Shown: positions 1 through 64,000 of the stretch, one piece after another
How positions within the stretch are numbered: position 1 is the stretch's first letter
How the letters are laid out: each line of letters opens with the position of its first letter
Source of the DNA: Thermosynechococcaceae cyanobacterium Okahandja
GTDB lineage: Bacteria > Cyanobacteriota > Cyanobacteriia > Thermosynechococcales > Thermosynechococcaceae
Length of the DNA: 64,000 nt
Assembly: GCA_041530395.1 (NCBI GenBank)
Contig: CP136945.1
Coordinates: 2,418,001 to 2,482,000 of the forward strand
Direction of reading: 5' to 3'
Translations under genes and position numbers: made by a program
Notes under the pieces: generated by a model
Told to the model about the DNA's origin: nothing
Seen by the model: the letters and a program-made list of their open reading frames with translations, nothing else
The model's database searches: none

Positions 1-321
<321 letters not shown>

Positions 322-330
322 ACCTGCGCG

Positions 331-1611
331 ATGAACGTCCTCCATCTTGCGGATATTCACCTTGGCAGTGGCTTGGCCCATGGTCACCTCAACCCGGTTA
401 CGGGCTTGAATACGCGCCTCGAGGATTTTATTGCCGCCCTAGCCACCTGCATCGATCGCGCCCTCGCTGAGCCGGTGGATCTGGTGCTGTTTGGCGGCGA
501 TGCCTTTCCCGATGCCACACCGCCGCCCCTAGTCCACGAAGCCTTTGCGCGGCAGTTTTGTCGCTTAGCGGCTGCCCGTATTCCCACGGTGCTGCTGGTG
601 GGGAACCATGATCAACACGCCCAAGGGCAGGGGGGCGCCAGCTTATCGTTGTACCGCACCTTGGGGGTACCGGGTTTTATTGTGGGCGATCGCCTCGCCA
701 CCCATCGCATCCAAACCCGCGCCGGAGCCGTGCAAGTGATTACCCTGCCGTGGCTGACCCGCTCGACCCTCTTAACCCGACCGGAAACGGTAGGGCTATC
801 CCTAGCGGATGTCCATCAACTGCTGCTGGAGCGCCTGAGTCTTGCCTTAGAGGGGGAAATTCGCCAGCTTGACCCAGCGCTGCCCACGGTGTTACTGGCT
901 CACGCGATGGTGGATACCGCCCAGTATGGCTCAGAGCGCTACCTGAGCGCGGGTAAAGGGTTTACGCTGCCCCTCAGCCTGCTGGCCCGCCCGTGTTTTG
1001 ACTACGTGGCCTTGGGGCACGTCCATCGCCACCAAGTGCTCTGTACCCAGCCACCGGTGGTCTATCCGGGCAGTATTGAGCGGGTGGATTTTGGCGAAGA
1101 GGGGGAAACCAAAGGCTACGTGCTTGTGGATCTGCAAAAGGGAAATACCCAGATTCAGTTTTGCCCGCTGCCCACCCGCCCCTTTCAGACCCTTCGAGTG
1201 GATCTCACCGCCATCGAGGGCAATCCCCAAACCGCCCTCCTGGAGGCGATCGCCCACCATCCGACCGCCGATGCCGTGGTGCGCCTGATCTACCAACTCC
1301 GCAGCGATCAACTCTCCCAGATTAATCTAGGCCAATTGCAACAGGCTCTTGCCAGTGCCCATAGTGTTAGTTTTTTACCCCAACTGGTCAATACCCAGCC
1401 CAGCGCCCGCTTCCCTAGCATTGCCCTAGAGCAAGCCCTCGACCCTGACCATGCCCTCCACCTCTATTTGGATCACCATCCCGACCTAGAACCCCTGCGG
1501 CAAGAGCTATTGAACGCGCTGCACAGCCTCCAACCGGCAGAACCGGAACTCACTGCCCCACCGGAGGAGCCGGACATCGAGATCGAGCAGCTACGATTAA
1601 CATTAGGTTGA
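331..1611 (+). CDS. SbcD-like DNA repair exonuclease (metallophosphoesterase)
   Basis: A 426-residue calcineurin-like phosphoesterase. The metal-binding motifs occur in family order: LADIHLG near residue 6, GGDAFPD near 54, GNHDQH near 90, a histidine in LAHAMVD near 190 and LGHVHRHQ near 227. This is the arrangement of SbcD/Mre11 nucleases, which process DNA ends as the partner of an SbcC/Rad50 ATPase. No sbcC gene is adjacent, which is usual in cyanobacteria. The C-terminal 150 residues are less conserved and resemble the capping domain. The ATG at 331 is the only sensible start. Exact substrate is an inference from family. Confidence 0.85.
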   Translation: MNVLHLADIHLGSGLAHGHLNPVTGLNTRLEDFIAALATCIDRALAEPVDLVLFGGDAFPDATPPPLVHEAFARQFCRLAAARIPTVLLVGNHDQHAQGQGGASLSLYRTLGVPGFIVGDRLATHRIQTRAGAVQVITLPWLTRSTLLTRPETVGLSLADVHQLLLERLSLALEGEIRQLDPALPTVLLAHAMVDTAQYGSERYLSAGKGFTLPLSLLARPCFDYVALGHVHRHQVLCTQPPVVYPGSIERVDFGEEGETKGYVLVDLQKGNTQIQFCPLPTRPFQTLRVDLTAIEGNPQTALLEAIAHHPTADAVVRLIYQLRSDQLSQINLGQLQQALASAHSVSFLPQLVNTQPSARFPSIALEQALDPDHALHLYLDHHPDLEPLRQELLNALHSLQPAEPELTAPPEEPDIEIEQLRLTLG

Positions 1612-1632
1612 GGAGTTTACGAAAAAGCTTTC

Positions 1633-2646
1633 ATGAAAGCGATCGCTATCACTGAATTTGGCTCTCCCGAGGTACTGACCCTGCGGGATGTCCCCGAACC
1701 TTGTATCGAAGCTCCCGATGACGTGAAAATTCAACTGCGGGCCGCCAGTGTCAACCCCATTGATACCAAACTGCGGCAGCGGGGTACATTCTTTCCAGAT
1801 CGGCTGCCCGCCATCTTGGGCTGTGATGGCGCGGGGGTAGTGGTGGAAACGGGTGCGGCGGTCCAACGTTTCAAGGTGGGGGATGAGGTCTATTTTTGCT
1901 ACGGCGGTCTGGGCGATCGCGGCGGCTGCTACGCCGAATATACGGTTGTGCCGGAACTGGCAGTTGCCCCCAAACCCACCCGTCTCTCCTTTGTCGAAGC
2001 GGCAGCCCTCCCCTTAGCCGTGATTACCGCCTGGGAAGCCTTGGGCGATCGCGGCGGGGGTCCTGCACTGAACCTGCTCCCTAACGCCAAAACCGTCCTC
2101 ATTCATGCCGGAGCCGGAGGTGTCGGGCACCTTGCCATTCAACTGGCGCAACGGTATGCAGCCAAGGTTGCCACCACCATTAGCTCTGCCGCCAAAGCGC
2201 AATTTGTGCAGCGCCTAGGTGCCACCCTAGCCATTAACTACAAAACCACTGACTGGGTCAAGGCTCTCCTAGAGTGGACTGACGGTGTAGGCGTTGACGT
2301 TGCCCTGGATACCGTGGGGGGCGTGACCTTTGGTGAAACCTTCAAGGCGGTGCGTCCCTACGGCAGCCTCGCCACCCTTTTGGAGCCTGCCCCAGACACC
2401 CCTTGGAAAGTCGCTCGCCAGCGGAATTTGCTGATTCAGTTCACTCTAATGCTCACCCCGCAACTGCAAGGTATCCCCGCCGCCTTAGCCCACCAGCGGC
2501 AGATTCTAGAGCAGGTGGCCACGCTCGTTGATCGCGGTGAGCTTCAGGTCGTTGTCGATAAAACCTTTCCCCTGGGTGCGGCTGCCGATGCCCATCACTA
2601 CCTCAGCCAGCGCCTCGTCCAAGGTAAGGTAGTGTTAGTCCTCTAG
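1633..2646 (+). CDS. NADPH:quinone reductase-like medium-chain oxidoreductase
   Basis: A 337-residue MDR-superfamily protein with a GroES-like N-terminal domain and a Rossmann domain marked by GAGGVGHLAIQLAQ near residue 158. It lacks the cysteine set that binds structural zinc in alcohol dehydrogenases, so a zinc-independent quinone or enone reductase is more likely than an alcohol dehydrogenase. The ATG at 1633 is embedded next to a HIP1 octamer (1639-1646). It lies 21 bases after the nuclease gene in the same direction. Substrate cannot be told from sequence. Confidence 0.8.
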   Translation: MKAIAITEFGSPEVLTLRDVPEPCIEAPDDVKIQLRAASVNPIDTKLRQRGTFFPDRLPAILGCDGAGVVVETGAAVQRFKVGDEVYFCYGGLGDRGGCYAEYTVVPELAVAPKPTRLSFVEAAALPLAVITAWEALGDRGGGPALNLLPNAKTVLIHAGAGGVGHLAIQLAQRYAAKVATTISSAAKAQFVQRLGATLAINYKTTDWVKALLEWTDGVGVDVALDTVGGVTFGETFKAVRPYGSLATLLEPAPDTPWKVARQRNLLIQFTLMLTPQLQGIPAALAHQRQILEQVATLVDRGELQVVVDKTFPLGAAADAHHYLSQRLVQGKVVLVL

Positions 2647-2660
2647 CTCGAGGATGGCCG

Positions 2661-3005
2661 ATGCTGGCTCCTGTCCTCCTTGCCCTCACCCTTGCTCCGT
2701 TTGAGCCTTCAACCCTGTATAGCTCCACGGCTAGCAGTGACCTCTACCGCTACTGCCGCGTTAACTTTGGCATCGTAAGCTATTGTGGCCGCTGGTTTAC
2801 GGGCAAAACGGTTCTGTGGGATCGCAATGCCTATCGGACGTGCCATGTCTTTAACGGGCGGCTCAGCTACTGTGGCCGTTGGTTCACCGGCGAAACGGTA
2901 CTGCTTATCGATAACGCCTACCGCACCTGCCGCATTTTTAATGGCCGCCTCAGCTATTGTCGCCAGCGCTTTAGTGGCGAGGCCATTCTCAAAGAGGCTC
3001 CCTAG
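2661..3005 (+). CDS. Small protein of tandem cysteine/aromatic repeats, unknown function
   Basis: A 114-residue protein I do not recognise. After a hydrophobic start (MLAPVLLALTLAP) that could be a weak signal peptide, about 29-residue units repeat two and a half times. Each unit carries SYCGRWFTG followed by (K/E)TVL, then NAYRTC and FNGRLS; the last unit is degenerate (SYCRQRFSGEAIL). The DNA repeats too, with mostly synonymous differences, which argues that the reading frame is selected. Cysteines are spaced regularly, so disulfides in the periplasm are possible. The gene is 14 bases downstream of the oxidoreductase, and its stop codon overlaps that of the convergent malic enzyme gene. Confidence 0.6.
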   Translation: MLAPVLLALTLAPFEPSTLYSSTASSDLYRYCRVNFGIVSYCGRWFTGKTVLWDRNAYRTCHVFNGRLSYCGRWFTGETVLLIDNAYRTCRIFNGRLSYCRQRFSGEAILKEAP

Positions 3006-4393
3006 CAGCGGGCTAACCCCTGAGAGCGGGCGCACTGCTCAACGGCGGTGGCGACCACACTAGCAACACGACGGTCAAATACAGAGGGAATAATATAGTC
3101 TGGCCGCAAGTCAGTGTCGCTCACTAACGCGGCGATCGCGTGGGCCGCTTCAAGGTACATGGTGGTGGTCATGGCACTGGCTCGGCAGGCCAAAGCTCCC
3201 TTGAACACCCCCGGAAACGCCAACACATTATTAATTTGGTTTGGATAATCACTCCGCCCGGTAGCCACCACCGCCACATGGTCATAGATGAGTTCCGGTT
3301 GAATTTCGGGAATGGGGTTCGCCATAGCAAAGACAATGGCATCGTTGGCCATCGACTGAATCATCTCCAGTGTCACCACCCCCGGGACACTCACCCCCAA
3401 AAAGACATCCGCCCCCCTAAGGGCCGCGGCAAGGGTGCCCGTTTCCGCCACCGCAAACTCCTGTTTCGCCCCTGTCAGTTGGGGACGATCTTGAGAGACA
3501 ATCCCTTGGGAGTCGCACAACAAAATGGTGGTGGCTCCCGCTTTTTTCAGCAGGCGGGCAATGGCAATTCCGGCAGCACCGGCTCCATTAATCACAATCC
3601 GTACCGCCGCTAGGGATTTTTGCACCAGCTTCAGGGCATTACTCAGCGCCGCAAGGGTAACAATCGCTGTGCCGTGTTGATCATCGTGAAATACCGGAAT
3701 ATCGAGTTCCGCTTGCAGTCGTTGCTCAATTTCAAAACAGCGGGGGGCGCTAATATCTTCAAGGTTGACACCGCCAAAGACGGGGGCAATGCGCTTCACG
3801 GTGGCCACAATCTCCTCCACGTCTTGGGTGGCCAAGCAAATGGGAAAGGCATCGAGACCGGCAAACTCCTGAAAGAGCATGGCTTTGCCCTCCATCACCG
3901 GCAGCGCAGCCTCAGGTCCAATGTTGCCCAAGCCTAAGACGGCACTGCCATCGGTAACAATGGCAACCGTATGGTTCTTAATGGTGAGGCGATGGACAAG
4001 GGCGGGTTCCTCGGCGATCGCCCGTGAAATGCGCCCCACCCCGGGGGTATAGGCCATGGCCAAATCATCTTGATCCCGCAGCGGCAGTTTGCTGGTCACG
4101 GTAATTTTGCCGCCCTCATGGAGGCGGAATGTGCGATCAAAAACATCTAAGACCTTAGCCGCTGTGGCCTGTTTTACCGCATTCACAATGGCGGCGGCGT
4201 GCTCGGTACTGGCGGCAGCCACCGTAATATCGCGAATGAGAGCCGTGCGCGTATGCTGAATGAGGCTAATTTGCCCCACGTGACCTTTTTCTTGACCAAT
4301 CACCTGCAGCACACTTGCCAGCATCCCGGGTTGCTGGGGAATTTCTAGCCGCAGTGTCACACTAAAACTTGGATTTGGGGTTAAATCAGCCAT
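3002..4393 (-). CDS. Malic enzyme with N-terminal ACT domain
   Basis: A 463-residue NAD(P)-dependent malic enzyme that decarboxylates malate to pyruvate. An ACT regulatory domain occupies about residues 8-85. The catalytic part has the tyrosine loop YTPGVG, the EGKAMLFQEFAG lysine segment, the metal-binding DDQHGTAIV motif and the dinucleotide-binding INGAGAAGIAIA. The length fits the short bacterial malic enzymes with an added ACT domain. In cyanobacteria the enzyme supplies pyruvate and balances tricarboxylic intermediates. The ATG at 4393 precedes the ACT domain directly. The cofactor preference is not settled by what can be seen. Confidence 0.93.
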   Translation of the reverse strand: MADLTPNPSFSVTLRLEIPQQPGMLASVLQVIGQEKGHVGQISLIQHTRTALIRDITVAAASTEHAAAIVNAVKQATAAKVLDVFDRTFRLHEGGKITVTSKLPLRDQDDLAMAYTPGVGRISRAIAEEPALVHRLTIKNHTVAIVTDGSAVLGLGNIGPEAALPVMEGKAMLFQEFAGLDAFPICLATQDVEEIVATVKRIAPVFGGVNLEDISAPRCFEIEQRLQAELDIPVFHDDQHGTAIVTLAALSNALKLVQKSLAAVRIVINGAGAAGIAIARLLKKAGATTILLCDSQGIVSQDRPQLTGAKQEFAVAETGTLAAALRGADVFLGVSVPGVVTLEMIQSMANDAIVFAMANPIPEIQPELIYDHVAVVATGRSDYPNQINNVLAFPGVFKGALACRASAMTTTMYLEAAHAIAALVSDTDLRPDYIIPSVFDRRVASVVATAVEQCARSQGLARC

Positions 4394-4474
4394 TACTAAC
4401 GCGACTCAAGCTTAATTTGTCGAAGTACTGTAACATCCTAGCGAGGCTGCCGTGTTAAGTACAGCACTTGCCTT

Positions 4475-4810
4475 TTACACTAGGAATCGTTCCCAACCGT
4501 CGCCAAACTGAAAGCACATGGTTGGAAAAATCGCTTCTAAGTTTGCATGGGGCCGTGGAATGACCGTTGAGGAGAGGTACAGGGTTTTTTCTTTGGGGCT
4601 TTGGGCGGGAATGCGCTTGGCGGCCTCGACCCCTGCTGCTACAGCGGTTTCCACCTCTGCCACATCACCGCGCACGATAATTGTGAGCCGTGCGCCACTG
4701 ACTCGTTCATAGCCCACAAGGGTGACTCGGGCAGCTTTAACCATCACATCAGCAACAGATAACGCAGGAGGATGACCTAACACTTCCACCATCCCAACGG
4801 CAATGGGCAT
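4475..4810 (-). CDS. Solitary CcmK-type carboxysome shell protein
   Basis: A single BMC-domain protein of 111 residues. It has the CcmK signatures VGMVEVLG at the start, MVKAARVTLVGYE near residue 23, IVRGDVAEVETAVAAG near 45 and IPRPHANLEAIFP near 84. Such hexamers tile the carboxysome facets and their central pore gates metabolites. It stands alone, not in a ccmKLMN operon. It differs from usual CcmK1/2 in the pore loop (ERVSGARLT instead of a KIGSG-like loop), in an inserted IPAQSPKEKTLYLSS stretch before the last strand, and in an unusual C-terminus. It may be a minor-shell paralogue that mixes with major CcmK proteins; that is inference. Confidence 0.85.
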   Translation of the reverse strand: MPIAVGMVEVLGHPPALSVADVMVKAARVTLVGYERVSGARLTIIVRGDVAEVETAVAAGVEAAKRIPAQSPKEKTLYLSSTVIPRPHANLEAIFPTMCFQFGDGWERFLV

Positions 4811-5115
4811 GAATGTCGCTCCTAGACAAGGGAAATTTTAAGTAGCAATCCGCTGGAGTGAACCTGAAGACAGCACGCGCCGCTTCTAGGATCGGCCTGT
4901 GGTCATGCTTACCTCTGAATCGCGGTAATGCTGCCCACTGGCTATCTTGTCGGTTTTAGCTTTGATCGCGCAAATTTAGCATAGCACCTCTTTTGCCCCC
5001 ACACATAAGCCAGATCTGGCCTTATCATTATGGATATTTATCTTAGGAATTAGCGCTGCTGATTGAGCCGCGGGCGATCTGCGGCTGGCCGATTGCAGGT
5101 ATGATAGTGGCCTAG
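4811..5115. other. Divergent intergenic region between ccmK-like gene and metF
   Basis: About 305 bases that serve as upstream region for both flanking genes. I see a perfect 12-base palindrome, GCCAGATCTGGC, at 5009-5020 and a possible -10 hexamer TATGAT just before metF, near 5101. No tRNA or convincing open frame was found. No riboswitch could be recognised by eye, although metF is sometimes controlled by one. Confidence 0.4.
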
Positions 5116-6039
5116 TTGTACTCTGCTCATCCTCCCTTGACTGTTTCCGCATTTCAAGCCGCTTGCCACCGGGGCGAGTTTCTCATTACGGCGGAGGTGT
5201 GTCCCCCGAAAGGCACCAATCCAGAAACGATGTTGCGCCAAGCCGCACACCTGCGGGGACGAGTTCATGCGGTAAATGTCACGGATGGCAGTCGCGCTGT
5301 GTTACGCATGAGTTCTTGGGCGGCGGCCTATTTACTGCAACAACATGGCTTAGAACCTATCTGCCAACTGGCCTGTCGCGATCGCAACCGCATTGCCCTC
5401 CAGGCGGATTTAATGGGCATTGCTACGCTCGGTATTCGCAACCTGCTGGCCTTGACGGGGGATCCCGTAAAAGCGGGAGATCATCCCCAAGCCCGCCCTG
5501 TCTTTGATCTAGAGTCGGTGCGGTTATTGCATCTGATTCGGCAACTCAATCAGGGTATGGATAGCGAGGCGCGACCCCTGCCCGATGGTGCCAGCCAATT
5601 TTTTGCCGGAGCGGCCCTAGATCCCCAGTCTCCAAGCTGGTCCGGGTTGCAGCAGCGCTTTGAAAAGAAACTGGCGGCGGGGGCACAGTTTTTCCAGACT
5701 CAACTCATTACTGATTTCGATCGCCTAGAGAAGTTTATGAGCCAAGTGGCCGCAGGCTGTGGCCGACCGATTCTAGCGGGGATTTTTTTGCTGAAGTCGG
5801 CCAAAAATGCGGCCTTTATTAACCGCGCTGTACCGGGAGCCTCGATTCCCCAGCATCTCATTGATCGCTTGGCGGCGGCGGCAGACCCCCTCGATGAAGG
5901 CATCACGATTGCCGCCGAGCAGGTTCAGCAGGCGCGATCGCTGTGTCAAGGCATTCACCTGATGGCGGTGCGCCGTGAGGATCTCATTCCGGAAATTCTC
6001 AATCGCGCCGGGATTGCTCCCCTCGGCACCGCGGGCTAG
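5116..6039 (+). CDS. metF: Methylenetetrahydrofolate reductase
   Basis: A protein of about 307 residues of the MetF family, which uses FAD to reduce 5,10-methylene-THF to 5-methyl-THF for methionine synthesis. Family segments seen are ITAEVCPPKGTNPE near the start, NVTDGSR near residue 54, ICQLACRDRNR near 80, LLALTGDPVK near 115 and FFQTQLITDFDR near 196. The length is near the usual 290-310. No ATG exists upstream of the conserved core; the start is the TTG at 5116, or the in-frame TTG at 5137, so the exact N-terminus is uncertain. Confidence 0.88.
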   Translation: MYSAHPPLTVSAFQAACHRGEFLITAEVCPPKGTNPETMLRQAAHLRGRVHAVNVTDGSRAVLRMSSWAAAYLLQQHGLEPICQLACRDRNRIALQADLMGIATLGIRNLLALTGDPVKAGDHPQARPVFDLESVRLLHLIRQLNQGMDSEARPLPDGASQFFAGAALDPQSPSWSGLQQRFEKKLAAGAQFFQTQLITDFDRLEKFMSQVAAGCGRPILAGIFLLKSAKNAAFINRAVPGASIPQHLIDRLAAAADPLDEGITIAAEQVQQARSLCQGIHLMAVRREDLIPEILNRAGIAPLGTAG

Positions 6040-6042
6040 CGG

Positions 6043-6327
6043 TTAGCGCTCCACCTTCACCCCCCGCCAAAAGGCCACATACCCTTTAATGTTGGCAGCG
6101 GCAGGCTTGGGGTCAGGATAGTACCACGCTGCATCCCGATTGATTTGGCCGTTCACCACCACGTGGTAGTAGCTGGCGGTGCCTTTCCAGCCACAAACGG
6201 TGTGGGTATCACTGGGCTGAAAGTACTCCTGATGGAGAGCCTCCGGCGGAAAGTAAACGTTGCCTTCCACCACTTCGTAGCGATCGCTCTCGGCAAGAAT
6301 GACGTTATTCCATGTTGCTGTTGCCAT
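6043..6327 (-). CDS. DUF427 domain protein
   Basis: A 94-residue DUF427 protein with the family pattern: ESDRYEVVEGNVYFP near residue 12, HTVCGWKGTASYYHV near 42 and AAWYYPDPKPAA near 68. These small beta-barrel proteins are common in cyanobacteria and their biochemical role is not known. The gene converges on metF with 3 bases between the stops. A HIP1 octamer lies within it near 6282, while none is seen in the restriction-modification genes that follow. Confidence 0.85.
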   Translation of the reverse strand: MATATWNNVILAESDRYEVVEGNVYFPPEALHQEYFQPSDTHTVCGWKGTASYYHVVVNGQINRDAAWYYPDPKPAAANIKGYVAFWRGVKVER

Positions 6328-6398
6328 TGCTTCTCCTTGGTTTATGGGTTAGCTATTTTAAGATATTTCGTCTCTGCTGCCTTGATTTGATACCTTGC

Positions 6399-7322
6399 TT
6401 ACGGCTCACACAAAACGGATAATTCATCCAACCATGATAACTCTCTACCAATAACCAATTCCTTCATTGTCGCGTGATGGGTGTTCTTCATTGGAATCAA
6501 CCGCATCTGAAACCCATGCCTGCAAGCCATTTCCTTGACTTCTTCTGTCTCATCGTAGGTTATCAAAAAATTTCCAGCGAGCGACTCGCATATCGTAAAG
6601 AGATATTCATGATCAAGCTGATAATGCTTATAAAGACGCCTGCCCGCCTTTTTCCCGCCAACAGTATAGGGCGGATCAATGAAATAGATTGCATCCTCGC
6701 GACCGGCAAAAGCCACCATCACCTTTAATCCATCATCGCAACGAAAATCAATCCTACTGGCAATATGATTGAGACTGACCAGCCTCTGAGCAAGCGTTGT
6801 TGGATACCATCGAGAGCCAATTCCTTTTCCATTCTCCCCATGCCTTATGAAGCGTGATCCTGCGGCAAGGATGCCTCCATGTAACGTCCGATTCTTAAGA
6901 ATGGTTTGAAATGCCTTCTCCCTCTTTGTCACCGCAGCTTTTCCTAAGGCATTTTCAACATTTTCTCTTGTTATTTCAAAATTCAGTATCCGCCTAGCCA
7001 ACCAGTCCGCGTCACCACTAAAAACAGTATCCCAGACTGCGGCCACTTCCTCATCCAATTCGACCATAACCGCCCGTTCAACTAAATTCTCAAAGAGAGC
7101 GGTAAGGCTAATGATGCCACCGCCTGCAAAGGGTTCAATAAGAATCTCTGGCTTGGTGTCTAAGCTGGCTATCCAGCGCCGGAATGTTGGTACGAACCAT
7201 GTCTTTCCACCAGGATAACGGAAGGGACTGCGCTGTGGAATCGATGCAACATTTACCGGACGAGGCAGAGCATCATCCTCAGATGACTCAGAAAATAATG
7301 ATAGTTGTTTCTGAGCCGCCAT
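6399..7322 (-). CDS. D12-class N6-adenine DNA methyltransferase
   Basis: A 307-residue Dam-like (D12 class) adenine methyltransferase. SPFRYPGGKTW at residues 32-42 and EPFAGGGIISL near 63 form the S-adenosylmethionine site; the catalytic motif IDPPY lies near residue 215. It is the likely modification enzyme of the restriction endonuclease encoded just upstream. The frame can open with TTG at 7328, but the ATG at 7322 is preferred; it follows the endonuclease stop by two bases, so translation is probably coupled. The DNA is AT-richer than the surroundings and lacks HIP1, consistent with acquisition by transfer. The target sequence cannot be read from the protein. Confidence 0.9.
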   Translation of the reverse strand: MAAQKQLSLFSESSEDDALPRPVNVASIPQRSPFRYPGGKTWFVPTFRRWIASLDTKPEILIEPFAGGGIISLTALFENLVERAVMVELDEEVAAVWDTVFSGDADWLARRILNFEITRENVENALGKAAVTKREKAFQTILKNRTLHGGILAAGSRFIRHGENGKGIGSRWYPTTLAQRLVSLNHIASRIDFRCDDGLKVMVAFAGREDAIYFIDPPYTVGGKKAGRRLYKHYQLDHEYLFTICESLAGNFLITYDETEEVKEMACRHGFQMRLIPMKNTHHATMKELVIGRELSWLDELSVLCEP

Positions 7323-7324
7323 GA

Positions 7325-8212
7325 TCAAAACGGCCTCTCAATTGTTTGGGTTATTGGTGGAGTTTCAAGTTCTTCATCAAGTCTTTCCTGAAGGAACTGA
7401 ATGAAATCCTCCATTCTCCCGGGCATTGGTGTGGTAATTGAAAGCAAAGCGGACTCAAACTCAGTAAAAACCTCATCCACCTTCATGAGTTGGTATCGCT
7501 CTGACCCATGCCCCTCGTCCGAGCGTAATTTTAGATCATAGATCAGCCATGCAATACCTGCCTCACCTTTTGGGACTTGTTTGAACGTGGGTAACGTGGC
7601 AAAAAAGCTTTTGTTAAGCGCCACGGCAATTTTCTTGTCCCAACGATGCAAGATACCACCTTTGTAAAGGAGTTGGGGGACAAGTCGCTTTCGCGATGAC
7701 GAAAGGTAATCAGGACGGGGATAGTTTGGTTCTTTTGACCAATTCATTAGCGCTCTACTCTGAGGATCGCGCATGTAGTGCTCAAACGGTTCACGCACAT
7801 TGCCGGAAATGTAAACAGCCTGAATCTCGAGGGAGCCAAAGTCAATAACCTTTCCCTGATCATCATAGGCAACGAGAACCACATCAATATTTCCGGCAGA
7901 CTTGCCATTGACATCATTCAAACGTACTTCAGTCAAAGAAGTCCACCTTACGCCTTCCTCAAAAAAGAAAGAAGCAGCATGCTCAGCAACAACCCAGTCT
8001 TGACGGAATCGGATGGGGCAAGTAATGACAGGCTCATCATCGGCATAGATACTGCACACTCCAAGAGGATTCTTGGCCTTGTCTTTAGTGCAATTTGGCA
8101 CCCGGTTGTTGAATGGGCAGAGGCGAAGAGAACGATAGCGCCTTGCCATCTCGGTTTGATCCGTGACCAGATGACCAAAGACCTCTGCCAGTGGCTGTTG
8201 GCGATGACTCAT
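7325..8212 (-). CDS. NotI-family type II restriction endonuclease
   Basis: A 295-residue protein that matches the NotI family. Four cysteines at 32, 41, 53 and 65 (LCPFNN, NC, GVC, TCP) correspond to the Cys4 iron-binding domain known in NotI. The PD-(D/E)XK-type centre appears as E95, D110 and E129-I-Q131; NotI has the same ExQ variant and the same 15-residue spacing between the first two acidic residues. It is shorter than NotI (383 residues). The gene precedes the methyltransferase, with TGA-TC-ATG at the junction. A function in cleaving unmodified foreign DNA follows from family and context; the cut site is unknown. Confidence 0.82.
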   Translation of the reverse strand: MSHRQQPLAEVFGHLVTDQTEMARRYRSLRLCPFNNRVPNCTKDKAKNPLGVCSIYADDEPVITCPIRFRQDWVVAEHAASFFFEEGVRWTSLTEVRLNDVNGKSAGNIDVVLVAYDDQGKVIDFGSLEIQAVYISGNVREPFEHYMRDPQSRALMNWSKEPNYPRPDYLSSSRKRLVPQLLYKGGILHRWDKKIAVALNKSFFATLPTFKQVPKGEAGIAWLIYDLKLRSDEGHGSERYQLMKVDEVFTEFESALLSITTPMPGRMEDFIQFLQERLDEELETPPITQTIERPF

Positions 8213-8247
8213 GGGGAGCGTTTCTTGCCCTTAAACTCAACGATGGT

Positions 8248-8475
8248 TTACTTCAGCCATCCGGCACTGAGAGCCACTGTTAGCGCCATAAACAACACCG
8301 TTAATGTCCAAGTGGCACGGTTGAGCGTTGTCTCGGCACTTTTGGTACTCGTAAATAACTGCGCCTGGCCGCCAATGCCGGCCAAACCATCCCCCTTGGG
8401 ACTATGGAGCAGCACCAACACAATTAACCCCAGAGCCGAAAATGCCCAAATGCCCGTGGCGATCGTTTCAATCAT
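8248..8475 (-). CDS. secG: Preprotein translocase subunit SecG
   Basis: A 75-residue membrane protein with two transmembrane segments (about residues 7-25 and 54-73) and the SecG loop LLHSPKGDGLAGIGGQAQLF between them. SecG assists SecYEG-mediated export in the plasma and thylakoid membranes. SecY is encoded in the ribosomal cluster at 39033-40343. The ATG at 8475 is supported by the first hydrophobic segment starting soon after it. It is transcribed away from fbp. Confidence 0.93.
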   Translation of the reverse strand: MIETIATGIWAFSALGLIVLVLLHSPKGDGLAGIGGQAQLFTSTKSAETTLNRATWTLTVLFMALTVALSAGWLK

Positions 8476-8640
8476 GGTTCACCTCTACTGCGGGGGCGAT
8501 CGCCTTCTACCACCAAAGGCGATGCCTATTAATGTACTCACTAATATTTCCAGTATTTCCAGTCTAGTCGCTACCGGCACCCAAGGCGAGCACCCGCCAC
8601 CCCCTCAGTACCGGAATCTTTAGTTGTTCTAAAGAGTTAG

Positions 8641-8662
8641 ATTCTCTCAAAAGAGAATTTTT
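8641..8662 (+). promoter_or_regulatory. Inverted repeat with T-run upstream of fbp
   Basis: ATTCTCT at 8641-8647 pairs with AGAGAAT at 8652-8658 around a CAAA loop, and four T follow. It lies about 45 bases before the fbp start. The stem is AT-rich, so it is weak as a terminator; it may equally be an operator or leader hairpin for the fbp-zwf-opcA operon. Confidence 0.35.
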
Positions 8663-8704
8663 ACGATGGGGGCTAGATGCATCTTCACCTCATGGGAGGG
8701 GCGT

Positions 8705-9757
8705 ATGACCAAATCCCCCAACGACAGCCACGAACAAACCCTTGACCGCGACTGTCGTACCCTATCTCGTCACGTCCTGCAACAATTACAAAGCTTTGAT
8801 GCTGATGCCCAAGATCTCAGCGCCCTCATGAATCGGATTGCCTTAGCCGGCAAACTCATTGCCCGCCGCCTCAGTTGCGCTGGCCTTATGGAAGGGGTAC
8901 TCGGATTTGCGGGAGCAGTGAATGTGCAGGGCGAAGATGTCAAAAAAATGGATCTCTACGCCAATGAAGTCTTTATTTCCGTCTTCAAGCAAAGTGGCCT
9001 CGTGTGCCGCCTTGCCTCCGAGGAGATGGAAACACCCTACTATATTCCTGAAAACTGTCCCATTGGTCGCTATACGCTGCTCTACGATCCCTTAGATGGC
9101 TCCTCCAACGTGGATATTAACCTCAACGTGGGTTCTATCTTTGCCATCCGCCAACAGGAAGGGAACGACCTCGATGGCAGTGCCGCCGATCTGCTGCAAA
9201 ACGGCCACAAGCAAATTGCGGCGGGCTATATTCTCTACGGTCCGAGCACGATGCTGGTGTATTCCATTGGTCGGGGCACCCATGTCTTTGTGCTGGATCC
9301 GAGTCTTGGCGAATTTATCCTCGCCATTGAAAACCTGCAAATTCCGGCGAGTGGTTCCATCTACAGCGTCAACGAAGGTAACTTCTGGGCGTGGGAAGAG
9401 TCCATTCGTAACTATGTGCGCCATGTGCACCGCCAACCCGGTTACAGTGCTCGCTATAGCGGTGCCTTAGTGGGAGACATTCACCGCATTCTGATGCAGG
9501 GGGGGGTCTTTCTGTACCCCGGAACCCAGAAGAACCCCAAGGGCAAACTGCGGTTACTTTACGAGTCTGCCCCCATTGCCTTTTTAGTCGAGCAAGCGGG
9601 GGGCAAAGCCAGCGATGGAACCCAGCCCCTGTTGGATATTGTTCCTGATCATCTTCACATGCGTACCCCTCTGATTATCGGTAGTCCGGTAAATGTCGAA
9701 CTTGTGGAATCCTTTATTCAGCAAGCCGATGCCAACAAAACTGTCCTACAGGTTTAA
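8705..9757 (+). CDS. fbp: Fructose-1,6-bisphosphatase, class I
   Basis: A class I FBPase of 350 residues. The metal and substrate motifs are present: ASEEM near residue 104, [20 protein letters not shown] near 130 and the LYPGT region near 265. It removes the 1-phosphate of fructose 1,6-bisphosphate in gluconeogenesis and the Calvin cycle. An in-frame ATG at 8666 exists, but the ATG at 8705 follows a GGGAGGGG ribosome-binding sequence and fits family N-termini better. zwf begins 3 bases after the stop and opcA follows, the known cyanobacterial fbp-zwf-opcA arrangement (no tal gene is present here). Confidence 0.95.
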
Positions 9758-9760
9758 CCC

Positions 9761-11290
9761 ATGGTCACGCTGTTTGAAAATCCACTGCGGGTAGGATTAC
9801 GCCAAGAACGCACCCCAGAACCCTTGATTTTGGTTATCTTTGGTGCAACGGGCGACCTCACCCAGCGCAAACTCATTCCTTCCATCTATCAACTGAAGCT
9901 GGAACACCGCCTGCCCCCCGAGATTACGGTTGTGGGGGTCGCTCGCCGGGACTGGAGTGACGACTATTTCCGCGAGCATCTACGCAAGGGGGTCGAGGAA
10001 TTTGGCGGGGGCATCCAAGCGGAACCCCTGTGGCAAGAGTTTGCCCAAGGCCTCTACTACTGTGCTGGCAATATGGATGATCCGGGGACCTACAGCAAAC
10101 TCAAGGATCTGCTGGCAGATTTAGACGAAAAGCGACAAACCCGGGGTAACCGGGTGTTTTACCTTGCGGTGTCCCCCAACTTTTTTGTCGAGGGTATTCA
10201 ACAATTGGGTGCCGCAGGGCTGTTAGCAAACCCCCAAAAGCAGCGGCTTGTGATTGAAAAGCCCTTTGGTCGGGATCTCACCTCTGCCCAATCCCTCAAT
10301 CAGGTGGTGCAGTCGGTGTGTAAAGAGGAGCAGGTCTATCGCATTGACCACTACTTGGGCAAAGAAACCGTTCAAAACCTGATGGTATTTCGCTTTGCCA
10401 ATGCCATTTTTGAGCCTCTCTGGAATCGCCAGTACGTGGATCATGTGCAGATTACGGTGGCCGAAACGGTCGGCGTTGAAGACCGGGCGGGTTACTACGA
10501 AACCTCTGGGGCGCTGCGGGATATGGTGCAAAACCACATCCTGCAACTGCTGGCGCTGACGGCAATGGAACCCCCCAATGCCCTAGATGCTGACAGCCTG
10601 CGCAACGAAAAGGTGAAGGTGCTCCAGGCCACTCGTTTAGCGGATCTCGATAACTTGGATAGCTGTGCGGTGCGGGGGCAGTACCGGGCGGGCTGGATGA
10701 AGGGCAAGCCGGTTGTCGGCTACCGCGAAGAGCCGGGGGTCAGCCCCACCTCCACGACGCCCACCTACGTGGCCTTGAAACTGCTGATTGATAACTGGCG
10801 CTGGCAGGGGGTTCCCTTTTATTTGCGCACCGGCAAACGCTTGGCCAAAAAGGTGACGGAAATCGCCATTCAGTTTCGCCAAGTACCCCTCCTAATTTTC
10901 CAGTCAGCGGCGCGCCAGACGAACCCTAATATGTTGATTATGCGCATCCAACCCAACGAAGGGATTGCCCTGCGCTTTGAGGCAAAAATGCCGGGTGCCG
11001 ATTTGCGATCGCGCACGGTGGAAATGGACTTTAGCTACGGGTCTTCCTTTGGTATGGCCACGGCAGATGCCTACGCCCGTCTGTTGCTCGACTGTATGCT
11101 TGGGGATCAGACCCTTTTTACCCGCGCCGATGAAGTGGAAGCCGCATGGCGGGTGGTGATGCCGGTGCTGAGCGCGTGGGATGCCCCGAGTGATCCGGCC
11201 TTAATTCCCACCTACGAGGCGGGCACTTGGGATCCGGATGCTGCCGAAGCCCTCATTAATGCCGACGGCCGTCGTTGGCGGCGACTCTAG
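9761..11290 (+). CDS. zwf: Glucose-6-phosphate dehydrogenase
   Basis: A 509-residue G6PDH with the NADP-binding [11 protein letters not shown] near residue 28, the lysine motif [10 protein letters not shown] near 167 and the active-site [13 protein letters not shown] near 193. It catalyses the first step of the oxidative pentose phosphate pathway, which supplies NADPH in the dark. Cyanobacterial G6PDH is redox controlled through thioredoxin and needs OpcA; opcA is the next gene. The ATG at 9761 is 3 bases after the fbp stop. Confidence 0.96.
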
Positions 11291-11358
11291 GGCACGCCCG
11301 CCGCTAGTGAAATTAGGCATCATAGAAAGGGGCAACCCCCATCCCTTGGCAATTCTTA

Positions 11359-12738
11359 ATGTCATTGATGTCATTCCATAGGTACCTCAGTATGTCCAGC
11401 GAATCTACGCCCCTTGTTGCCCTCCAGGATCCAGTTGATGTCTCCCTTGATGATATTGAACACAGCCTGAGTCAAATCTGGCTCAGTCATGGGGGCGACG
11501 GCAGGACCCCAGCAGCGGTGCGGGCCACCACCTTTACCCTTGTGGTCTATGAAGCGGACGATACGCAGCAGTTGCTCTCTGCCCTAGGCTACTACAGTGG
11601 CCCCATTGACGGCATTTTAGGGCCGCGGATGCAATCGGCCATCCGAGCGGCGCAAAAGGACTACGGTCTGCCCCTAACGGGTCGCCCCTCCCCCGAATTA
11701 CGCCAGGTGCTGCAACGGGACTATGCGGCTCAAGTGGCCAAAGGCGTTGCTCGAACTGAGCGCTATGCCATGGATGTGCGCGGTGGCAGTGTGGCCGATG
11801 CGATCGCCAGCCAAAATCCCTGCCGTGTCATTGCCCTGTGCCCCACCCTTGGCGAAGATACCGGCATTACCGCCCAGGTGGCTGCCTACTGCCCCATCAA
11901 CAAAAAAGTCCGCAGTTCCCTCATCTGTTGTGAGTACATTACCCTCAAGGGCACCCATGCTGCCTTTCAGCGGGTGGAACCCCTCTTGCAGTCCTTGGTC
12001 ATCCGTGATTTGCCCCGCTTCCTGTGGTGGAAAGGCGACCTGCACCATAACCTTGAGTTATTTCACACCCTTGCCCCTAAATTTAACCGCATTATTGTTG
12101 ATTCCAGCGAGTTTTTAGTGCCCACGACAACCTTCCGCACCCTCGCTGACCTCTTGCAGCAGGGATTGGCCATTGCTGACCTGAACTGGCGACGGTTAGG
12201 GGCATGGCAGGAACTTGCCGCCGAAGCCTTTGACCCCCCCGAGCGGCGGCTGGCCGTCAAAGAGATTGATCAGGTGGTGATTGACTACGAGAAAGGCAAC
12301 CCGGCTCAAGCCCTGATGTATCTGGGATGGCTGGCCTCGCGGTTGCAGTGGCAGCCTCGCCAAGTCACTGTTGAAACGGGGGACTATGACCTGCACCACA
12401 TCGAGCTAGTGAGTTCCGATCAGCGGCTGATTAAAGCCGAGTTGGCGGGGATTCCCACCGGTGATAGCGGTCTGGTGCTGGGGGACTTAATTGACCTCAA
12501 ACTCACCTCTAGCAATCCAGAGGCAGACTGTTGTACGATTATATGCTCGGAAACTCGGGGGTGTATGCGGATGGAGTCGGGCGGTAGCGCTCAGATGTGC
12601 CGCACCTACCACGTTACCCCCCTCACCGATCAAACTGCCGAGCTGCTCCTGAGTCAGGAACTGCAACGCTGGGGGCAAGACGTTCTCTATGCCGAAAGTT
12701 TTGCTGCTGTTGTACAATTGTTGGCCTTAATGCCTTAG
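11359..12738 (+). CDS. opcA: G6PDH assembly/activation protein OpcA with peptidoglycan-binding-like domain
   Basis: A protein of about 448-459 residues of the OpcA family, which allosterically activates and helps oligomerise glucose-6-phosphate dehydrogenase. Residues about 75-125 (LLSALGYYSGPIDGILGP, QKDYGLPLTG) form a PG_binding_1-like module inserted in the N-terminal half, as in other cyanobacterial OpcA proteins. The conserved OpcA core follows from about 150, including WWKGDL and VIDYEKG segments. ATG codons at 11359, 11368 and 11392 are all possible starts; nothing decides between them clearly. It is the third gene after fbp and zwf. Confidence 0.92.
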   Translation: MSLMSFHRYLSMSSESTPLVALQDPVDVSLDDIEHSLSQIWLSHGGDGRTPAAVRATTFTLVVYEADDTQQLLSALGYYSGPIDGILGPRMQSAIRAAQKDYGLPLTGRPSPELRQVLQRDYAAQVAKGVARTERYAMDVRGGSVADAIASQNPCRVIALCPTLGEDTGITAQVAAYCPINKKVRSSLICCEYITLKGTHAAFQRVEPLLQSLVIRDLPRFLWWKGDLHHNLELFHTLAPKFNRIIVDSSEFLVPTTTFRTLADLLQQGLAIADLNWRRLGAWQELAAEAFDPPERRLAVKEIDQVVIDYEKGNPAQALMYLGWLASRLQWQPRQVTVETGDYDLHHIELVSSDQRLIKAELAGIPTGDSGLVLGDLIDLKLTSSNPEADCCTIICSETRGCMRMESGGSAQMCRTYHVTPLTDQTAELLLSQELQRWGQDVLYAESFAAVVQLLALMP

Positions 12739-12745
12739 GACCGCT

Positions 12746-14995
12746 ATGAACGAAGACTTTCGCCTCGTCATTGACCTCGGTGTGGTGCTGGGGGCAGCGG
12801 CGATGGGGGGAGTGTTGGCGGCGCTGCTGCGGCAACCCATCCTGCTGGGCTACCTCTTGGCGGGGATGTTGGTGGGCCCCACCGGTCTGGGGTTATTGCG
12901 GGAGGTGCCTCAAGTTGAAGCCCTAGCCCAGTTAGGCGTGGCCTTTTTGCTGTTTGCACTGGGGGTGAGCTTCTCCCTCGGTGAAATTAAGAAGGTACAG
13001 GGCATTAGTTTGGGTGGGGGAATCCTGCAAATTGTCCTGACGATTGTCGTCACAACGCTCATTTCTGTGGGGGTGGGTTGGGTGACCTCCCCCAGTCAAG
13101 GGATTTTTTTGGGGGCGGTGCTCTCCTTGTCCTCTACTGCCGTCGTCCTGCGCAGCTTAATGGATCGCAATGAGCTAGAGTCCCTGCAAGGCCAGATTAT
13201 GCTCGGCATTCTGGTGGTACAGGATTTGGCAGTGGGGCTGATGGTGGCGGTGTTACCGGCCTTGGATAAGCCCCTTGAGGACCTCGGCTGGGCGGTGGGT
13301 GAAGCGCTGCTAACCATTGGCCTGATTGCGGTGGGGGCCGTGGTGGCCGGAATTTGGCTGCTGCCGCCGCTGCTGCGCCTGTTGGCTAAAACTGAAAGCC
13401 GCGAGTTATTTTTGCTCGGGGTGGTCGCCCTGTGTTTGGGAATTGCCTTACTGACAGAATACTTGGGGCTATCGATTGAAATTGGCGCGTTTATTGCCGG
13501 CTTAATGATTTCCGAGGTGGAGTACGCCGACCAAACCCTTGACTATGTTGAGTCGATTCGGGATGTCTTTACCACCCTGTTTTTTGCCTCCATTGGTATG
13601 CTCATTGATCCTGTCTTTTTGTGGCAGCACCTTGACCTGATTATTGAACTGGTGAGCTTAGTGATTGTGGGGAAGTTTTTAATTACGACCCCGATTGTCA
13701 AGCTCTTTGGCTATACCTGGAAAACGTCGCTACTGGTGGGGATTGGCCTAGCCCAAATTGGGGAATTTTCCTTTGTGTTGCTGACGGCAGGGCGGAGTCT
13801 TGGGTTGGTGTCCCAGCAGGTGTATCTGCTCACCTTGGGCACAACGGCGGTGACGTTGGTGGTGACCCCCTTTTTGCTGAAACTGGTGCCGCCACTGCTG
13901 GAGATCCCCCTGTTACGGGGGCTGTTGCAGGAGGATGAAATCCTAGGGATGGATTTAACGGGCTTGCCCCAACGGAATCATGTCATTGTGTGTGGCTATG
14001 GTCGGGTGGGTAAAAGTGTGGTGACGCTGCTGCAAAAACAACAGTATCCGGTGCTGGTGATTGAGCAAAGTGAAAGTGTTATCAATGAGGTGCGCGCCGC
14101 CGGATTGCCCTATATTTACGGGAATGCCGCCAGTGCCACGATTTTGGCCAAGGCGGGGGTGGAGGCTGCCTTGGGGATGGCCATTGCCCTGCCGGACAGT
14201 ATGAATACCCGCCTCTGTTTGAAGCGTGCCCTTGAGTTTGCGCCGGAGTTGGATGTGATTGTCCGCGCCAATAGCGATCGCGACATTGAACTGCTTTACC
14301 AGTTGGGGGCGCGGGAGGTGGTGCAGCCGGAGTTTGAAGCGAGCCTAGAGTTGGCCGCCCACCTATTCTTTACCCTCGGCATGGGCGAGCGGGTGATTCA
14401 GCAGCAGGTGCAGCAGGTGCGCGGTAGCCACTACGAAAACCTGCGGGGCGATACGTCTCCCGACAATACAGCGCGACTCTTGCGACGAGCGGCTCAGGAT
14501 ATGAACAGTCGCTGGTTCTCCCTGCCAGAAGACTCGCCTGTTCGCGGTATGACCTTAGCAGAGATGCAACTGCGCCAACTCACGGGTGTGACGCTGCTGG
14601 CCATTGTTCGCCAGGATGGGACGGAGGTGGATTACCCCAGTGGTGAAACTTATCTGGAAGCGGGCGATCGCCTCCTGATTGTCGGCCAACCCTCTGAACT
14701 GGCTGCGTTTGAAGCCCTGATTAGCGGTACGGTGAGCGTGCCGCAGGGGGAAACCTCGTTCCTGTGGATGATGTTGCCAAATCAGATCACCCAGCGACAG
14801 CTTACCATTGCGGATCTGCATGTACCGGAGACCGTCACCATTCGGGCATTGCGCCGCGAGGGCACCCTGCTGTTGCAACCGCCGCCTGAGTGTCCGTTAC
14901 TCGGGGGCGATCGCCTCTTGCTGGCCGGGCCGGTCACGGCCTTAAACCAACTGGGGGATCAACTCACGGCGCGATCGGTGGCCTTACCACCGTAG
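12746..14995 (+). CDS. KefB/KefC-type monovalent cation:proton antiporter with TrkA domains
   Basis: A 749-residue CPA2-family transporter. About residues 8-380 contain twelve or so membrane segments of the Na+/H+ exchanger fold. A TrkA-N/RCK domain follows (HVIVCGYGRVGKSVV near 413, with the GxGxxG nucleotide loop), then two TrkA-C-like modules (about 575-655 and 670-745). Such proteins exchange K+ or Na+ for protons and are gated by nucleotides. The start ATG is 7 bases after opcA. The gene overlaps the convergent EcsC-like gene by 37 bases at its 3' end. The transported ion is not decided by sequence. Confidence 0.88.
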   Translation: MNEDFRLVIDLGVVLGAAAMGGVLAALLRQPILLGYLLAGMLVGPTGLGLLREVPQVEALAQLGVAFLLFALGVSFSLGEIKKVQGISLGGGILQIVLTIVVTTLISVGVGWVTSPSQGIFLGAVLSLSSTAVVLRSLMDRNELESLQGQIMLGILVVQDLAVGLMVAVLPALDKPLEDLGWAVGEALLTIGLIAVGAVVAGIWLLPPLLRLLAKTESRELFLLGVVALCLGIALLTEYLGLSIEIGAFIAGLMISEVEYADQTLDYVESIRDVFTTLFFASIGMLIDPVFLWQHLDLIIELVSLVIVGKFLITTPIVKLFGYTWKTSLLVGIGLAQIGEFSFVLLTAGRSLGLVSQQVYLLTLGTTAVTLVVTPFLLKLVPPLLEIPLLRGLLQEDEILGMDLTGLPQRNHVIVCGYGRVGKSVVTLLQKQQYPVLVIEQSESVINEVRAAGLPYIYGNAASATILAKAGVEAALGMAIALPDSMNTRLCLKRALEFAPELDVIVRANSDRDIELLYQLGAREVVQPEFEASLELAAHLFFTLGMGERVIQQQVQQVRGSHYENLRGDTSPDNTARLLRRAAQDMNSRWFSLPEDSPVRGMTLAEMQLRQLTGVTLLAIVRQDGTEVDYPSGETYLEAGDRLLIVGQPSELAAFEALISGTVSVPQGETSFLWMMLPNQITQRQLTIADLHVPETVTIRALRREGTLLLQPPPECPLLGGDRLLLAGPVTALNQLGDQLTARSVALPP

Positions 14996-15798
14996 GCACG
15001 CAACAACCATCGGAGTTGATAAACGTAGCGAGCCGTTGTCGCCACTTGCATGGCAAATTGTTCATTGGCCACGACCCCCAACACCACCCCCACAAGGGGC
15101 ACCAGTTCACCGCTGAGTTCCTCGCTAAGATGAATAATGGCGCGCTCAAACACCGTTTCTGCTGTCGTATCCGTCAGGGTTTCGAGGGCGGTGTCGGTTA
15201 GCAACTCGGCAACGGTCTCCCGTACCAACTCCGGGTCGCGCACCAAGAGACTGCCGAGGGTATGCTGCCGTTCTAGGGCGGTGGTGGCAAAGCTGGTGGC
15301 TAACGTGCCCCAAACCATTTCCTGCTCCAGCGGTGTTGCTGCACCAAAGCCATAGCACAACCCAACGTGCTGAATGGTTTTTAGCCCCAACAGTAGGGCC
15401 AAGGCCACGTCCGCTAGTTCCCCTACCCCTTCTAGCGGGGCGGTGAGCAGTCCTTCGAGGGTGGCACTACCCAAGGCGATGGCCTGTACCCGAGCCTGAA
15501 GGCGATCGCACACCTGTAGGGGCTGCTGCTGTAAGTCCTGCCAATCCTTGATCTCGAGGTGATCTGCCGCGAGTTGTCTGCCGAGTTGTGTTTTAAGGTG
15601 CGCCCATTCCTGATCCGCCGATCCAAGGAGGCGATCGCACGTCGCCCGCAGTACCCTCAGTCCTTGGCTGGGCAGCAACGGTGTGATGGCTTGCGATGCG
15701 GCTATTGACGGCATCCCCACCGCACTGTGGGTCAGCCAGTGGCGAATGGCGTGCAGTTGTGAGTGCTCGTACTCCTTGAGGCGCAGATGAGCGGCCAC
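14959..15798 (-). CDS. EcsC-family-like protein
   Basis: A 279-residue, alanine- and leucine-rich protein resembling the EcsC family (PF12787): a helical N-terminal part, a hydrophobic LEGVGELADVALALLLGLKTIQHVGLCYGF-like central region and a glycine-rich membrane-prone stretch near residue 235. I am fairly but not fully sure of the family. EcsC proteins are poorly characterised; in Bacillus the gene sits with an ABC exporter. Here it lies convergent to the antiporter (37-base overlap) and divergent from psaC. Confidence 0.6.
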   Translation of the reverse strand: MAAHLRLKEYEHSQLHAIRHWLTHSAVGMPSIAASQAITPLLPSQGLRVLRATCDRLLGSADQEWAHLKTQLGRQLAADHLEIKDWQDLQQQPLQVCDRLQARVQAIALGSATLEGLLTAPLEGVGELADVALALLLGLKTIQHVGLCYGFGAATPLEQEMVWGTLATSFATTALERQHTLGSLLVRDPELVRETVAELLTDTALETLTDTTAETVFERAIIHLSEELSGELVPLVGVVLGVVANEQFAMQVATTARYVYQLRWLLRAYGGKATDRAVS

Positions 15799-15817
15799 GA
15801 TAAATCCTCATCAAAGT

Positions 15818-15833
15818 TTACAAACAAGTTACA
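15818..15833. promoter_or_regulatory. TTACA direct repeat upstream of psaC (HLR1-like)
   Basis: Two TTACA units (15818-15822 and 15829-15833) are separated by six bases. The RpaB-binding HLR1 element has two (G/T)TTACA units with TTACA repeats five bases apart, so this site is one base too long. It lies about 160 bases before psaC and just upstream of the divergent EcsC-like gene. Regarded as a candidate only. Confidence 0.3.
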
Positions 15834-15970
15834 TTCTTTGAAGTTTGCCCCTGCTTCTCACCTTAGACGACAACCCCTGCGGTATCCTAATTTTCGGTAT
15901 TTATCTCCAACGTGCCCTTACTGTCGTCCCGTGGTGAACGGCATCCGCAGGGCAACACCTGTCATCCTGA

Positions 15971-16237
<267 letters not shown>

Positions 16238-16324
16238 CCCTTTTTACTATCTTGGTTCGCATAGGCTTGGGGTCATCACCGCCTCAGGTCTATGCTCTCC
16301 TGTTATGGTTCTGCTATGATGCAT

Positions 16325-16333
16325 TGTTATACT
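16325..16333 (+). promoter_or_regulatory. Possible extended -10 promoter element before nurA
   Basis: TG-T-TATACT matches an extended -10 element 40 bases before the likely nurA start. No clear -35 hexamer is present, which an extended -10 can compensate for. Visual match only. Confidence 0.35.
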
Positions 16334-16373
16334 CTAGCCTTGCCCCTTGGGGGGTAGCGGTAGCGATCGCCAC

Positions 16374-17576
16374 ATGGTTTTGCCCCTTAGCCAATTAGTG
16401 GCTCAGCTCAATGCGAAAAAGAGCGATTTTCTCCAGTACGATAGCGAGTTGAGCCAGGTTTGGCGTACCTATCAGCAGGCACTCGATGACGCTCAAACCC
16501 AATCCGCGGCAGCACTATCGGAGCAAATTCCGCCAGAAATTAGTTGGTGTGGCGCACGACCCCTAGAGCCATGGCAGAACCAGTGGCGTGTACCCCTTGG
16601 CATCCGCTGGCCGCACCGCGAAGCCGCCCGCACTTGGGCCAAGGAGCAATTGCAAGGGGTGGTCACGATTGCTGTGGATGGCTCCCAAATTCTACCTACA
16701 GAAGAGATTTCAACCCCCATCGGGCTGGTACAAGCGGGTTGGTTTATTAATTTTCACACCCACGATCAGCGCTATTGCAAAGATGTTTGCTTGGAGTTAA
16801 TTACCCCCGCCCAGCTATGGCAAGCGCGGCAGCACTACGATCAGGCCCAACCGCACCGCTTTAATGAACGCTTTATTCACCTCAAGCGATTTCAGCTTGA
16901 ACTGGCCACCCTGCGGCAACTCATGAGCACACCCACCGCAGGCTACCCTACCTTTGGGCTGTTTGATGGTTCCTTGGTGGCCACGTTTGCGGAGTCTTAC
17001 CACCAAAGCTGGCAGCAGCAGTACGTCCAGGCCATTTGCGAGACGCTAGAGTACAGCCAGCAGCAGCAGGTGCCTCTTTTGGCCTACATTGATCACTCCC
17101 AAGCTCGGGATCTGGTCACCCTACTGCGGTACACCTACCGCCTTGATGCCACGAACCAGATTGTTGACGGCCAGTTACTCAAGGGGGTGCTCACCGAGTG
17201 GGGCGATCGCTCCCCCTTTTTTGTGTGTGAGCGCGGGGGTGATGATGGCGCCGCTGCCATCCTCGATACCTACGGCCCGTGGTCACGCCAAATTGGCTTC
17301 TGCTATCTGAAAGCCCACCCCGGCACCCCGGTGCGTCTTGAACTGCCGGTGTGGATCTACACCAAGGGCTTGCTCGATCAGGTGATTCATTGGCTTTGTG
17401 GGGAACTGATTACCGGCCAAGGCTATCCCTACGCCCTTGAAGCCGCCGATCAAGCGGCTGTGCTACAGGCTCGCGATCGCCAAGCCTTTCTTAAACAGTT
17501 CCAACACTGGGCTGATCAGGTAGGCATAGACTTGCAGTTTAGCCGCAAGTGGGTCAGCAAACAGCGACGGCGTTAA
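16374..17576 (+). CDS. NurA-domain nuclease
   Basis: A protein of 400 residues from the ATG at 16374, with a NurA domain. The acidic metal-binding motifs are AVDGSQILP near residue 101 and LFDGSLVATF near 200. In archaea NurA is a 5'-3' nuclease working with the HerA ATPase in DNA end resection; the role in cyanobacteria is less clear. The open frame extends upstream to a TTG at 16347, but that stretch (GGSGSDRH) looks non-coding and the ATG is preferred. It converges on the M23 peptidase gene with 3 bases between stops. Confidence 0.75.
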   Translation: MVLPLSQLVAQLNAKKSDFLQYDSELSQVWRTYQQALDDAQTQSAAALSEQIPPEISWCGARPLEPWQNQWRVPLGIRWPHREAARTWAKEQLQGVVTIAVDGSQILPTEEISTPIGLVQAGWFINFHTHDQRYCKDVCLELITPAQLWQARQHYDQAQPHRFNERFIHLKRFQLELATLRQLMSTPTAGYPTFGLFDGSLVATFAESYHQSWQQQYVQAICETLEYSQQQQVPLLAYIDHSQARDLVTLLRYTYRLDATNQIVDGQLLKGVLTEWGDRSPFFVCERGGDDGAAAILDTYGPWSRQIGFCYLKAHPGTPVRLELPVWIYTKGLLDQVIHWLCGELITGQGYPYALEAADQAAVLQARDRQAFLKQFQHWADQVGIDLQFSRKWVSKQRRR

Positions 17577-17579
17577 GGA

Positions 17580-18914
17580 CTAGCTCTGTGACCGCCGCAG
17601 GAAGATCATCGGGTCAACTGCACCCCGCCCTTGGGGACGAATTTCAAAATGAACGTGAGGCCCCGTACTGCGACCGGTACTGCCCATCTCAGCAATTTGC
17701 TCACCCTGTTGCACGTATTGACCCACGCGCACCAAATTGCGGTGATTGTGGGCGTACAGGGTCAGGGTGCCATCCGCATGGCGAATTTCTACTAAATTAC
17801 CAAAGCCGCCGGAATTCCACTGGGAATAGGTGACAACCCCCGCCGCGGCTGCATAAACAGGCGTGCCAATGGGGGCGGCAATATCAATACCGCGGTGCAT
17901 CCGTCCCCAGCGCGGACCAAAGCCGGAGGTAAAAACACCCCGCGCCGGCCAAATGAAATTTGTAGTCAAGCTGGGCAAAAAGCGATCCGAGGCCGGTAGA
18001 GGCGGCAAATCTAGGTTACTAGGGAGCGGTGGCTTAACAATCGAGCGAGCAACTTGGACGGGAACGGGGGGCGCAATCGGCTGAATCGGGGCAGAGGGTG
18101 CCACCGTGGTTGTTTGGGGACGACTGGCCAACGTGGGTTGTGGCGGCGCTGCTGCAGGGGCAGGTGGCGCTTGTTGCACCGTCACTAAGGACGGCCCTGT
18201 ACGCCGTTGGCGCTCAGCCGCACGGCCAAAAGGAAGCGGATTGGCCGATACGGTCACTGGGGGTAAGTGGGCAGATGAAGTAGGGGCAATGGCAAGGCGC
18301 GCCGTCTCTGGAGTTGTTTCCGTAATGGGCGCATCCGGCTCAACAGCCGCGGTGGTTTGCTCAAGAGATCCCCCCACCGAGAGCGGCACATCAAGGCTGA
18401 GGGAGGCCATCACCGTCGTGGTGGCTTGGGTGACAAGGGTAGCAAGGCTATCGGTATGGCCGCGCCGATCCACCAGCTTAAACGTGGGTTCTGAGGTTTC
18501 ACTCAGGCGGGCAAGGGTACTGGCTCCCGACAGGGTTAAAGATGATGCGGTGGTGGGGCTAAGGGAGGTAAACCTAGCTTGCGGGAGCACCGCTTGCTGC
18601 CATGCGCTTTGGGTCGCGGCCAACAGGAGGTCGTTCTCGGGGGTGAAACCAAAGCGCTGGCTGGGTTGGCTAAGACCAGACAATGAAGAGCTATTAACGG
18701 ATTTTGCGAAGAAGGAGGGAAGCCCCAAGGGTTCGGCGCGATCGCCAAGAAGTGTAGAGGTGTCAAGGGCTTGCGCAGGATGGATAACGGCTGCCGTACC
18801 AATGGAGAGGAGTGGCAGATAGGAACAAACCGAGCGCAGCGAACGACCAAACGTAACCAAGGGCGTTACCGATACACCCTGAGATGCGGTAGGGGTACGA
18901 CTAGCGTTGTTCAA
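17580..18914 (-). CDS. M23-family (LytM) cell-wall metallopeptidase
   Basis: A 444-residue secreted peptidase. After a hydrophobic export signal (about residues 30-48, ending PAQALD), a long low-complexity Pro/Ala/Thr linker leads to a C-terminal LytM domain. The zinc ligands are visible in HRGIDIAAPIGTPVYA and GPHVHFEIR (HxxxD and HxH). It should cleave peptidoglycan cross-links or act in cell-wall remodelling. The start is decided by the ribosome-binding site: GAGGAGG lies just upstream of the TTG at 18914, whereas the farther upstream frame to 19070 has no such signal. Use of TTG is unusual but well placed. Confidence 0.88.
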   Translation of the reverse strand: MNNASRTPTASQGVSVTPLVTFGRSLRSVCSYLPLLSIGTAAVIHPAQALDTSTLLGDRAEPLGLPSFFAKSVNSSSLSGLSQPSQRFGFTPENDLLLAATQSAWQQAVLPQARFTSLSPTTASSLTLSGASTLARLSETSEPTFKLVDRRGHTDSLATLVTQATTTVMASLSLDVPLSVGGSLEQTTAAVEPDAPITETTPETARLAIAPTSSAHLPPVTVSANPLPFGRAAERQRRTGPSLVTVQQAPPAPAAAPPQPTLASRPQTTTVAPSAPIQPIAPPVPVQVARSIVKPPLPSNLDLPPLPASDRFLPSLTTNFIWPARGVFTSGFGPRWGRMHRGIDIAAPIGTPVYAAAAGVVTYSQWNSGGFGNLVEIRHADGTLTLYAHNHRNLVRVGQYVQQGEQIAEMGSTGRSTGPHVHFEIRPQGRGAVDPMIFLRRSQS

Positions 18915-19387
18915 GGTAGGCCTCCTCGCACACAAAATACTTTGGTGATTCGACGAAATGAACTCATAGAGAACACATCGCTTAGTTCGCTGCCACCGCA
19001 GTGGCACGTCTTGTCTATGCCTAAACTGTCCCAGCGCCATAAGTATGCAAAGGGTGTTTTTGCTAGACAACCAAACTTTTAGGTGACTTTACCTAATCCC
19101 TCATCAAAAGACAACCCTTGCTTTGGCTCACTCAACGTCACCCATGCTGACGAATTTCCTGCCGCGATAGATAATTCAGGGATTTATTTAGCGAGAGCTT
19201 AATCAAAAATGCTGAATTTAGGGCGACCTGAGGGTATTTTACTTTTCTAGGGAAAAATTCCTGCCACCCCCAAAAGGAATAAGGAAAGTAAAGTTTTGCT
19301 AGAGGGGAGTATAGTTTTTTTTAATAATGTAAACTTGGCAACAGTCACCCAATTGGGGGTTGTCAGTAGCAAAGTGTCCTATTAAAA

Positions 19388-19416
19388 TTGTGCCACTTTT
19401 TTAGTAATTGGCACAA
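19388..19416. repeat. Perfect 8-base inverted repeat
   Basis: TTGTGCCA (19388-19395) and TGGCACAA (19409-19416) are separated by 13 bases that include a T6 run. It could be a stem-loop of an RNA leader or a dimeric regulator's operator. Confidence 0.45.
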
Positions 19417-19434
19417 GGCTGAGGGTCAGTTTAG

Positions 19435-19469
19435 AGGGGGGCAGGTTAAATGTCAAGGCAGTCCCCCCT
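19435..19469. repeat. G6/C6 inverted repeat
   Basis: AGGGGGG (19435-19441) pairs with CCCCCCT (19463-19469) around 21 bases. It lies about 90 bases before the HpsJ-like start and would form a stable stem in the leader RNA. No T-run follows, so it is not a typical terminator. Confidence 0.4.
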
Positions 19470-19557
19470 ACCAGAGATGACTCGGGGCTGCAACCTGAAT
19501 CAATGCCCCCAAAATCCAGTAAGGTTGATGCAGTAGTTGACGAGTCACTCGCGATTC

Positions 19558-20286
19558 ATGACGGCCTCAAAATCGACAAAACGCCCCTTGCCCCTTGCGG
19601 CACAGTTTTTGAAACTCGTGGGAGTCATTCTCCTGCTCACCTTTTTTGTTGAGTGGGGCATTTTGTTTGTTGCCCCCCAGTTTGGTAATAGCCAGTGGCA
19701 ACTGACGGTTGTGAATCAGTTTATTGAGCGGGGCGCCACCCCTCTCATTGGCTTTGTGTTTATCTATACCGGTTTTTGGATTCAAGCCGTTTCTGGTGGT
19801 GCCGCGGCGGCGGAGGCCGGTCAACCCGCGCTTAAGGATTGGCGCTTTTGGGTCTTTGTTCTCTCAAGTTTACTGGGGCTGTTGTGTTTGCTGGGGATTC
19901 CCCTTTACCTTTCCATTACCGGCCAAATGACCGAGCAAGCGGTCAATCAAATTAACCAAGAGGCGGCCCAAGCAGAGATCCGCGTTGAGCAGGAGCAACA
20001 GCAAATCAAGCAGTTGGCCAGTAGTGGTCAATTGGAGCAAATTTTACAGAGTGGTCAACTGCCGCCGGATCAGCGGGCGGTGCTTGAGCAGTTGCAAAAG
20101 GATCCCCAAGCCCTCGATCGCCAAGCGGGTCAGGCGCGGGAACGCATTCGTACCCAGCAGCAGGAGGCGGTGGATCGGGCGCAACAGGAAGCCCTGATCA
20201 ATCGTCTCAGGGTGAGTATTCGCAGCTTTTTATTGGCCATTGGTTTTATTACGATTGGCTGGAGTGGTCTGCGAGAGCACCGTTAA
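19558..20286 (+). CDS. HpsJ-like membrane protein
   Basis: A 242-residue protein from the ATG at 19558. Four hydrophobic segments are seen: about residues 14-34, 60-80, 95-117 and a last one near 220-237. Between the third and fourth lies a long Gln/Glu-rich helical stretch (EQAVNQINQEAAQ to RIRTQQQEAVDRAQQ) likely to be a coiled coil. The pattern fits the cyanobacterial HpsJ family, named from hormogonium polysaccharide genes, but the function here is unproven. An upstream TTG at 19537 is less likely to be the start. Confidence 0.65.
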   Translation: MTASKSTKRPLPLAAQFLKLVGVILLLTFFVEWGILFVAPQFGNSQWQLTVVNQFIERGATPLIGFVFIYTGFWIQAVSGGAAAAEAGQPALKDWRFWVFVLSSLLGLLCLLGIPLYLSITGQMTEQAVNQINQEAAQAEIRVEQEQQQIKQLASSGQLEQILQSGQLPPDQRAVLEQLQKDPQALDRQAGQARERIRTQQQEAVDRAQQEALINRLRVSIRSFLLAIGFITIGWSGLREHR

Positions 20287-20365
20287 GTTTTTGCGCGGCT
20301 TCTGGGGCTAGGCGGCGGACGTTGGCTACAATCCCTAGCAGCAGGCCATGGTGGAGGAGTGATAT

Positions 20366-21535
20366 ATGGTCTATTGGGTTTGGTTGGGGCGATCGCTCAC
20401 CTCTGTGGCGGGGCTAAGTGCGCTGCTTACCCTGATGGCATCTGCGGCCACTGCGGCAGTTGAGTTGCGGGTGGGGGTTTTAGAGGGGGTTCGCCAAGTA
20501 ACCATTGCCAGCTCTACCCCGGCGCAGTTACGGGATGAGGCCGGTCGGGCGATGGCCGTTTCCCCCCAGCAACCTGTTGCCGTTGTCTTGATGGGCACTG
20601 GCCTACAAGCAGCGGGGCTGCAAGGCCGGCAGCTTCTGCTGGAGCCGCAGGACAATGGTTTGGTGCGGGTGGGCGATCGCTGGTATCGGGGACGATTGCA
20701 GGTGGTCAGCACCAGTCGTGGCTTGGTGGCCATTAACCTTGTGGATTTAGAGGCGTACCTCCCCAGTGTGGTGGGCAAGGAAATGTACCCCTCATGGCCA
20801 CTAGAAGCCCTCAAGGCACAGGCAGTCGCGTCGCGGTCATTTGTGTTGTTCCGGCGCGATCGCGAACGGCGGCGGCCGGGCAGCCTCTACGATGTGGGGG
20901 CCACTGTCACCCATCAGGTGTATCCGGGGGTGAGTTCAGAAACCGCCAGTACCCTTGCAGCGGTGGCGGCCACCCGCAATCAAGTGCTCACCTACGGCGG
21001 CCAAATTATTGAAGCTGTCTTCCATGCCTCCTCCGGTGGCTACACCGAAAATTCCGAGTACGTGTGGCAAAATAGCGTGCCCTACTTGCGGGCAACGCCA
21101 GATTTTGATCAGGTCTCTCCCAACTTTCAGTGGACGGTGCGCTTGACGGCGGCTCAACTGCGCCAGCGCATTCCCGGGATTGGCACCATTGTTGGTTTTC
21201 GTCCCGTGCAAATGAGTCCCCAAGGGCGAATTATCTCAATCCAGGTGGTGGGAACAGCAGGCACGCGCACGATGTCGGGTAATGAACTGCGGCGGGCGCT
21301 GGGGTTACGCAGTACACTGCTGACGGTGGCACCGGAGTACGGCAATGTGGCTAGCCAAGGGGGGCAGAGTGTGCCCGTGGCCTTTACGATTACGGGGCGT
21401 GGTCATGGTCATGGGTTAGGAATGAGTCAGTGGGGCGCTTACGGCATGGCCTTGCAGGGCTATACCTACGATCAAATTTTGGGGCATTACTACCGCGGCG
21501 TGACCCTGAGTGAGATCAGCCCCTCCCTGCGTTGA
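20366..21535 (+). CDS. SpoIID/LytB domain protein
   Basis: A 389-residue secreted protein. A hydrophobic signal (about residues 10-30, ending ATAAVE) is followed by a SpoIID/LytB domain with LEAYLPSVVGKEMYPSWPLEALKAQAVASRSF near residue 128-160 and the C-terminal GRGHGHGLGMSQWGAYGMA near 347. SpoIID of Bacillus is a peptidoglycan lytic transglycosylase; in non-sporulating cyanobacteria the family probably acts on the cell wall. A GGAGG sequence precedes the ATG. The M23 peptidase nearby has a related role. Confidence 0.88.
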   Translation: MVYWVWLGRSLTSVAGLSALLTLMASAATAAVELRVGVLEGVRQVTIASSTPAQLRDEAGRAMAVSPQQPVAVVLMGTGLQAAGLQGRQLLLEPQDNGLVRVGDRWYRGRLQVVSTSRGLVAINLVDLEAYLPSVVGKEMYPSWPLEALKAQAVASRSFVLFRRDRERRRPGSLYDVGATVTHQVYPGVSSETASTLAAVAATRNQVLTYGGQIIEAVFHASSGGYTENSEYVWQNSVPYLRATPDFDQVSPNFQWTVRLTAAQLRQRIPGIGTIVGFRPVQMSPQGRIISIQVVGTAGTRTMSGNELRRALGLRSTLLTVAPEYGNVASQGGQSVPVAFTITGRGHGHGLGMSQWGAYGMALQGYTYDQILGHYYRGVTLSEISPSLR

Positions 21536-21589
21536 CGTGGCTGGCTCCCTCCCTTATGCTGCGAGAGGGATCTGCTGGAGGCAGCGGCC

Positions 21590-22228
21590 ATGGGACTGGT
21601 ACTCTACTTTTTGCGCCACGGTCAAACCACGTTTAGCCGCGATCATGCCTTTTGTGGCGAGTTGGATCCGCCCCTCACCGACGCGGGGGCAGCCATGGCA
21701 GAAGCCTTTGCGACTACTTATGCCCAAGTGCCTTGGCAGGCGGTGTTTGTCAGCCCAATGCAGCGCACGCGAGCTACAGCTCAGCCCCTGTGCGATCGCC
21801 TCGGTCTGGAGATGCACCTGCGGGATGGCTTACGGGAGATTTATTACGGCAAATGGGAGGGTCTCTCCACCGATGCGGTGAACGAGCAGTTTCACGATGA
21901 TTACGTGCGCTGGCTCTCGGATCCGGGCTGGAATGCCCCCACAGGTGGCGAGCGGGGGATTGATATTTACTACCGCAGTAATGCGGTGTTGCTAGAAATT
22001 GAGCGCCAATACGCCAGCGGCAATGTTCTGATTGTTTCCCACAAGGCAACGATTCGGATTATGCTATGCGGTTTACTGGGGATTGATGTGGGGCGGTTTC
22101 GCGATCGCATTGCGGCCCCTGTGGCCAGCCTCAGCATTGTGGAGTACACTTCTCGTGGACCGTTGCTATTGGCTCTGGCGGAGCGATCGCACCTACCCAG
22201 TCATTTACGAGACCTGCCGGGCACGTGA
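21590..22228 (+). CDS. Histidine phosphatase family protein (phosphoglycerate mutase-like)
   Basis: A 212-residue member of the histidine phosphatase superfamily. The catalytic FLRHGQTTF lies at residues 6-14; other family points are SPMQRTRATAQPL near 45, EIYYGKWEGL near 80 and the second histidine in VSHKATIRIML near 152. It may be a broad phosphatase rather than a glycolytic mutase, as the family often is. Its stop codon lies at the outer edge of the IS200/IS605-type remnant (GTGACATACTCCC), so the element ends directly against or slightly within its original 3' end. Confidence 0.85.
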   Translation: MGLVLYFLRHGQTTFSRDHAFCGELDPPLTDAGAAMAEAFATTYAQVPWQAVFVSPMQRTRATAQPLCDRLGLEMHLRDGLREIYYGKWEGLSTDAVNEQFHDDYVRWLSDPGWNAPTGGERGIDIYYRSNAVLLEIERQYASGNVLIVSHKATIRIMLCGLLGIDVGRFRDRIAAPVASLSIVEYTSRGPLLLALAERSHLPSHLRDLPGT

Positions 22229-22239
22229 CATACTCCCGA

Positions 22240-22261
22240 CCCTCACGCTTTGCGTAGAGGG
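22240..22261 (-). repeat. IS right-end hairpin
   Basis: CCCTCACGC (22240-22248) pairs with GCGTAGAGGG (22252-22261) with one bulged A and a TTT loop. Subterminal hairpins like this are recognised by IS200/IS605 transposases. It lies immediately inside the end adjoining the phosphatase gene. Confidence 0.55.
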
Positions 22262-22269
22262 CGGGCTTC

Positions 22270-22363
22270 TCCAGTCTTTTTGCAGGTCTTCGACGAAGAC
22301 AACATCAGCCTTATCGAGCAGCTCCCCAGCCGTTTCAAAGTGCCACTGCCGCCGCTGCCTAAC
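22270..22363 (-). pseudogene. tnpB: tnpB fragment, C-terminal part
   Basis: Read on the minus strand, the bases after the cassette junction encode RQRRQWHFETAGELL and DKADVVFVEDLQK. This is the TnpB segment that leads to the second RuvC acidic residue (the E of VFVEDL). Everything that should follow, including the zinc-ribbon, is missing; the frame runs straight into the element end. The segment is directly continuous in frame with the middle fragment at 23546-23658 once the inserted cassette is removed. Confidence 0.75.
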
Positions 22364-22442
22364 GGCTAAGTTGAGCGGCGGCTAGTATCCTTCGCATCCT
22401 CGCCAAGATCTCTCGCACGTCCGCTCCAACGTGTTGTTAGAC
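22357..22442 (-). other. attC-like recombination site
   Basis: Read on the minus strand, the 86-base site has the integron attC layout: R'' GTCTAAC (consensus RYYYAAC), 6 bases, L'' TTGGAGCGG, a 42-base centre, L' CCGCTCAA, 7 bases, R' GTTAGGC (consensus GTTRRRY). L'' and L' are complementary except for one extra G in L'', matching the extrahelical base that integron integrases recognise. It lies at the 3' end of the gene set, the position expected in a cassette, and its orientation agrees with that of the genes. Confidence 0.75.
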
Positions 22443-22593
22443 CGGGCTTTCGCGACAAGCTCACAACTTCTCTTCCGCTTTCTGCTTGCTGCTTTTGTAA
22501 ATCAGCAAAGATGGCTTTCAAGTCATGATTGAATGACCGAGAATACTCTTCACGAATTCTGTGAATTTCTTCTACAATCGCATCTTGATACAT
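22366..22593 (-). CDS. Small partner protein of the PIN toxin, C-terminus running through attC
   Basis: A 75-residue open frame. The first 50 residues (from MYQDAIVEEIHRIREEY to VVSLSRKP) belong to a widespread small helical family found next to PIN-domain toxins and probably act as antitoxin or accessory protein. The last 25 residues (TTRWSGRARDLGEDAK and so on) are encoded by the attC-like site itself and the stop lies within it, so the C-terminus has been replaced on cassette formation. It starts 2 bases after the PIN gene stop. Confidence 0.65.
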   Translation of the reverse strand: MYQDAIVEEIHRIREEYSRSFNHDLKAIFADLQKQQAESGREVVSLSRKPGLTTRWSGRARDLGEDAKDTSRRST

Positions 22594-22595
22594 AA

Positions 22596-23069
22596 TTAAT
22601 CTCCAAGAAGTTCATAGGGTGTACAAAGAATCGGCAACTCGTATCCCAAATCAAGACTAATCTCTGCTAGTTTTCTTTGAATTTGAGCGTTGGCAATGTG
22701 CTTACAGTTCCATGTGAGTAGGTAATCCATGCCGTGAACAGTTGCGGCTGCAATATGAACAGCATCAACATCAGCTTTTGCAGGAAGGCTACTGCGTTCC
22801 AAAAATTGCTCTGCTAAATCAAGTACAGATTGATTCAAATCAAGTAAGGCGAGGTCGCGAATGATTTCGAGCCGTCGAGATGCGATTTCGGTATCTCCCT
22901 GTGAGATTTCTTTGACAACTGCTTGGGAGGAGTAGAGTTGGAAAGCATTGCGGCGCGTATCCCACCACTCCCTTGTTATCTCGATATTGGCAGCCACAAC
23001 CAGATCTCTGCTGGGTCGAGCAGTGAGATAGCCTAAGATACTCGTTTCGATATAGACAGTTTCACTCAT
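22596..23069 (-). CDS. PIN-domain protein, likely VapC-type toxin
   Basis: A 157-residue PIN-domain protein. Acidic residues of the nuclease site appear in YIETSILGYL near residue 8, VVKEI near 53, and KADVDAVHIAAATVHGMDYLLTWNCKHIAN near 98-125. Such proteins are usually RNases of type II toxin-antitoxin pairs. The ATG lies within the 3' end of the upstream open frame (8-base overlap) and the small partner gene follows. All three genes lie in the putative cassette. RNase activity is inference. Confidence 0.82.
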   Translation of the reverse strand: MSETVYIETSILGYLTARPSRDLVVAANIEITREWWDTRRNAFQLYSSQAVVKEISQGDTEIASRRLEIIRDLALLDLNQSVLDLAEQFLERSSLPAKADVDAVHIAAATVHGMDYLLTWNCKHIANAQIQRKLAEISLDLGYELPILCTPYELLGD

Positions 23070-23421
23070 GCAGAAAAAAGTAAACTAGCAAAAGACTCAG
23101 CCTAATTTCACAGTTTTGCAACAAGCCCCTGAATAACATCATGGCAGAGTTGCCTTTGATCTTCAGAAACTTGAATTTCTTGGTTATAAACTGTGTAGCG
23201 ACGTGTATCATGCAGGGCTTCCTCGCCATCACTGGATCAAGCTCAGAGGACTCACCAGCATAAACTTGGTTCAATTTGAGCAAGATTTGCTCACGATTGT
23301 ACCTTTTCAGGTAAGACTGTAGCGCTTTTGTGTAAAGCTCACTGCGCGACATCCCTAACTGCTGAGCAAGTGCTTCCGCCTGTTCAAAGACTGCATCTGG
23401 AAGTGAAATTGCAGTTTTCAT
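23062..23421 (-). pseudogene. Ribbon-helix-helix antitoxin with altered C-terminus
   Basis: The first 66 residues (MKTAISLPDAVFEQAEALAQ, then LGMSRSELYTKALQSYL and LNQVYAGESSELDPVMA) are a typical MazE/CopG-type RHH antitoxin. After VMA the frame reads an implausible tail (RKPCMIHVATQF and on). In the next frame, from 23224 to 23108, a believable 38-codon segment EEALHDTRRYTVYNQEIQ continues to VAKL. This looks like two gene parts joined out of frame by a deletion or frameshift. Whether the product still represses its promoter is open. The expected MazF toxin is absent. Confidence 0.6.
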
Positions 23422-23545
23422 AGCGACCGCAGCTTAAAGTTTTACCGTTTAGTCATACCTCAGTTATACCAAGACTGCAAGAGCAAGCACACTTGAATGC
23501 CAGTAGATAGCTTTTCTGTACGTCCTAAGCCAAGAATGGAGCCAG

Positions 23546-23658
23546 CTAACAATACGCTGGTGCAGCTTGGCGATTCGCTCGTTGAGCTTGCGCCGCCTCT
23601 TCGACCCCTTTGGTCTAGCGTCCCGCGTTGCCTGCAACTTGGCCAGCTTTTCCTCGGC
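23546..23658 (-). pseudogene. tnpB: tnpB fragment, middle part
   Basis: Minus-strand reading gives AEEKLAKLQATRDARPKGSK, then RRRKLNERIAKLHQRIV. This is the helical TnpB region that follows the first RuvC motif. It breaks at GTTAG, the cassette junction, and resumes at 22363. Upstream (23658) it abuts the inverted N-terminal fragment. No stop codon interrupts the fragment itself. Confidence 0.75.
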
Positions 23659-23895
23659 TTGACGGTGGAGATTAAGGTGTTTACGGGGTCTGACTGGATT
23701 TGGACGACGGTTCAGATCTCAGGACTGAGAGAGCGGCATACGGTAGATAGCAATAAGCAATTGTCTCCCGCGTTGATCTTCGATCAACGAACCGGTCATC
23801 TCTCTGTTCCTTTTGAGTGCCACCCAGAAAAGCGACAGCCCGATAAAAACGCGGTTGCCGTTGACTTGGGCATCAACACCACAGCAACGGTTTCA
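23656..23895 (+). pseudogene. tnpB: tnpB fragment, N-terminal part, inverted
   Basis: Plus-strand reading gives GLTVEIKVFTGSDWIWTTVQ, a LSPALIFDQRTGHLSVPFE segment and AVDLGINTTATVS, which carries the first RuvC aspartate of TnpB. It points opposite to the other two tnpB pieces. Flipping it would put its end directly before the middle fragment, so a local inversion of about 0.25 kb explains the arrangement. The true N-terminal third of TnpB is missing. The surrounding plus-strand frame 23497-23958 is not a gene. Confidence 0.75.
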
Positions 23896-23980
23896 AAAGT
23901 TCTGGACGTTCGCCTAGAAGCTGGGCTCGTCTGTGTGATCTATGGGCTACTCAGATAGCTATAGGTTAGCACCGACACCC

Positions 23981-24637
23981 TCACCTCGCACCAGCAGGTG
24001 GGGTGAGCTTCATTAGCTCAGGTTTAACCCGCGCAAGAAAATTTAACAGCGCCGCCGTAAACACCCCCTCCAGAATGGCAAGGGGAATGTGGCTCAGGAT
24101 AATGACCGCAATGGCCGCCAGTTCCCGCTGGCGATCAATGGTTGCTGGCAAACCCAACAGAACTACACCACTAAAGCAACTCACGGCCAGCAGGACGCTG
24201 CCACAGCCAAGGATAAACCCAAGGAGCGATCGCCCCCAGCCGCGACAGCGCCACCAAACCCCATGAAAGAGCGCCGCCGCCAACAGAGCAGGCACGCCCA
24301 TAATCAGGCCGTTGAGTCCCAACGTGGTCAGGCCGCCATGGCCAAACATCACCGCCTGCAAAAATAAACCCACCACCACGGCAATCATGGCACCGTAGCC
24401 CAGCAGCGCCCCTAGGCTCCCTAGCAGCAGTAAATGGACACTGGCCAAAGGCAGCGGAATATACACTGCCGAAGCCGCAAAAAAGGCCGCCGTTAACAGC
24501 GCCAGCCGCGGCACGGTTCCTAGGGGATCCCGCTCTTGGCGTTGCAGTTGCCGTGCAGACCACCACAGCAACCCCCCCGTGCCAGCATAGCCTACACCGC
24601 AGAGTAAGGGGGGCATCAGGCCATCAGGAATATGCAT
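23981..24637 (-). CDS. cbiM: CbiM/NikM-family metal ECF transporter substrate component
   Basis: A 218-residue membrane protein starting MHIPDGLMPP, the strongly conserved CbiM/NikM N-terminus whose histidine ligates cobalt or nickel. Six to seven hydrophobic segments follow, with SVHLLLLGSLGALLGYGAMIAVVVGLFLQ-like and LGLNGLIMGVPAL motifs. The annotated upstream frame to 24697 is discarded because MHIPDG must be N-terminal. Its ATG overlaps the stop of the preceding gene (TAATG). No T component (CbiQ) or ATPase (CbiO) follows; instead the tnpB remnant lies downstream. Metal choice between Co and Ni is open. Confidence 0.9.
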   Translation of the reverse strand: MHIPDGLMPPLLCGVGYAGTGGLLWWSARQLQRQERDPLGTVPRLALLTAAFFAASAVYIPLPLASVHLLLLGSLGALLGYGAMIAVVVGLFLQAVMFGHGGLTTLGLNGLIMGVPALLAAALFHGVWWRCRGWGRSLLGFILGCGSVLLAVSCFSGVVLLGLPATIDRQRELAAIAVIILSHIPLAILEGVFTAALLNFLARVKPELMKLTPPAGAR

Positions 24638-25095
24638 TACTCCACCTGCACGTGCCGCCGTGACCACGCAAAACAGGCCGTACCAATCGCCCCCCACACC
24701 ACCGCCAACACCATAATGCCCACCTGCACCGGTGTGTACTGACTGAGGGAAACAGGACGGCTGGCCAGCGTCAGGGGTCTAACCGTGGACTCAAGATCTA
24801 CCGGAACTGTAATGGTACCACCGTGTCCCGCTTGACGCACCTGTACCTGCCAATAGCCCGCCTGATCCGGCGTAAACTGAAAGTGCCCTTCCGCTGTTGT
24901 GATCCCTTGGAGGGCGACCGCCTGGGGCTGATCAGGGGCAAAGACCTGCACCGTGGCATTGGCCATTGGCTCGCCATTATCGTAGCGGGCGGTAATTTGA
25001 ATCACCCGTTGGTAGTCGAGGGAAACCCCATGGGCTAGGGCGGCCATCGGCAGCAAAACGGTACTGAGGGTAGCGATAGGGATCAGCATTTTCAT
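24637..25095 (-). CDS. NikL-like accessory protein of metal ECF transporter
   Basis: A 152-residue protein from the ATG at 25095. A signal peptide (to PMAALA) is followed by a mature start HGVSLDYQ, a carboxypeptidase-regulatory-like beta domain (about residues 30-105) and one C-terminal membrane segment (VGIMVLAVVWGAIGTACFAW). This is the layout of NikL/CbiL-type components of nickel and cobalt ECF systems. The ATG overlaps the lipoprotein stop by 4 bases and the stop overlaps the cbiM start, so the three genes are translationally coupled. The role is inferred from context. Confidence 0.72.
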   Translation of the reverse strand: MKMLIPIATLSTVLLPMAALAHGVSLDYQRVIQITARYDNGEPMANATVQVFAPDQPQAVALQGITTAEGHFQFTPDQAGYWQVQVRQAGHGGTITVPVDLESTVRPLTLASRPVSLSQYTPVQVGIMVLAVVWGAIGTACFAWSRRHVQVE

Positions 25096-25850
25096 GAAGA
25101 CACCTCGCGACAATGCCCTTCGCCCACATGGCCTAGGCTTTTCATGGCCTCTAATAGGCGCTTGTAGTCTGCCGCAGACAGTCGCTCTTGCAGGGTCGCC
25201 TGATCCACGTTGACTTGGTTTTTGATTGCCAGTGCTGCTAGCGGCTCAAAGCCAAAGGCGGCTTGGTTGATCTCGGCGGTTGGCGGTTCAGCGCCATCCC
25301 CAAACAGATGATCAAAGTGCAGCGTAATTTCGAGGGCAGTGGTTTCGTTGGCCGCCAGAATGCCCTTGCGTTCCTCGCCAATATACTCACCGCAAAGGTA
25401 TTGCAAGGGTTGGTTAAGGGTGAGGTTAAAGAGCAGGTTCACATCGCCGCGACGGGCGGTGCCCACCAACTGCAATGTTGGATCTAGGGTTTGCCAAGCG
25501 AGGGCGTTAAAGTGCCCCACCGGCCCAGGGGCACTGCCCAAAAGGGGGGGATCATCGGCCACCAAGTCCACGGTTACCGCATCGGGAAACTCCACCGTGG
25601 CGATCGCCTCGGGCTGTGACCCCGTCTGGGGATCAAAGGGCGGCTGGGTCTGGTAGGCGGTCATGCTGCCTACGGTAAGGTAGGCATGGTCAATGGTTAA
25701 CTGCCAACCATCTTTACTGGTCCACCCCTGAGAGAGGCGCTCCTCGCCATTGGCATACACCATCAGGGTACCCGTTGGGTTGGGCTGGCCACAGGCGCTA
25801 AACAGGCCAGCACTCACGACCAAGGCAATCGCCAAATAACGTTGCAGCAT
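25092..25850 (-). CDS. Lipoprotein of the CbiM operon, unknown function
   Basis: A 252-residue protein with a lipoprotein signal: hydrophobic start, then LFSAC as the lipobox with the cysteine at about residue 20. The mature part has beta-rich character, with TIDHAYLTVGSMTAY near 50 and LEITLHFDHLFGDG near 175, and ends with GHVGEGHCREVSS, which contains possible metal ligands. I do not recognise the family. Position as first gene of a coupled lipoprotein-NikL-CbiM set suggests a metal-binding or sensing role outside the membrane; that is inference. Confidence 0.6.
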   Translation of the reverse strand: MLQRYLAIALVVSAGLFSACGQPNPTGTLMVYANGEERLSQGWTSKDGWQLTIDHAYLTVGSMTAYQTQPPFDPQTGSQPEAIATVEFPDAVTVDLVADDPPLLGSAPGPVGHFNALAWQTLDPTLQLVGTARRGDVNLLFNLTLNQPLQYLCGEYIGEERKGILAANETTALEITLHFDHLFGDGAEPPTAEINQAAFGFEPLAALAIKNQVNVDQATLQERLSAADYKRLLEAMKSLGHVGEGHCREVSS

Positions 25851-25978
25851 TCAACTCCTAAGAAAAGAGGAAAGGCCACTAATGCCAAAACATTGTGGCT
25901 AGCGGCGAATAGTGAACAAGTTCAACACCCCTCAGTTAAGCGTAGGTTCACGGCAAAAACAATGCAGGGGAGGGGGAT

Positions 25979-26824
25979 TCAGCTCAGCCCCGATCGCGCC
26001 TTGGCAATGAGGCCATGTTTGGGGGCAAGGATCATCGCCACAATAAAAATTAGGGTTTGCAGCACCACGATACAGCCCCCCGTCGAGGCATCGAGGTAGT
26101 AGCTCAGGTAGGTACCCAAGACACTGCCCAAGCTCCCCACGGCAACAGCAATGGCCACCATCGCCTCAAAGCGATCGCTGAGGAGGTAGGCGGTGGCACC
26201 GGGGGTAATCAGCATTGCCACCACCAGAATAATGCCCACGGTTTGCAGCGCTGCGACTGCCGTCAAGGACACCAAGGCAAGCAGCACGTAATAGAGCAGC
26301 GTGGTGTTCAGGCCAATGGTGCGGGCATGGGTCGGGTCAAAGCAAAACAGGATCAGGTCGCGGTGCCACAGAATCAGCGTGATCAGCGTAATGCCGCTAA
26401 TAACAACGGTTTGCCACAGGTCGCGATCGCTTATGCCCAGCACATTGCCAAACAAAATATGCATCAGATGAATGCTACTGGTGGTTTTTGAGAGCAACAC
26501 TAACCCCAAGGCAAAAAAGCCCGTAAACACCAAACCAATGACCGTATCTTCCTTAACGCGGGTTTGCTGCTGCACAAAGCCAATGAGGGTGACGGCGGCC
26601 AGGCCAAAGACAAAGGCTCCAATGGCCAAGGGCAAATTCAACCAATAGGCCAGCACCACCCCCGGCAGCACCGCATGGGAGACCGCATCCCCCATCAACG
26701 CCCAACCTTTCAGGGTCATAAAGCAGGAGAGCACCGCACACACACAGCCCACAAGGGCACTCACCCCAAGAGCTTTGACCATAAAGGCGTGTTGCAGCGG
26801 CTCAAGCAGCCAAGTCCAGAGCAT
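25979..26824 (-). CDS. ABC-3-family metal (Mn/Fe/Zn) permease
   Basis: A 281-residue permease with about eight membrane segments and the family motifs LMGDAVSHAVLPGV near residue 43 and HILFGNVLGI near 125. HILFGNVLG is typical of manganese/iron permeases (MntB/SitC) more than ZnuB, but this is not decisive. The ATPase and binding protein usually encoded with it are not in the window, so it is an orphan here; it stands alone between the CbiM operon and the photoreceptor gene. All are on the minus strand. Confidence 0.85.
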   Translation of the reverse strand: MLWTWLLEPLQHAFMVKALGVSALVGCVCAVLSCFMTLKGWALMGDAVSHAVLPGVVLAYWLNLPLAIGAFVFGLAAVTLIGFVQQQTRVKEDTVIGLVFTGFFALGLVLLSKTTSSIHLMHILFGNVLGISDRDLWQTVVISGITLITLILWHRDLILFCFDPTHARTIGLNTTLLYYVLLALVSLTAVAALQTVGIILVVAMLITPGATAYLLSDRFEAMVAIAVAVGSLGSVLGTYLSYYLDASTGGCIVVLQTLIFIVAMILAPKHGLIAKARSGLS

Positions 26825-26842
26825 CGGGCAGTCATCCTAAGG

Positions 26843-29227
26843 CTAGGTGATCAGGTGTTCTTGCAGGTAAAGCTCTGCTTGCTCAGGGGTGAGGGGCGGC
26901 GCAAACAGATACCCTTGGCCGTGGGGGCAGCGGAGCGATCGCAACTGTTGCAGTTGGCTGGTGTTTTCCACCCCTTCGGCCACGCAGTCAAGGCGCAGGT
27001 TTTGTGCCAACAGCAGGATCGTGTGCACTACCTCGAGATCTTCACGGCTAGAGTCCATCCTTGAAATAAACGAGCGATCAATTTTAATACAGTCGAGGGG
27101 TAGGCTGCGCAAGTAGCTAAGGGAAGAATAACCCGTACCAAAGTCATCAATGGCAATGCGAATGCCCATCGACTTTAGACACAGCAGCACCTCCCGCGCC
27201 GACTCCAGATGATTCATGATCGCGCTTTCGGTAATTTCCAGCTTTAGGAATTGTCCCCAGAGTTGATGGCTGTGGAGCGCCTGATCAATTTCGGTGACCA
27301 GTGTGGGTAGCGAAAAATGACTGCCCGAGAGGTTAATGCTGACGGTTAACCCCGCCGCCATCATTTTGGGATAGCGCTGCTGCCACTGCCGCAGTTGCTC
27401 GCAGGCCGTATTCAGCACCCAGTGGGAGAGATCAAAAATTAGACCGGTTTCCTCCGCCACTGGGATAAACTCGTCCGGTGAGAGCAGTTTATCCTCCTTT
27501 TGCCAGCGAATCAGGGTTTCAAACCCCACCAGTGCTTGGCTACGCAGGTTGACAATGGGTTGGTAGCGCAGTTGAAATTCACCGTGCTCGATGGCTTGGC
27601 GCAGTTCTACCTCTAGCAGCAGGCGATCGCGCACCTTTTGCAGCATGGCTTGATCAAAGACATCAAGGCGATTTCTACCCTTCGCCTTGGCGTGGTACAT
27701 GGCGGTATCCGCATCTCGCAATAATTCTTCGGCGCGGGTGTAGTTGGGGTGCCCCATCACTAAGCCGATGCTCACAGAGCTGTAGAGGGTGTAGTGATTA
27801 ATACAAACTGGGGCGGCGAGGCGATCGCGCAGTTGTTCAGCAATCGTATAAGCGTGCTCGCGATCGCGCAGGTCATTGAGGAGCACACCAAATTCATCGC
27901 CGCCAAGGCGGGCCACCACATCTTGCGGACTCAGATGGCGGCTGAGGCGTTGCGCCACTTCCTGCAGGTACAAGTCCCCCACCGAGTGCCCTAGGCTATC
28001 GTTAACGGTCTTAAAGCGATCGAGGTCAAGGCAGAGCACTGCGTACTGGTAATTGGGTTGGCGTGCCACCCGCTGCAACGTTTGCCGCACATGTTCTTCA
28101 AAGAGCCAGCGGTTGGGTAAATGGGTAAGGGGATCGTGGCGGGCTTGGTAGAGCAGTTGGGCTTCAACCACTCGCCGCTCCTGTAGCTCGGTCTGTGCTT
28201 TTTGATAAAGTTCCGCCTGCAGGATCGCGATCGCTAACTGGGTGGAAATTTGCTTGAGTAAGGCCACTTCCCTATCGTGCCACTCGCGGGGCTGGCCACA
28301 CTGATGGCAAATGAGCAACCCCCAGAGACGACCATCCACCGTAATCGGTAGCACCAGATTGGCCTTCACCTGATAGTGCTGGAGTAACTCGCGGTAACAG
28401 GTGTCCACCGCGGCTGTGTCAAGGTTGTTGACGATGTGAATCCGCCCTTGGCGATAGGCCTCAATGTAGCGCTCGGTGAAGCAGCTATCCCCGATCACAT
28501 CTCCGAGGGCCGACTGCCACGGTGGTACAACCGCTTCCACATCCATGATGCCGCGCCAGTCGGGTAAGAAGCGATACACCAAGACGCGATCGCACGCCAA
28601 AAGCTGCCGCACGTCCTGCACAGTATTCTCAAGGATGGTCGAGAGCTCAAGGGATTGGTGAATGTGCTGCGTCAACTGCATCAAGAGGCGATCGTACTCG
28701 GCTTGACGCACGAGCCGCTGCTCAACGTGGTGGCGATCAATGGCACTGCGCAGGGTTCGAGCTACCAAGTGGGGGGTTAATTCCGCCCTACTCAAGTAAT
28801 CTTGGGCACCGCTGCGTAGGATTTGGCTGGCCAGATGGGGGCGATCGCTCTCACCAATCACCACTAAGGGCACCTGCGGAAACCGCTGCTGGAGCATTTC
28901 CACTTGCGCTAGCCCCTCATCCTCCTGATAGATCAAGACCAGTACATCCGGCATTGCTTGAGCTAACACTCCCGGCGTTAACTGATTCAATAAGCAGAAT
29001 TCAACACCATAGGTTGTGTTATCAGTATCTTGTAAGTAAGGCTGTAAAATTTCACCCGATCGGGGGATGTTTTCAAGAATTAATAATCGAGTGTGTACCA
29101 ACAAACCTACCGGTGTTGCAGTCGTTACGGAGGGGGCTAAATTCTCACCTGAGGCTGATCCCAAGGTCTGCTGCACCTCTTGGGGGGTTTGCTCAACAGG
29201 AAAAAAACTGGCTGAGTTCTCAATCAT
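26843..29227 (-). CDS. sesC: DXCF-type cyanobacteriochrome with GGDEF and EAL domains (SesC-like)
   Basis: A 794-residue protein from the ATG at 29227. Residues about 47-165 form a receiver-like domain that lacks the phosphoacceptor Asp (LVLIYQED). A GAF domain follows (185-340) with DSCF at 247-250 and a second cysteine at 277 (DTCYRELL); the 28-residue gap equals that of known DXCF cyanobacteriochromes. GGDEF lies at 442-446 (intact) and the EAL domain from about 550 (ETL at 570, NLSG, DDFGTGYSSL), with its metal and catalytic residues visible. It should make and break cyclic di-GMP under light control, like SesC of Thermosynechococcus, which controls cell aggregation. The symbol is assigned by architecture and is tentative. 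Confidence 0.82.
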   Translation of the reverse strand: MIENSASFFPVEQTPQEVQQTLGSASGENLAPSVTTATPVGLLVHTRLLILENIPRSGEILQPYLQDTDNTTYGVEFCLLNQLTPGVLAQAMPDVLVLIYQEDEGLAQVEMLQQRFPQVPLVVIGESDRPHLASQILRSGAQDYLSRAELTPHLVARTLRSAIDRHHVEQRLVRQAEYDRLLMQLTQHIHQSLELSTILENTVQDVRQLLACDRVLVYRFLPDWRGIMDVEAVVPPWQSALGDVIGDSCFTERYIEAYRQGRIHIVNNLDTAAVDTCYRELLQHYQVKANLVLPITVDGRLWGLLICHQCGQPREWHDREVALLKQISTQLAIAILQAELYQKAQTELQERRVVEAQLLYQARHDPLTHLPNRWLFEEHVRQTLQRVARQPNYQYAVLCLDLDRFKTVNDSLGHSVGDLYLQEVAQRLSRHLSPQDVVARLGGDEFGVLLNDLRDREHAYTIAEQLRDRLAAPVCINHYTLYSSVSIGLVMGHPNYTRAEELLRDADTAMYHAKAKGRNRLDVFDQAMLQKVRDRLLLEVELRQAIEHGEFQLRYQPIVNLRSQALVGFETLIRWQKEDKLLSPDEFIPVAEETGLIFDLSHWVLNTACEQLRQWQQRYPKMMAAGLTVSINLSGSHFSLPTLVTEIDQALHSHQLWGQFLKLEITESAIMNHLESAREVLLCLKSMGIRIAIDDFGTGYSSLSYLRSLPLDCIKIDRSFISRMDSSREDLEVVHTILLLAQNLRLDCVAEGVENTSQLQQLRSLRCPHGQGYLFAPPLTPEQAELYLQEHLIT

Positions 29228-29496
29228 TGAATATAAGGGGATCAGGGAATAAACCAGCAGCAAAACCAACGATAGTCAGGTTTTTATCGAAGAATTTGTA
29301 TAGATGATTACACCTAATCCCATGATAGCTCTTGGCAGAGATCATAGGCGGTTTGACTTGCACTAAGTTACCCTTAAAGATTGGCCTATAGGGCAACACT
29401 CCCCTTGGACAACCAGAGTGACAACCGAGGGGGATGCTCGGAAGTGCTAAAATCGTCAGAAGTACCATCCAGCTATGACCTGCTTCTTGTCCGCCA

Positions 29497-30616
29497 ATGC
29501 TAGATCTGAGCGTCTTAAAACGAGAATTAACGGCTCTGAACACTCGCCTGGGTCACGCCCAGCACTATCTTTGACCCGGCTGCCCTGAGCGCCAAAATTC
29601 ACGATCTGGAACAGGCCGCCGCCCAGCCTGACTTTTGGAATAATCAAGCCGCTGCCCAAGCAACGCTGCAACAGTTAACGGACGCCAAAGAGGCACTGGA
29701 GCATCTTACCAACTGGCAAAAGAGTGTGGAGCACGTGGAAGCAGCCCTTGAACTGCTGGAGTTAGAGAGCGATCCTGGGCTGTACGAAGAGGCCGTAACC
29801 CTACTGCAACAGCTAGAGAGCCAACTGAGTCGCTGGGAGCTCGAGCAGCTTTTAAGTGGCCCCTACGACAAAAATAATGCCATTCTCACCATTAATGCTG
29901 GGGCGGGCGGCACCGATGCCCAAGACTGGGCAGAGATGCTCCTGCGCATGTACAGCCGCTGGGCGGAGCGGCACGGCTATCAAACCCAGATGGCGGAGTT
30001 ATCTGAGGGGGAAGAAGCGGGTATTAAATCCGTGACCCTAGAAATTAAAGGTCGCTATGCCTACGGCTATTTACGCTCTGAAAAAGGCACCCATCGCTTG
30101 GTGCGTATTTCGCCCTTTAATGCCAATGGCAAGCGCCAGACCAGCTTTGCCGGTGTGGATGTGATGCCGGAACTGGATCAGTCCGTTACGCTTGAGATCC
30201 CCGACACGGACTTAGAGATTACCACCTGCCGCAGTGGTGGCAAAGGCGGCCAAAATGTCAACAAGGTGGAAACCGCGGTGCGCATTGTCCACAAACCCAC
30301 GGGGTTGGCGGTGCGCTGCACCCAGGAGCGATCGCAACTGCAAAATAAAGAAAAAGCGCTTGCCATCCTCAAAGCCAAACTATTGGTGATTGCCCAAGAG
30401 CAAAAGGCCAAAGAAATTGCGGATATTCGCGGTGATGCGGTGGAAGCGGCTTGGGGGACGCAAATTCGCAACTATGTGTTTCATCCCTACCAACTCGTGA
30501 AAGACCTGCGCACCGATGTGGAGACCACCGCCATTCAAGAGGTCATGGACGGCGATATTGATCTGTTTATTCAGGCTTACCTGCGACAACAAACCAATAC
30601 GACAGTGGATCTCTAG
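29497..30616 (+). CDS. prfB: Peptide chain release factor 2 (programmed +1 frameshift)
   Basis: RF2 of 372 residues, made by joining 29497-29571 with 29573-30616. The first 25 codons end at an in-frame TGA (29572-29574) within CTT TGA C; a +1 shift continues as [15 protein letters not shown]. The stop-codon-recognising SPF (RISPFNANG) and the GGQ motif ([11 protein letters not shown]) identify RF2 rather than RF1. Shifting at this site lets RF2 control its own level. A start at 29726, which a simple ORF call would give, omits the N-terminal domain. The next gene converges with 10 bases between. Confidence 0.95.
29569..29575 (+). promoter_or_regulatory. prfB programmed frameshift site
   Basis: The heptamer CTTTGAC is the same as in E. 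coli prfB. The AGGGGG sequence that stimulates slippage in E. coli a few bases upstream is not seen; the bases before are CAGCACTAT, with only a GGGT farther up. Confidence 0.85.
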
Positions 30617-30626
30617 AACCACAGGT

Positions 30627-31205
30627 TTACTTATCCGCCGCCAAGGGAACGTCCTGCTCACAAATCCAGCGGTGTTGGTTGTGGTACAGCAACGTCAGGT
30701 GCGTGGCCTGAAATTCAGCTTGGAAGGGGCGATCGCGGTATTCTGACCAAGCTTGGTGGAAGTGGGAGCGGCGCAGATCGCGGAAGGCAACAGTAAGGTG
30801 GGGGCGATAGGGCCGTTGGGATGCCTTGGGATCGCGCAGGTTTAAGGTGGAGTCAAGGGCAGTCACCAAATCCTGCTGGAGTTGGTTCAGGGCGGGGTTG
30901 GGCTGCACGTGAATATAGATCACCCGCGGCGGAAATGCCCCATATCCCTGAAGTTGAATCGGAAACATTAAGTCTGCGGTGGAGATGCGACGGGAACGGC
31001 TTTGGGTAAGGGTTTGCAGCACTGTTTTGACCTCGGCGATCGCCTCGCGGGGCCATGGGAAGGGGGGATAGAGGGTAATGTGGGGCGGAGATCTCAGGGC
31101 GGCGCAACTCTGGTAGCGATCGCAGAAGTCTTGCTTAATTTGGGTAATCTGTGCTCGCAGATGAGAGGGCGGCAACAGGGCAATAAACCAAAGAGGGTTG
31201 GACAT
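30627..31205 (-). CDS. 2'-5' RNA ligase-family (2H phosphoesterase) protein
   Basis: A 192-residue protein with the two HxT motifs of 2H phosphoesterases: HITLYPPF near residue 42 and HLTVAFRDL near 146. Members (ThpR/LigT) hydrolyse or join 2'-5' RNA linkages or cyclic phosphodiesters. Size is typical. The ATG at 31205 is preferred to that at 31211 two codons earlier, though both fit. It lies tail-to-tail with prfB and divergent from pyrR. Substrate unknown. Confidence 0.82.
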   Translation of the reverse strand: MSNPLWFIALLPPSHLRAQITQIKQDFCDRYQSCAALRSPPHITLYPPFPWPREAIAEVKTVLQTLTQSRSRRISTADLMFPIQLQGYGAFPPRVIYIHVQPNPALNQLQQDLVTALDSTLNLRDPKASQRPYRPHLTVAFRDLRRSHFHQAWSEYRDRPFQAEFQATHLTLLYHNQHRWICEQDVPLAADK

Positions 31206-31306
31206 GATCAATCCGGCAAGCTCAAATTAACTTTACGATGATCGAGGTTGGGTAAACGACCAGACGCTCTGGGAGTGAGTGGGAGAATTTCCTTTACAAT
31301 GGCTCC

Positions 31307-31846
31307 ATGCCTACTGAAGTCGTTGAAATTCTCAGTGCCGAAGACCTGCGGCGCACGGTTACGCGGTTGGCCTCCCAAGTGGTGGAGAAAGCGCGGGGTG
31401 ACTTGGAGACCCTTGCCTTGCTGGGCATTCACACCCGTGGGATTCCCTTAGCCCAGTTACTGGCGCAGCAGATTGAGTCCCTCGAGGGCATGGCGGTGCC
31501 GGTGGGGGAACTCGATATTACCTTTTACCGCGATGACCTAGATCGCATTGGGCCGCGAACGCCTCAGCAAACCACGATTCCGGTAGATTTAAGTGGCCGG
31601 GTTGTGCTGCTGGTGGATGACGTAATCTTTAGTGGCCGCACGGTGCGCTCTGCCCTGAATGCGGTTCATGATTACGGTCGCCCCAAGGCCATTTGGCTGC
31701 TGGTGCTCATTGATCGGGGGCACCGCGAGTTACCGATTCATCCGGATTTTACCGGCAAAGTGTTGCCCACCGCCCGCGATGAAGTGGTCAAGGTGCTGTT
31801 GCAGCCCATTGATGGGCGCGATGGGGTGGAACTGTGGAAACCCTAG
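31307..31846 (+). CDS. pyrR: Bifunctional pyr operon regulator / uracil phosphoribosyltransferase
   Basis: A 179-residue PyrR with the PRPP-binding loop [19 protein letters not shown] near residue 100 and the [14 protein letters not shown] start region near 40. It binds UMP and in many bacteria controls pyrimidine genes by attenuation; it also has weak UPRTase activity. No pyrimidine gene is next to it here, so it may act as an enzyme or in trans. Its stop codon is directly followed by that of the convergent aguB. Confidence 0.93.
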
Positions 31847-32704
31847 CTAGGTGACACCATCCGCCGTGAGTAACACCTTATAGAGTCCGGGGCGGCGATC
31901 GCGAAAGAAGCCGTAGGCGGCGCGCAGTCGCTCAATGGTGTCAAGGTCAAAGCCGTGTACCAGCACCTCCTCCGAGTGGCGATCGGCCACGGCCACTAAG
32001 TCCCCGCGCGGATCGGCAATAAAGGAACTGCCGTAGAACACCTGACCATTTTCATTACCGACGCGGTTGGCCGCCACTACCGGAATCACGTTGGCCACCG
32101 CATGGCCGACCATGACCCGCTGCCATGGATCTTTGGTATCAAGGGTGGGGTCGTGGGGTTCACTGCCAATGGCGGTGGGGTATAAGAGGATCTCTGCCCC
32201 CATTAAGGTCATGGCGCGGGCTGCTTCCGGAAACCACTGATCCCAGCAAATACCCACCCCCAGCTTGCCGTAGCGGGTACGCCACACCCGAAATCCGGTA
32301 TTACCCGGGCGAAAATAAAATTTTTCTTCGTAGCCGGGGCCGTCGGGAATATGGCTCTTGCGATAGACCCCCAAATTGGTGCCGTCGGCATCAACAATGG
32401 CAACGCTGTTGTAATAGACGGTGCCCGCCTTCTCAAAAAACGAAACGGGAATGACCACCGCTAGTTCCCGCGCTAAGGCTTGAAAGTGGGCAATGGTGGG
32501 ATGGTTTTTAACGGGGTGCGCCCGCTCAAAAAAAATGTCCCGCTCTTCTTTGCAAAAATAATGGCTCTCAAAGAGTTCCGGCAATAGAATGACCTGTGCC
32601 CCTTGACGATGGGCATCCCGTACCAGTTCACTCAGGTGCTCGATGTTGGCCTCTAGGTCGTCGGCGAGTTTCGCTTGAATAGCAGCAACGGTCAGTGTTC
32701 TCAT
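31847..32704 (-). CDS. aguB: N-carbamoylputrescine amidase
   Basis: A 285-residue nitrilase-superfamily enzyme with the Glu-Lys-Cys triad: LLPELFE near residue 43, YRKSHIPD near 115 and GVGICWDQWFPE near 153. It hydrolyses N-carbamoylputrescine to putrescine, CO2 and ammonia. The ATG at 32704 overlaps the aguA stop by 4 bases (ATGA), so the two are coupled; the upstream frame to 32725 lies within aguA and is discarded. Confidence 0.93.
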   Translation of the reverse strand: MRTLTVAAIQAKLADDLEANIEHLSELVRDAHRQGAQVILLPELFESHYFCKEERDIFFERAHPVKNHPTIAHFQALARELAVVIPVSFFEKAGTVYYNSVAIVDADGTNLGVYRKSHIPDGPGYEEKFYFRPGNTGFRVWRTRYGKLGVGICWDQWFPEAARAMTLMGAEILLYPTAIGSEPHDPTLDTKDPWQRVMVGHAVANVIPVVAANRVGNENGQVFYGSSFIADPRGDLVAVADRHSEEVLVHGFDLDTIERLRAAYGFFRDRRPGLYKVLLTADGVT

Positions 32705-33750
32705 GGCTCCTGTTGGGTAATACAATGGAAGGCACCCCCCCCTTCTAAAAGGGTACGGGCACTCAGGCCAATTGTCGTGCGGGTAGGAAAAAGCTCGGCA
32801 ATGGCAGCAACGGCCTTGGCATCAGCTTCGCTACCGTAGGTGGGCACAACAACAGTGGTATTGGCAATATAAAAATTCACATAACTGGCAGGTAAAATTT
32901 CCCCTTCGACACTCGTGACTAAGCCGGGCGAGGGTATGGGAACAATCGTGAGCGATCGCCCCCGCGCATCCTGCAGGTGCTGCAACTGTTGGTAAATGGC
33001 GTGGAGAACATCGTAGTTGGGATCCTCGCGGCTCCAAGGCAGCATACACACCACCGTTGCCGGAGCCACAAAGCGCACAAGCGTATCAATATGGCCGTCC
33101 GTGTGGTCATTCACTAGGCCCGATTCAATCCACAGGACACTATGCACTCCCAGCGCCTCCTGTAGCCATTTCTCTGCTTCCGCCGTCGTCACGCCGGGAT
33201 TGCGATTCGGGTTGAGCAGGCACTGTTGGGTACTTAAGCAGGTGCCTTCGCCATCCACTTCCAGCGCCCCCCCTTCTAAAATCAGGGGCAAACGGCGATA
33301 GGGCAACCCCATCAAGGCGGCTAAGCGGCGGGCTAATTCCGCATCTCCGGGGAGTTCGTACTTTTTGCCCCAGCCGTTAAAGGGCAGACACAGCAGTTGG
33401 CGATCGCCCCGGTCATTCACAAGCGTTAGGGGAGCCGTATCCCGCAGCCAAATATCCCCAAAGGGCACGGCATAAAACTGGGGCCGCAGATCCTCCCCTA
33501 AATATGAACGAGCGGCGGCTTCGCCCGCTGCATCCAGCACCAAAATCTTCAGTGGCTCCCCACGGATTTGGCCGGTGTCCGGGTCAGGGTTGGCGATCGC
33601 CCGACACAGGGCACTAAACTCCGCCCGCACTTGGGGCAGCAGGTCTCCCCACAAGTCTTGATGGCTGGGAAACGCTAACCAGCAGGCGCGATGGGGCTGC
33701 CACTCAGCGGGCAACTGAAAGGGGGAGCAGGAGAGCACTGGGGTGGTCAA
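32701..33750 (-). CDS. aguA: Agmatine deiminase
   Basis: A 349-residue peptidylarginine-deiminase-family enzyme that turns agmatine into N-carbamoylputrescine, the substrate of the next gene product. The motifs LILEGGALEVDGEGTCL near residue 155, NDHTDGHIDTLVRF near 215 and the catalytic cysteine in GGGAFHCITQQ at the C-terminus are present. The only upstream start is TTG at 33750, directly adjoining the rpmE stop; a GTG at 33738 is also possible. Expression may depend on readthrough from the ribosomal cluster. Confidence 0.92.
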   Translation of the reverse strand: MTTPVLSCSPFQLPAEWQPHRACWLAFPSHQDLWGDLLPQVRAEFSALCRAIANPDPDTGQIRGEPLKILVLDAAGEAAARSYLGEDLRPQFYAVPFGDIWLRDTAPLTLVNDRGDRQLLCLPFNGWGKKYELPGDAELARRLAALMGLPYRRLPLILEGGALEVDGEGTCLSTQQCLLNPNRNPGVTTAEAEKWLQEALGVHSVLWIESGLVNDHTDGHIDTLVRFVAPATVVCMLPWSREDPNYDVLHAIYQQLQHLQDARGRSLTIVPIPSPGLVTSVEGEILPASYVNFYIANTTVVVPTYGSEADAKAVAAIAELFPTRTTIGLSARTLLEGGGAFHCITQQEP

Positions 33751-34029
33751 CTAGCTCTTTTTCGCAGATTTGCCAGCAGTCTTAGGCGCAGCCTTCTTGC
33801 CTTTGGCGGCCTGTTGGCTCTTGGTGCTGCCGCTGTACTTACGGCGGAACCGCTCCACCCGTCCCTCGGCATCCACAATTTTCTGGGTGCCGGTAAAGAA
33901 GGGATGATTCCCGGACCAAATGTCCACGTGGAGTTCCGGCTTGGTGGAACCCACGGTCATCACCACTTCGCCATCGCAATACACTTTAGCCTCAGGGTAC
34001 CATTCGGGGTGAATATTGGGTTTTGGCAT
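33751..34029 (-). CDS. rpmE: 50S ribosomal protein L31
   Basis: L31 of 92 residues. The core (MPKPNIHPEWYPEAKVYCDG, then HPFFTGTQKIVDAEGRVERF) is normal. The zinc-binding CxxC pairs are absent, so it is the C-minus type. A Lys/Ala/Ser-rich tail of about 25 residues (from STKSQQAAKG) extends the usual length. It follows rpsI and is immediately followed by aguA. Confidence 0.95.
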   Translation of the reverse strand: MPKPNIHPEWYPEAKVYCDGEVVMTVGSTKPELHVDIWSGNHPFFTGTQKIVDAEGRVERFRRKYSGSTKSQQAAKGKKAAPKTAGKSAKKS

Positions 34030-34064
34030 AACAAACCTCGCAAGAATAATTAGAACTAAACCAA

Positions 34065-34478
34065 TTAGCGTTTTGAGTATTGAGGGGCCTTGCGGGCTTT
34101 GCGTAAGCCGTACTTGCGCCGCTCTTTGGCGCGGGGATCCCGCGTTAGATAGCCCTCGATTTTCAGGGGCTTGCGATGTTCCAGATCAAGCTGACACAGG
34201 GCACGCGCCACCCCGAGGCGAATGGCATCCGCTTGGCCGGTTAAGCCACCGCCACTGGCGTTGACGTAAATGTCGTAGCTATTTTCTAGGCCAAGGGTTT
34301 CAAGGGGGGCCTTCACCAACCCGAGATAGGTTGGGTTGTGCTGTAAGTAGTCAGCACCATCGCGACCATTGACAATGAACTGGCCACTGCCGGGGATGAG
34401 ACGTACCCGAGCCACCGATGACTTGCGACGACCGGTTCCCAGATAAACAACGCGCTTCGACTGATCCGCAATCTGCAT
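34065..34478 (-). CDS. rpsI: 30S ribosomal protein S9
   Basis: S9 of 137 residues with [17 protein letters not shown] near the start, [19 protein letters not shown] in the centre and the basic C-terminus [11 protein letters not shown], whose last arginine contacts P-site tRNA. It follows rplM with 3 bases between, as in most bacteria. Confidence 0.97.
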
Positions 34479-34481
34479 GGC

Positions 34482-34940
34482 TTAGGCTCCCGGAATGGTG
34501 TTAATGGTTAAGGGTTGAGGTTTTTGGGCTTGGTGGGGGTGCTCCGGCCCAGCATACACCTTTAACTTGGTAAACAGTTTCCGCCCTAAGGAATTTTTGG
34601 GCAGCATCCCTTTGACCGCGTGCTCGATAATCCGCTCGGGAATGCGAGCTTGGAGTTGATCAAAGGTTTCAACTTTCATTCCCCCGGGGCGACCGGAGTG
34701 GCGGCGATAGAGTTTTTGCGACCGTTTTCTGCCCGTTACGGCCACTTTTTCGGCATTGATCACAATAACAAAGTCACCAGTATCCATGTGGGGGGTATAA
34801 ATGGCCTTATTTTTGCCTCTGAGGATACGGGCGATCGCCGTCGCAAGGCGACCTAAGCGCTGATCCGCTGCATCAATGACGTACCACTGCGGGTCAAGGG
34901 ACTCCACGGTGGGCAGCGGCGTTTTCACGGTAGTTGTCAT
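34482..34940 (-). CDS. rplM: 50S ribosomal protein L13
   Basis: L13 of 152 residues with [19 protein letters not shown], a [17 protein letters not shown] segment and the [14 protein letters not shown] motif. The ATG at 34940 is preferred over that at 34952 because GGAG sits at the proper distance before it. It is 18 bases downstream of truA. Confidence 0.96.
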
Positions 34941-34958
34941 CACAGACTCCATAGGTTC

Positions 34959-35807
34959 TTAGGCAATGGACAATTCGGGCACAGCGGTGGCCAACTGAAA
35001 CTGGGGCATACTTTGGCTGCACAGCCCCCGCGGAAAGGGGGACTCGGGATAGCCAACCCCCAACAGACACAAGCCCGCCGCAGGCGCGGCATATTTCACA
35101 AGATGGCGTTGCTCCTGCTGCCAGATCTCGGTAAAGTTGGCAGGCGATCGCCGTCCTTGGCCAACCTGTACCAGCAATCCCACCAGTAGGCGCATCATGC
35201 CGTAGAGGAACCCTGCCGCCTGCACCTCAATTTCCACCAAGGCACCGCGGCGTTGACAGCTGACCTCCTGCACCTCCACCCACGAGTGGGCACGCTTCGA
35301 CCCCGCCCGATGAAAGGCACTCAAGTGGTGACGACCCACCAGTGGTTCTAGAACCGCCTGCATGACCCCAGCATCGAGGCTGTACTGGTAGCAGTGCCAC
35401 GTCAAGCCCCGCAAAAACAAATTGGGGCATGGATCCGTGTAAAGGGTATAGCGATAGCGCCGCCACAGGGCCGAAAAGCGGGCATGCCACTGATCCGATA
35501 CGGCGGCAGCGGCTCGGATGAGCACATCGCTAGGCAGCCGCGAATTCAAGACCGCGGGCCAACGGTGGGCAGGAATCGGCGAATTGACCGTTACATGCGC
35601 CACCTGACCGGCAGCGTGTACGCCCGCATCGGTTCGCCCCGCCGCCACGACACTAACGGGATGGTTCACCACTTGGGCGATCGTCTGCTCCAGCACCTCC
35701 TGCACCGTGCGTTGACCCACTTGGCGTTGCCAGCCGTGAAAGTGCAACCCATGGTACTGGATGAGGAGTGCTAGGCGCTGTGCCCCTGCTGTTGCCATCG
35801 CCGCCAC
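34959..35807 (-). CDS. truA: tRNA pseudouridine synthase A
   Basis: TruA of about 280 residues that makes pseudouridine at positions 38-40 of tRNA anticodon stems. The catalytic aspartate is in AGRTDAGVHAAGQVAHV near residue 57, and the RYRYTLY and FLYGMMRLLVGLLVQVGQG segments are present. ATG codons at 35807 and 35798 are both possible. It lies between rplQ and rplM, as in other cyanobacteria. Confidence 0.94.
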   Translation of the reverse strand: MAAMATAGAQRLALLIQYHGLHFHGWQRQVGQRTVQEVLEQTIAQVVNHPVSVVAAGRTDAGVHAAGQVAHVTVNSPIPAHRWPAVLNSRLPSDVLIRAAAAVSDQWHARFSALWRRYRYTLYTDPCPNLFLRGLTWHCYQYSLDAGVMQAVLEPLVGRHHLSAFHRAGSKRAHSWVEVQEVSCQRRGALVEIEVQAAGFLYGMMRLLVGLLVQVGQGRRSPANFTEIWQQEQRHLVKYAAPAAGLCLLGVGYPESPFPRGLCSQSMPQFQLATAVPELSIA

Positions 35808-35816
35808 CCTTGCGCC

Positions 35817-36167
35817 TTAGACGAGTTCAATAACCGCAAGTTCGGCATTGTCCCCCCGCCGCCGCACGCTGCGGATAATGCGGGTATAGCCCCCGTTGCG
35901 ATCGCCATAGCGCTCAGCCGCTTGGGCAAAGAGCGCGTGAACCAACTGCTTGTCGTAAAGATACCCCAAGGCTCGCCGCCGCGCCGAGAGGGAACCCTCC
36001 TTCGCCAACGTAATCATTCGTTCTGCCTCCGAGCGCACAGCCTGTGCCCGCGCCTTGGTGGTGGTGATCCGACCGTGGCGAATCAGCTCTGTAGTGAGTG
36101 CCCGCAAGAGTGCCCGTCGCTGATCCGCAGGCAAGCCCAGTTGGGGGACACGACGTTGATGACGCAT
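35817..36167 (-). CDS. rplQ: 50S ribosomal protein L17
   Basis: L17 of 116 residues ([20 protein letters not shown] at the start, [20 protein letters not shown] in the centre, [18 protein letters not shown] near the end). It directly follows rpoA, the standard alpha-operon order. Confidence 0.97.
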
Positions 36168-36191
36168 ATCAAGAACCTCAACCTGATGACG

Positions 36192-37160
36192 TTAGTTAGA
36201 GCGAACAGCCTTTTGGGGCGGCAGCGTAATCCCCAAGTGCTTTTGCAGAGCCTCAATGACTTCTTCCGCCGATTTTTGGCCGAAGTTTTTGATTTCCAGC
36301 AAGTCTTCTTGGGAGTACTCCAATAGATCCGCAACCGTATTCACCTGCGCCCGCTTCAGGCAGTTATACGCCCGCACCGAAAGATTCAGTTGCTCAATTT
36401 GAATTTGGCCGGTTTCATCGTACTCATCCGCTGTTGTTGCCTCAGACGCTTGGAGCGGCGCTTCCTTCAGGGGGCTAAACAACTCCACAAGAATACTGGC
36501 CGCTTGATTCAAGGCATCCTGCGGTGTCAGGCTACCATTGGTCCAAATCTCGAGCTTCAGATAATCCTGCAGCGGGCGTTCCCCTTCCGAGCCACTGGTT
36601 CGGATAGATTCAACGCTATAGTTCACCCGACGCACCGGCATAAATACCGCATCCAGTTGCAGGTAGTCCAAGGCCATGCGATCGTCCCGTACCCGCTCCA
36701 CCGAGCGATACCCTTTATCGCACTCTACCTTAAACTCCAACTCCAAGGTGGCACCCGGCATCAGGGTTGCGATGTAGTGATTGGGATTCACCACCTCCAC
36801 CTCAGAGGACAACTCAATCATGGCCGCCGTCACCGTCAGCGCCTCCGACTCAGGAGCTTGGGCATAAATACGACCCATTTGCGGTTCCGTCGTGTGGCTG
36901 CGCACCACCAACTGCTTCATTTGCAGCAGAATATCCATGACATCTTCGCGCACGCCCGGAATGGTCGAGAACTCGTGGTTCACCCCGGCAATGCGCACCG
37001 CCGTTACCGCACACCCTGGCAAGTTAGACAGCAGCACCCGCCGTAGGGCGTTGCCAACGGTCACCCCTTGACCCGGCTCTAGGGGATGGAGGGCAAACTG
37101 GCCGTACTGGCCTTGATCCTCTTCAACCCGTGTCTCTAAACATTCAATTTGATATGCCAT
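36192..37160 (-). CDS. rpoA: RNA polymerase alpha subunit
   Basis: Alpha subunit of 322 residues. The N-terminal dimerisation domain has QGVTVGNALRRVLLSNLPG; the C-terminal domain has LNLSVRAYNCLKRAQVNTV and LLEIKNFGQKSAEEV, the part that contacts regulators and UP elements. The correct start is the ATG at 37160 (MAYQIECLETR); the frame extends artificially to 37226. Confidence 0.97.
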   Translation of the reverse strand: MAYQIECLETRVEEDQGQYGQFALHPLEPGQGVTVGNALRRVLLSNLPGCAVTAVRIAGVNHEFSTIPGVREDVMDILLQMKQLVVRSHTTEPQMGRIYAQAPESEALTVTAAMIELSSEVEVVNPNHYIATLMPGATLELEFKVECDKGYRSVERVRDDRMALDYLQLDAVFMPVRRVNYSVESIRTSGSEGERPLQDYLKLEIWTNGSLTPQDALNQAASILVELFSPLKEAPLQASEATTADEYDETGQIQIEQLNLSVRAYNCLKRAQVNTVADLLEYSQEDLLEIKNFGQKSAEEVIEALQKHLGITLPPQKAVRSN

Positions 37161-37191
37161 AGCCCTTGCTCCCAGATAACCCAAACTCACC

Positions 37192-37584
37192 TTAGACCCG
37201 CCGCCGTTTGGGGGGGCGACAACCATTGTGGGGAATCGGGGTCACATCGCGAATCAGGGTAATTTCTAAGCCTGCCGCTTGCAGTGCCCGAATTGCCGTT
37301 TCCCGCCCCGAGCCGGGGCCACTTACCATGACTTCAATTTGGCGCATCCCCTGATCAATGGCGCGCCGTGCTGCGCTATCAGCAGCGGTTTGCGCCGCAA
37401 AGGGAGTACCTTTTTTGGCTCCCTTAAAGCCACTGGAGCCCGCAGAAGCCCAAGCAATGACTTCGCCGCTGGGGTCGGTAATGGAGACGATGGTATTGTT
37501 GAAGGTAGATTGAATGTGGGCAACGCCACTGGGGACATTGCGCTTTTGTTTACGAGAGCCAGACCGTTTTGCAGAGGGTGCCAT
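37192..37584 (-). CDS. rpsK: 30S ribosomal protein S11
   Basis: S11 of 130 residues with [20 protein letters not shown] near the start, [20 protein letters not shown] and the C-terminal [12 protein letters not shown]. It lies between rpsM and rpoA. Confidence 0.97.
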
Positions 37585-37632
37585 AATCTATCCAAATATG
37601 AGGGTCGAACAGGTTGCAAAATAACGCAGGAA

Positions 37633-38013
37633 TTACTTCTTGGCGGCGGGTTTCTTCTTGCCAGCAACGGTGCGGCGACCACCACGGCGCGTACGGGCAT
37701 TGGTGCGGGTTCGTTGTCCGCGCACCGGCAACCCCAAACGATGCCGCCGGCCACGATAGCTGCCAATATCCATCAGCCGCTTGATGTTCATGGCTTCAAG
37801 GCGGCGCAGATCCCCTTCCACTTGGTACTCATCAATGGCAGAGCGCAGGGCAGCAATGTCCGCGTCCGATAAATCGCGGGTGCGGGTATCCGGGTTTACC
37901 CCTGTTTTGGCCAAAATTTCCTTCGAGCGCGTTAAGCCAATGCCATAAATGTAGGTCAAGGCAATTTCAATGCGCTTGTCCCGGGGCAAGTCAACACCAG
38001 CAATGCGAGCCAT
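37633..38013 (-). CDS. rpsM: 30S ribosomal protein S13
   Basis: S13 of 126 residues with [20 protein letters not shown], the [11 protein letters not shown] helix-hairpin segment, the [17 protein letters not shown] motif and a Lys/Ala tail. It forms the S13-S11-alpha stretch of the cluster. Confidence 0.97.
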
Positions 38014-38047
38014 GAATTTAGTTCCTATCTGTTAAACAACTAATGGG

Positions 38048-38161
38048 TTACCCTTGACGCTGCTTGTGCTTGGGGTTGGTGCAAATCACCATCACCCGAC
38101 CGCGTCGCCGAATAATGCGGCATTTTTCGCAAATGCGCCGTACCGATGCTCTCACTTTCAT
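38048..38161 (-). CDS. rpmJ: 50S ribosomal protein L36
   Basis: A 37-codon gene found by direct reading: it starts [20 protein letters not shown] and ends with the [11 protein letters not shown] zinc-site half. The ligands Cys11, Cys14, Cys27 and His32 form the L36 zinc ribbon. It sits between infA and rpsM, the normal place. Confidence 0.97.
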
Positions 38162-38228
38162 ATCAATCGCTCATCTAGTCGCAAATTTTACATTTTAGCA
38201 GAGTAATCGTATCAAATCAAACCTGTGG

Positions 38229-38453
38229 TTATTTTTTTCGCAGGCGGTAGGTAATACGCCCCTTGGTGAGGTCGTAGGGGGTCAGCTCCACTTTAACGCG
38301 ATCGCCCGGCAAAATTTTGATATAATTGCGGCGAATCTTGCCGGAAATGTGAGCCAGCACATTAAAGCCATTGTCCAAATCGACCCGAAACATGGCGTTG
38401 GGCAATGACTCGGTCACCGTGCCTTCGATTTCAATGGCATCCTGCTTAGACAC
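38229..38453 (-). CDS. infA: Translation initiation factor IF-1
   Basis: IF-1 of 74 residues, an S1-type OB fold ([20 protein letters not shown], then [21 protein letters not shown]). The start is GTG at 38453, which follows a perfect GGGAGGTGA ribosome-binding sequence located in the 3' end of adk; the two genes overlap by 8 bases. Confidence 0.96.
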
Positions 38454-39033
38454 ACTTCACCTCCCCAATCCGAGCTTTAATGGCAGCAGTTACCTCAGCA
38501 ATACTCTGGGTGCCATCCACGTGCACAAATTTAGGATGATCTGCGTACTGCTGAATCATCGGCAATGTTTCCTGCTCGTAAACCCGCACCCGCTTCAGAA
38601 TGGTCTCCGGTGTATCATCGGAGCGCTGTTGACCGGAGGCCGCTTGCTTGGCGCGATTCAGGGCGCGCTCTTGCAGAACTTCCGCAGGCACATCTAAAAA
38701 CAGCAAGTAATGGTAGTCTTGGCCAATATCTGCCAACATCGCCTCAAAAACCTTGGCCTGCGTTAGGTTGCGGGGAAAGCCATCCAGTAGCCAACCCGTA
38801 GCTGCATCCGGCTGCTGCAAACGATTGGCCACCATATCCACAATCACTTGATCCGGCACCAGTTCACCGCGATCCATATACCCTTGAGCCTGCTGTCCGA
38901 GGGGCGTGCCAGCAGCTCGTTCGGCCCGCAGAATATCACCCGTGGAAATGTGGGGGATACCAAAATGCTCGATGAGAATGGCTGCTTGGGTACCTTTGCC
39001 CGAACCGGGGCCGCCAAATAAAATTAACCGCAT
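38446..39033 (-). CDS. adk: Adenylate kinase
   Basis: Adenylate kinase of 195 residues with the P-loop [12 protein letters not shown] at the start, STGDILRAE near residue 30 and [10 protein letters not shown] near 84. The long zinc-type LID insertion is absent, so it is the short form. It starts in the TAATG overlap with secY and its end contains the infA start. Confidence 0.97.
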
Positions 39034-40343
39034 TACTGTTTCACCATTCCCTCATAGCGTTGCGAAATCACGTAGGTCTGAATTTGTTTTGAGGTATCAA
39101 TGGCCACCCCCACCAAGATCAGCAAAGAAGTAGCCCCTAACCCTTGGAACGTGGTAACCCGGGTGGCACTTTCCACGGCGGTGGGGATAATGGCCACCAA
39201 GCCTAGGAAAATTGCGCCCAAGAACGTGAGGCGGTTCAGCACTCGCTCCAGATAATCTGAGGTAGCTTTCCCCGGACGGATCCCCGGAATACTGGCACCC
39301 ATTTTTTTCAGGTTTTGGGACATATCCACCGGGTTCACCACCAAGGAGGAGTAGAAGTAGCTAAAAAATAGGATTAACAGTAAATAAACAATGACGTAAG
39401 CCCACGGGGTTGGGCCTGCGGGGGAAATGTAGGCGGCAATTTGGGCAATCAGTTCGTTACGGGTAAACTGGGCGAGGGTTGAGGGCAAAATCAGAACCGC
39501 AGAGGCAAAAATAATCGGCATCACGCCCCCTTGATTGAGCCGCAGGGGTAAATAGCTCGTCTGCTCACGGTAGAGCTTGCGCCCCACCTGTCGCCGTGCC
39601 GAAACAATGGGAATGCGGCGGGTACCCTCCTGGACAAAAACAATGCCGACAATCATGGCCAAGAAGACTGCCACCAGAATGACAATGCCGCCAACGTTAC
39701 CGCCACTTTCAGCAAAGGCAATGGTTTGCCCCACAGAGCCGGGCAGGTAGGCCACAATACTCAAGAAAATGAGCAGCGAAGCACCGTTACCGACCCCGCG
39801 CTCCGTAATCAGTTCCGAAATCCACATCACCACCATGGAGCCAGCGGTAAGGCCAAGGACAATTTCGGCAATAAAGAGCGCCCCCGGGTGTAAGGCGGCT
39901 CCCGGAATGGAGCTCACAAACAGGGCAATGCCAACGCTCTGGAGCACCGCCCAGCCCACGGCCACGTAGCGGGTAATCTGGGAAATTTTGCGCCGCCCGG
40001 CTTCCCCTTCATCCTTTTGCAGGCGCTCGAGGGAGGGCAAGGCCGCCGTCAGCAGTTGCATGATGATCGAGGCGTTGATGTAGGGCAAGATGCCAAGGGC
40101 AAAAATACCCAAGGCGGAGAGACCCCCACCGGAGAAAATATCCAAGAAGCGAATAACGGCATTATCCTCAACACTTTGGGCAAAGACGGCGCGGTCAATG
40201 CCGGGGATGGGCAGGTAAATGCCTAAGCGCACCAAAATCAGTAGCCCAAGGGTAATGAGTAGTCGCCCCCGCAAGCCCGAGGCCTGTGCCATTTGCATAA
40301 AGGTTTCTTGAGCCGTGGGAGCTTTGCCGCGATTCACAATCAT
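39033..40343 (-). CDS. secY: Preprotein translocase subunit SecY
   Basis: SecY of 436 residues with ten membrane segments, including the plug region and the family segments GIYLPIPGIDRA near residue 42, IMQLLTAALPSLERLQKDEG near 94 and VNPVDMSQNLKKMGASIPGIRPG near 320. It forms the channel used for thylakoid and plasma-membrane export with SecE and SecG. Its stop shares bases with the adk start. Confidence 0.97.
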   Translation of the reverse strand: MIVNRGKAPTAQETFMQMAQASGLRGRLLITLGLLILVRLGIYLPIPGIDRAVFAQSVEDNAVIRFLDIFSGGGLSALGIFALGILPYINASIIMQLLTAALPSLERLQKDEGEAGRRKISQITRYVAVGWAVLQSVGIALFVSSIPGAALHPGALFIAEIVLGLTAGSMVVMWISELITERGVGNGASLLIFLSIVAYLPGSVGQTIAFAESGGNVGGIVILVAVFLAMIVGIVFVQEGTRRIPIVSARRQVGRKLYREQTSYLPLRLNQGGVMPIIFASAVLILPSTLAQFTRNELIAQIAAYISPAGPTPWAYVIVYLLLILFFSYFYSSLVVNPVDMSQNLKKMGASIPGIRPGKATSDYLERVLNRLTFLGAIFLGLVAIIPTAVESATRVTTFQGLGATSLLILVGVAIDTSKQIQTYVISQRYEGMVKQ

Positions 40344-40355
40344 GATCCGCTTCCT

Positions 40356-40817
40356 CTATTTGCTGTCGCTAACGACGGCATCAACACAGGTTCCCCCCGC
40401 GGCTTCGATTTTGGCACGAGCACTGCCACTAAAGGCAGCCGCATGTACCTCTAGCTTGACGCTGAGTTCACCATCTCCGAGCACTTTTAGGGGGTGCTTA
40501 GCGCTGGTGAGAATCCCCGCTTCTAGGAGGGATTCAACGGTCACGATGCTATTGGCGGGTAGGCTATTGAGACGACCGACGTTAATCGTAGTGTAAAGCG
40601 TCCGGTTGACAATGGGAAAGTGTTTGAGTTTGGGGAGTCGGCGGTAGAGGGGATTTTGTCCCCCTTCAAAGCCCGGACGGGTGGGACGACCGGAACGGGA
40701 TTTTTGCCCCCGCATCCCAAACCCACCACTGGCTCCTTGACCGGCGGAGATGCCACGGCCAATGCGCCGCTTGCGTCGCCGCGATCCCGGTTGGGGTTGA
40801 GCATCCTGAAAACGCAT
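40356..40817 (-). CDS. rplO: 50S ribosomal protein L15
   Basis: L15 of 153 residues with the Gly/Arg-rich N-terminus ([30 protein letters not shown]). The ATG at 40817 follows AGGAG at a good distance; the TTG two codons before it is not needed. No rpmD (L30) lies between it and rpsE, as expected in cyanobacteria. Confidence 0.97.
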
Positions 40818-40830
40818 GGACAACTCCTAA

Positions 40831-41355
40831 CTACTTGCTGTAAAGGTTTTCGACAGGGATCTCGCGTTCTTCGGCCACTTCGGCGAAGGTGCGTAGAGCC
40901 GCCAAGGCTTCTAGGGCGGCGCGGGCATTGTTGAGGGGGTTGCTAGAACCTAACTGTTTGGCCAAGACGTTGCGCACGCCCGCCAGTTCTAGGACGGTGC
41001 GCACGGATCCACCGGCAATTACACCGGTTCCGGGGGCGGCGGGGCGAATCATGACGCGGGCGGCTCCCCCTTCGCCCACGGTGGGATGGGGGATAGAGTT
41101 AGATTTGGTAATGGGCACGTCAATGAGGTGCTTTTTGCCATCGGCCACACCTTTGCGCACGGCACCAATGACATCGGCCGCTTTGCCAACGCCGACACCC
41201 ACTTGGCCGCGCTCGTTACCGACAATTACAATGGCGCGGAAGCTGAGTTTTTTACCGCCCTTTACGACTTTGGAGACGCGGCGGATCTGGACGACCCGTT
41301 CTTGCCAGTCGGTTTCTTTTTCAACTTTACGGGGGTTTTTACGACGATTTGCCAT
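40831..41355 (-). CDS. rpsE: 30S ribosomal protein S5
   Basis: S5 of 174 residues with [19 protein letters not shown] near the start, [18 protein letters not shown] in the centre and [20 protein letters not shown] near residue 108. It follows rplR. Confidence 0.97.
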
Positions 41356-41366
41356 CGGGTCATCCT

Positions 41367-41729
41367 CTAAAAGTCTAGTCCGGCTTCACGGGCAGCGTCC
41401 GCAAGGGCTTTGACGCGACCATGATAGATATTCCCGCCGCGATCAAAGACAACGCGCTCAATGCCCGCGGCTTTGGCTCGCTCCGCAATTAGGCGACCGA
41501 CTTCCACAGAAGCGGCGCAGTTGCTGCCGTTTCCGAGTTTTTGCCGCAGGTCGGGTTCCACACTGGAAGCGGCCACCAAGGTGTGATGCCGGGTGTCGTC
41601 AATGAGTTGGGCATAGATGTGCTGATGGGAACGGAAGACCGCAAGGCGGGGGCGATCGCCGGTTCCCTTGACTTTGCGCCGAATGCGCTGATGCCGACTT
41701 TGTCGGGCGGCGGTACGAGTTTGCTTCAT
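41367..41729 (-). CDS. rplR: 50S ribosomal protein L18
   Basis: L18 of 120 residues with [20 protein letters not shown] near the start, the [14 protein letters not shown] strand and the C-terminal [20 protein letters not shown], which binds 5S rRNA. Directly adjoins rplF. Confidence 0.97.
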
Positions 41730-42293
41730 CTATTTCTTCCCTGTCTTACCAACTTTGCGACGGACAAATTCACCAGAGTAACGAATTCCTTTGCCCTTGT
41801 AAGGCTCCGGTGGACGCACGCCACGAATTTGGGCGGCCAGATTGCCCACCAGTTCTTTATCGATGCCACTGACGAGAACAATGGTGCCCTGCTGCACCTT
41901 TTTGCCTTGGTTGTCTTCGATTTCTAAGGTAATGCCGTCGGGGGGCGTAATTTCCACCGGGTGGCTGTAGCCCATGCTCAGCACCAGATTTTTGCCCTGC
42001 TGTTGGGCGCGATACCCCACCCCTTGGATTTCCAGCTTTTTGCTAAAACCTTGGGCAACTCCTTCCACCATGTTGGCTACAAGGGTACGGCACAGGCCGT
42101 GGCGTTCGCGGGCGGTTCGTGAGTCGTCCCGCCGCTGCACGAGGATGGTTTCCCCCTCTTGCACCACGTTGACTTCTGGGGGCAGGAGGCGGCTGAGTTG
42201 ACCTTTGGGACCTTTAACGGTGACCTGCTGCCCCTCAAGGGATAGGGTGACATTTTTGGGGAGGGGAATAGGGCGTTTGCCAATACGAGACAT
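41730..42293 (-). CDS. rplF: 50S ribosomal protein L6
   Basis: L6 of 187 residues with [15 protein letters not shown] at the start, [20 protein letters not shown] in the centre and [19 protein letters not shown] at the end. It is slightly longer than usual. Lies between rpsH and rplR. Confidence 0.97.
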
Positions 42294-42311
42294 GTGGGAC
42301 TTCCTCCGAGC

Positions 42312-42713
42312 TTACCAAACGTAACAGAGTACTTCGCCGCCAATGCCTTGCCGCCGTGCCTCGCGATCCGTCATGATGCCGCTGGAGGTGGAAATGATGG
42401 CAATCCCAATCCCCCCCAAGACGCGGGGGAGTTCGCGGGAATTGGCATAGACGCGCAGTCCGGGCTTGCTAACCCGCTTCAGGGCAGTAATAATGGGCTG
42501 GCGTTGTTTGCCACGATACTTGAGGGCAACGACCAACTGCCGCTTGATGCCGTCCCCCTGCTCTTCGTAGTCGCGAATGAACCCTTCCGCTTTTAGCACT
42601 TGGGCAATACTGCGGGTCATGCGCGTGGCCGGAATCGTGGTGGTTTGATGACGCGCAAGGTTTGCGTTGCGGATGCGAGTCAGCATATCGCCAATTGTGT
42701 CGTTTACTGCCAT
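42312..42713 (-). CDS. rpsH: 30S ribosomal protein S8
   Basis: S8 of 133 residues with [19 protein letters not shown] at the start and [20 protein letters not shown] near the end. It follows rplE directly; the rpsN gene found here in many other bacteria is missing, as in other cyanobacteria. Confidence 0.97.
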
Positions 42714-42743
42714 AGTTGCTCCTTAAAAATCCTGCCTCCGGCG

Positions 42744-43289
42744 TTAGTTATCACGGAATGGCATACCCATTGCTTTAAGCAGGGCACGTCCTTCTTCATC
42801 AGTGGTGGCAGTGGTGATGATTGAGACATCCATGCCGCGAATTTGATCGATATCGTCGTAGTTCACTTCGGGAAAAATGAGTTGCTCCCGCAGCCCTAAG
42901 GTGTAGTTGCCGCGACCGTCAAAGCTTTTGGGGTTCACGCCGCGAAAGTCACGAATGCGGGGTAGCGCAAGGTTAATCAGCCGATCCAAAAAGGAATACA
43001 TGCGATCGGCGCGCAGGGTGACAGCAACCCCCACGGGCATGCCTTGGCGAATTTTGAAGCCAGCGATCGCCTTCTTGGCACGGGTGACTACCGGTTTTTG
43101 GCCGGTAATAGTGGCAATTTCAGCAAGGGTGGCTTCAAGGGCTTTGGCGTTTTGCGCGGCCTCCCCTAAGCCGCGATTCACCGTCACTTTGACAAGTTTG
43201 GGGACTTGGTGAATGTTTTTGTACTGGAACTGCTGCATGAGCTGCGGCACAACCGTTTTGGTGTAGTGATCTTTTAGGCGTTTGGACAT
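42744..43289 (-). CDS. rplE: 50S ribosomal protein L5
   Basis: L5 of 181 residues with [20 protein letters not shown] near residue 28, [20 protein letters not shown] near 74 and the [20 protein letters not shown] segment near 130. It contacts 5S rRNA and P-site tRNA. Confidence 0.97.
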
Positions 43290-43341
43290 TCTTCAACGGC
43301 TCCTTGGCAATGTCTCTGGGCGTGGTCAGAGAAGAGGAAAA

Positions 43342-43692
43342 CTAGTCAATAATTTCACCGGTTTTTTTGAGCATCCGCACTTTGCGCCCGTCTTCGGTGT
43401 AGGTGTAGCAGATGCGGCTGGCAACGTTTTGCTTGGTTGAGTAGAGCATCACCTTGCAGCTATGGATAGGGGCTTCCTTGGTAACAATTTGACCAGATTC
43501 GCCCTCTTGGCGCGGTTTCACGTGCTTGGTTTTCAAATTCACCCCTTTGACGATGACTTGGCTGGTTTTGGGGAAGACCGCTAGGACTTCACCCACTTTG
43601 GCCTTGTCACTGCCGGCAATGACTTGCACGGTGTCGCCTTTTTTGACGTGCATCCGATAGCGGACGGTTTTTTGCGGTTTACGTGCCACCAT
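43342..43692 (-). CDS. rplX: 50S ribosomal protein L24
   Basis: L24 of 116 residues with the KOW segment [20 protein letters not shown] and the [20 protein letters not shown] part. Its ATG overlaps the rplN stop (TAATG). Confidence 0.97.
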
Positions 43693-44060
43693 TAGAGAAC
43701 CTCCGGTGCCAAAGAGACAATTTTCGTGAAGTTCTTGTCCCGCAGTTCGCGGGCGACAGGCCCAAAGACCCGGGTGCCGCGGGGGTTGCCTTCTTGGTTA
43801 ATTAGCACCGCTGCATTATCGTCAAAGCGAATGCTCATGCCACTTTCGCGGCGAATGGCTTTACGGGTGCGTACAATGACGGCGCGCACCACATCGGATT
43901 TTTTGACGGCCATGTTGGGAGTGGCATCCTTAACCGTGGCAATAATGACATCACCAACGCTGCCGTAGCGACGATTCCCCCCACCCAGAACGCGGATGCA
44001 GAGCAGTTTCTTGGCGCCGCTGTTATCGGCAACGTTCAGGTACGTTTCCTGTTGAATCAT
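43692..44060 (-). CDS. rplN: 50S ribosomal protein L14
   Basis: L14 of 122 residues with [20 protein letters not shown] at the start and [20 protein letters not shown] near the end. It lies between rpsQ and rplX. Confidence 0.98.
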
Positions 44061-44072
44061 GGCTGGCTCTCC

Positions 44073-44321
44073 TTAGGCAGTCCCGGTGTTGAGAATTTCT
44101 GCGATCGCCCAGCGCTTGGTGCGACTGAGGGGGCGGGTTTCGCGAATGCGGACGCGATCGCCCACTTTGGCCTCATTGTTTTCATCGTGGGCTTTGTAGC
44201 GGCGAGTTTTGACGACAATCTTGCCGTACTTGGGATGGGAGGAGCGATTCTCTACAGCAACGACGACAGTTTTATCCATCTTGTCACTGACGACGATGCC
44301 CACCCGTTCTTTAACTGCCAT
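44073..44321 (-). CDS. rpsQ: 30S ribosomal protein S17
   Basis: S17 of 82 residues with [20 protein letters not shown] near the start and [19 protein letters not shown] in the centre. Its ATG shares a base with the rpmC stop. Confidence 0.97.
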
Positions 44322-44533
44322 TAGTTCTGTCCTCCACTGCGGCGACGTTGATTCTCAAGGGTTAAAAGCTGCGCCAACTCGTGGCGTAGGTGCTTAAACT
44401 GGTGCGGCTTAACCTCCTGCCGGGTGGCTTTTTTGAACCGCAGATCAAACAGTTCTTTTTTAATGGCAACGATGCGATCGCTCACCTCTTGCTCACTTAA
44501 CTGCTGCAGATCTTTGAACTTTGTTAAGGCCAT
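44321..44533 (-). CDS. rpmC: 50S ribosomal protein L29
   Basis: L29 of 70 residues, two helices, with the basic segment [19 protein letters not shown]. It sits at the tunnel exit. Lies 2 bases after rplP. Confidence 0.96.
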
Positions 44534-44535
44534 CC

Positions 44536-44967
44536 CTAACCCTCCTGTTCCACGTCGTCTTGACCACGGACAATGAAGCGGGTTTTGATCGGCATCTTAT
44601 AGGCCGCAAGACGCATTGCTTCCCGCGCCGTCGCCTCAGGCACGCCCGCAATTTCGTACATAATGCGCCCGGGCTTCACCACGGCCACCCAGTACTCCGG
44701 CGAGCCTTTACCAGACCCCATCCGCGTTTCAGCAGGACGCATGGTAACCGGCTTATCGGGGAAAATACGAATCCAGATTTTGCCCCCCCGGCGGATATAG
44801 CGGGTCATGGCGCGCCGCCCCGCCTCGATTTGGCGAGACGTAATCCACGCTGGCTCAAGGGCTTGCAGGGCAAACTCACCAAAATGAATCGAGCTACCGC
44901 GACTGGCTACTCCAGTCATCCGCCCTCGCTGTTGCTTGCGAAATTTAGTACGCTTAGGACTTAACAT
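44536..44967 (-). CDS. rplP: 50S ribosomal protein L16
   Basis: L16 of 143 residues with [17 protein letters not shown] at the start, [20 protein letters not shown] in the centre and [15 protein letters not shown]. It helps form the A-site. Confidence 0.97.
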
Positions 44968-44982
44968 CGCTGACTTCCTCGG

Positions 44983-45699
44983 TTAGTTAGAGCGATTTTC
45001 AAACTGGGGCAAGCGGCGCTGCCCTGCCCGCCGATTCGGTTCACGGCTTGCGGGTTCCGGCTGCCCGGGCAGCACTTCGCCCTTGAAGATCCACACCTTG
45101 ACCCCCAAAATGCCGTAAATGGTGCGCGCCGTCCGATAGGCATAGTCAATGTCAGCCCGCAGGGTATGCAGGGGCACCCGACCTTCGCGAGTCCACTCGG
45201 TACGGGCAATTTCCGCCCCGTTGAGCCGACCGGCCACTTGAATTTTGATCCCTTCAACGCCAGCCCGCTGCGCCCGCTGAATGGCCTGCCGCACTGCCCG
45301 CCGGAATGCCACCCGCCGCTCCAACTGCTGGGTAATATACTCTGCCAGCAAACTGGCCTCCGCATCTACCCGATTCACCTCCAGAACATTCACCTTAACG
45401 GTGCGACTGGCGGGGAGCATTTGCCGTAGGTCTTCCCGCAGCTTTTCAATGCCTTGGCCGCCCTTGCCAACCACCACCCCGGGGCGAGCGGTGCGAATTT
45501 GCAGTTCCACTTGATCCGCTTTGCGCTCAATCCGAATCTCGGCAATGCCGGCATTCCCCATCACCTTGTTGACGTAGGAGCGGATTTGATAATCCTCTTG
45601 CAGCAAATCGGGGTAGCGGGCGGCATCCGCATACCAGCGAGAGCGATGGTCTTGGGTAATACCGAGGCGAAAGCCAATTGGGTGAATCTTTTGTCCCAC
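44983..45699 (-). CDS. rpsC: 30S ribosomal protein S3
   Basis: S3 of 238 residues with [20 protein letters not shown] at the start, the KH loop [13 protein letters not shown] near residue 75 and the segment [20 protein letters not shown] near 155-175. It forms the mRNA entry. A short basic C-terminal tail ends LPQFENRSN. Confidence 0.97.
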
Positions 45700-45711
45700 A
45701 GTGGTATCCTT

Positions 45712-46080
45712 CTACGATTCGTCAGCAGTGTTTTGGGGTGCCACAGCAATGGTGATGTGGCAGGTGGGTTTGCGAATTTGATAGGCACGCCCCTGGGCAC
45801 GGGGACGGAACCGCTTCAATGCCGGGCCTTGATCTGCGTAGGCTTGGCTAATTACAAGGGTGGCCGGATCTAAACCCAAATTGTGCTGTGCGTTAGCCGC
45901 TGCCGAGCGCAGTACCTTGGTAATGGGTTCACAGGCGCGGTAGGGCATAAACCGCAGCATAATGAGGGCTTCGCGGTAGGTTTGTCCCCGCAGTTGATCC
46001 AAGACCCGCCGCACCTTGTGGGGGGACATGCGCACGTACTTGGCTGAAGCGCGGGCAGCAGGAGAAGAGGTAGAAACCAT
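45712..46080 (-). CDS. rplV: 50S ribosomal protein L22
   Basis: L22 of 122 residues with [19 protein letters not shown] near the start and the tunnel loop [20 protein letters not shown] near residue 88-107. It follows rpsS. Confidence 0.97.
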
Positions 46081-46115
46081 AGACGGCTATCCAATACGGT
46101 GGCTAAACAAGAGGA

Positions 46116-46394
46116 TCAATGGCGGGCTTTTTTATCACCCTTGACGTGGCTGCGGAAGTTACGGGTGGGGGCAAATTCCCCCAGCTTATGACCCACCATC
46201 TGCTCGGTGATATAGACCGGCACGTGCTGCTTGCCGTTGTGGACCGCAATGGTGTGGCCAATCATTTCCGGCAAAATAGTTGATGCCCGTGACCAAGTTT
46301 TGATCACTTCCTTGCTGTTGCGCTCGTTCAGCGCTTCAATTTTCCGTAAGAGGTGATCGGCCACAAAGGGGCCTTTTTTGAGTGAACGTCCCAT
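46116..46394 (-). CDS. rpsS: 30S ribosomal protein S19
   Basis: S19 of 92 residues, starting [20 protein letters not shown] and including [20 protein letters not shown] and [13 protein letters not shown]. It contacts S13 in the head of the small subunit. Confidence 0.98.
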
Positions 46395-46417
46395 AACCTA
46401 ACTTCTCCGCAACTATC

Positions 46418-47284
46418 TTAAGACTGACGACCGCCCCGACCCCGCTTGGACGACTTCTTGCGTCGCCGTACAATGAGGGCATTGCTGAGCTTTTTCTTCT
46501 TGCGGGTTTTGTAACCAAGGGTGGGTTTACCCCATGGGGTTACCGGCCCACTGCGGCCAATGGGTGCCCGCCCTTCACCGCCACCGTGGGGGTGATCCAC
46601 CGGATTCATGACGGAACCACGCACTTTGGGTCGCCGCCCTTTCCAGCGATTGCGACCGGCTTTGCCCATGCTGACGTTGTTGGCATCCACATTGCCCACT
46701 TGGCCGATGGTGGCGTAGCACTCCTTGCGGAACAGACGTACCTCTCCTGAGGGCAGCTTCAGGGTCACCATATCTCCCTCTTTGGCCACCACCTGTGCCA
46801 TGGCTCCCGCGGCACGCACCATTTGGGCACCTCGCCCGGGGGTAATTTCCACGTTGTGGACCCCTGTACCCAGAGGAATTTTGGCTAAGGGTAGGGCATT
46901 GCCCACTTCAATGGGGGCATCGGGGCTAGCAATAATGCTGCTGCCGGGGGTGAGATCCCGCGGGTGCAGAATATAACGCTTTTCACCATCTTGGTAGTGA
47001 ACAAGGGCAATGCGAGCGTTCCGGTTGGGATCGTATTCCACCGTGGCCACTTTGGCGGGCACATTCAGCTTACTGCTGCGGCGAAAGTCCACATCGCGAT
47101 AGCGCCGTTTATGGCCGCCGCCCCGCCGCCGACTGGTAATGACACCGCGATTGTTGCGCCCCTTATCCCGCTTGTAGCCACGGGTTAGGGACTTTTCCGG
47201 TTTGTCTGTCGTAATTTCGGCAAAGTCGGAAACGGATTTTTGACGAGTGCCGGGGGTGTAGGGTCGGTATGCACGAATACCCAT
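46418..47284 (-). CDS. rplB: 50S ribosomal protein L2
   Basis: L2 of 288 residues with [20 protein letters not shown] at the start, the peptidyl-transferase-proximal [20 protein letters not shown] near residue 222 and a basic tail. It follows rplW. Confidence 0.98.
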
Positions 47285-47299
47285 AGTCGCGGTGCTCCG

Positions 47300-47602
47300 T
47301 TAAACGTCGGGGAAGAGAGTAATTTTGTCGTCGGGGGCAAGGGTGACGATCGCCCGCTTGTACTGGCTGCGATGACCAATGAAGCGCCCAACCCGCTTTT
47401 GCTTTTGGGGCAGGTTGTAGGTGTTCACGCCTGTCACCTTGACGTTAAAGAGATCTTCAATGGCAGCTTTAATTTGGGGTTTGGTGGCGCGGCGATCCAC
47501 ATCAAAGGTGTACTGGTTATTTTCTAGGAGCACCGTTGCTTTTTCGGTGATGATGGGTCGCTTAATTAAATCCGCAAGGACACGGGGCTGCACTTTAGTC
47601 AC
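47300..47602 (-). CDS. rplW: 50S ribosomal protein L23
   Basis: L23 of 100 residues with [19 protein letters not shown] near the start and the tunnel-side loop [15 protein letters not shown]. The start is GTG at 47602, six bases after CAGGAGG; the longer frame to 47671 lies in rplD and is discarded. It overlaps rplD by 8 bases. L23 is the docking site for SRP and trigger factor. Confidence 0.95.
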
Positions 47603-48227
47603 TGTAAACCTCCTGAATTTTGGCGATCGCCGCGGTGGTGGCCACAATGCGATCGGCGTGGAGTAAATCAAAGATATTGAGTTGATCGGCGCGCAGAATT
47701 TTTAAGGTGGGTACATTACGGGCGGACAGTACCACCATTTCTGCTAGCTCATCCACCAGCAGCAGCACTGTTTGCTCGGGTTCTACCCCCCAGCGCTGGA
47801 GCGCCGTGACTAATTCTTTGGTTTTGGGACGGGGCAGTTGATCGGCAAACTCTTCAACCACAATCAAATCGGCTGTGCGACTCATTAGAGCGGTACGCAG
47901 CGCCAACCGCCGCTCTTTGCGGTTCATTTTTTGGGTGTAGTCGCGGGGCTTGGGCCCAAAGATGACACCACCGCCGCGCCACAGGGGTGAACGAATGGAG
48001 CCGGCTCGGGCACGACCGGTGCCTTTTTGCCGCCACGGTTTACGACCGCCGCCGCGCACTTCTGCACGCGTTTTAGTGGAAACGGTTCCTTGACGGGCAT
48101 TGGCTAACTGCCGCACAAGGGCGCGATGGACGATATGATTGGCGGTTTCGGGCTTGGCCGTCGCTAGGTCAAGCGTTGCCTCGCCCCGTTCAGCCCCCTG
48201 CCAGTCCTTTACAACACATGCAACCAT
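47595..48227 (-). CDS. rplD: 50S ribosomal protein L4
   Basis: L4 of 210 residues from the ATG at 48227. The tunnel loop [20 protein letters not shown] and the [18 protein letters not shown] segment are clear. In E. coli L4 represses its own operon; whether it does so here cannot be seen. Confidence 0.96.
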
Positions 48228-48246
48228 AACTGCAATCTCCAAGCCC

Positions 48247-48888
48247 TTACTTGCGACCAACAACTTTTGCGGGGGTAATGCTCACCAGTGCCCCGGGTTT
48301 ACCGGGCAGTGCGCCCTTGATGAGGAGCAAGTTCCGCTCGCTATCGACCCGTACCACCTGCAACTTGCGAATGGTGACCGTGGCATTGCCGGTGCGACCC
48401 GCCATTCGTTTGCCCGGAAACACCCGCCCGGGCGTGGTACCTGCCCCCGTCGAACCGGGTAAGCGGTGATTTTTTGAGCCGTGCGCCATTGGCCCGCGCT
48501 TAAAGTTATGCCGCTTTTGGTAGCCCGCAAAGCCACGACCAATGCTGGTGCCCCGCACATCCACCAATTGACCGGCACTAAAAATATCAACGGTAATGCT
48601 CTGCCCCAGTTGATAGGGGGAGGTGTCCTCAAGGCGATATTCCCGCAGGTGACGCATGGGCGGCGTTTGGGAATGCTTGCTGAGGTGGCCGCGCTCGGGG
48701 CGAGTCAGGTTTTTTTCGCGCACCTCGCCAAAGGCCACTTGAATGGCCGTGTAGCCGTCGGTTTGGGGGGTCTTGATCTGGGTAATCGGACATGGCCCCG
48801 CTTGCACCACCGTAATGGGGACAGCTTTGCCCGCCTCGTCGAAGATTTGGGTCATGCCCAGTTTTGTCCCTAAAATACCAACTGTCAC
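48247..48888 (-). CDS. rplC: 50S ribosomal protein L3
   Basis: L3 of 213 residues with [20 protein letters not shown] at the start and the [20 protein letters not shown] loop near residue 128. The start is GTG at 48888, behind AAGGAAAG. It is the first gene of the cluster; rpsJ does not precede it, as in other cyanobacteria where rpsJ is in the str operon. Confidence 0.96.
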
Positions 48889-49261
48889 GATCGCTTTCCT
48901 TAAACGTACGAATGACAACAGAGCAGCAAGAGGTCGTCCGGCAGACGATACCTCTGCAGATTCCCGCAGTTAGGAATGATGGATTGACCCAGCAGTTACA
49001 CGGTCAGGCAGATACCGCCGTATCTATACGTCGAGCAAGGACAACTTCAGATGAGAGTGGCGCTGTAGGTCAGCGAGCCGCCAATAACACCTGAATGGAT
49101 CAGTGGAACCAAGGACTTAAGGGGGTTGAGGCGATCGCGCCCGGCTCAGTATCCGTTTTTGGTCACAAGTTTTAATCATAGATCAGCGATTGTCAGTTTG
49201 TCTAGAGATTTGGTAGCATTTTTTACGCTCCCGTGAGCCAACGGGCATTGGGAATTTCTGA
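48889..49261. other. Divergent region between ribosomal cluster and tgt
   Basis: About 370 bases holding the promoter and leader of the 30-gene ribosomal cluster on the minus strand and the tgt promoter on the plus strand. A HIP1 octamer lies near 49131. No further gene was recognised; the 76-codon plus-strand frame from 48864 looks fortuitous. No clear -10/-35 pair could be assigned. Confidence 0.4.
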
Positions 49262-50383
49262 GTGTTTGAGTTTGTCTGTCAGCAGCAGTGTCGCCACAGC
49301 CATGCCCGAGCGGGCTTGTTTTATACGCCCCACGGCAGTGTGGCCACGCCCCGCTTTATGCCGGTGGGTACGTTAGCCAACGTTAAAACCCTCACCCCTG
49401 AGCACCTGAAGGCGGCAGGGGCGCAAATGATCTTAGCTAATACCTATCACCTGCACCTACAACCCGGGGAGGCCATTGTGGCGGCAGCGGGCGGGCTGCA
49501 CCGTTTTATGGGCTGGAGCGGCCCGATTCTCACGGATTCGGGGGGGTTTCAGGTGTTTAGCCTGAGTGAGATGCGCCAGATCTCTGATGCAGGGGTGGTG
49601 TTTCGCTCGCCCCACGACGGCCAGATGATTGAGTTGTCACCGGAGCGCGCTATTCACATCCAAGCCCAACTCGGGGCGGATGTGATCATGGCCTTTGATG
49701 AGTGCCCCCCTTATCCCGCCAGTCGCGAGGCGGTGGTACAGGCCACCCAGCGCACCCTACACTGGCTAGAGCGCTGCATTGCCGCTAAGGAGCGACCGGA
49801 TCAGGCGCTGTTTGGGATTGTCCAAGGGGGAGTCTATGGGGATCTGCGGCGCGAGTGTGCTACCGCCATGCTGGCCTACGACCTACCCGGCTATGCCATT
49901 GGCGGTGTCAGTGTGGGGGAGCCAACCGCCGCGATGCACGAGATTGTGGCCCTGACGGCACCGCTACTGCCGGTTCATAAACCCCGCTATTTGATGGGGG
50001 TGGGCACCCACCTAGAAATGCTGCGGGCGATCGCTGCCGGAATTGACTTATTTGACTGTGTGATTCCCACCCGTTTGGCGCGCCATGGCTGTGCCATTGT
50101 GCAAGGTCGCCGCTGGAACCTCAAGAATGCTCAGTTTCGGCGGGATTATGACCCCCTTGATGCCACCTGTCCCTGCTACACCTGTACCACGTTTAGCCGC
50201 GCCTACCTAAGTCACTTAGTGCGTGCCAAGGAGTTACTGGCCTACACCCTCCTGTCCATTCATAACGTGACGGAACTGATCCGCTTTACTCAGGCCGCTC
50301 GCCAGGCGATTCTTGAGGAACGCTTTGCCAGCTTTGCGGCAGAATGGGAGCAGCAGTTAGGTGCCGCCAACAATCATGATTAG
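49262..50383 (+). CDS. tgt: Queuine/preQ1 tRNA-guanine transglycosylase
   Basis: Tgt of 373 residues that exchanges guanine 34 for preQ1 in tRNAs with GUN anticodons. Seen are [16 protein letters not shown] near residue 90 (catalytic Asp), [20 protein letters not shown] near 249 and the zinc site [17 protein letters not shown] near 304. The start is GTG at 49262. The next gene starts within its last codons. Confidence 0.95.
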
Positions 50384-50831
50384 CTTTTCCGATGCGGTTT
50401 TATCGAAGGATGAACGTCTCAGCCGCTGGGGCTTTTTGGGCTTGGCCAGTGCTCCTTTGGTTGGGTCGGTGTTGTTTAATCATGGGATGGCTCCCCCCTT
50501 TGTCATTTGTCCCCTGCGGAATTTAACCGGCATTCCCTGCCCGGGGTGCGGCCTGACCCGCTCGTTTATGGCCATTGCCCGGGGGGATCTCGAGTATGCC
50601 CTCTCGATGCACCTGTTTGGCCCTGTCCTCTTTGCCGCCTTTGCCCTAGTCGTGATCTTCATGGCGGCTGAACTCAAAACCGGTCGCCGACTGCGGCGTA
50701 CCCCTTTTCGCTACCTCCAACGGATCGAGCACTGGTGGTGGCTGGCCGTGCTCTACTTTGGTTACTATGGCCTGCGCTTGGCGAGTCTTATCCAAACCGG
50801 CGAGTTTTACATTATTCCTTTCCGGGGCTAA
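50376..50831 (+). CDS. DUF2752 membrane protein
   Basis: A 151-residue protein from the ATG at 50376, overlapping the tgt end by 8 bases. The DUF2752 signature [20 protein letters not shown] with three cysteines lies near residue 44, and three membrane segments are seen (near 20-38, 82-100, 118-136). Function unknown. Its 3' end overlaps lpxB on the other strand by 20 bases. Confidence 0.82.
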
Positions 50832-51981
50832 CCAGCAGGTCAAGGATTTCCCGGGCTGCCCGCTCCACCACCCCGGGGGTACCCATGGCGTGGCGCATTT
50901 CGGCGTAGGCGGCCTGCATCGCCGCTTGTTTCTGGGGCTGCTGCAGTAACGCTAGGGCTGTGGCGGTAATGTTGGCAACCGTGGCCTGCTCCTGTAGCAG
51001 TTCCGGCACAATGGCTTTGCCCGCCAGTAGGTTGGGGGGCGAGACAAAATCCAGCTTAAAGCTCAAGAAGGTGCGGTAGAGCCACAGGCTGAGGGGATGC
51101 ACGCGGTAGATGACCACCTGGGGGACGTTCAGCAGCGCTGTTTCTAAGTTCACAGTACCGGATTTGGCGATCGCGAGGTCGGCGGCGGCCAACACCAGTA
51201 ACGAATCGTCCGCTAAGGTCACCGGAATGGGGTAACGCTCTAGAACCGCTTCAATGGCCGGACGGTACTGCCGCAGCGAAAGGGGTAACCAAAAACGGGC
51301 TTGGGGATAAACTTGGGCAATATTGGTGGCGGCGGCCAAAATCAAGGGCAACAGGGATCGAATTTCCTGCTTCCGGGACAGGGGCAACAGGGCAATGGCC
51401 AACTCCTGCGCCCCAATGCCCAAGGCTTGACGGGCAGCCTCACGGCTAGGAGCCGCCGCAATGCGATCGAGCAGGGGGTGCCCCACCCAAACGACATTGG
51501 CACCGTGCTGGCGGTAGTACTTGGCCTCTTCTGGGAAAATCGCAATTAGACGATCGCTGAGGGCAACAATTTGGCGCGTGGTTTTGAGGCTATGGGACCA
51601 CACCCATTCTTGCGGAGCAATGTAATAGACCATGGGCACCCGAAAGTGCTTGCGAATAAAGCGCCCCATGGCCACATTCCCGCCAATATAGTCAATCAGT
51701 ACCACCAGATCCGGCGGATGGTTCTGAAGGTAGCGGCGCGCCTTCAGTTGCAGCGCAATCGTTGCTTTTACTAAGGGCAGTGCTTCCAGCAGGCCCACCG
51801 AGCCAATCCCAGCGGTATTGAACAGCACCCTTGCTCCTGCGGCGGCCATGCGATCGCCCCCGAGGGCAGAAATGGTTAGGGGAAGCCCCCGTTCATCCGC
51901 TAGGCGGTAGAGGGCTTTTACCAGTAAGGCTCCCTGAAGATCGCCGGACACTTCGCCGGTGCTAATAAACAAATGCGCCAT
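50812..51981 (-). CDS. lpxB: Lipid-A-disaccharide synthase
   Basis: LpxB of 389 residues, a GT19 glycosyltransferase joining UDP-diacylglucosamine with lipid X. FISTGEVSGDLQGALLVKAL at the start, YYIAPQEWVWSHSLK near residue 120, and LAIAKSGTVNLETALLNVP near 262 are family marks. The presence fits an outer-membrane lipid A-like pathway; the other lpx genes are not in the window. Followed downstream by no further gene on this strand until rplC. Confidence 0.94.
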   Translation of the reverse strand: MAHLFISTGEVSGDLQGALLVKALYRLADERGLPLTISALGGDRMAAAGARVLFNTAGIGSVGLLEALPLVKATIALQLKARRYLQNHPPDLVVLIDYIGGNVAMGRFIRKHFRVPMVYYIAPQEWVWSHSLKTTRQIVALSDRLIAIFPEEAKYYRQHGANVVWVGHPLLDRIAAAPSREAARQALGIGAQELAIALLPLSRKQEIRSLLPLILAAATNIAQVYPQARFWLPLSLRQYRPAIEAVLERYPIPVTLADDSLLVLAAADLAIAKSGTVNLETALLNVPQVVIYRVHPLSLWLYRTFLSFKLDFVSPPNLLAGKAIVPELLQEQATVANITATALALLQQPQKQAAMQAAYAEMRHAMGTPGVVERAAREILDLLVSPGKE

Positions 51982-51983
51982 GC

Positions 51984-53135
51984 CTATCCCTGTAACGCCG
52001 CCACGGGTTGACAGAGTTGATCCTGAAACTCGAGTTCTGCGGCGGCCATCTGCTGCACCGCCGCGGCCATAATCTCAGGAATGGTTGCCCCAGCTTCGTA
52101 CTGTTCTAGCCATTGCTGGGCGGTATTTCCTTGGCGCAGAATTTTTTTGATGGGTGCCAAAAAACAACTAAACCCCTGCCCTTTGGCGATCGGCCACACC
52201 TGTGTAAAGAGTTCATGAATCCAGTCGGCGGCGGTGAGGCGGCGACCATCTTGCCAGTGAGTGAGCACCGCCCCAAGGCTATGGTGAGCCGCTGCTTGTT
52301 CATTGGCATCGGCCAGTTCGGCCAGATCAACCCCTTGGCGGTGCAGCGTACTAGAGTGCAACGGATCCAGTTCCGGATCCTCTAGCAACTGCAATAGCCG
52401 CGCCTCTAACAGCGCCGTAATGGCCAATAGCTCAATCGGGTCGGTCACCAGATCGCAGATGCGCAACTCCAGTCGATTGAGATCGTAGGGACGGCGATCG
52501 CCATTGGGGCGCACCGCACTCCAAAGATGGCGCACATTTTGCATTGTGCCCTGTTGCAGTTGCGCTTCCGTCCAAGCAATAAAGTGGGCATGGCTGGTAA
52601 AAAGAGGCACGTGGGCAGGGGTTTTGGGAAATGTTGCCCAGCGCGTCGAGTGATAGCCCGTCACTGTCCCATCTAAAAAGGGAGAGGAGGCACTCAGCGC
52701 CAAAAACAACGCCGCCTCCATGCGCACAAGGCGACAGGCGCGGATCAACAGTTCTGGATCCCGCAGCCCGATATTGATATGGACGCTGGCGGTAACCACC
52801 CGCGTGCCGTAGGTTTGCTCAATGTAGGTATGGTAAGGATTGTGTGGATCTGAGCGATAAAACCGCTGTGTGTCCCCTAAACTCAGGGTGCTGCCCGGGA
52901 CGAGGGTAAGCGCTCCCAACGACCGCAGGTAGGCGCGCAGGCGAAAGCGTGGCCGCAATAGGTCACACAGCGCCTGATCGTAAAGATAGGCTGGCGGCGT
53001 GGTGAATTCGACATTGCGACTGTCCGGCTCCCGCACAAACCCGGGTAGGGCCTGCACAATCCGATCCGACAGCCCCATAATCTCACCGGCGGGGGTGCCA
53101 GTGTAGAGTTCAACCTCAAAGCCCTTGGATAGCAT
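51984..53135 (-). CDS. gshA: Glutamate-cysteine ligase, cyanobacterial type
   Basis: A 383-residue GCS2-family ligase of the cyanobacterial type that makes gamma-glutamylcysteine, the first step of glutathione synthesis. Segments seen are KGFEVELYTGTPAGEIMGLS, RNVEFTTPPAYLYD, VVTASVHINIGL and GYHSTRWATFP. No gshB lies in the window. The ATG at 53135 is suitable. lpxB follows 2 bases after its stop. Confidence 0.9.
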   Translation of the reverse strand: MLSKGFEVELYTGTPAGEIMGLSDRIVQALPGFVREPDSRNVEFTTPPAYLYDQALCDLLRPRFRLRAYLRSLGALTLVPGSTLSLGDTQRFYRSDPHNPYHTYIEQTYGTRVVTASVHINIGLRDPELLIRACRLVRMEAALFLALSASSPFLDGTVTGYHSTRWATFPKTPAHVPLFTSHAHFIAWTEAQLQQGTMQNVRHLWSAVRPNGDRRPYDLNRLELRICDLVTDPIELLAITALLEARLLQLLEDPELDPLHSSTLHRQGVDLAELADANEQAAAHHSLGAVLTHWQDGRRLTAADWIHELFTQVWPIAKGQGFSCFLAPIKKILRQGNTAQQWLEQYEAGATIPEIMAAAVQQMAAAELEFQDQLCQPVAALQG

Positions 53136-53183
53136 TGTTTCCCCTCAATTAGCACTATCCTATCGCCTTGCGGGGGGCGATCG

Positions 53184-54035
53184 CTAAGCCAAGGCCGCCG
53201 CCAGCGCCGCTGCCATCACTGGTGTGGGGGCGGGTTGACCAATCCAGTGTTCGAGGGCTGCCGCCCCTTGGTGTAACAGCATCGTCAGCCCATCCATGGT
53301 TTGCAGTTGCCGAGCCATGGCCAACTGGAGTAGGAGCGTGGGGCGCGGTTTATAAATTAAGTCATAGACCACTGCCGTAGGGGGCAACTTGGCTAAGGCT
53401 TGAGCCTCAAGGGGCGTTGCATCGGTGTGGGGACTCATGCCAATGGGGGTAGTATTGACCACTAGCCTAGTTTGCTCTAAGCAGGAGGTACGTGCCTCCC
53501 ACGGGAGTGCCTCTAAGGTCAGCGTAGGCCAACTGGCCACAAAGGCCGCCAAGCGCTCCGGCTGCCGACCACTCACGTAGATCTGACCACAGCCTAGGTC
53601 ATGGCAGGCGGCCACTACCGCCCGCGCCGCGCCACCATAGCCCAGAACTAAAACAGCCGTCTCTGACCAATTCTGGGGGTGCGATCGCAACGGCGCTAAG
53701 AACCCGTGCACATCGGTATTGGTGCCCACCCAGCCCTGCTCACCCCGATAGACCGTATTCACCGCCCCCACCTGCTGCGCCAAGTCACTCACTGCCGCTA
53801 AGTAAGGCAGAACTGTCTCTTTGTGGGGAATCGTTACATTAAAACCCACTACCCCCAGAGCCGCCAGACCCGCGATTGCCGCCTCCAATTGACCGGCTTG
53901 AACCGCAAACGGCACATAGACGTAATCTAGCCCCAAGTGCGCCAGAGCCGCATTGTGCATCGCTGGTGAGAGGGTATGCTCAATGGGGTCGCCAATGACC
54001 CCCAGTAGCTTTGTGGTGCCCGAAATGGCAGGCAT
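53184..54035 (-). CDS. aroE: Shikimate dehydrogenase
   Basis: AroE of 283 residues. Substrate site residues are in HTLSPAMHNAAL near residue 19 and NVTIPHKE (catalytic Lys) near 65; NTDVHGFL near 106 and the NADP loop GYGGAARAVV near 130 complete it. It reduces 3-dehydroshikimate in aromatic amino acid synthesis. It follows glnB with 6 bases between and probably shares its transcript. Confidence 0.96.
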   Translation of the reverse strand: MPAISGTTKLLGVIGDPIEHTLSPAMHNAALAHLGLDYVYVPFAVQAGQLEAAIAGLAALGVVGFNVTIPHKETVLPYLAAVSDLAQQVGAVNTVYRGEQGWVGTNTDVHGFLAPLRSHPQNWSETAVLVLGYGGAARAVVAACHDLGCGQIYVSGRQPERLAAFVASWPTLTLEALPWEARTSCLEQTRLVVNTTPIGMSPHTDATPLEAQALAKLPPTAVVYDLIYKPRPTLLLQLAMARQLQTMDGLTMLLHQGAAALEHWIGQPAPTPVMAAALAAALA

Positions 54036-54041
54036 TGCCCC

Positions 54042-54416
<375 letters not shown>

Positions 54417-54452
54417 CTATCTCTATTTAGCACTGGCTAGCGGCGCTAACGT

Positions 54453-54466
54453 GTAGCAATAACTAC
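54453..54466 (-). promoter_or_regulatory. NtcA-binding site of glnB
   Basis: GTA-N8-TAC is perfect (GTAGCAATAACTAC as read on the plus strand). On the minus strand a -10-like TAAATA follows 23 bases after it, close to the usual NtcA-activated promoter spacing of about 22. It lies 73 bases upstream of the glnB start. Confidence 0.8.
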
Positions 54467-54543
54467 ATTATCCCCCACCTCAAGGCTGCACAGACCTGCG
54501 CTAGGGATAATAATGGGGAATCAACCACGCAGGAGTAACATCA

Positions 54544-55266
54544 ATGGGGTGGCAGCGACCCGATGGCCGAGACCCACAGGATTTGCGATCGCACCGTTTT
54601 CAGCGCCATTTCACCCAATTTTCCCTTGGCTCGGTACTAGCTCACGCGGGTCAGACCCAAGTGCTGTGTACGGTGAATGTGCGGGAGGGGGTACCCAAAT
54701 TTTTGGAAGGGAGTGGCCGCGGCTGGCTCACCGCCGAATATCGGATGCTGCCCGGTGCCACCCGCCAACGGCAAGAGCGGGAAGTCCTCAAGCTCTCTGG
54801 CCGTACCCAAGAGATTCAGCGCCTCATTGGCCGCAGCTTACGAGCCGCTTTAGACTTTGACCGTTTGGGGGAGCGCACCCTCATTGTGGATGCCGATGTG
54901 CTGCAAGCGGATGCCGGTACCCGCTCTGTGGCCATTACCGGAGGTTATATTGCCCTTGCGGATGCGGTGCAGCAGCTTTTAGGGCAAGGGGTACTCACAG
55001 AATCTCCCCTCGTGCGACAGGTGGCGGCGGTCTCCGTGGGGCTGATTGACGGGGAGCCGTACCTCGATCTTTCCTATGCTGAAGATGTGACCGCTAGCGT
55101 TGACTTTAACGTGGTGATGACCGACAGGGGTGAATTTCTGGAGGTGCAGGGAACAGCCGAGGCCGGCACCTTTAGCCGCACAGACCTCAACACAATGCTA
55201 GACTTAGCCGCGAAGGGGATTCAGCAACTGGTTTTAGCCCAACAACAGGCTCTTGCCTATGAATGA
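54544..55266 (+). CDS. rph: Ribonuclease PH
   Basis: RNase PH of 240 residues, a phosphorolytic 3' exonuclease that trims t[23 protein letters not shown] near residue 30 and the [33 protein letters not shown] region near 65-95 (split here by family motifs) plus [19 protein letters not shown] near 117 identify it. The divergent start is about 160 bases from glnB. The next gene overlaps its end by 8 bases. Confidence 0.96.
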
Positions 55267-55870
55267 CACTGCCGTTTGCTTAGGACACATTGTCAAATCC
55301 AATTCCCACTGTGACTACGTTGCCCAACTGGTGGATCAGTTTGATGTGGCCACCCCACCCCAGCCGGAGGACTATAGCTTTGGCCGCTTTGTCAAGCTCG
55401 CGGATGAGCAGCGCCACTGGGCCGTGGGGGTCATCTATAACTCTCAGTTGCTCAACCCGCAGTTTAATCAACTTAGCCCACGCCTGACCACCAGTGCCGA
55501 TGCCTTTCTCAGTCCCGATCTGGTCAGCGAAACCCGCACCCTTTTGTGGATTGCCCTGATTGGCCACCTTGTGGATCGGGATCCACAACCCTACGGTCAA
55601 CAGGGGATGCCAACCCTCGTGGTGCCCGTCAATACGCCTGTGTGGCTGTTAACCCTGGCGGAAATTCAGGCGTTTCATCGCACCTGTAGCGGCCAAGCCC
55701 AGTTTCGCTACTATGCGCACCTGTTACGCTCCACAGGTAACTATGCGGCTCCCCTGCTCACCCATATTCTGGAGACGATTACGCCCCTGTTTACAGGCAG
55801 CGAGCGGCGATCGCTACAAATTCTCAGCAAAGAGTTGGCGTGGCGGCACACCCTTGGTAGCTTGCTCTAG
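55259..55870 (+). CDS. Conserved cyanobacterial protein, possibly HAS-barrel
   Basis: A 203-residue protein from the ATG at 55259. The N-terminal third ([17 protein letters not shown], then [20 protein letters not shown]) looks like a small beta barrel of the HAS type seen at the start of HerA-like ATPases; the rest is mainly helical, and no ATPase motif is present. It overlaps rph by 8 bases and is probably co-translated. The family assignment is tentative and the function unknown. A nurA-domain gene is elsewhere in the window at 16374. Confidence 0.6.
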
Positions 55871-55992
55871 GGGCAAGACCCGATACATAACTCCCAGCTT
55901 CGCAATCAAAATTCATGAACAATCGTGTGCAATAGTGACAAAACTCGGATGTATCTGCTAAGGTCTTTAAGTGTGTGAGGAGCGAACCAGTT

Positions 55993-56033
55993 AAGGGCAC
56001 CGAGACGAAACACGGCCAGTCGTCGGTGCCCTT
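55993..56033. repeat. Perfect 11-base inverted repeat (possible terminator or small RNA)
   Basis: AAGGGCACCGA (55993-56003) pairs with TCGGTGCCCTT (56023-56033); inside, GAC and GTC can extend the stem. It lies between the HAS-like gene and the response-regulator gene. It may terminate the rph operon (both arms end in A/T pairs) or form the leader of the next gene. Just before it, at 55973-55982, GTGTGAGGAG is the exact complement of the core of the Yfr1 small-RNA motif. Confidence 0.5.
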
Positions 56034-56125
56034 TCTGATCCTTATCGATACGTATCAACGTCCCTTTTTGCGTGTAAACTGCAATCAATAAAATAGCGCT
56101 GCTGCAACTGAGGGGACAGGAACTG

Positions 56126-56839
56126 GTGCTGCCGCTGCAAATTTTAATTATCGAAGATGACCGCGACATTGCCGCCCTTTTAGAAGAAACACTCACCCAG
56201 GATGGCTTTAGTTGTCGCCTATGCCATGATGGCCTCAGAGGGCTGGAGCTCGCCAGAGAACTCCAACCGGACTTAATTATTCTGGATCTGCTGCTGCCCC
56301 TCCTTGATGGCCTAGAGCTGTGCGCGCGTCTGCGGCAAAAGCCCCTACCCAAAGATCCCTATATTCTGATGCTGACGGGTAAAAGTGATGAAATTGACCG
56401 CATTGTCGGGCTTTCGACGGGGGCGGATGACTACTTGGTAAAGCCCTTTAGCCCACGGGAACTTTTGGCGCGGGTGCGGGCGCTGTTGCGGCGGAGTTTA
56501 CGCCAGGGAGGGCAAACCCCCATTTACCGTACCGCCAGTTTTACCCTTGACCCGGAGCAGCGGCAGGCGGTGCGTCATTTGGGGCAGAACCCTCCAGAAC
56601 CCCTTGATTTGACTACCCTTGAGTTTAACCTGCTGATGCATCTGATGAGCCAGCCCGGGCGGGTGTGGCAGCGCGACCAACTCATTGAGCGGGTGTGGGG
56701 CAGCGACTACTTTGGGGATGACCGCGTGGTGGATACCCACATTGCGCGGCTGCGCAAAAAGGTAGAACCGGACCCCAGCGAACCAATGTTTATTAAAACG
56801 GTCATTGGTGTAGGTTACAAGTTTGAAGACCGTTCTTGA
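56126..56839 (+). CDS. OmpR/PhoB-family response regulator
   Basis: A 237-residue regulator. The receiver (2-120) has the acidic pair IIEDDRD, the phosphoacceptor in LIILDLLLP (about residue 53), MLTGKS and DYLVKPFSP. A winged-helix DNA-binding domain follows from about 135 (LDLTTLEFNLLMHLMSQPGR, VVDTHIARLRKKVEPDP, TVIGVGYKFE). The start is GTG at 56126 behind GAGGGGACAGG. No histidine kinase is adjacent, so the signal is unknown; it is not the RpaA/RpaB type by sequence. Confidence 0.9.
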   Translation: MLPLQILIIEDDRDIAALLEETLTQDGFSCRLCHDGLRGLELARELQPDLIILDLLLPLLDGLELCARLRQKPLPKDPYILMLTGKSDEIDRIVGLSTGADDYLVKPFSPRELLARVRALLRRSLRQGGQTPIYRTASFTLDPEQRQAVRHLGQNPPEPLDLTTLEFNLLMHLMSQPGRVWQRDQLIERVWGSDYFGDDRVVDTHIARLRKKVEPDPSEPMFIKTVIGVGYKFEDRS

Positions 56840-56847
56840 GGGCAGGT

Positions 56848-58371
56848 ATGCTGGCACGGGTTTGGAGTGCAGCGGTGTTAGGCATTGATGCCATTCCTGT
56901 CGGGGTTGAGGTGGATGTGGCGGGCGGGCTGCCGGCCATTGTGGTGGTGGGGCTGCCGGATGCGGCGGTACAGGAGGCGCGGGAGCGGGTCAAGGCAGCG
57001 ATTCGCAACGCTGGGCTGACCTTTCCGATGCGGCGGATTGTGGTGAATTTAACGCCCGCGGATCTGCGCAAGGAAGGCCCGAGTTTTGACCTGCCCATTA
57101 GTCTGGGGATTTTGGCAGCGTCGGGACAGGTGGCGACAGATCTACTTGGGGATTATCTTTTTTTGGGGGAACTGTCCTTAGATGGCAGTCTGCGTCCGGT
57201 GGCGGGGGTGTTGGCCATTGCGGTTGCCGCCCAAGCCCACGGTATGACTGGCCTCGTGGTGCCCATGGCCAATGTGGCGGAGGCGGCAGTCGTGCAGGGC
57301 TTAAGGGTCTATGGTTGCCAAACCCTTGCGGAGGTGGCGGAATTTCTCAATCATCCGGCGGGGCGATCGCCCACCACGGCTCCTGCGACCCCTAGACAGC
57401 GCCCTCCCTTTAGTCTTGATCTCAAAGATGTTAAAGGCCAATACCAAGCACGCCGCGCCCTCGAAATTGCCGCCGCTGGAGGACATAACCTCATTTTTGT
57501 TGGCCCCCCGGGCAGTGGGAAAACAATGCTGGCCCGGCGACTGCCCACCATCTTGCCGCCCCTCAGCTTTGATGAAGCCCTTGAAGTGACAAAAATTCAC
57601 TCCGTTGCCGGCCTACTTAAAGAGCGCGGACAACTCATCCAAGAGCCACCCTTCCGCAGTCCCCATCACTCGGCTTCGGGGCCCGCCCTCGTGGGGGGTG
57701 GCAGCTATCCTCGCCCAGGAGAAATTTCCCTTGCCCACCGTGGCGTGTTGTTTCTCGATGAATTAACCGAGTTTAAGCGGGATGTTTTAGAATTTTTGCG
57801 CCAACCCCTCGAGGATGGACAGGTTACCATTGCCCGCACCCGCCAATCGGTAATTTTTCCGGCACAGTTTACCCTAGTGGCCAGCACAAACCCCTGCGCC
57901 TGCGGCTACTACGGCGATCCGGTGCAACCCTGTACCTGCTCTCCCCGCCAGCGGGAACAGTACTGGGCAAAGCTCTCGGGGCCGCTGTTAGATCGCATTG
58001 ACCTGCAAGTTACCGTGAGTCGCCTCAAACCGGCGGAAATGACCCGCCAGACCCCAGGGGAAGACTCGGCTACTGTACGGCAGCGCGTCTTGGCGGCGCG
58101 GCAGCGGGCGCAGCGGCGATTTGCCCATGAACCCAGTTTGCACTGCAATGCCCAGATGCAAAGTCGTCACTTGCGCCAGTGGTGTCAGCTTGACCCCCCC
58201 TCAACAACACTGCTGGAAGGGGCGATCGCCAAATTTGGCTTATCGGCACGTGCCACAGACCGTATCCTAAAAGTAGCCCGTACCATAGCGGATCTGGCCG
58301 CCAGTGAAACCCTGCAAGCCGCCCATGTGGCCGAAGCCATTCAGTACCGCACCCTTGATCGATGCCCATAG
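56848..58371 (+). CDS. comM: YifB/ComM family Mg-chelatase-like AAA+ ATPase
   Basis: A 507-residue protein: Lon-like N-terminal domain (1-190, GLPDAAVQEARERVKAAIRN), then AAA+ Mg-chelatase domain with Walker A FVGPPGSGKTML near residue 220, Walker B LFLDELTEF near 302 and a C-terminal arginine-rich module. ComM of other bacteria drives branch migration during natural transformation; Thermosynechococcus is known to be naturally competent. The ATG at 56848 is used; it starts 8 bases after the regulator stop. The symbol follows family and is used cautiously. Confidence 0.88.
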   Translation: MLARVWSAAVLGIDAIPVGVEVDVAGGLPAIVVVGLPDAAVQEARERVKAAIRNAGLTFPMRRIVVNLTPADLRKEGPSFDLPISLGILAASGQVATDLLGDYLFLGELSLDGSLRPVAGVLAIAVAAQAHGMTGLVVPMANVAEAAVVQGLRVYGCQTLAEVAEFLNHPAGRSPTTAPATPRQRPPFSLDLKDVKGQYQARRALEIAAAGGHNLIFVGPPGSGKTMLARRLPTILPPLSFDEALEVTKIHSVAGLLKERGQLIQEPPFRSPHHSASGPALVGGGSYPRPGEISLAHRGVLFLDELTEFKRDVLEFLRQPLEDGQVTIARTRQSVIFPAQFTLVASTNPCACGYYGDPVQPCTCSPRQREQYWAKLSGPLLDRIDLQVTVSRLKPAEMTRQTPGEDSATVRQRVLAARQRAQRRFAHEPSLHCNAQMQSRHLRQWCQLDPPSTTLLEGAIAKFGLSARATDRILKVARTIADLAASETLQAAHVAEAIQYRTLDRCP

Positions 58372-59611
58372 GCGTCGGGTCATCTTGGGCCTTTTGGCGC
58401 TCCTTAGCCTCTTGGTGGTGGCCTGTCGTGCCCCCGTGGCCAGCGATCGCCTCGAGATTACCTTCTGGCACGGGGTCAACCCCCCTTCCAACCGAGTTGT
58501 CCTCCAACGTCTTGTGGATCGCTTTAACGCCCAGCATCCGCAAATTCACGTCCAAGCCCTTTACGTTGGCCAGCCGGATCAACAACTGCCCAAAATTCTC
58601 GCTGCGGTTGTTGGCAATGCCGCACCGGATATCCTCTGGTACAACCCCACCATCACCGGACAGTTTGTTGACTTGGGGGCTTTGCGTCCCCTCGATGACT
58701 GGTGGTTTGCCACCCCCTACCGTGATCAGGTCAGCCCAGCCCTACAGGCCACGATGCGCTATGGTGACCACTTCTGGTCGATTCCCTTTGCTACCAACAA
58801 TGTGGGCATTTTTTACCGCCCCAGTCTGTTTGCGGCAGCGGGCATTACCACCCCACCCACCACATGGCAAGAGCTAGAAACCGTTGCCCAGAAGCTGAAG
58901 GCCAAAGGGATCACACCGCTGTTGTTAGCGCTAGGGCAAGGGGAATTTACCGTTTTCACTTGGCTGCCCTTCTTTTGGAGCGCGGGGGGGCACCTTGGCA
59001 CCACTGCCGCCACAGCGCACATTGATACCCCTGCCGCCATTACGGCCCTTGAATTTTGGCAACGCCTGCGTCAGAAGGGCTTGGCCACCCTGTCGGCTCC
59101 CGAACGCGGCTATGAACTGGATCAATTTATCCGCGGTGAGGTAGCCATGCAAATTACTGGCCCTTGGACCCTGGGCCAACTGCAACAGTCGGGGATAGAC
59201 GTTGGCGTGTTGCCGATGCCCGCCCTGCAAACCACGGCCACGGCTCTTGGGGGGGAAAACCTCTTTGTGTTTCGGTCCACCCCTGAGCGAGAGCAGGCGG
59301 CGTTGGCGTTTTTAAGCTATGTCCTCAGTGAAGACTTTCAAACGGAGTGGGCCTTGGGCACGGGCTATTTACCCGTGAACGAAAACGTGTTCACCACGGA
59401 GCGCTACCAAGCCTTTTTAGCCACGCAACCCACTCTCAAGGTATTTCTCGAACAACTGCCAACGGCTCACGCCCGACCCAATTTTCGTGGGTATGCCCGC
59501 TTTTCCCAGAATCTGGGTCGCGCGATTGAAAGCGTCCTCCTGCGGCAGGCGACCCCCGCCCAAGCAGTGGCAACGGCGGAGCGTCGCTGGCAACTGATGC
59601 GCCCCCCCTAA
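58325..59611 (+). CDS. Extracellular solute-binding lipoprotein (family 1, sugar type)
   Basis: A protein of about 428 residues. Basic HRRR, a hydrophobic stretch and LLVVAC form a lipoprotein signal; the mature protein has [20 protein letters not shown], the [21 protein letters not shown] segment and [17 protein letters not shown], typical of ABC sugar-binding proteins. The start is uncertain: GTG at 58304, ATG at 58325 and TTG at 58355 all lie inside the end of comM (overlap of at least 17 bases). No permease or ATPase gene is beside it. Confidence 0.85.
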
Positions 59612-60618
59612 AAGAGACTGCCTGCCGCCTTCATCATATTGCCGGGGTTAAAGGCATCGATGGCGGCAGTGGGTTCATAGCCGCAGTGCACCATACAGTC
59701 ACGGCACTTGGGATTACCACTCTTGTGGCCGTAGTTTTCCCAAGGGGTGTTGTCGAGCAACTCCTGCCAAGTTTGGTAGTGACCTTCGTTCAGTAAGTAG
59801 CAGGGCTTTTGCCACCCCAGCACACTGTAGCTCGGCATCCCCCACGGGGTGCATTCGTAGTCCTTTTCCCCCACAAGGAAATCAAGGAATAGGGGATTGT
59901 GGTTAAAGTTCCAGTTCTTCTTGCCCGCCCGGTAGGGGGCGAGAATTTCGCGGAATAGGGCACGGGTTTGCTCCCGCTTCAGGAAGTGCTCTTGATCCGG
60001 TGCCCATTCGTAGGCATAGCCCGGCGAAATCATCATCCCATCCACGCCAAGGGAGCTAACAAAATCAAAGAAGGCCTGCATCTCTTCCACGTTTGCCCCT
60101 TCAAAAATGGTGGTGTTGGTGGTTACGCGAAAGCCTTTTGCTTTGGCAGCCTTAATGGCTTTAACCGCAGTATCAAACACTCCCTTGCGATCTACGCACT
60201 TGTCGTGCCACTCCCGCAGCCCATCGAGGTGAACGCTGAAGCTGAGGTAGGGTGAAGGCTTAAATTTGTGCAGGTTCTCTTCCAGCAAAATACCGTTGGT
60301 GCACAGATACACAAACTTGCGCCGCGCTACCAACCCCTTGACAATTTCATCAATCTGCGGGTGCAGCAGCGGCTCTCCTCCCGGAATGGCCACGATGGGG
60401 GCACCACACTCTTCAACGGCACGGAAGCACTCTTCTGGGGTGAGGTATTTCCGCAGAATCTCTAGGGGGTGCTGAATTTTGCCGCAACCGGAGCAGGCGA
60501 GGTTACAACGGAAGAGAGGCTCGAGCATCAAGGTCAGCGGAAAGCGCTTTTTGCCTTGCAGGCGTTGCGAGATAATGTAGGTGGCGACTTCCACGGCTTG
60601 CTTGATGTGGACTCCCAT
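59608..60618 (-). CDS. hpnH: HpnH, hopanoid-type radical SAM enzyme (adenosylhopene synthase)
   Basis: A 336-residue radical SAM protein with the cluster motif [12 protein letters not shown] near residue 38-50, GGEPLLHPQ near 82 and the C-terminal cysteine-rich [14 protein letters not shown]. This fits HpnH, which attaches a 5'-deoxyadenosyl group to diploptene, the first step to extended bacteriohopanepolyols. Hopene cyclase is not in the window. It converges on the solute-binding gene with 4 bases of overlap at the stops. Confidence 0.92.
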
Positions 60619-61155
60619 GCGTGCATCTCCTCAAGGGGGTTAAGAATCTTCGTCAAAATAGTTAACAGTTGCTTATAGTTTTAGCAGTTTTAGGGGCGAT
60701 CGCCAAAGTGTCCTATCAGGTTTGCAAAGTGTCACACCCCATGGCTGGCGCAGATAGGGGGTGCAGGTAAAAGTTTTTTTTTGAGATCTCTAGTCAATCT
60801 TGACAGAGGTGCGTATAATCATAGACCATTAGAGTAACTGTAGAAAAATGACTCTAATGCTTAGCCGACTAGCTCAAGAGACAAAAGGCTAAGTACCTGC
60901 ATCTCATCTCAGTTGGTACGCGGTGGCATCTTTACCGTCTGCAGCCTGTGCAGAGTTTTCAGGTATCACCAGTTTTGCATCCTAGCGTTTGTTGCCAACT
61001 GACCTCTACAGCAACTCTGACACCCCCTTTACCTCTAGCCATACCGGTTGCCGTCGCCACTCATTGCGGGGGTAAGGATGGCTTAACAATGGCCGTTAGC
61101 TTTTTCGCCAATTCATGCTTACGTTTGTTGCATTAAGAATATTTAAGGAAAATGA
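60619..61155. other. Divergent region with rne promoter and long leader
   Basis: About 540 bases. A TATAAT hexamer lies at 60814-60819; the only -35-like sequence at a suitable distance is weak. It would give an rne leader of about 330 bases. Inside the leader an 8-base inverted repeat, ATTAGAGT (60828-60835) and ACTCTAAT (60851-60858), brackets an A-rich loop. HIP1 occurs near 60696. No open frame of interest was seen. Confidence 0.5.
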
Positions 61156-63168
61156 ATGCCTAAGCAAATTATTATTGCCGAGCAGCATCGGCTAGCGGCA
61201 GTATTTGCCGAAGATCAAATTCAGGAGCTGATTGTAGCCACCGGTAGTCATCAGGTGGGGGACATTTACCTCGGTGTTGTTGAAAATGTCCTTCCCGGGA
61301 TTGATGCTGCCTTTGTCAACTTAGGGGATGCCGCCCGCAACGGCTTTATTCACGTCACCGATTTGGGGCCACTGCGGTTAAAGCGAACCGCCGGTGCCAT
61401 TACTGAACTGCTCAGCCCGCAACAAAAAGTGCTGGTGCAGGTCATGAAGGAACCCACCGGCAATAAGGGGCCGCGGCTCACCGGCAACATTTCGCTGCCG
61501 GGGCGCTATCTGGTACTGATGCCCTACGGCAGGGGGGTGAACCTATCGCGGCGCATTACCAACGAAGCGGAGCGGCATCGGCTGCGGGCACTTGGGATTC
61601 TAGTAAAGCCAGCGGGCATGGGGCTGCTGGTGCGAACCGAAGCCGAAGGTGTCTCGGAAGAGGCCATTCTCGAGGATCTAGAGCTTTTACAACGGCAGTG
61701 GGAGACCATTCAACAGCAGGCGGCTTCGAGCCGTCCGCCTTTACTGTTGGGACGTGATGACGATTTTATTCAGCGGGTGCTGCGGGATGTTTACAGCAGC
61801 GATGTGAACCGCATTGTGGTAGATACCCCCGGCGGCGTGAAGCGGGTGAAACAGCACCTGATGAACTGGAACAGCAATAAACCACCCGTGGGGGTGCTCA
61901 TTGACCATCACCAAGAGGCCATGCCCCTCCTCGATTATTTCCGGGTGAATGCTGCCATTCGCGAGGCGCTGAAGCCACGGGTTGATCTGCCCTCGGGGGG
62001 GTACATTATCATTGAACCCACCGAAGCCCTAACGGTGATTGATGTTAACTCCGGCTCGTTTACCAGTTCTGCCACCTCGCGGGAAACAGTGCTGTGGACG
62101 AACTGTGAGGCGGCCACGGAAATTGCCCGCCAACTGCGCCTGCGCAATATTGCCGGGGTGATTATTGTTGACTTTATTGATATGGATTCCCGCCGCGATC
62201 AACTCCAGTTGCTCGAGCACTTTAGTAAGGCGCTGCGGGCTGACAAGGCACGTCCCCAAATCGCTCAGCTTTCGGAGCTAGGCTTGGTGGAGCTAACCCG
62301 CAAACGGCAGGGGCAAAATATCTACGAACTCTTTGGCCGTCCCTGTCCCACCTGTGGCGGCTTGGGACACTTGGTGCATTTACCCGGTGAGCCGGAGGAT
62401 AGCGCGGGTGAAAGTGTGGAGCGATCGCCCCTGCCCCGACCGGCAGAGCCGCGCCGCACGATTGAAAACCGCAATGAACCCAACGGGTTTACCCCTGACA
62501 CTCAGTTTCTTAACCACCCCGACTATCAGGAGGTGGGGGGAGCGCGCCGCTCTCCTGCCCGAACCCCGCGAAGCACCCATACCAGCACCGGTCATCGTCC
62601 CGTCCGCCGCAACAATGACAGTCGTGGCAGCGAGAATGGCAATGGCCGTAAAGTCATTACCACCCCCACGGTGGTTGACGTGCCCAGCCCTGTGAAGCCG
62701 AGTAGCGAGCCCCGTTCTGTGCGCTCACCTCGGCCCAGTCGCGCTGAACCCTCGGAAGTTGTCACGGTAACCATGACCGAGCAGGAGCAAGCGGTCTATG
62801 CCGAAATTGGGATTTCTCCCCTCGTGCTACACCCGGAAGAGATTAAAAATCCGCGTTCTGCGATTGTCATGGTGGCCAGCCCCGGGCAAGCCCCTCTGCC
62901 GTTACCGGAAAAAGTCACTCGCCCCCTTGGGGACGCCGCAGCAGAGGATGTCATCGAGACGAGCGACTTGCCTCAGCCAGCGCCGGATGAGCCGATCCCG
63001 GTTCTTGCTGCCGCCACGGTACCCCCTAGCCCCGACGTGGTTGAGCCAGCGCCAGAAACACACCTGCCTGAGAGTGGGGGGGCACCAGAATCCATCGTCT
63101 CCGCAGGACGACGGCGGCGGCGGCGCGTCACCAGTAGCGATGCGGCCACCCTTGAGCCAGAGACCTAG
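61156..63168 (+). CDS. rne: Ribonuclease E/G
   Basis: RNase E of 670 residues, cyanobacterial size. An S1 domain (about 35-115, GDIYLGVVENVLPGIDAAFVN-like), catalytic residues in LTVIDVNSGSF and IIVDFIDMDSRRDQ, and the zinc-link CPTCGG near residue 395 are seen. The C-terminal third is unstructured and ends near an arginine run (GRRRRRRVTSS), matching the PNPase-binding element of cyanobacterial RNase E. It starts mRNA decay and processes rRNA. The leader hairpin might take part in autocontrol, as RNase E does elsewhere. Confidence 0.95.
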   Translation: MPKQIIIAEQHRLAAVFAEDQIQELIVATGSHQVGDIYLGVVENVLPGIDAAFVNLGDAARNGFIHVTDLGPLRLKRTAGAITELLSPQQKVLVQVMKEPTGNKGPRLTGNISLPGRYLVLMPYGRGVNLSRRITNEAERHRLRALGILVKPAGMGLLVRTEAEGVSEEAILEDLELLQRQWETIQQQAASSRPPLLLGRDDDFIQRVLRDVYSSDVNRIVVDTPGGVKRVKQHLMNWNSNKPPVGVLIDHHQEAMPLLDYFRVNAAIREALKPRVDLPSGGYIIIEPTEALTVIDVNSGSFTSSATSRETVLWTNCEAATEIARQLRLRNIAGVIIVDFIDMDSRRDQLQLLEHFSKALRADKARPQIAQLSELGLVELTRKRQGQNIYELFGRPCPTCGGLGHLVHLPGEPEDSAGESVERSPLPRPAEPRRTIENRNEPNGFTPDTQFLNHPDYQEVGGARRSPARTPRSTHTSTGHRPVRRNNDSRGSENGNGRKVITTPTVVDVPSPVKPSSEPRSVRSPRPSRAEPSEVVTVTMTEQEQAVYAEIGISPLVLHPEEIKNPRSAIVMVASPGQAPLPLPEKVTRPLGDAAAEDVIETSDLPQPAPDEPIPVLAAATVPPSPDVVEPAPETHLPESGGAPESIVSAGRRRRRRVTSSDAATLEPET

Positions 63169-63179
63169 AGACGGCCAAC

Positions 63180-64000
63180 ATGGTGGCAGGCCTACAGCAA
63201 TTAAGCGCTGACCAAGTTTACGACTGGATCAGGCAGGTGCAGCTTGGCGGTCAGCCGTTGTCGCGACTGCCGCAGAAGGATGCGGAGGCCTTTGCGTTTG
63301 CCCTTTTGACCCATGGGCATACCCTTACCCTCGGCAGTGGGGCGCTTACCTTTCCCTTGATGAGCGTGATTAAGCCGTTTTTACTGCTGTACGCCCTCAG
63401 CCACTGGGATCAGCAGGTGTGGGAATGGGTGGGTCAACGTCCCTCGGAGTACCCCTACAACTCCGTTTTGCAGTTAGCCCTTGACCAAGGGTGGCCGCGC
63501 AATCCCATGATTAACAGCGGGGCGATCGCCCTCGCGGGTCGTTTGGCGGCGGTGGGGGGGGTGGCGGCCTTTCAGGAGTGGCTAAATGGCTGTGCCGGAA
63601 CCGCGTTGACTGTTGACACAACGGTACTGGCGGCGGTGTATCGCCATCCCAACTGGCACAATCGCAGCTTAGCCCATTACTTGGCGGACTCCGGTCGGGT
63701 CGCTGATGCCATGGCGGCTCTAGATAGCTACAACCAGATCTGCTGCCTGCAGGGAACCATTCAGGACGTGGCACGCCTAGGGCTACTGTTGGCCTGTCCC
63801 CATCCCCAGATTTGCGATCGCCACCGCCATGTGGTGAACACATTAATGCTCATGTGCGGCCTCTACGAAGACTCCCCCCGCTACGCCCTTGATATTGGTT
63901 TGCCGATGAAATCGGGGGTGAGCGGCCTAATTTTGGCCGTGGTGCCACAGCAGGGGGCGATCGCCTGCTACAGCCCACCGCTGGATGCCAGTGGCAACTC
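63180..64000 (+). CDS. glsA: Glutaminase, 5' part (runs off the window)
   Basis: The frame from the ATG at 63180 stays open to the window edge, about 273 residues so far. Motifs of the serine-dependent beta-lactamase-like glutaminases are present: FPLMSVIKPF (SxxK catalytic pair) near residue 60, NPMINSGAI near 111 and KSGVSGLI near 245. It hydrolyses glutamine to glutamate and ammonia. The start lies 11 bases after rne, so the two are probably co-transcribed. The last 30-60 residues lie outside the window. Confidence 0.88.
   Translation, partial: MVAGLQQLSADQVYDWIRQVQLGGQPLSRLPQKDAEAFAFALLTHGHTLTLGSGALTFPLMSVIKPFLLLYALSHWDQQVWEWVGQRPSEYPYNSVLQLALDQGWPRNPMINSGAIALAGRLAAVGGVAAFQEWLNGCAGTALTVDTTVLAAVYRHPNWHNRSLAHYLADSGRVADAMAALDSYNQICCLQGTIQDVARLGLLLACPHPQICDRHRHVVNTLMLMCGLYEDSPRYALDIGLPMKSGVSGLILAVVPQQGAIACYSPPLDASGN

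What the first reader, a model, noticed from the sequence alone, without database searches (positions are those of the whole stretch)
6399..8212. NotI-family endonuclease paired with an adenine (D12) methylase
The endonuclease keeps the four-cysteine iron site and the E/D/ExQ centre of NotI but is nearly 90 residues shorter. Its partner is a D12 adenine methyltransferase, so the recognition site must contain adenine, unlike the all-G/C NotI site. The pair may therefore have a novel specificity, in a thermophile.
Basis: partly seen in the sequence, partly recalled or inferred. Interest (0 to 1): 0.62.

Follow-up and report, generated by a model that had tools for sequence, protein, structure and literature searches.

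The report
Cyanobacterial NotI-type restriction system, perhaps CAGCTG
A cyanobacterium carries a two-gene DNA-cutting defence system whose cutter belongs to the NotI family and whose protector methylates adenine; it is an uncharacterised member of a widespread known kind, and the scarcity of CAGCTG in its genome hints that this is the sequence it cuts.

Summary
7325-8212(-) encodes a 295-aa PF12183 (NotI) endonuclease with NotI's four cysteines and E/D/ExQ centre; its model matches NotI nearly end to end. A D12 adenine methyltransferase follows directly (6399-7322, -). The pair is not new as a kind: it stands together in 75 of 78 usable related loci of many phyla, and plasmid records already carry the names 'NotI family restriction endonuclease' and 'DNA adenine methylase' side by side. 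Shortness is normal in the family. The methylase class is a weak guide to the site: two NotI-family enzymes 82% identical sit beside a C5-cytosine and a D12 methylase respectively.

New here is a candidate site, CAGCTG. In the window's genus the two intact carriers hold 57 and 29 copies per genome; eight non-carriers hold 217-443, one with a broken copy 172. The two carriers are not sisters and hold the genes at different places. CAGCTG ranks first of 448 palindromes in carriers against four pooled non-carriers. Against: Nitrospira shows no contrast, some carriers elsewhere are not depleted, and many cyanobacteria without the enzyme also lack CAGCTG. If right, the specificity is PvuII's, protected by m6A instead of m4C. 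No cleavage or methylation data exist.

The parts
7325..8212 (-). R gene: NotI-family (PF12183) type II restriction endonuclease, 295 aa; cysteines C32, C41, C53, C65; catalytic residues E95, D110, E129, Q131
6399..7322 (-). M gene: D12-class (Dam-like) N6-adenine DNA methyltransferase, 307 aa from ATG 7322 (309 aa if TTG 7328 is used); PFAGGG motif and DPPY motif
8248..8475 (-). secG, upstream neighbour on the same strand; R starts 35 bases past its stop codon
6043..6327 (-). DUF427 (PF04248) gene, downstream neighbour

Best explanation
A horizontally acquired two-gene type II restriction-modification system. R, a shorter relative of NotI (PD-(D/E)XK nuclease with a four-cysteine metal site), probably cuts both strands of a palindrome as a dimer. 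M, a Dam-like D12 methyltransferase, puts a methyl group on the adenine of the same palindrome and so protects the host; incoming phage or plasmid DNA without the mark is cut. The most likely site is CAGCTG, with M making C(m6A)GCTG on both strands. Shown here: gene identity, fold, conserved active sites, conserved pairing, patchy distribution and foreign base composition, and loss of CAGCTG in the two carriers of the genus. Inferred: activity of both enzymes, that they share one site, which site, dimerisation, metal, and defence against phages.
For: R: PF12183 E 5.5e-66; model matches NotI 3c25 first in Foldseek (E 1e-7; next unrelated row E 0.035) and VIA-align (Z 13.2, 251 residues, model 5-287 on NotI 12-365); active site and cysteines kept. 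M: D12, DPPY in 42 of 42 relatives, model closest to Mcbe1, Dam, DpnM and T4Dam. Pairing: M directly behind R in 75 of 78 loci with 200 bases or more after R (80 of 113 relatives kept). Foreign origin: operon 46.8% GC against 56.0% for the window; PF12183 in 3 of 11 genomes of the genus, one of them broken. Site: the unbiased scan of 448 palindromes with R-M status known and CAGCTG not yet in view ranks CAGCTG first, 12 observed of 158 expected in G000 and 5 of 139 in G008 against 47 of 145 in four pooled non-carriers (first noticed among 64 hexamers). Whole genomes then gave 57 and 29 in the two intact carriers, 172 in the genome with the broken copy, and 217-443 in eight non-carriers, four of which were not in the scan. 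G008 is 92% identical to non-carrier G005 but about 76% to G000, and the flanks of its R-M genes find no match at the window's place, so the two losses look independent. G008 against G005: rank 1 of 448, p 2.9e-6; G000 against G003: rank 3, p 3.2e-4; non-carrier against non-carrier: ranks 205 and 247. PvuII-family endonuclease PF09225: no match in 11 genomes. CAGCTG holds both A and C, as a site shared by an m6A- and an m5C-type partner must.
Against: No enzyme activity or methylation data. CAGCTG is avoided by many bacteria without this enzyme: by my hand count, about 40 cyanobacterial genomes without a PF12183 match are at or below the window genome's 20 per Mb. G000 against G005, its nearest sampled neighbour, ranks CAGCTG only 9th. 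Carriers without depletion: G398 2613 in 7.7 Mb, G460 703 and G499 301, G549 1029, and 7 of 50 far carriers above 200 per Mb. In Nitrospira, genomes with and without R are equally low. Around G426 low counts are common, R status unknown. The PF09225 control genomes were silent too, so absence of a PvuII-type enzyme is not shown, and other restriction systems shared by G000 and G008 were not sought.
Confidence: 0.6

Rival explanations
1. Same kind of R-M system, but its site is another A-containing palindrome, possibly longer or degenerate; the loss of CAGCTG in G000 and G008 comes from other restriction systems or general avoidance.
For: CAGCTG is scarce in many genomes without R; several carriers are not depleted; in G000 other palindromes stand out as much or more against G003 and G005.
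Against: CAGCTG is the only one of 448 palindromes low in both carriers to this degree against pooled non-carriers and ranks first between near neighbours G008 and G005; no 8-base palindrome stood out (where expected counts were small).
Confidence: 0.3
2. R is inactive or the two genes are not partners, so that M is in effect a solitary methyltransferase.
For: No activity data; broken R-M copies exist (G009; L020); L070 and L085 hold an R-like frame with no M behind it.
Against: All catalytic residues and cysteines are present in the window's R and in 45 of 45 (C32: 44 of 45) aligned relatives; the frame is open over its full length; pairing in 75 of 78 loci.
Confidence: 0.08
3. A PD-Lambda-5-type defence system (methyltransferase-containing prophage system) rather than a plain type II R-M system.
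For: The best PADLOC model for M is PD-Lambda-5_B, E 6.4e-38; the same model is best for the methylases of pIJB1 and Thermus brockianus.
Against: R matches no PD-Lambda-5 model, only REase_II, E 2.3e-8; [quoted passage not shown]
Confidence: 0.03

Closest known systems
NotI restriction endonuclease (PDB 3c25, 3bvq)
   Same: Fold over nearly the whole length, four cysteines and E/D/ExQ centre.
   Different: 88 residues shorter, about 15% identity; partner is a D12 adenine methyltransferase; the NotI site GCGGCCGC (recalled) has no A, whereas this site should.
NotI-family endonuclease plus DNA adenine methylase on plasmids: Thermus brockianus pTbrSNM4-1c, pIJB1, Aeromonas veronii 4-kb plasmid
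   Same: Same two families side by side; the Thermus pair is the same subfamily (R 71%, M 60% identical). pIJB1 M is 47% identical.
   Different: pIJB1 and Aeromonas endonucleases are only about 30% identical to the window's R and may have another site.
NotI-family endonuclease plus C5-cytosine methylase (Sedimenticola, Paraburkholderia pBN5, Variovorax plasmid 6, phage vB_Pae_U8)
   Same: PF12183-type endonuclease with the same cysteines and active site.
   Different: Partner is PF00145 (three of the four checked; phage one by its annotation).
PvuII R-M system (CAGCTG)
   Same: Proposed recognition sequence.
   Different: PvuII's endonuclease is another Pfam family (PF09225) and M.PvuII is listed as m4C (passage of PMC10073500); CAGCTG methylase of S. 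Agona is also m4C (passage of PMC4490842).
Dam / DpnM / T4Dam
   Same: Fold of M, DPPY and PFxGGG motifs.
   Different: 12-19% identity; Dam family model TIGR00571 far below its cut-off (30.9 against 114.85 bits).

Membership tests
NotI family endonucleases (PF12183) | Sequence match above the curated cut-off | tested here: met
   222.7 bits against 22
NotI family endonucleases (PF12183) | NotI fold | tested here: met
   Foldseek top three rows are NotI; VIA-align Z 13.2, rmsd 4.7, 251 aligned; the model is of middling confidence, pLDDT 70.9, and residues 30-72 (the cysteine region) are below 50
NotI family endonucleases (PF12183) | Four-cysteine metal site | tested here: met
   Cysteines align and are kept; metal binding itself not testable here
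NotI family endonucleases (PF12183) | E / D / ExQ catalytic centre | tested here: met
   E95, D110, E129, Q131
NotI proper | Cuts GCGGCCGC | not testable with these tools
   No activity data; not expected with an m6A partner
Type II R-M system | Endonuclease and methyltransferase genes adjacent and co-inherited | tested here: met
   75 of 78 loci with room
Type II R-M system | Both enzymes act on one site, methylation blocks cleavage | not testable with these tools
   Only indirect: loss of CAGCTG in carriers
D12 N6-adenine methyltransferases (PF02086) | Family match, DPPY motif, Dam-like fold | tested here: met
   43.6 bits against 22; DPPY in 42 of 42
PvuII-type specificity | Recognises CAGCTG | tested here: inconclusive
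   Strong contrast within the genus, mixed or none elsewhere
PD-Lambda-5 | Both components of the system | tested here: not met
   Only M matches (PD-Lambda-5_B); R matches REase_II alone

The most novel reading that the evidence does not exclude
A NotI-fold enzyme that reads CAGCTG, differing from the NotI/EagI core CGGCCG only at the inner purine-pyrimidine pair (both are CRGCYG), cutting it with a 5' overhang as NotI does (C^AGCTG, a neoschizomer of blunt-cutting PvuII), protected by m6A; one mobile gene pair of this kind has spread through many phyla and largely emptied some host genomes of the site.
Probability: 0.35. Interest if true: 0.5.

Novelty: new member of a known kind. Interest (0 to 1): 0.36.

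Why it matters
If the site is CAGCTG, it gives a NotI-fold enzyme with an A-containing site to set beside NotI, useful for learning how that fold reads sequence, and possibly a heat-stable CAGCTG cutter with new ends. The gene pair is spread over many phyla and is named in databases, but I found no site or activity for it. For people who transform such cyanobacteria, the system is a barrier that could be avoided by removing CAGCTG or pre-methylating DNA.

Tried and rejected
NotI by direct sequence: single-sequence phmmer and the close-family profile gave no PDB hit at E <= 1; only the family-wide profile did.

Site as an 8-base palindrome like NotI's: no 8-mer stood out, but expected counts were small.

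GTCGAC, TTTAAA, GTATAC, GACGTC are also very low in carriers but low in non-carriers too. GGCGCC, GCCGGC and others separate G000 from G005 more strongly than CAGCTG does, but not G008 from G005.

Chlorobiota. Of 41 genomes, 12 have R at E < 1e-100; fewer than 40 CAGCTG per Mb in 10 of 12 against 6 of 29 others (Fisher p 3e-4). I do not lean on this: the low genomes are probably one clade, 4 of the 10 (G475, G483, G484, G488) hold only a methylase-free paralogue or fragment, and G504 (weak R match, 54 copies) was counted as a non-carrier. The palindrome scan on Chlorobiota stretches (CAGCTG first of 448, 1 against 36) is circular, because I picked its 6 carriers and 5 non-carriers after seeing their CAGCTG counts and left out the exceptions G460, G499, G474 and G493.

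Nitrospira: no contrast. Relatives of G426: R status not searched, cap reached.

Hot-spring-type carriers: in six loci (L008, L009, L010, L067, L082, L248; 65.7 kb) CAGCTG has the lowest z of 64 hexamers, 4 against 18.7 expected. No non-carrier control, loci chosen by me with some genome counts already seen, L004 and L012 left out.

Pooled far carriers: CAGCTG second lowest z of 64, among several commonly avoided palindromes; no control.

Promoter and terminator scan: as many hits as in shuffles, within error. The reading 'PD-Lambda-5' from the M hit was rejected since R does not fit.

Papers: searches are search listings; passages only of PMC9519451, PMC4490842, PMC4393132, PMC10073500. The NotI structure paper is not held. 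In the listings shown I saw no report of m6A at CAGCTG and no paper with NotI and PF12183 together; REBASE itself could not be searched.

Full report
What is there. On the minus strand a 295-aa gene (7325-8212) and a methyltransferase gene (6399-7322, or to 7328 if the TTG start is used) stand head to tail, between secG (8248-8475) and a DUF427 gene (6043-6327). The host is a cyanobacterium: PsaC lies at 15992-16237. The operon has 46.8% GC against 56.0% for the window, and third-position GC of 0.46 and 0.44 against 0.59-0.65 in three neighbouring genes, which fits recent arrival.

The endonuclease. Pfam places it in PF12183 NotI with E 5.5e-66. PDB sequence searches with the protein alone or with a 45-row alignment of close relatives do not reach NotI at E <= 1; a 17-row family-wide alignment does, at 4.5e-8, and only NotI. 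There C32, C41, C53, C65 and E95, D110, E129, Q131 fall on NotI's cysteines and its E, D and ExQ. In A1 (45 of the 74 intact frames listed) they are kept in 45 of 45, C32 in 44 of 45. The AlphaFold model is of middling confidence (pLDDT 70.9; residues 30-72, the cysteine stretch, below 50), yet Foldseek's first three rows are NotI (E about 1e-7, next row 0.035) and VIA-align covers residues 5-287 at Z 13.2. The 88-residue difference in length is real but not special: full-length relatives run mostly 285-297 aa.

The methyltransferase. D12 (PF02086), DPPY in 42 of 42 aligned relatives (42 of the 71 intact frames), model closest to Mcbe1, Dam, DpnM and T4Dam. The best PADLOC model is PD-Lambda-5_B, a label that automatic defence annotation might attach; the endonuclease does not fit that system.

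A conserved, mobile pair. A scan of genome contigs found 113 relatives, of which the best 80 were kept, 60-84% identical. Of 78 loci with at least 200 bases after R, 75 have M directly behind it on the same strand; L070 and L085 have none and L020 has a damaged M; two loci end at R. In the tree of R the window's protein groups with Roseilinea, Pyrinomonas, an Anaerolineae MAG, the Thermus brockianus plasmid and G008 (SH-aLRT 95, short search). In the window's own genus 3 of 11 genomes have a PF12183 match, G009's being broken; among 386 genomes of the phylum 6 do, two of them partial.

Known before. Plasmid records already name such neighbours 'NotI family restriction endonuclease' and 'DNA adenine methylase'. 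Other NotI-family genes stand beside C5-cytosine methylases. The endonucleases of Paraburkholderia pBN5 (beside a C5 methylase) and pIJB1 (beside a D12 methylase) are 82% identical. If their sites are the same, the site holds both A and C, and partner class alone says little.

A candidate site. Restriction sites are often depleted in host genomes (general knowledge). I took 400-kb samples of G000 (plus the window) and G008, and 100 kb each of four non-carriers, before looking at any site. CAGCTG stood out among 64 hexamers and was first of 448 palindromes of two three-base halves with gaps of 0-6 (12 of 158 and 5 of 139 expected against 47 of 145). Whole-genome counts then gave G000 57, G008 29, G009 (broken copy) 172, and 217, 225, 252, 261, 349, 351, 353, 443 in eight non-carriers; G004, G006, G007 and G010 had not been in the scan. 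G008 is 92% identical to G005 and about 76% to G000 in the stretches compared, and the flanks of its R-M genes find no match at the window's place, so two separate losses are likely. With 500 kb each of G005 and G003 added, G008 against G005 ranks CAGCTG first (p 2.9e-6 before correction for 448), G000 against G003 third (3.2e-4), G000 against G005 ninth (4.0e-4), and the two non-carriers against each other 205th and 247th. One-base variants such as CAACTG and CACCTG are not depleted.

How far it carries. Elsewhere the picture is mixed. Of 50 far carriers examined (of 80 loci), 18 have fewer than 40 CAGCTG per Mb, some strikingly few (8 in 2.8 Mb, 9 in 3.3, 12 in 1.9, 18 in 3.9), but 7 have more than 200. 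In 41 Chlorobiota relatives, 10 of 12 carriers against 6 of 29 others are low, without correction for kinship and with the reservations given under Tried and rejected. In 41 Nitrospira relatives, low counts do not follow R: carriers have 12, 23, 101 and 1029, and several non-carriers 25-85. In 386 cyanobacteria the four genomes with full-length PF12183 matches have 57, 22, 182 and 2613, and roughly 40 genomes without any match are as low as the window's by hand count. So CAGCTG is a common target of avoidance, and the case rests mainly on the contrast within the genus. No PvuII-type endonuclease was found in the genus, but the search's control genomes were silent too.

How it most likely works. 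R cuts unmodified palindromic sites as a PD-(D/E)XK dimer; M methylates the single adenine of CAGCTG on each strand. A cut after the first base would follow from NotI's GC^GGCCGC (recalled); it is a guess. CAGCTG and the NotI/EagI core CGGCCG are both CRGCYG, which would make the change of site a modest step for one fold; this is inference. The type of system I hold at above 0.9, the site at about 0.55-0.6.

Verdict. It is an ordinary, widespread type II system of a known family, uncharacterised in what I could search, with a testable site prediction.

Noticed in passing
L166:985-2322:+, L176:763-2325:+, L178:1498-2943:- (Chlorobiota genomes G488, G478, G489): A NotI-type domain carried at the C-terminal end of a 445-520 aa protein (Pfam NotI at 192-408 in L166; N-terminal part without a Pfam match at E 0.001), with no methylase frame seen beside it in the 3.8-kb loci. 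A further paralogue (L166:2929-3780:-) has ExH in place of ExQ; in L166, L168 and L169 two copies sit close together on opposite strands.
   Followed up: partly
L094 and L095: Two NotI-family endonucleases 82% identical stand beside a C5-cytosine methylase (plus a very short patch repair endonuclease gene) in one plasmid and a D12 adenine methylase in the other: an exchange of partner class within one endonuclease lineage.
   Followed up: partly
L005, L006 (G009): A broken copy of the same R-M pair in a same-genus genome, R in two frames and M in fragments; that genome has the lowest CAGCTG count after the two intact carriers, 172.
   Followed up: partly
window 2661-3005, +: A 114-aa frame with an 87-base unit repeated about 2.1 times, with YCGRWFTG-like repeats; no Pfam or NCBIfam match at E 0.001.
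   Followed up: no
G454 relatives (Nitrospira): Low CAGCTG counts across nearly the whole near group whether or not R is found, unexplained.
   Followed up: no
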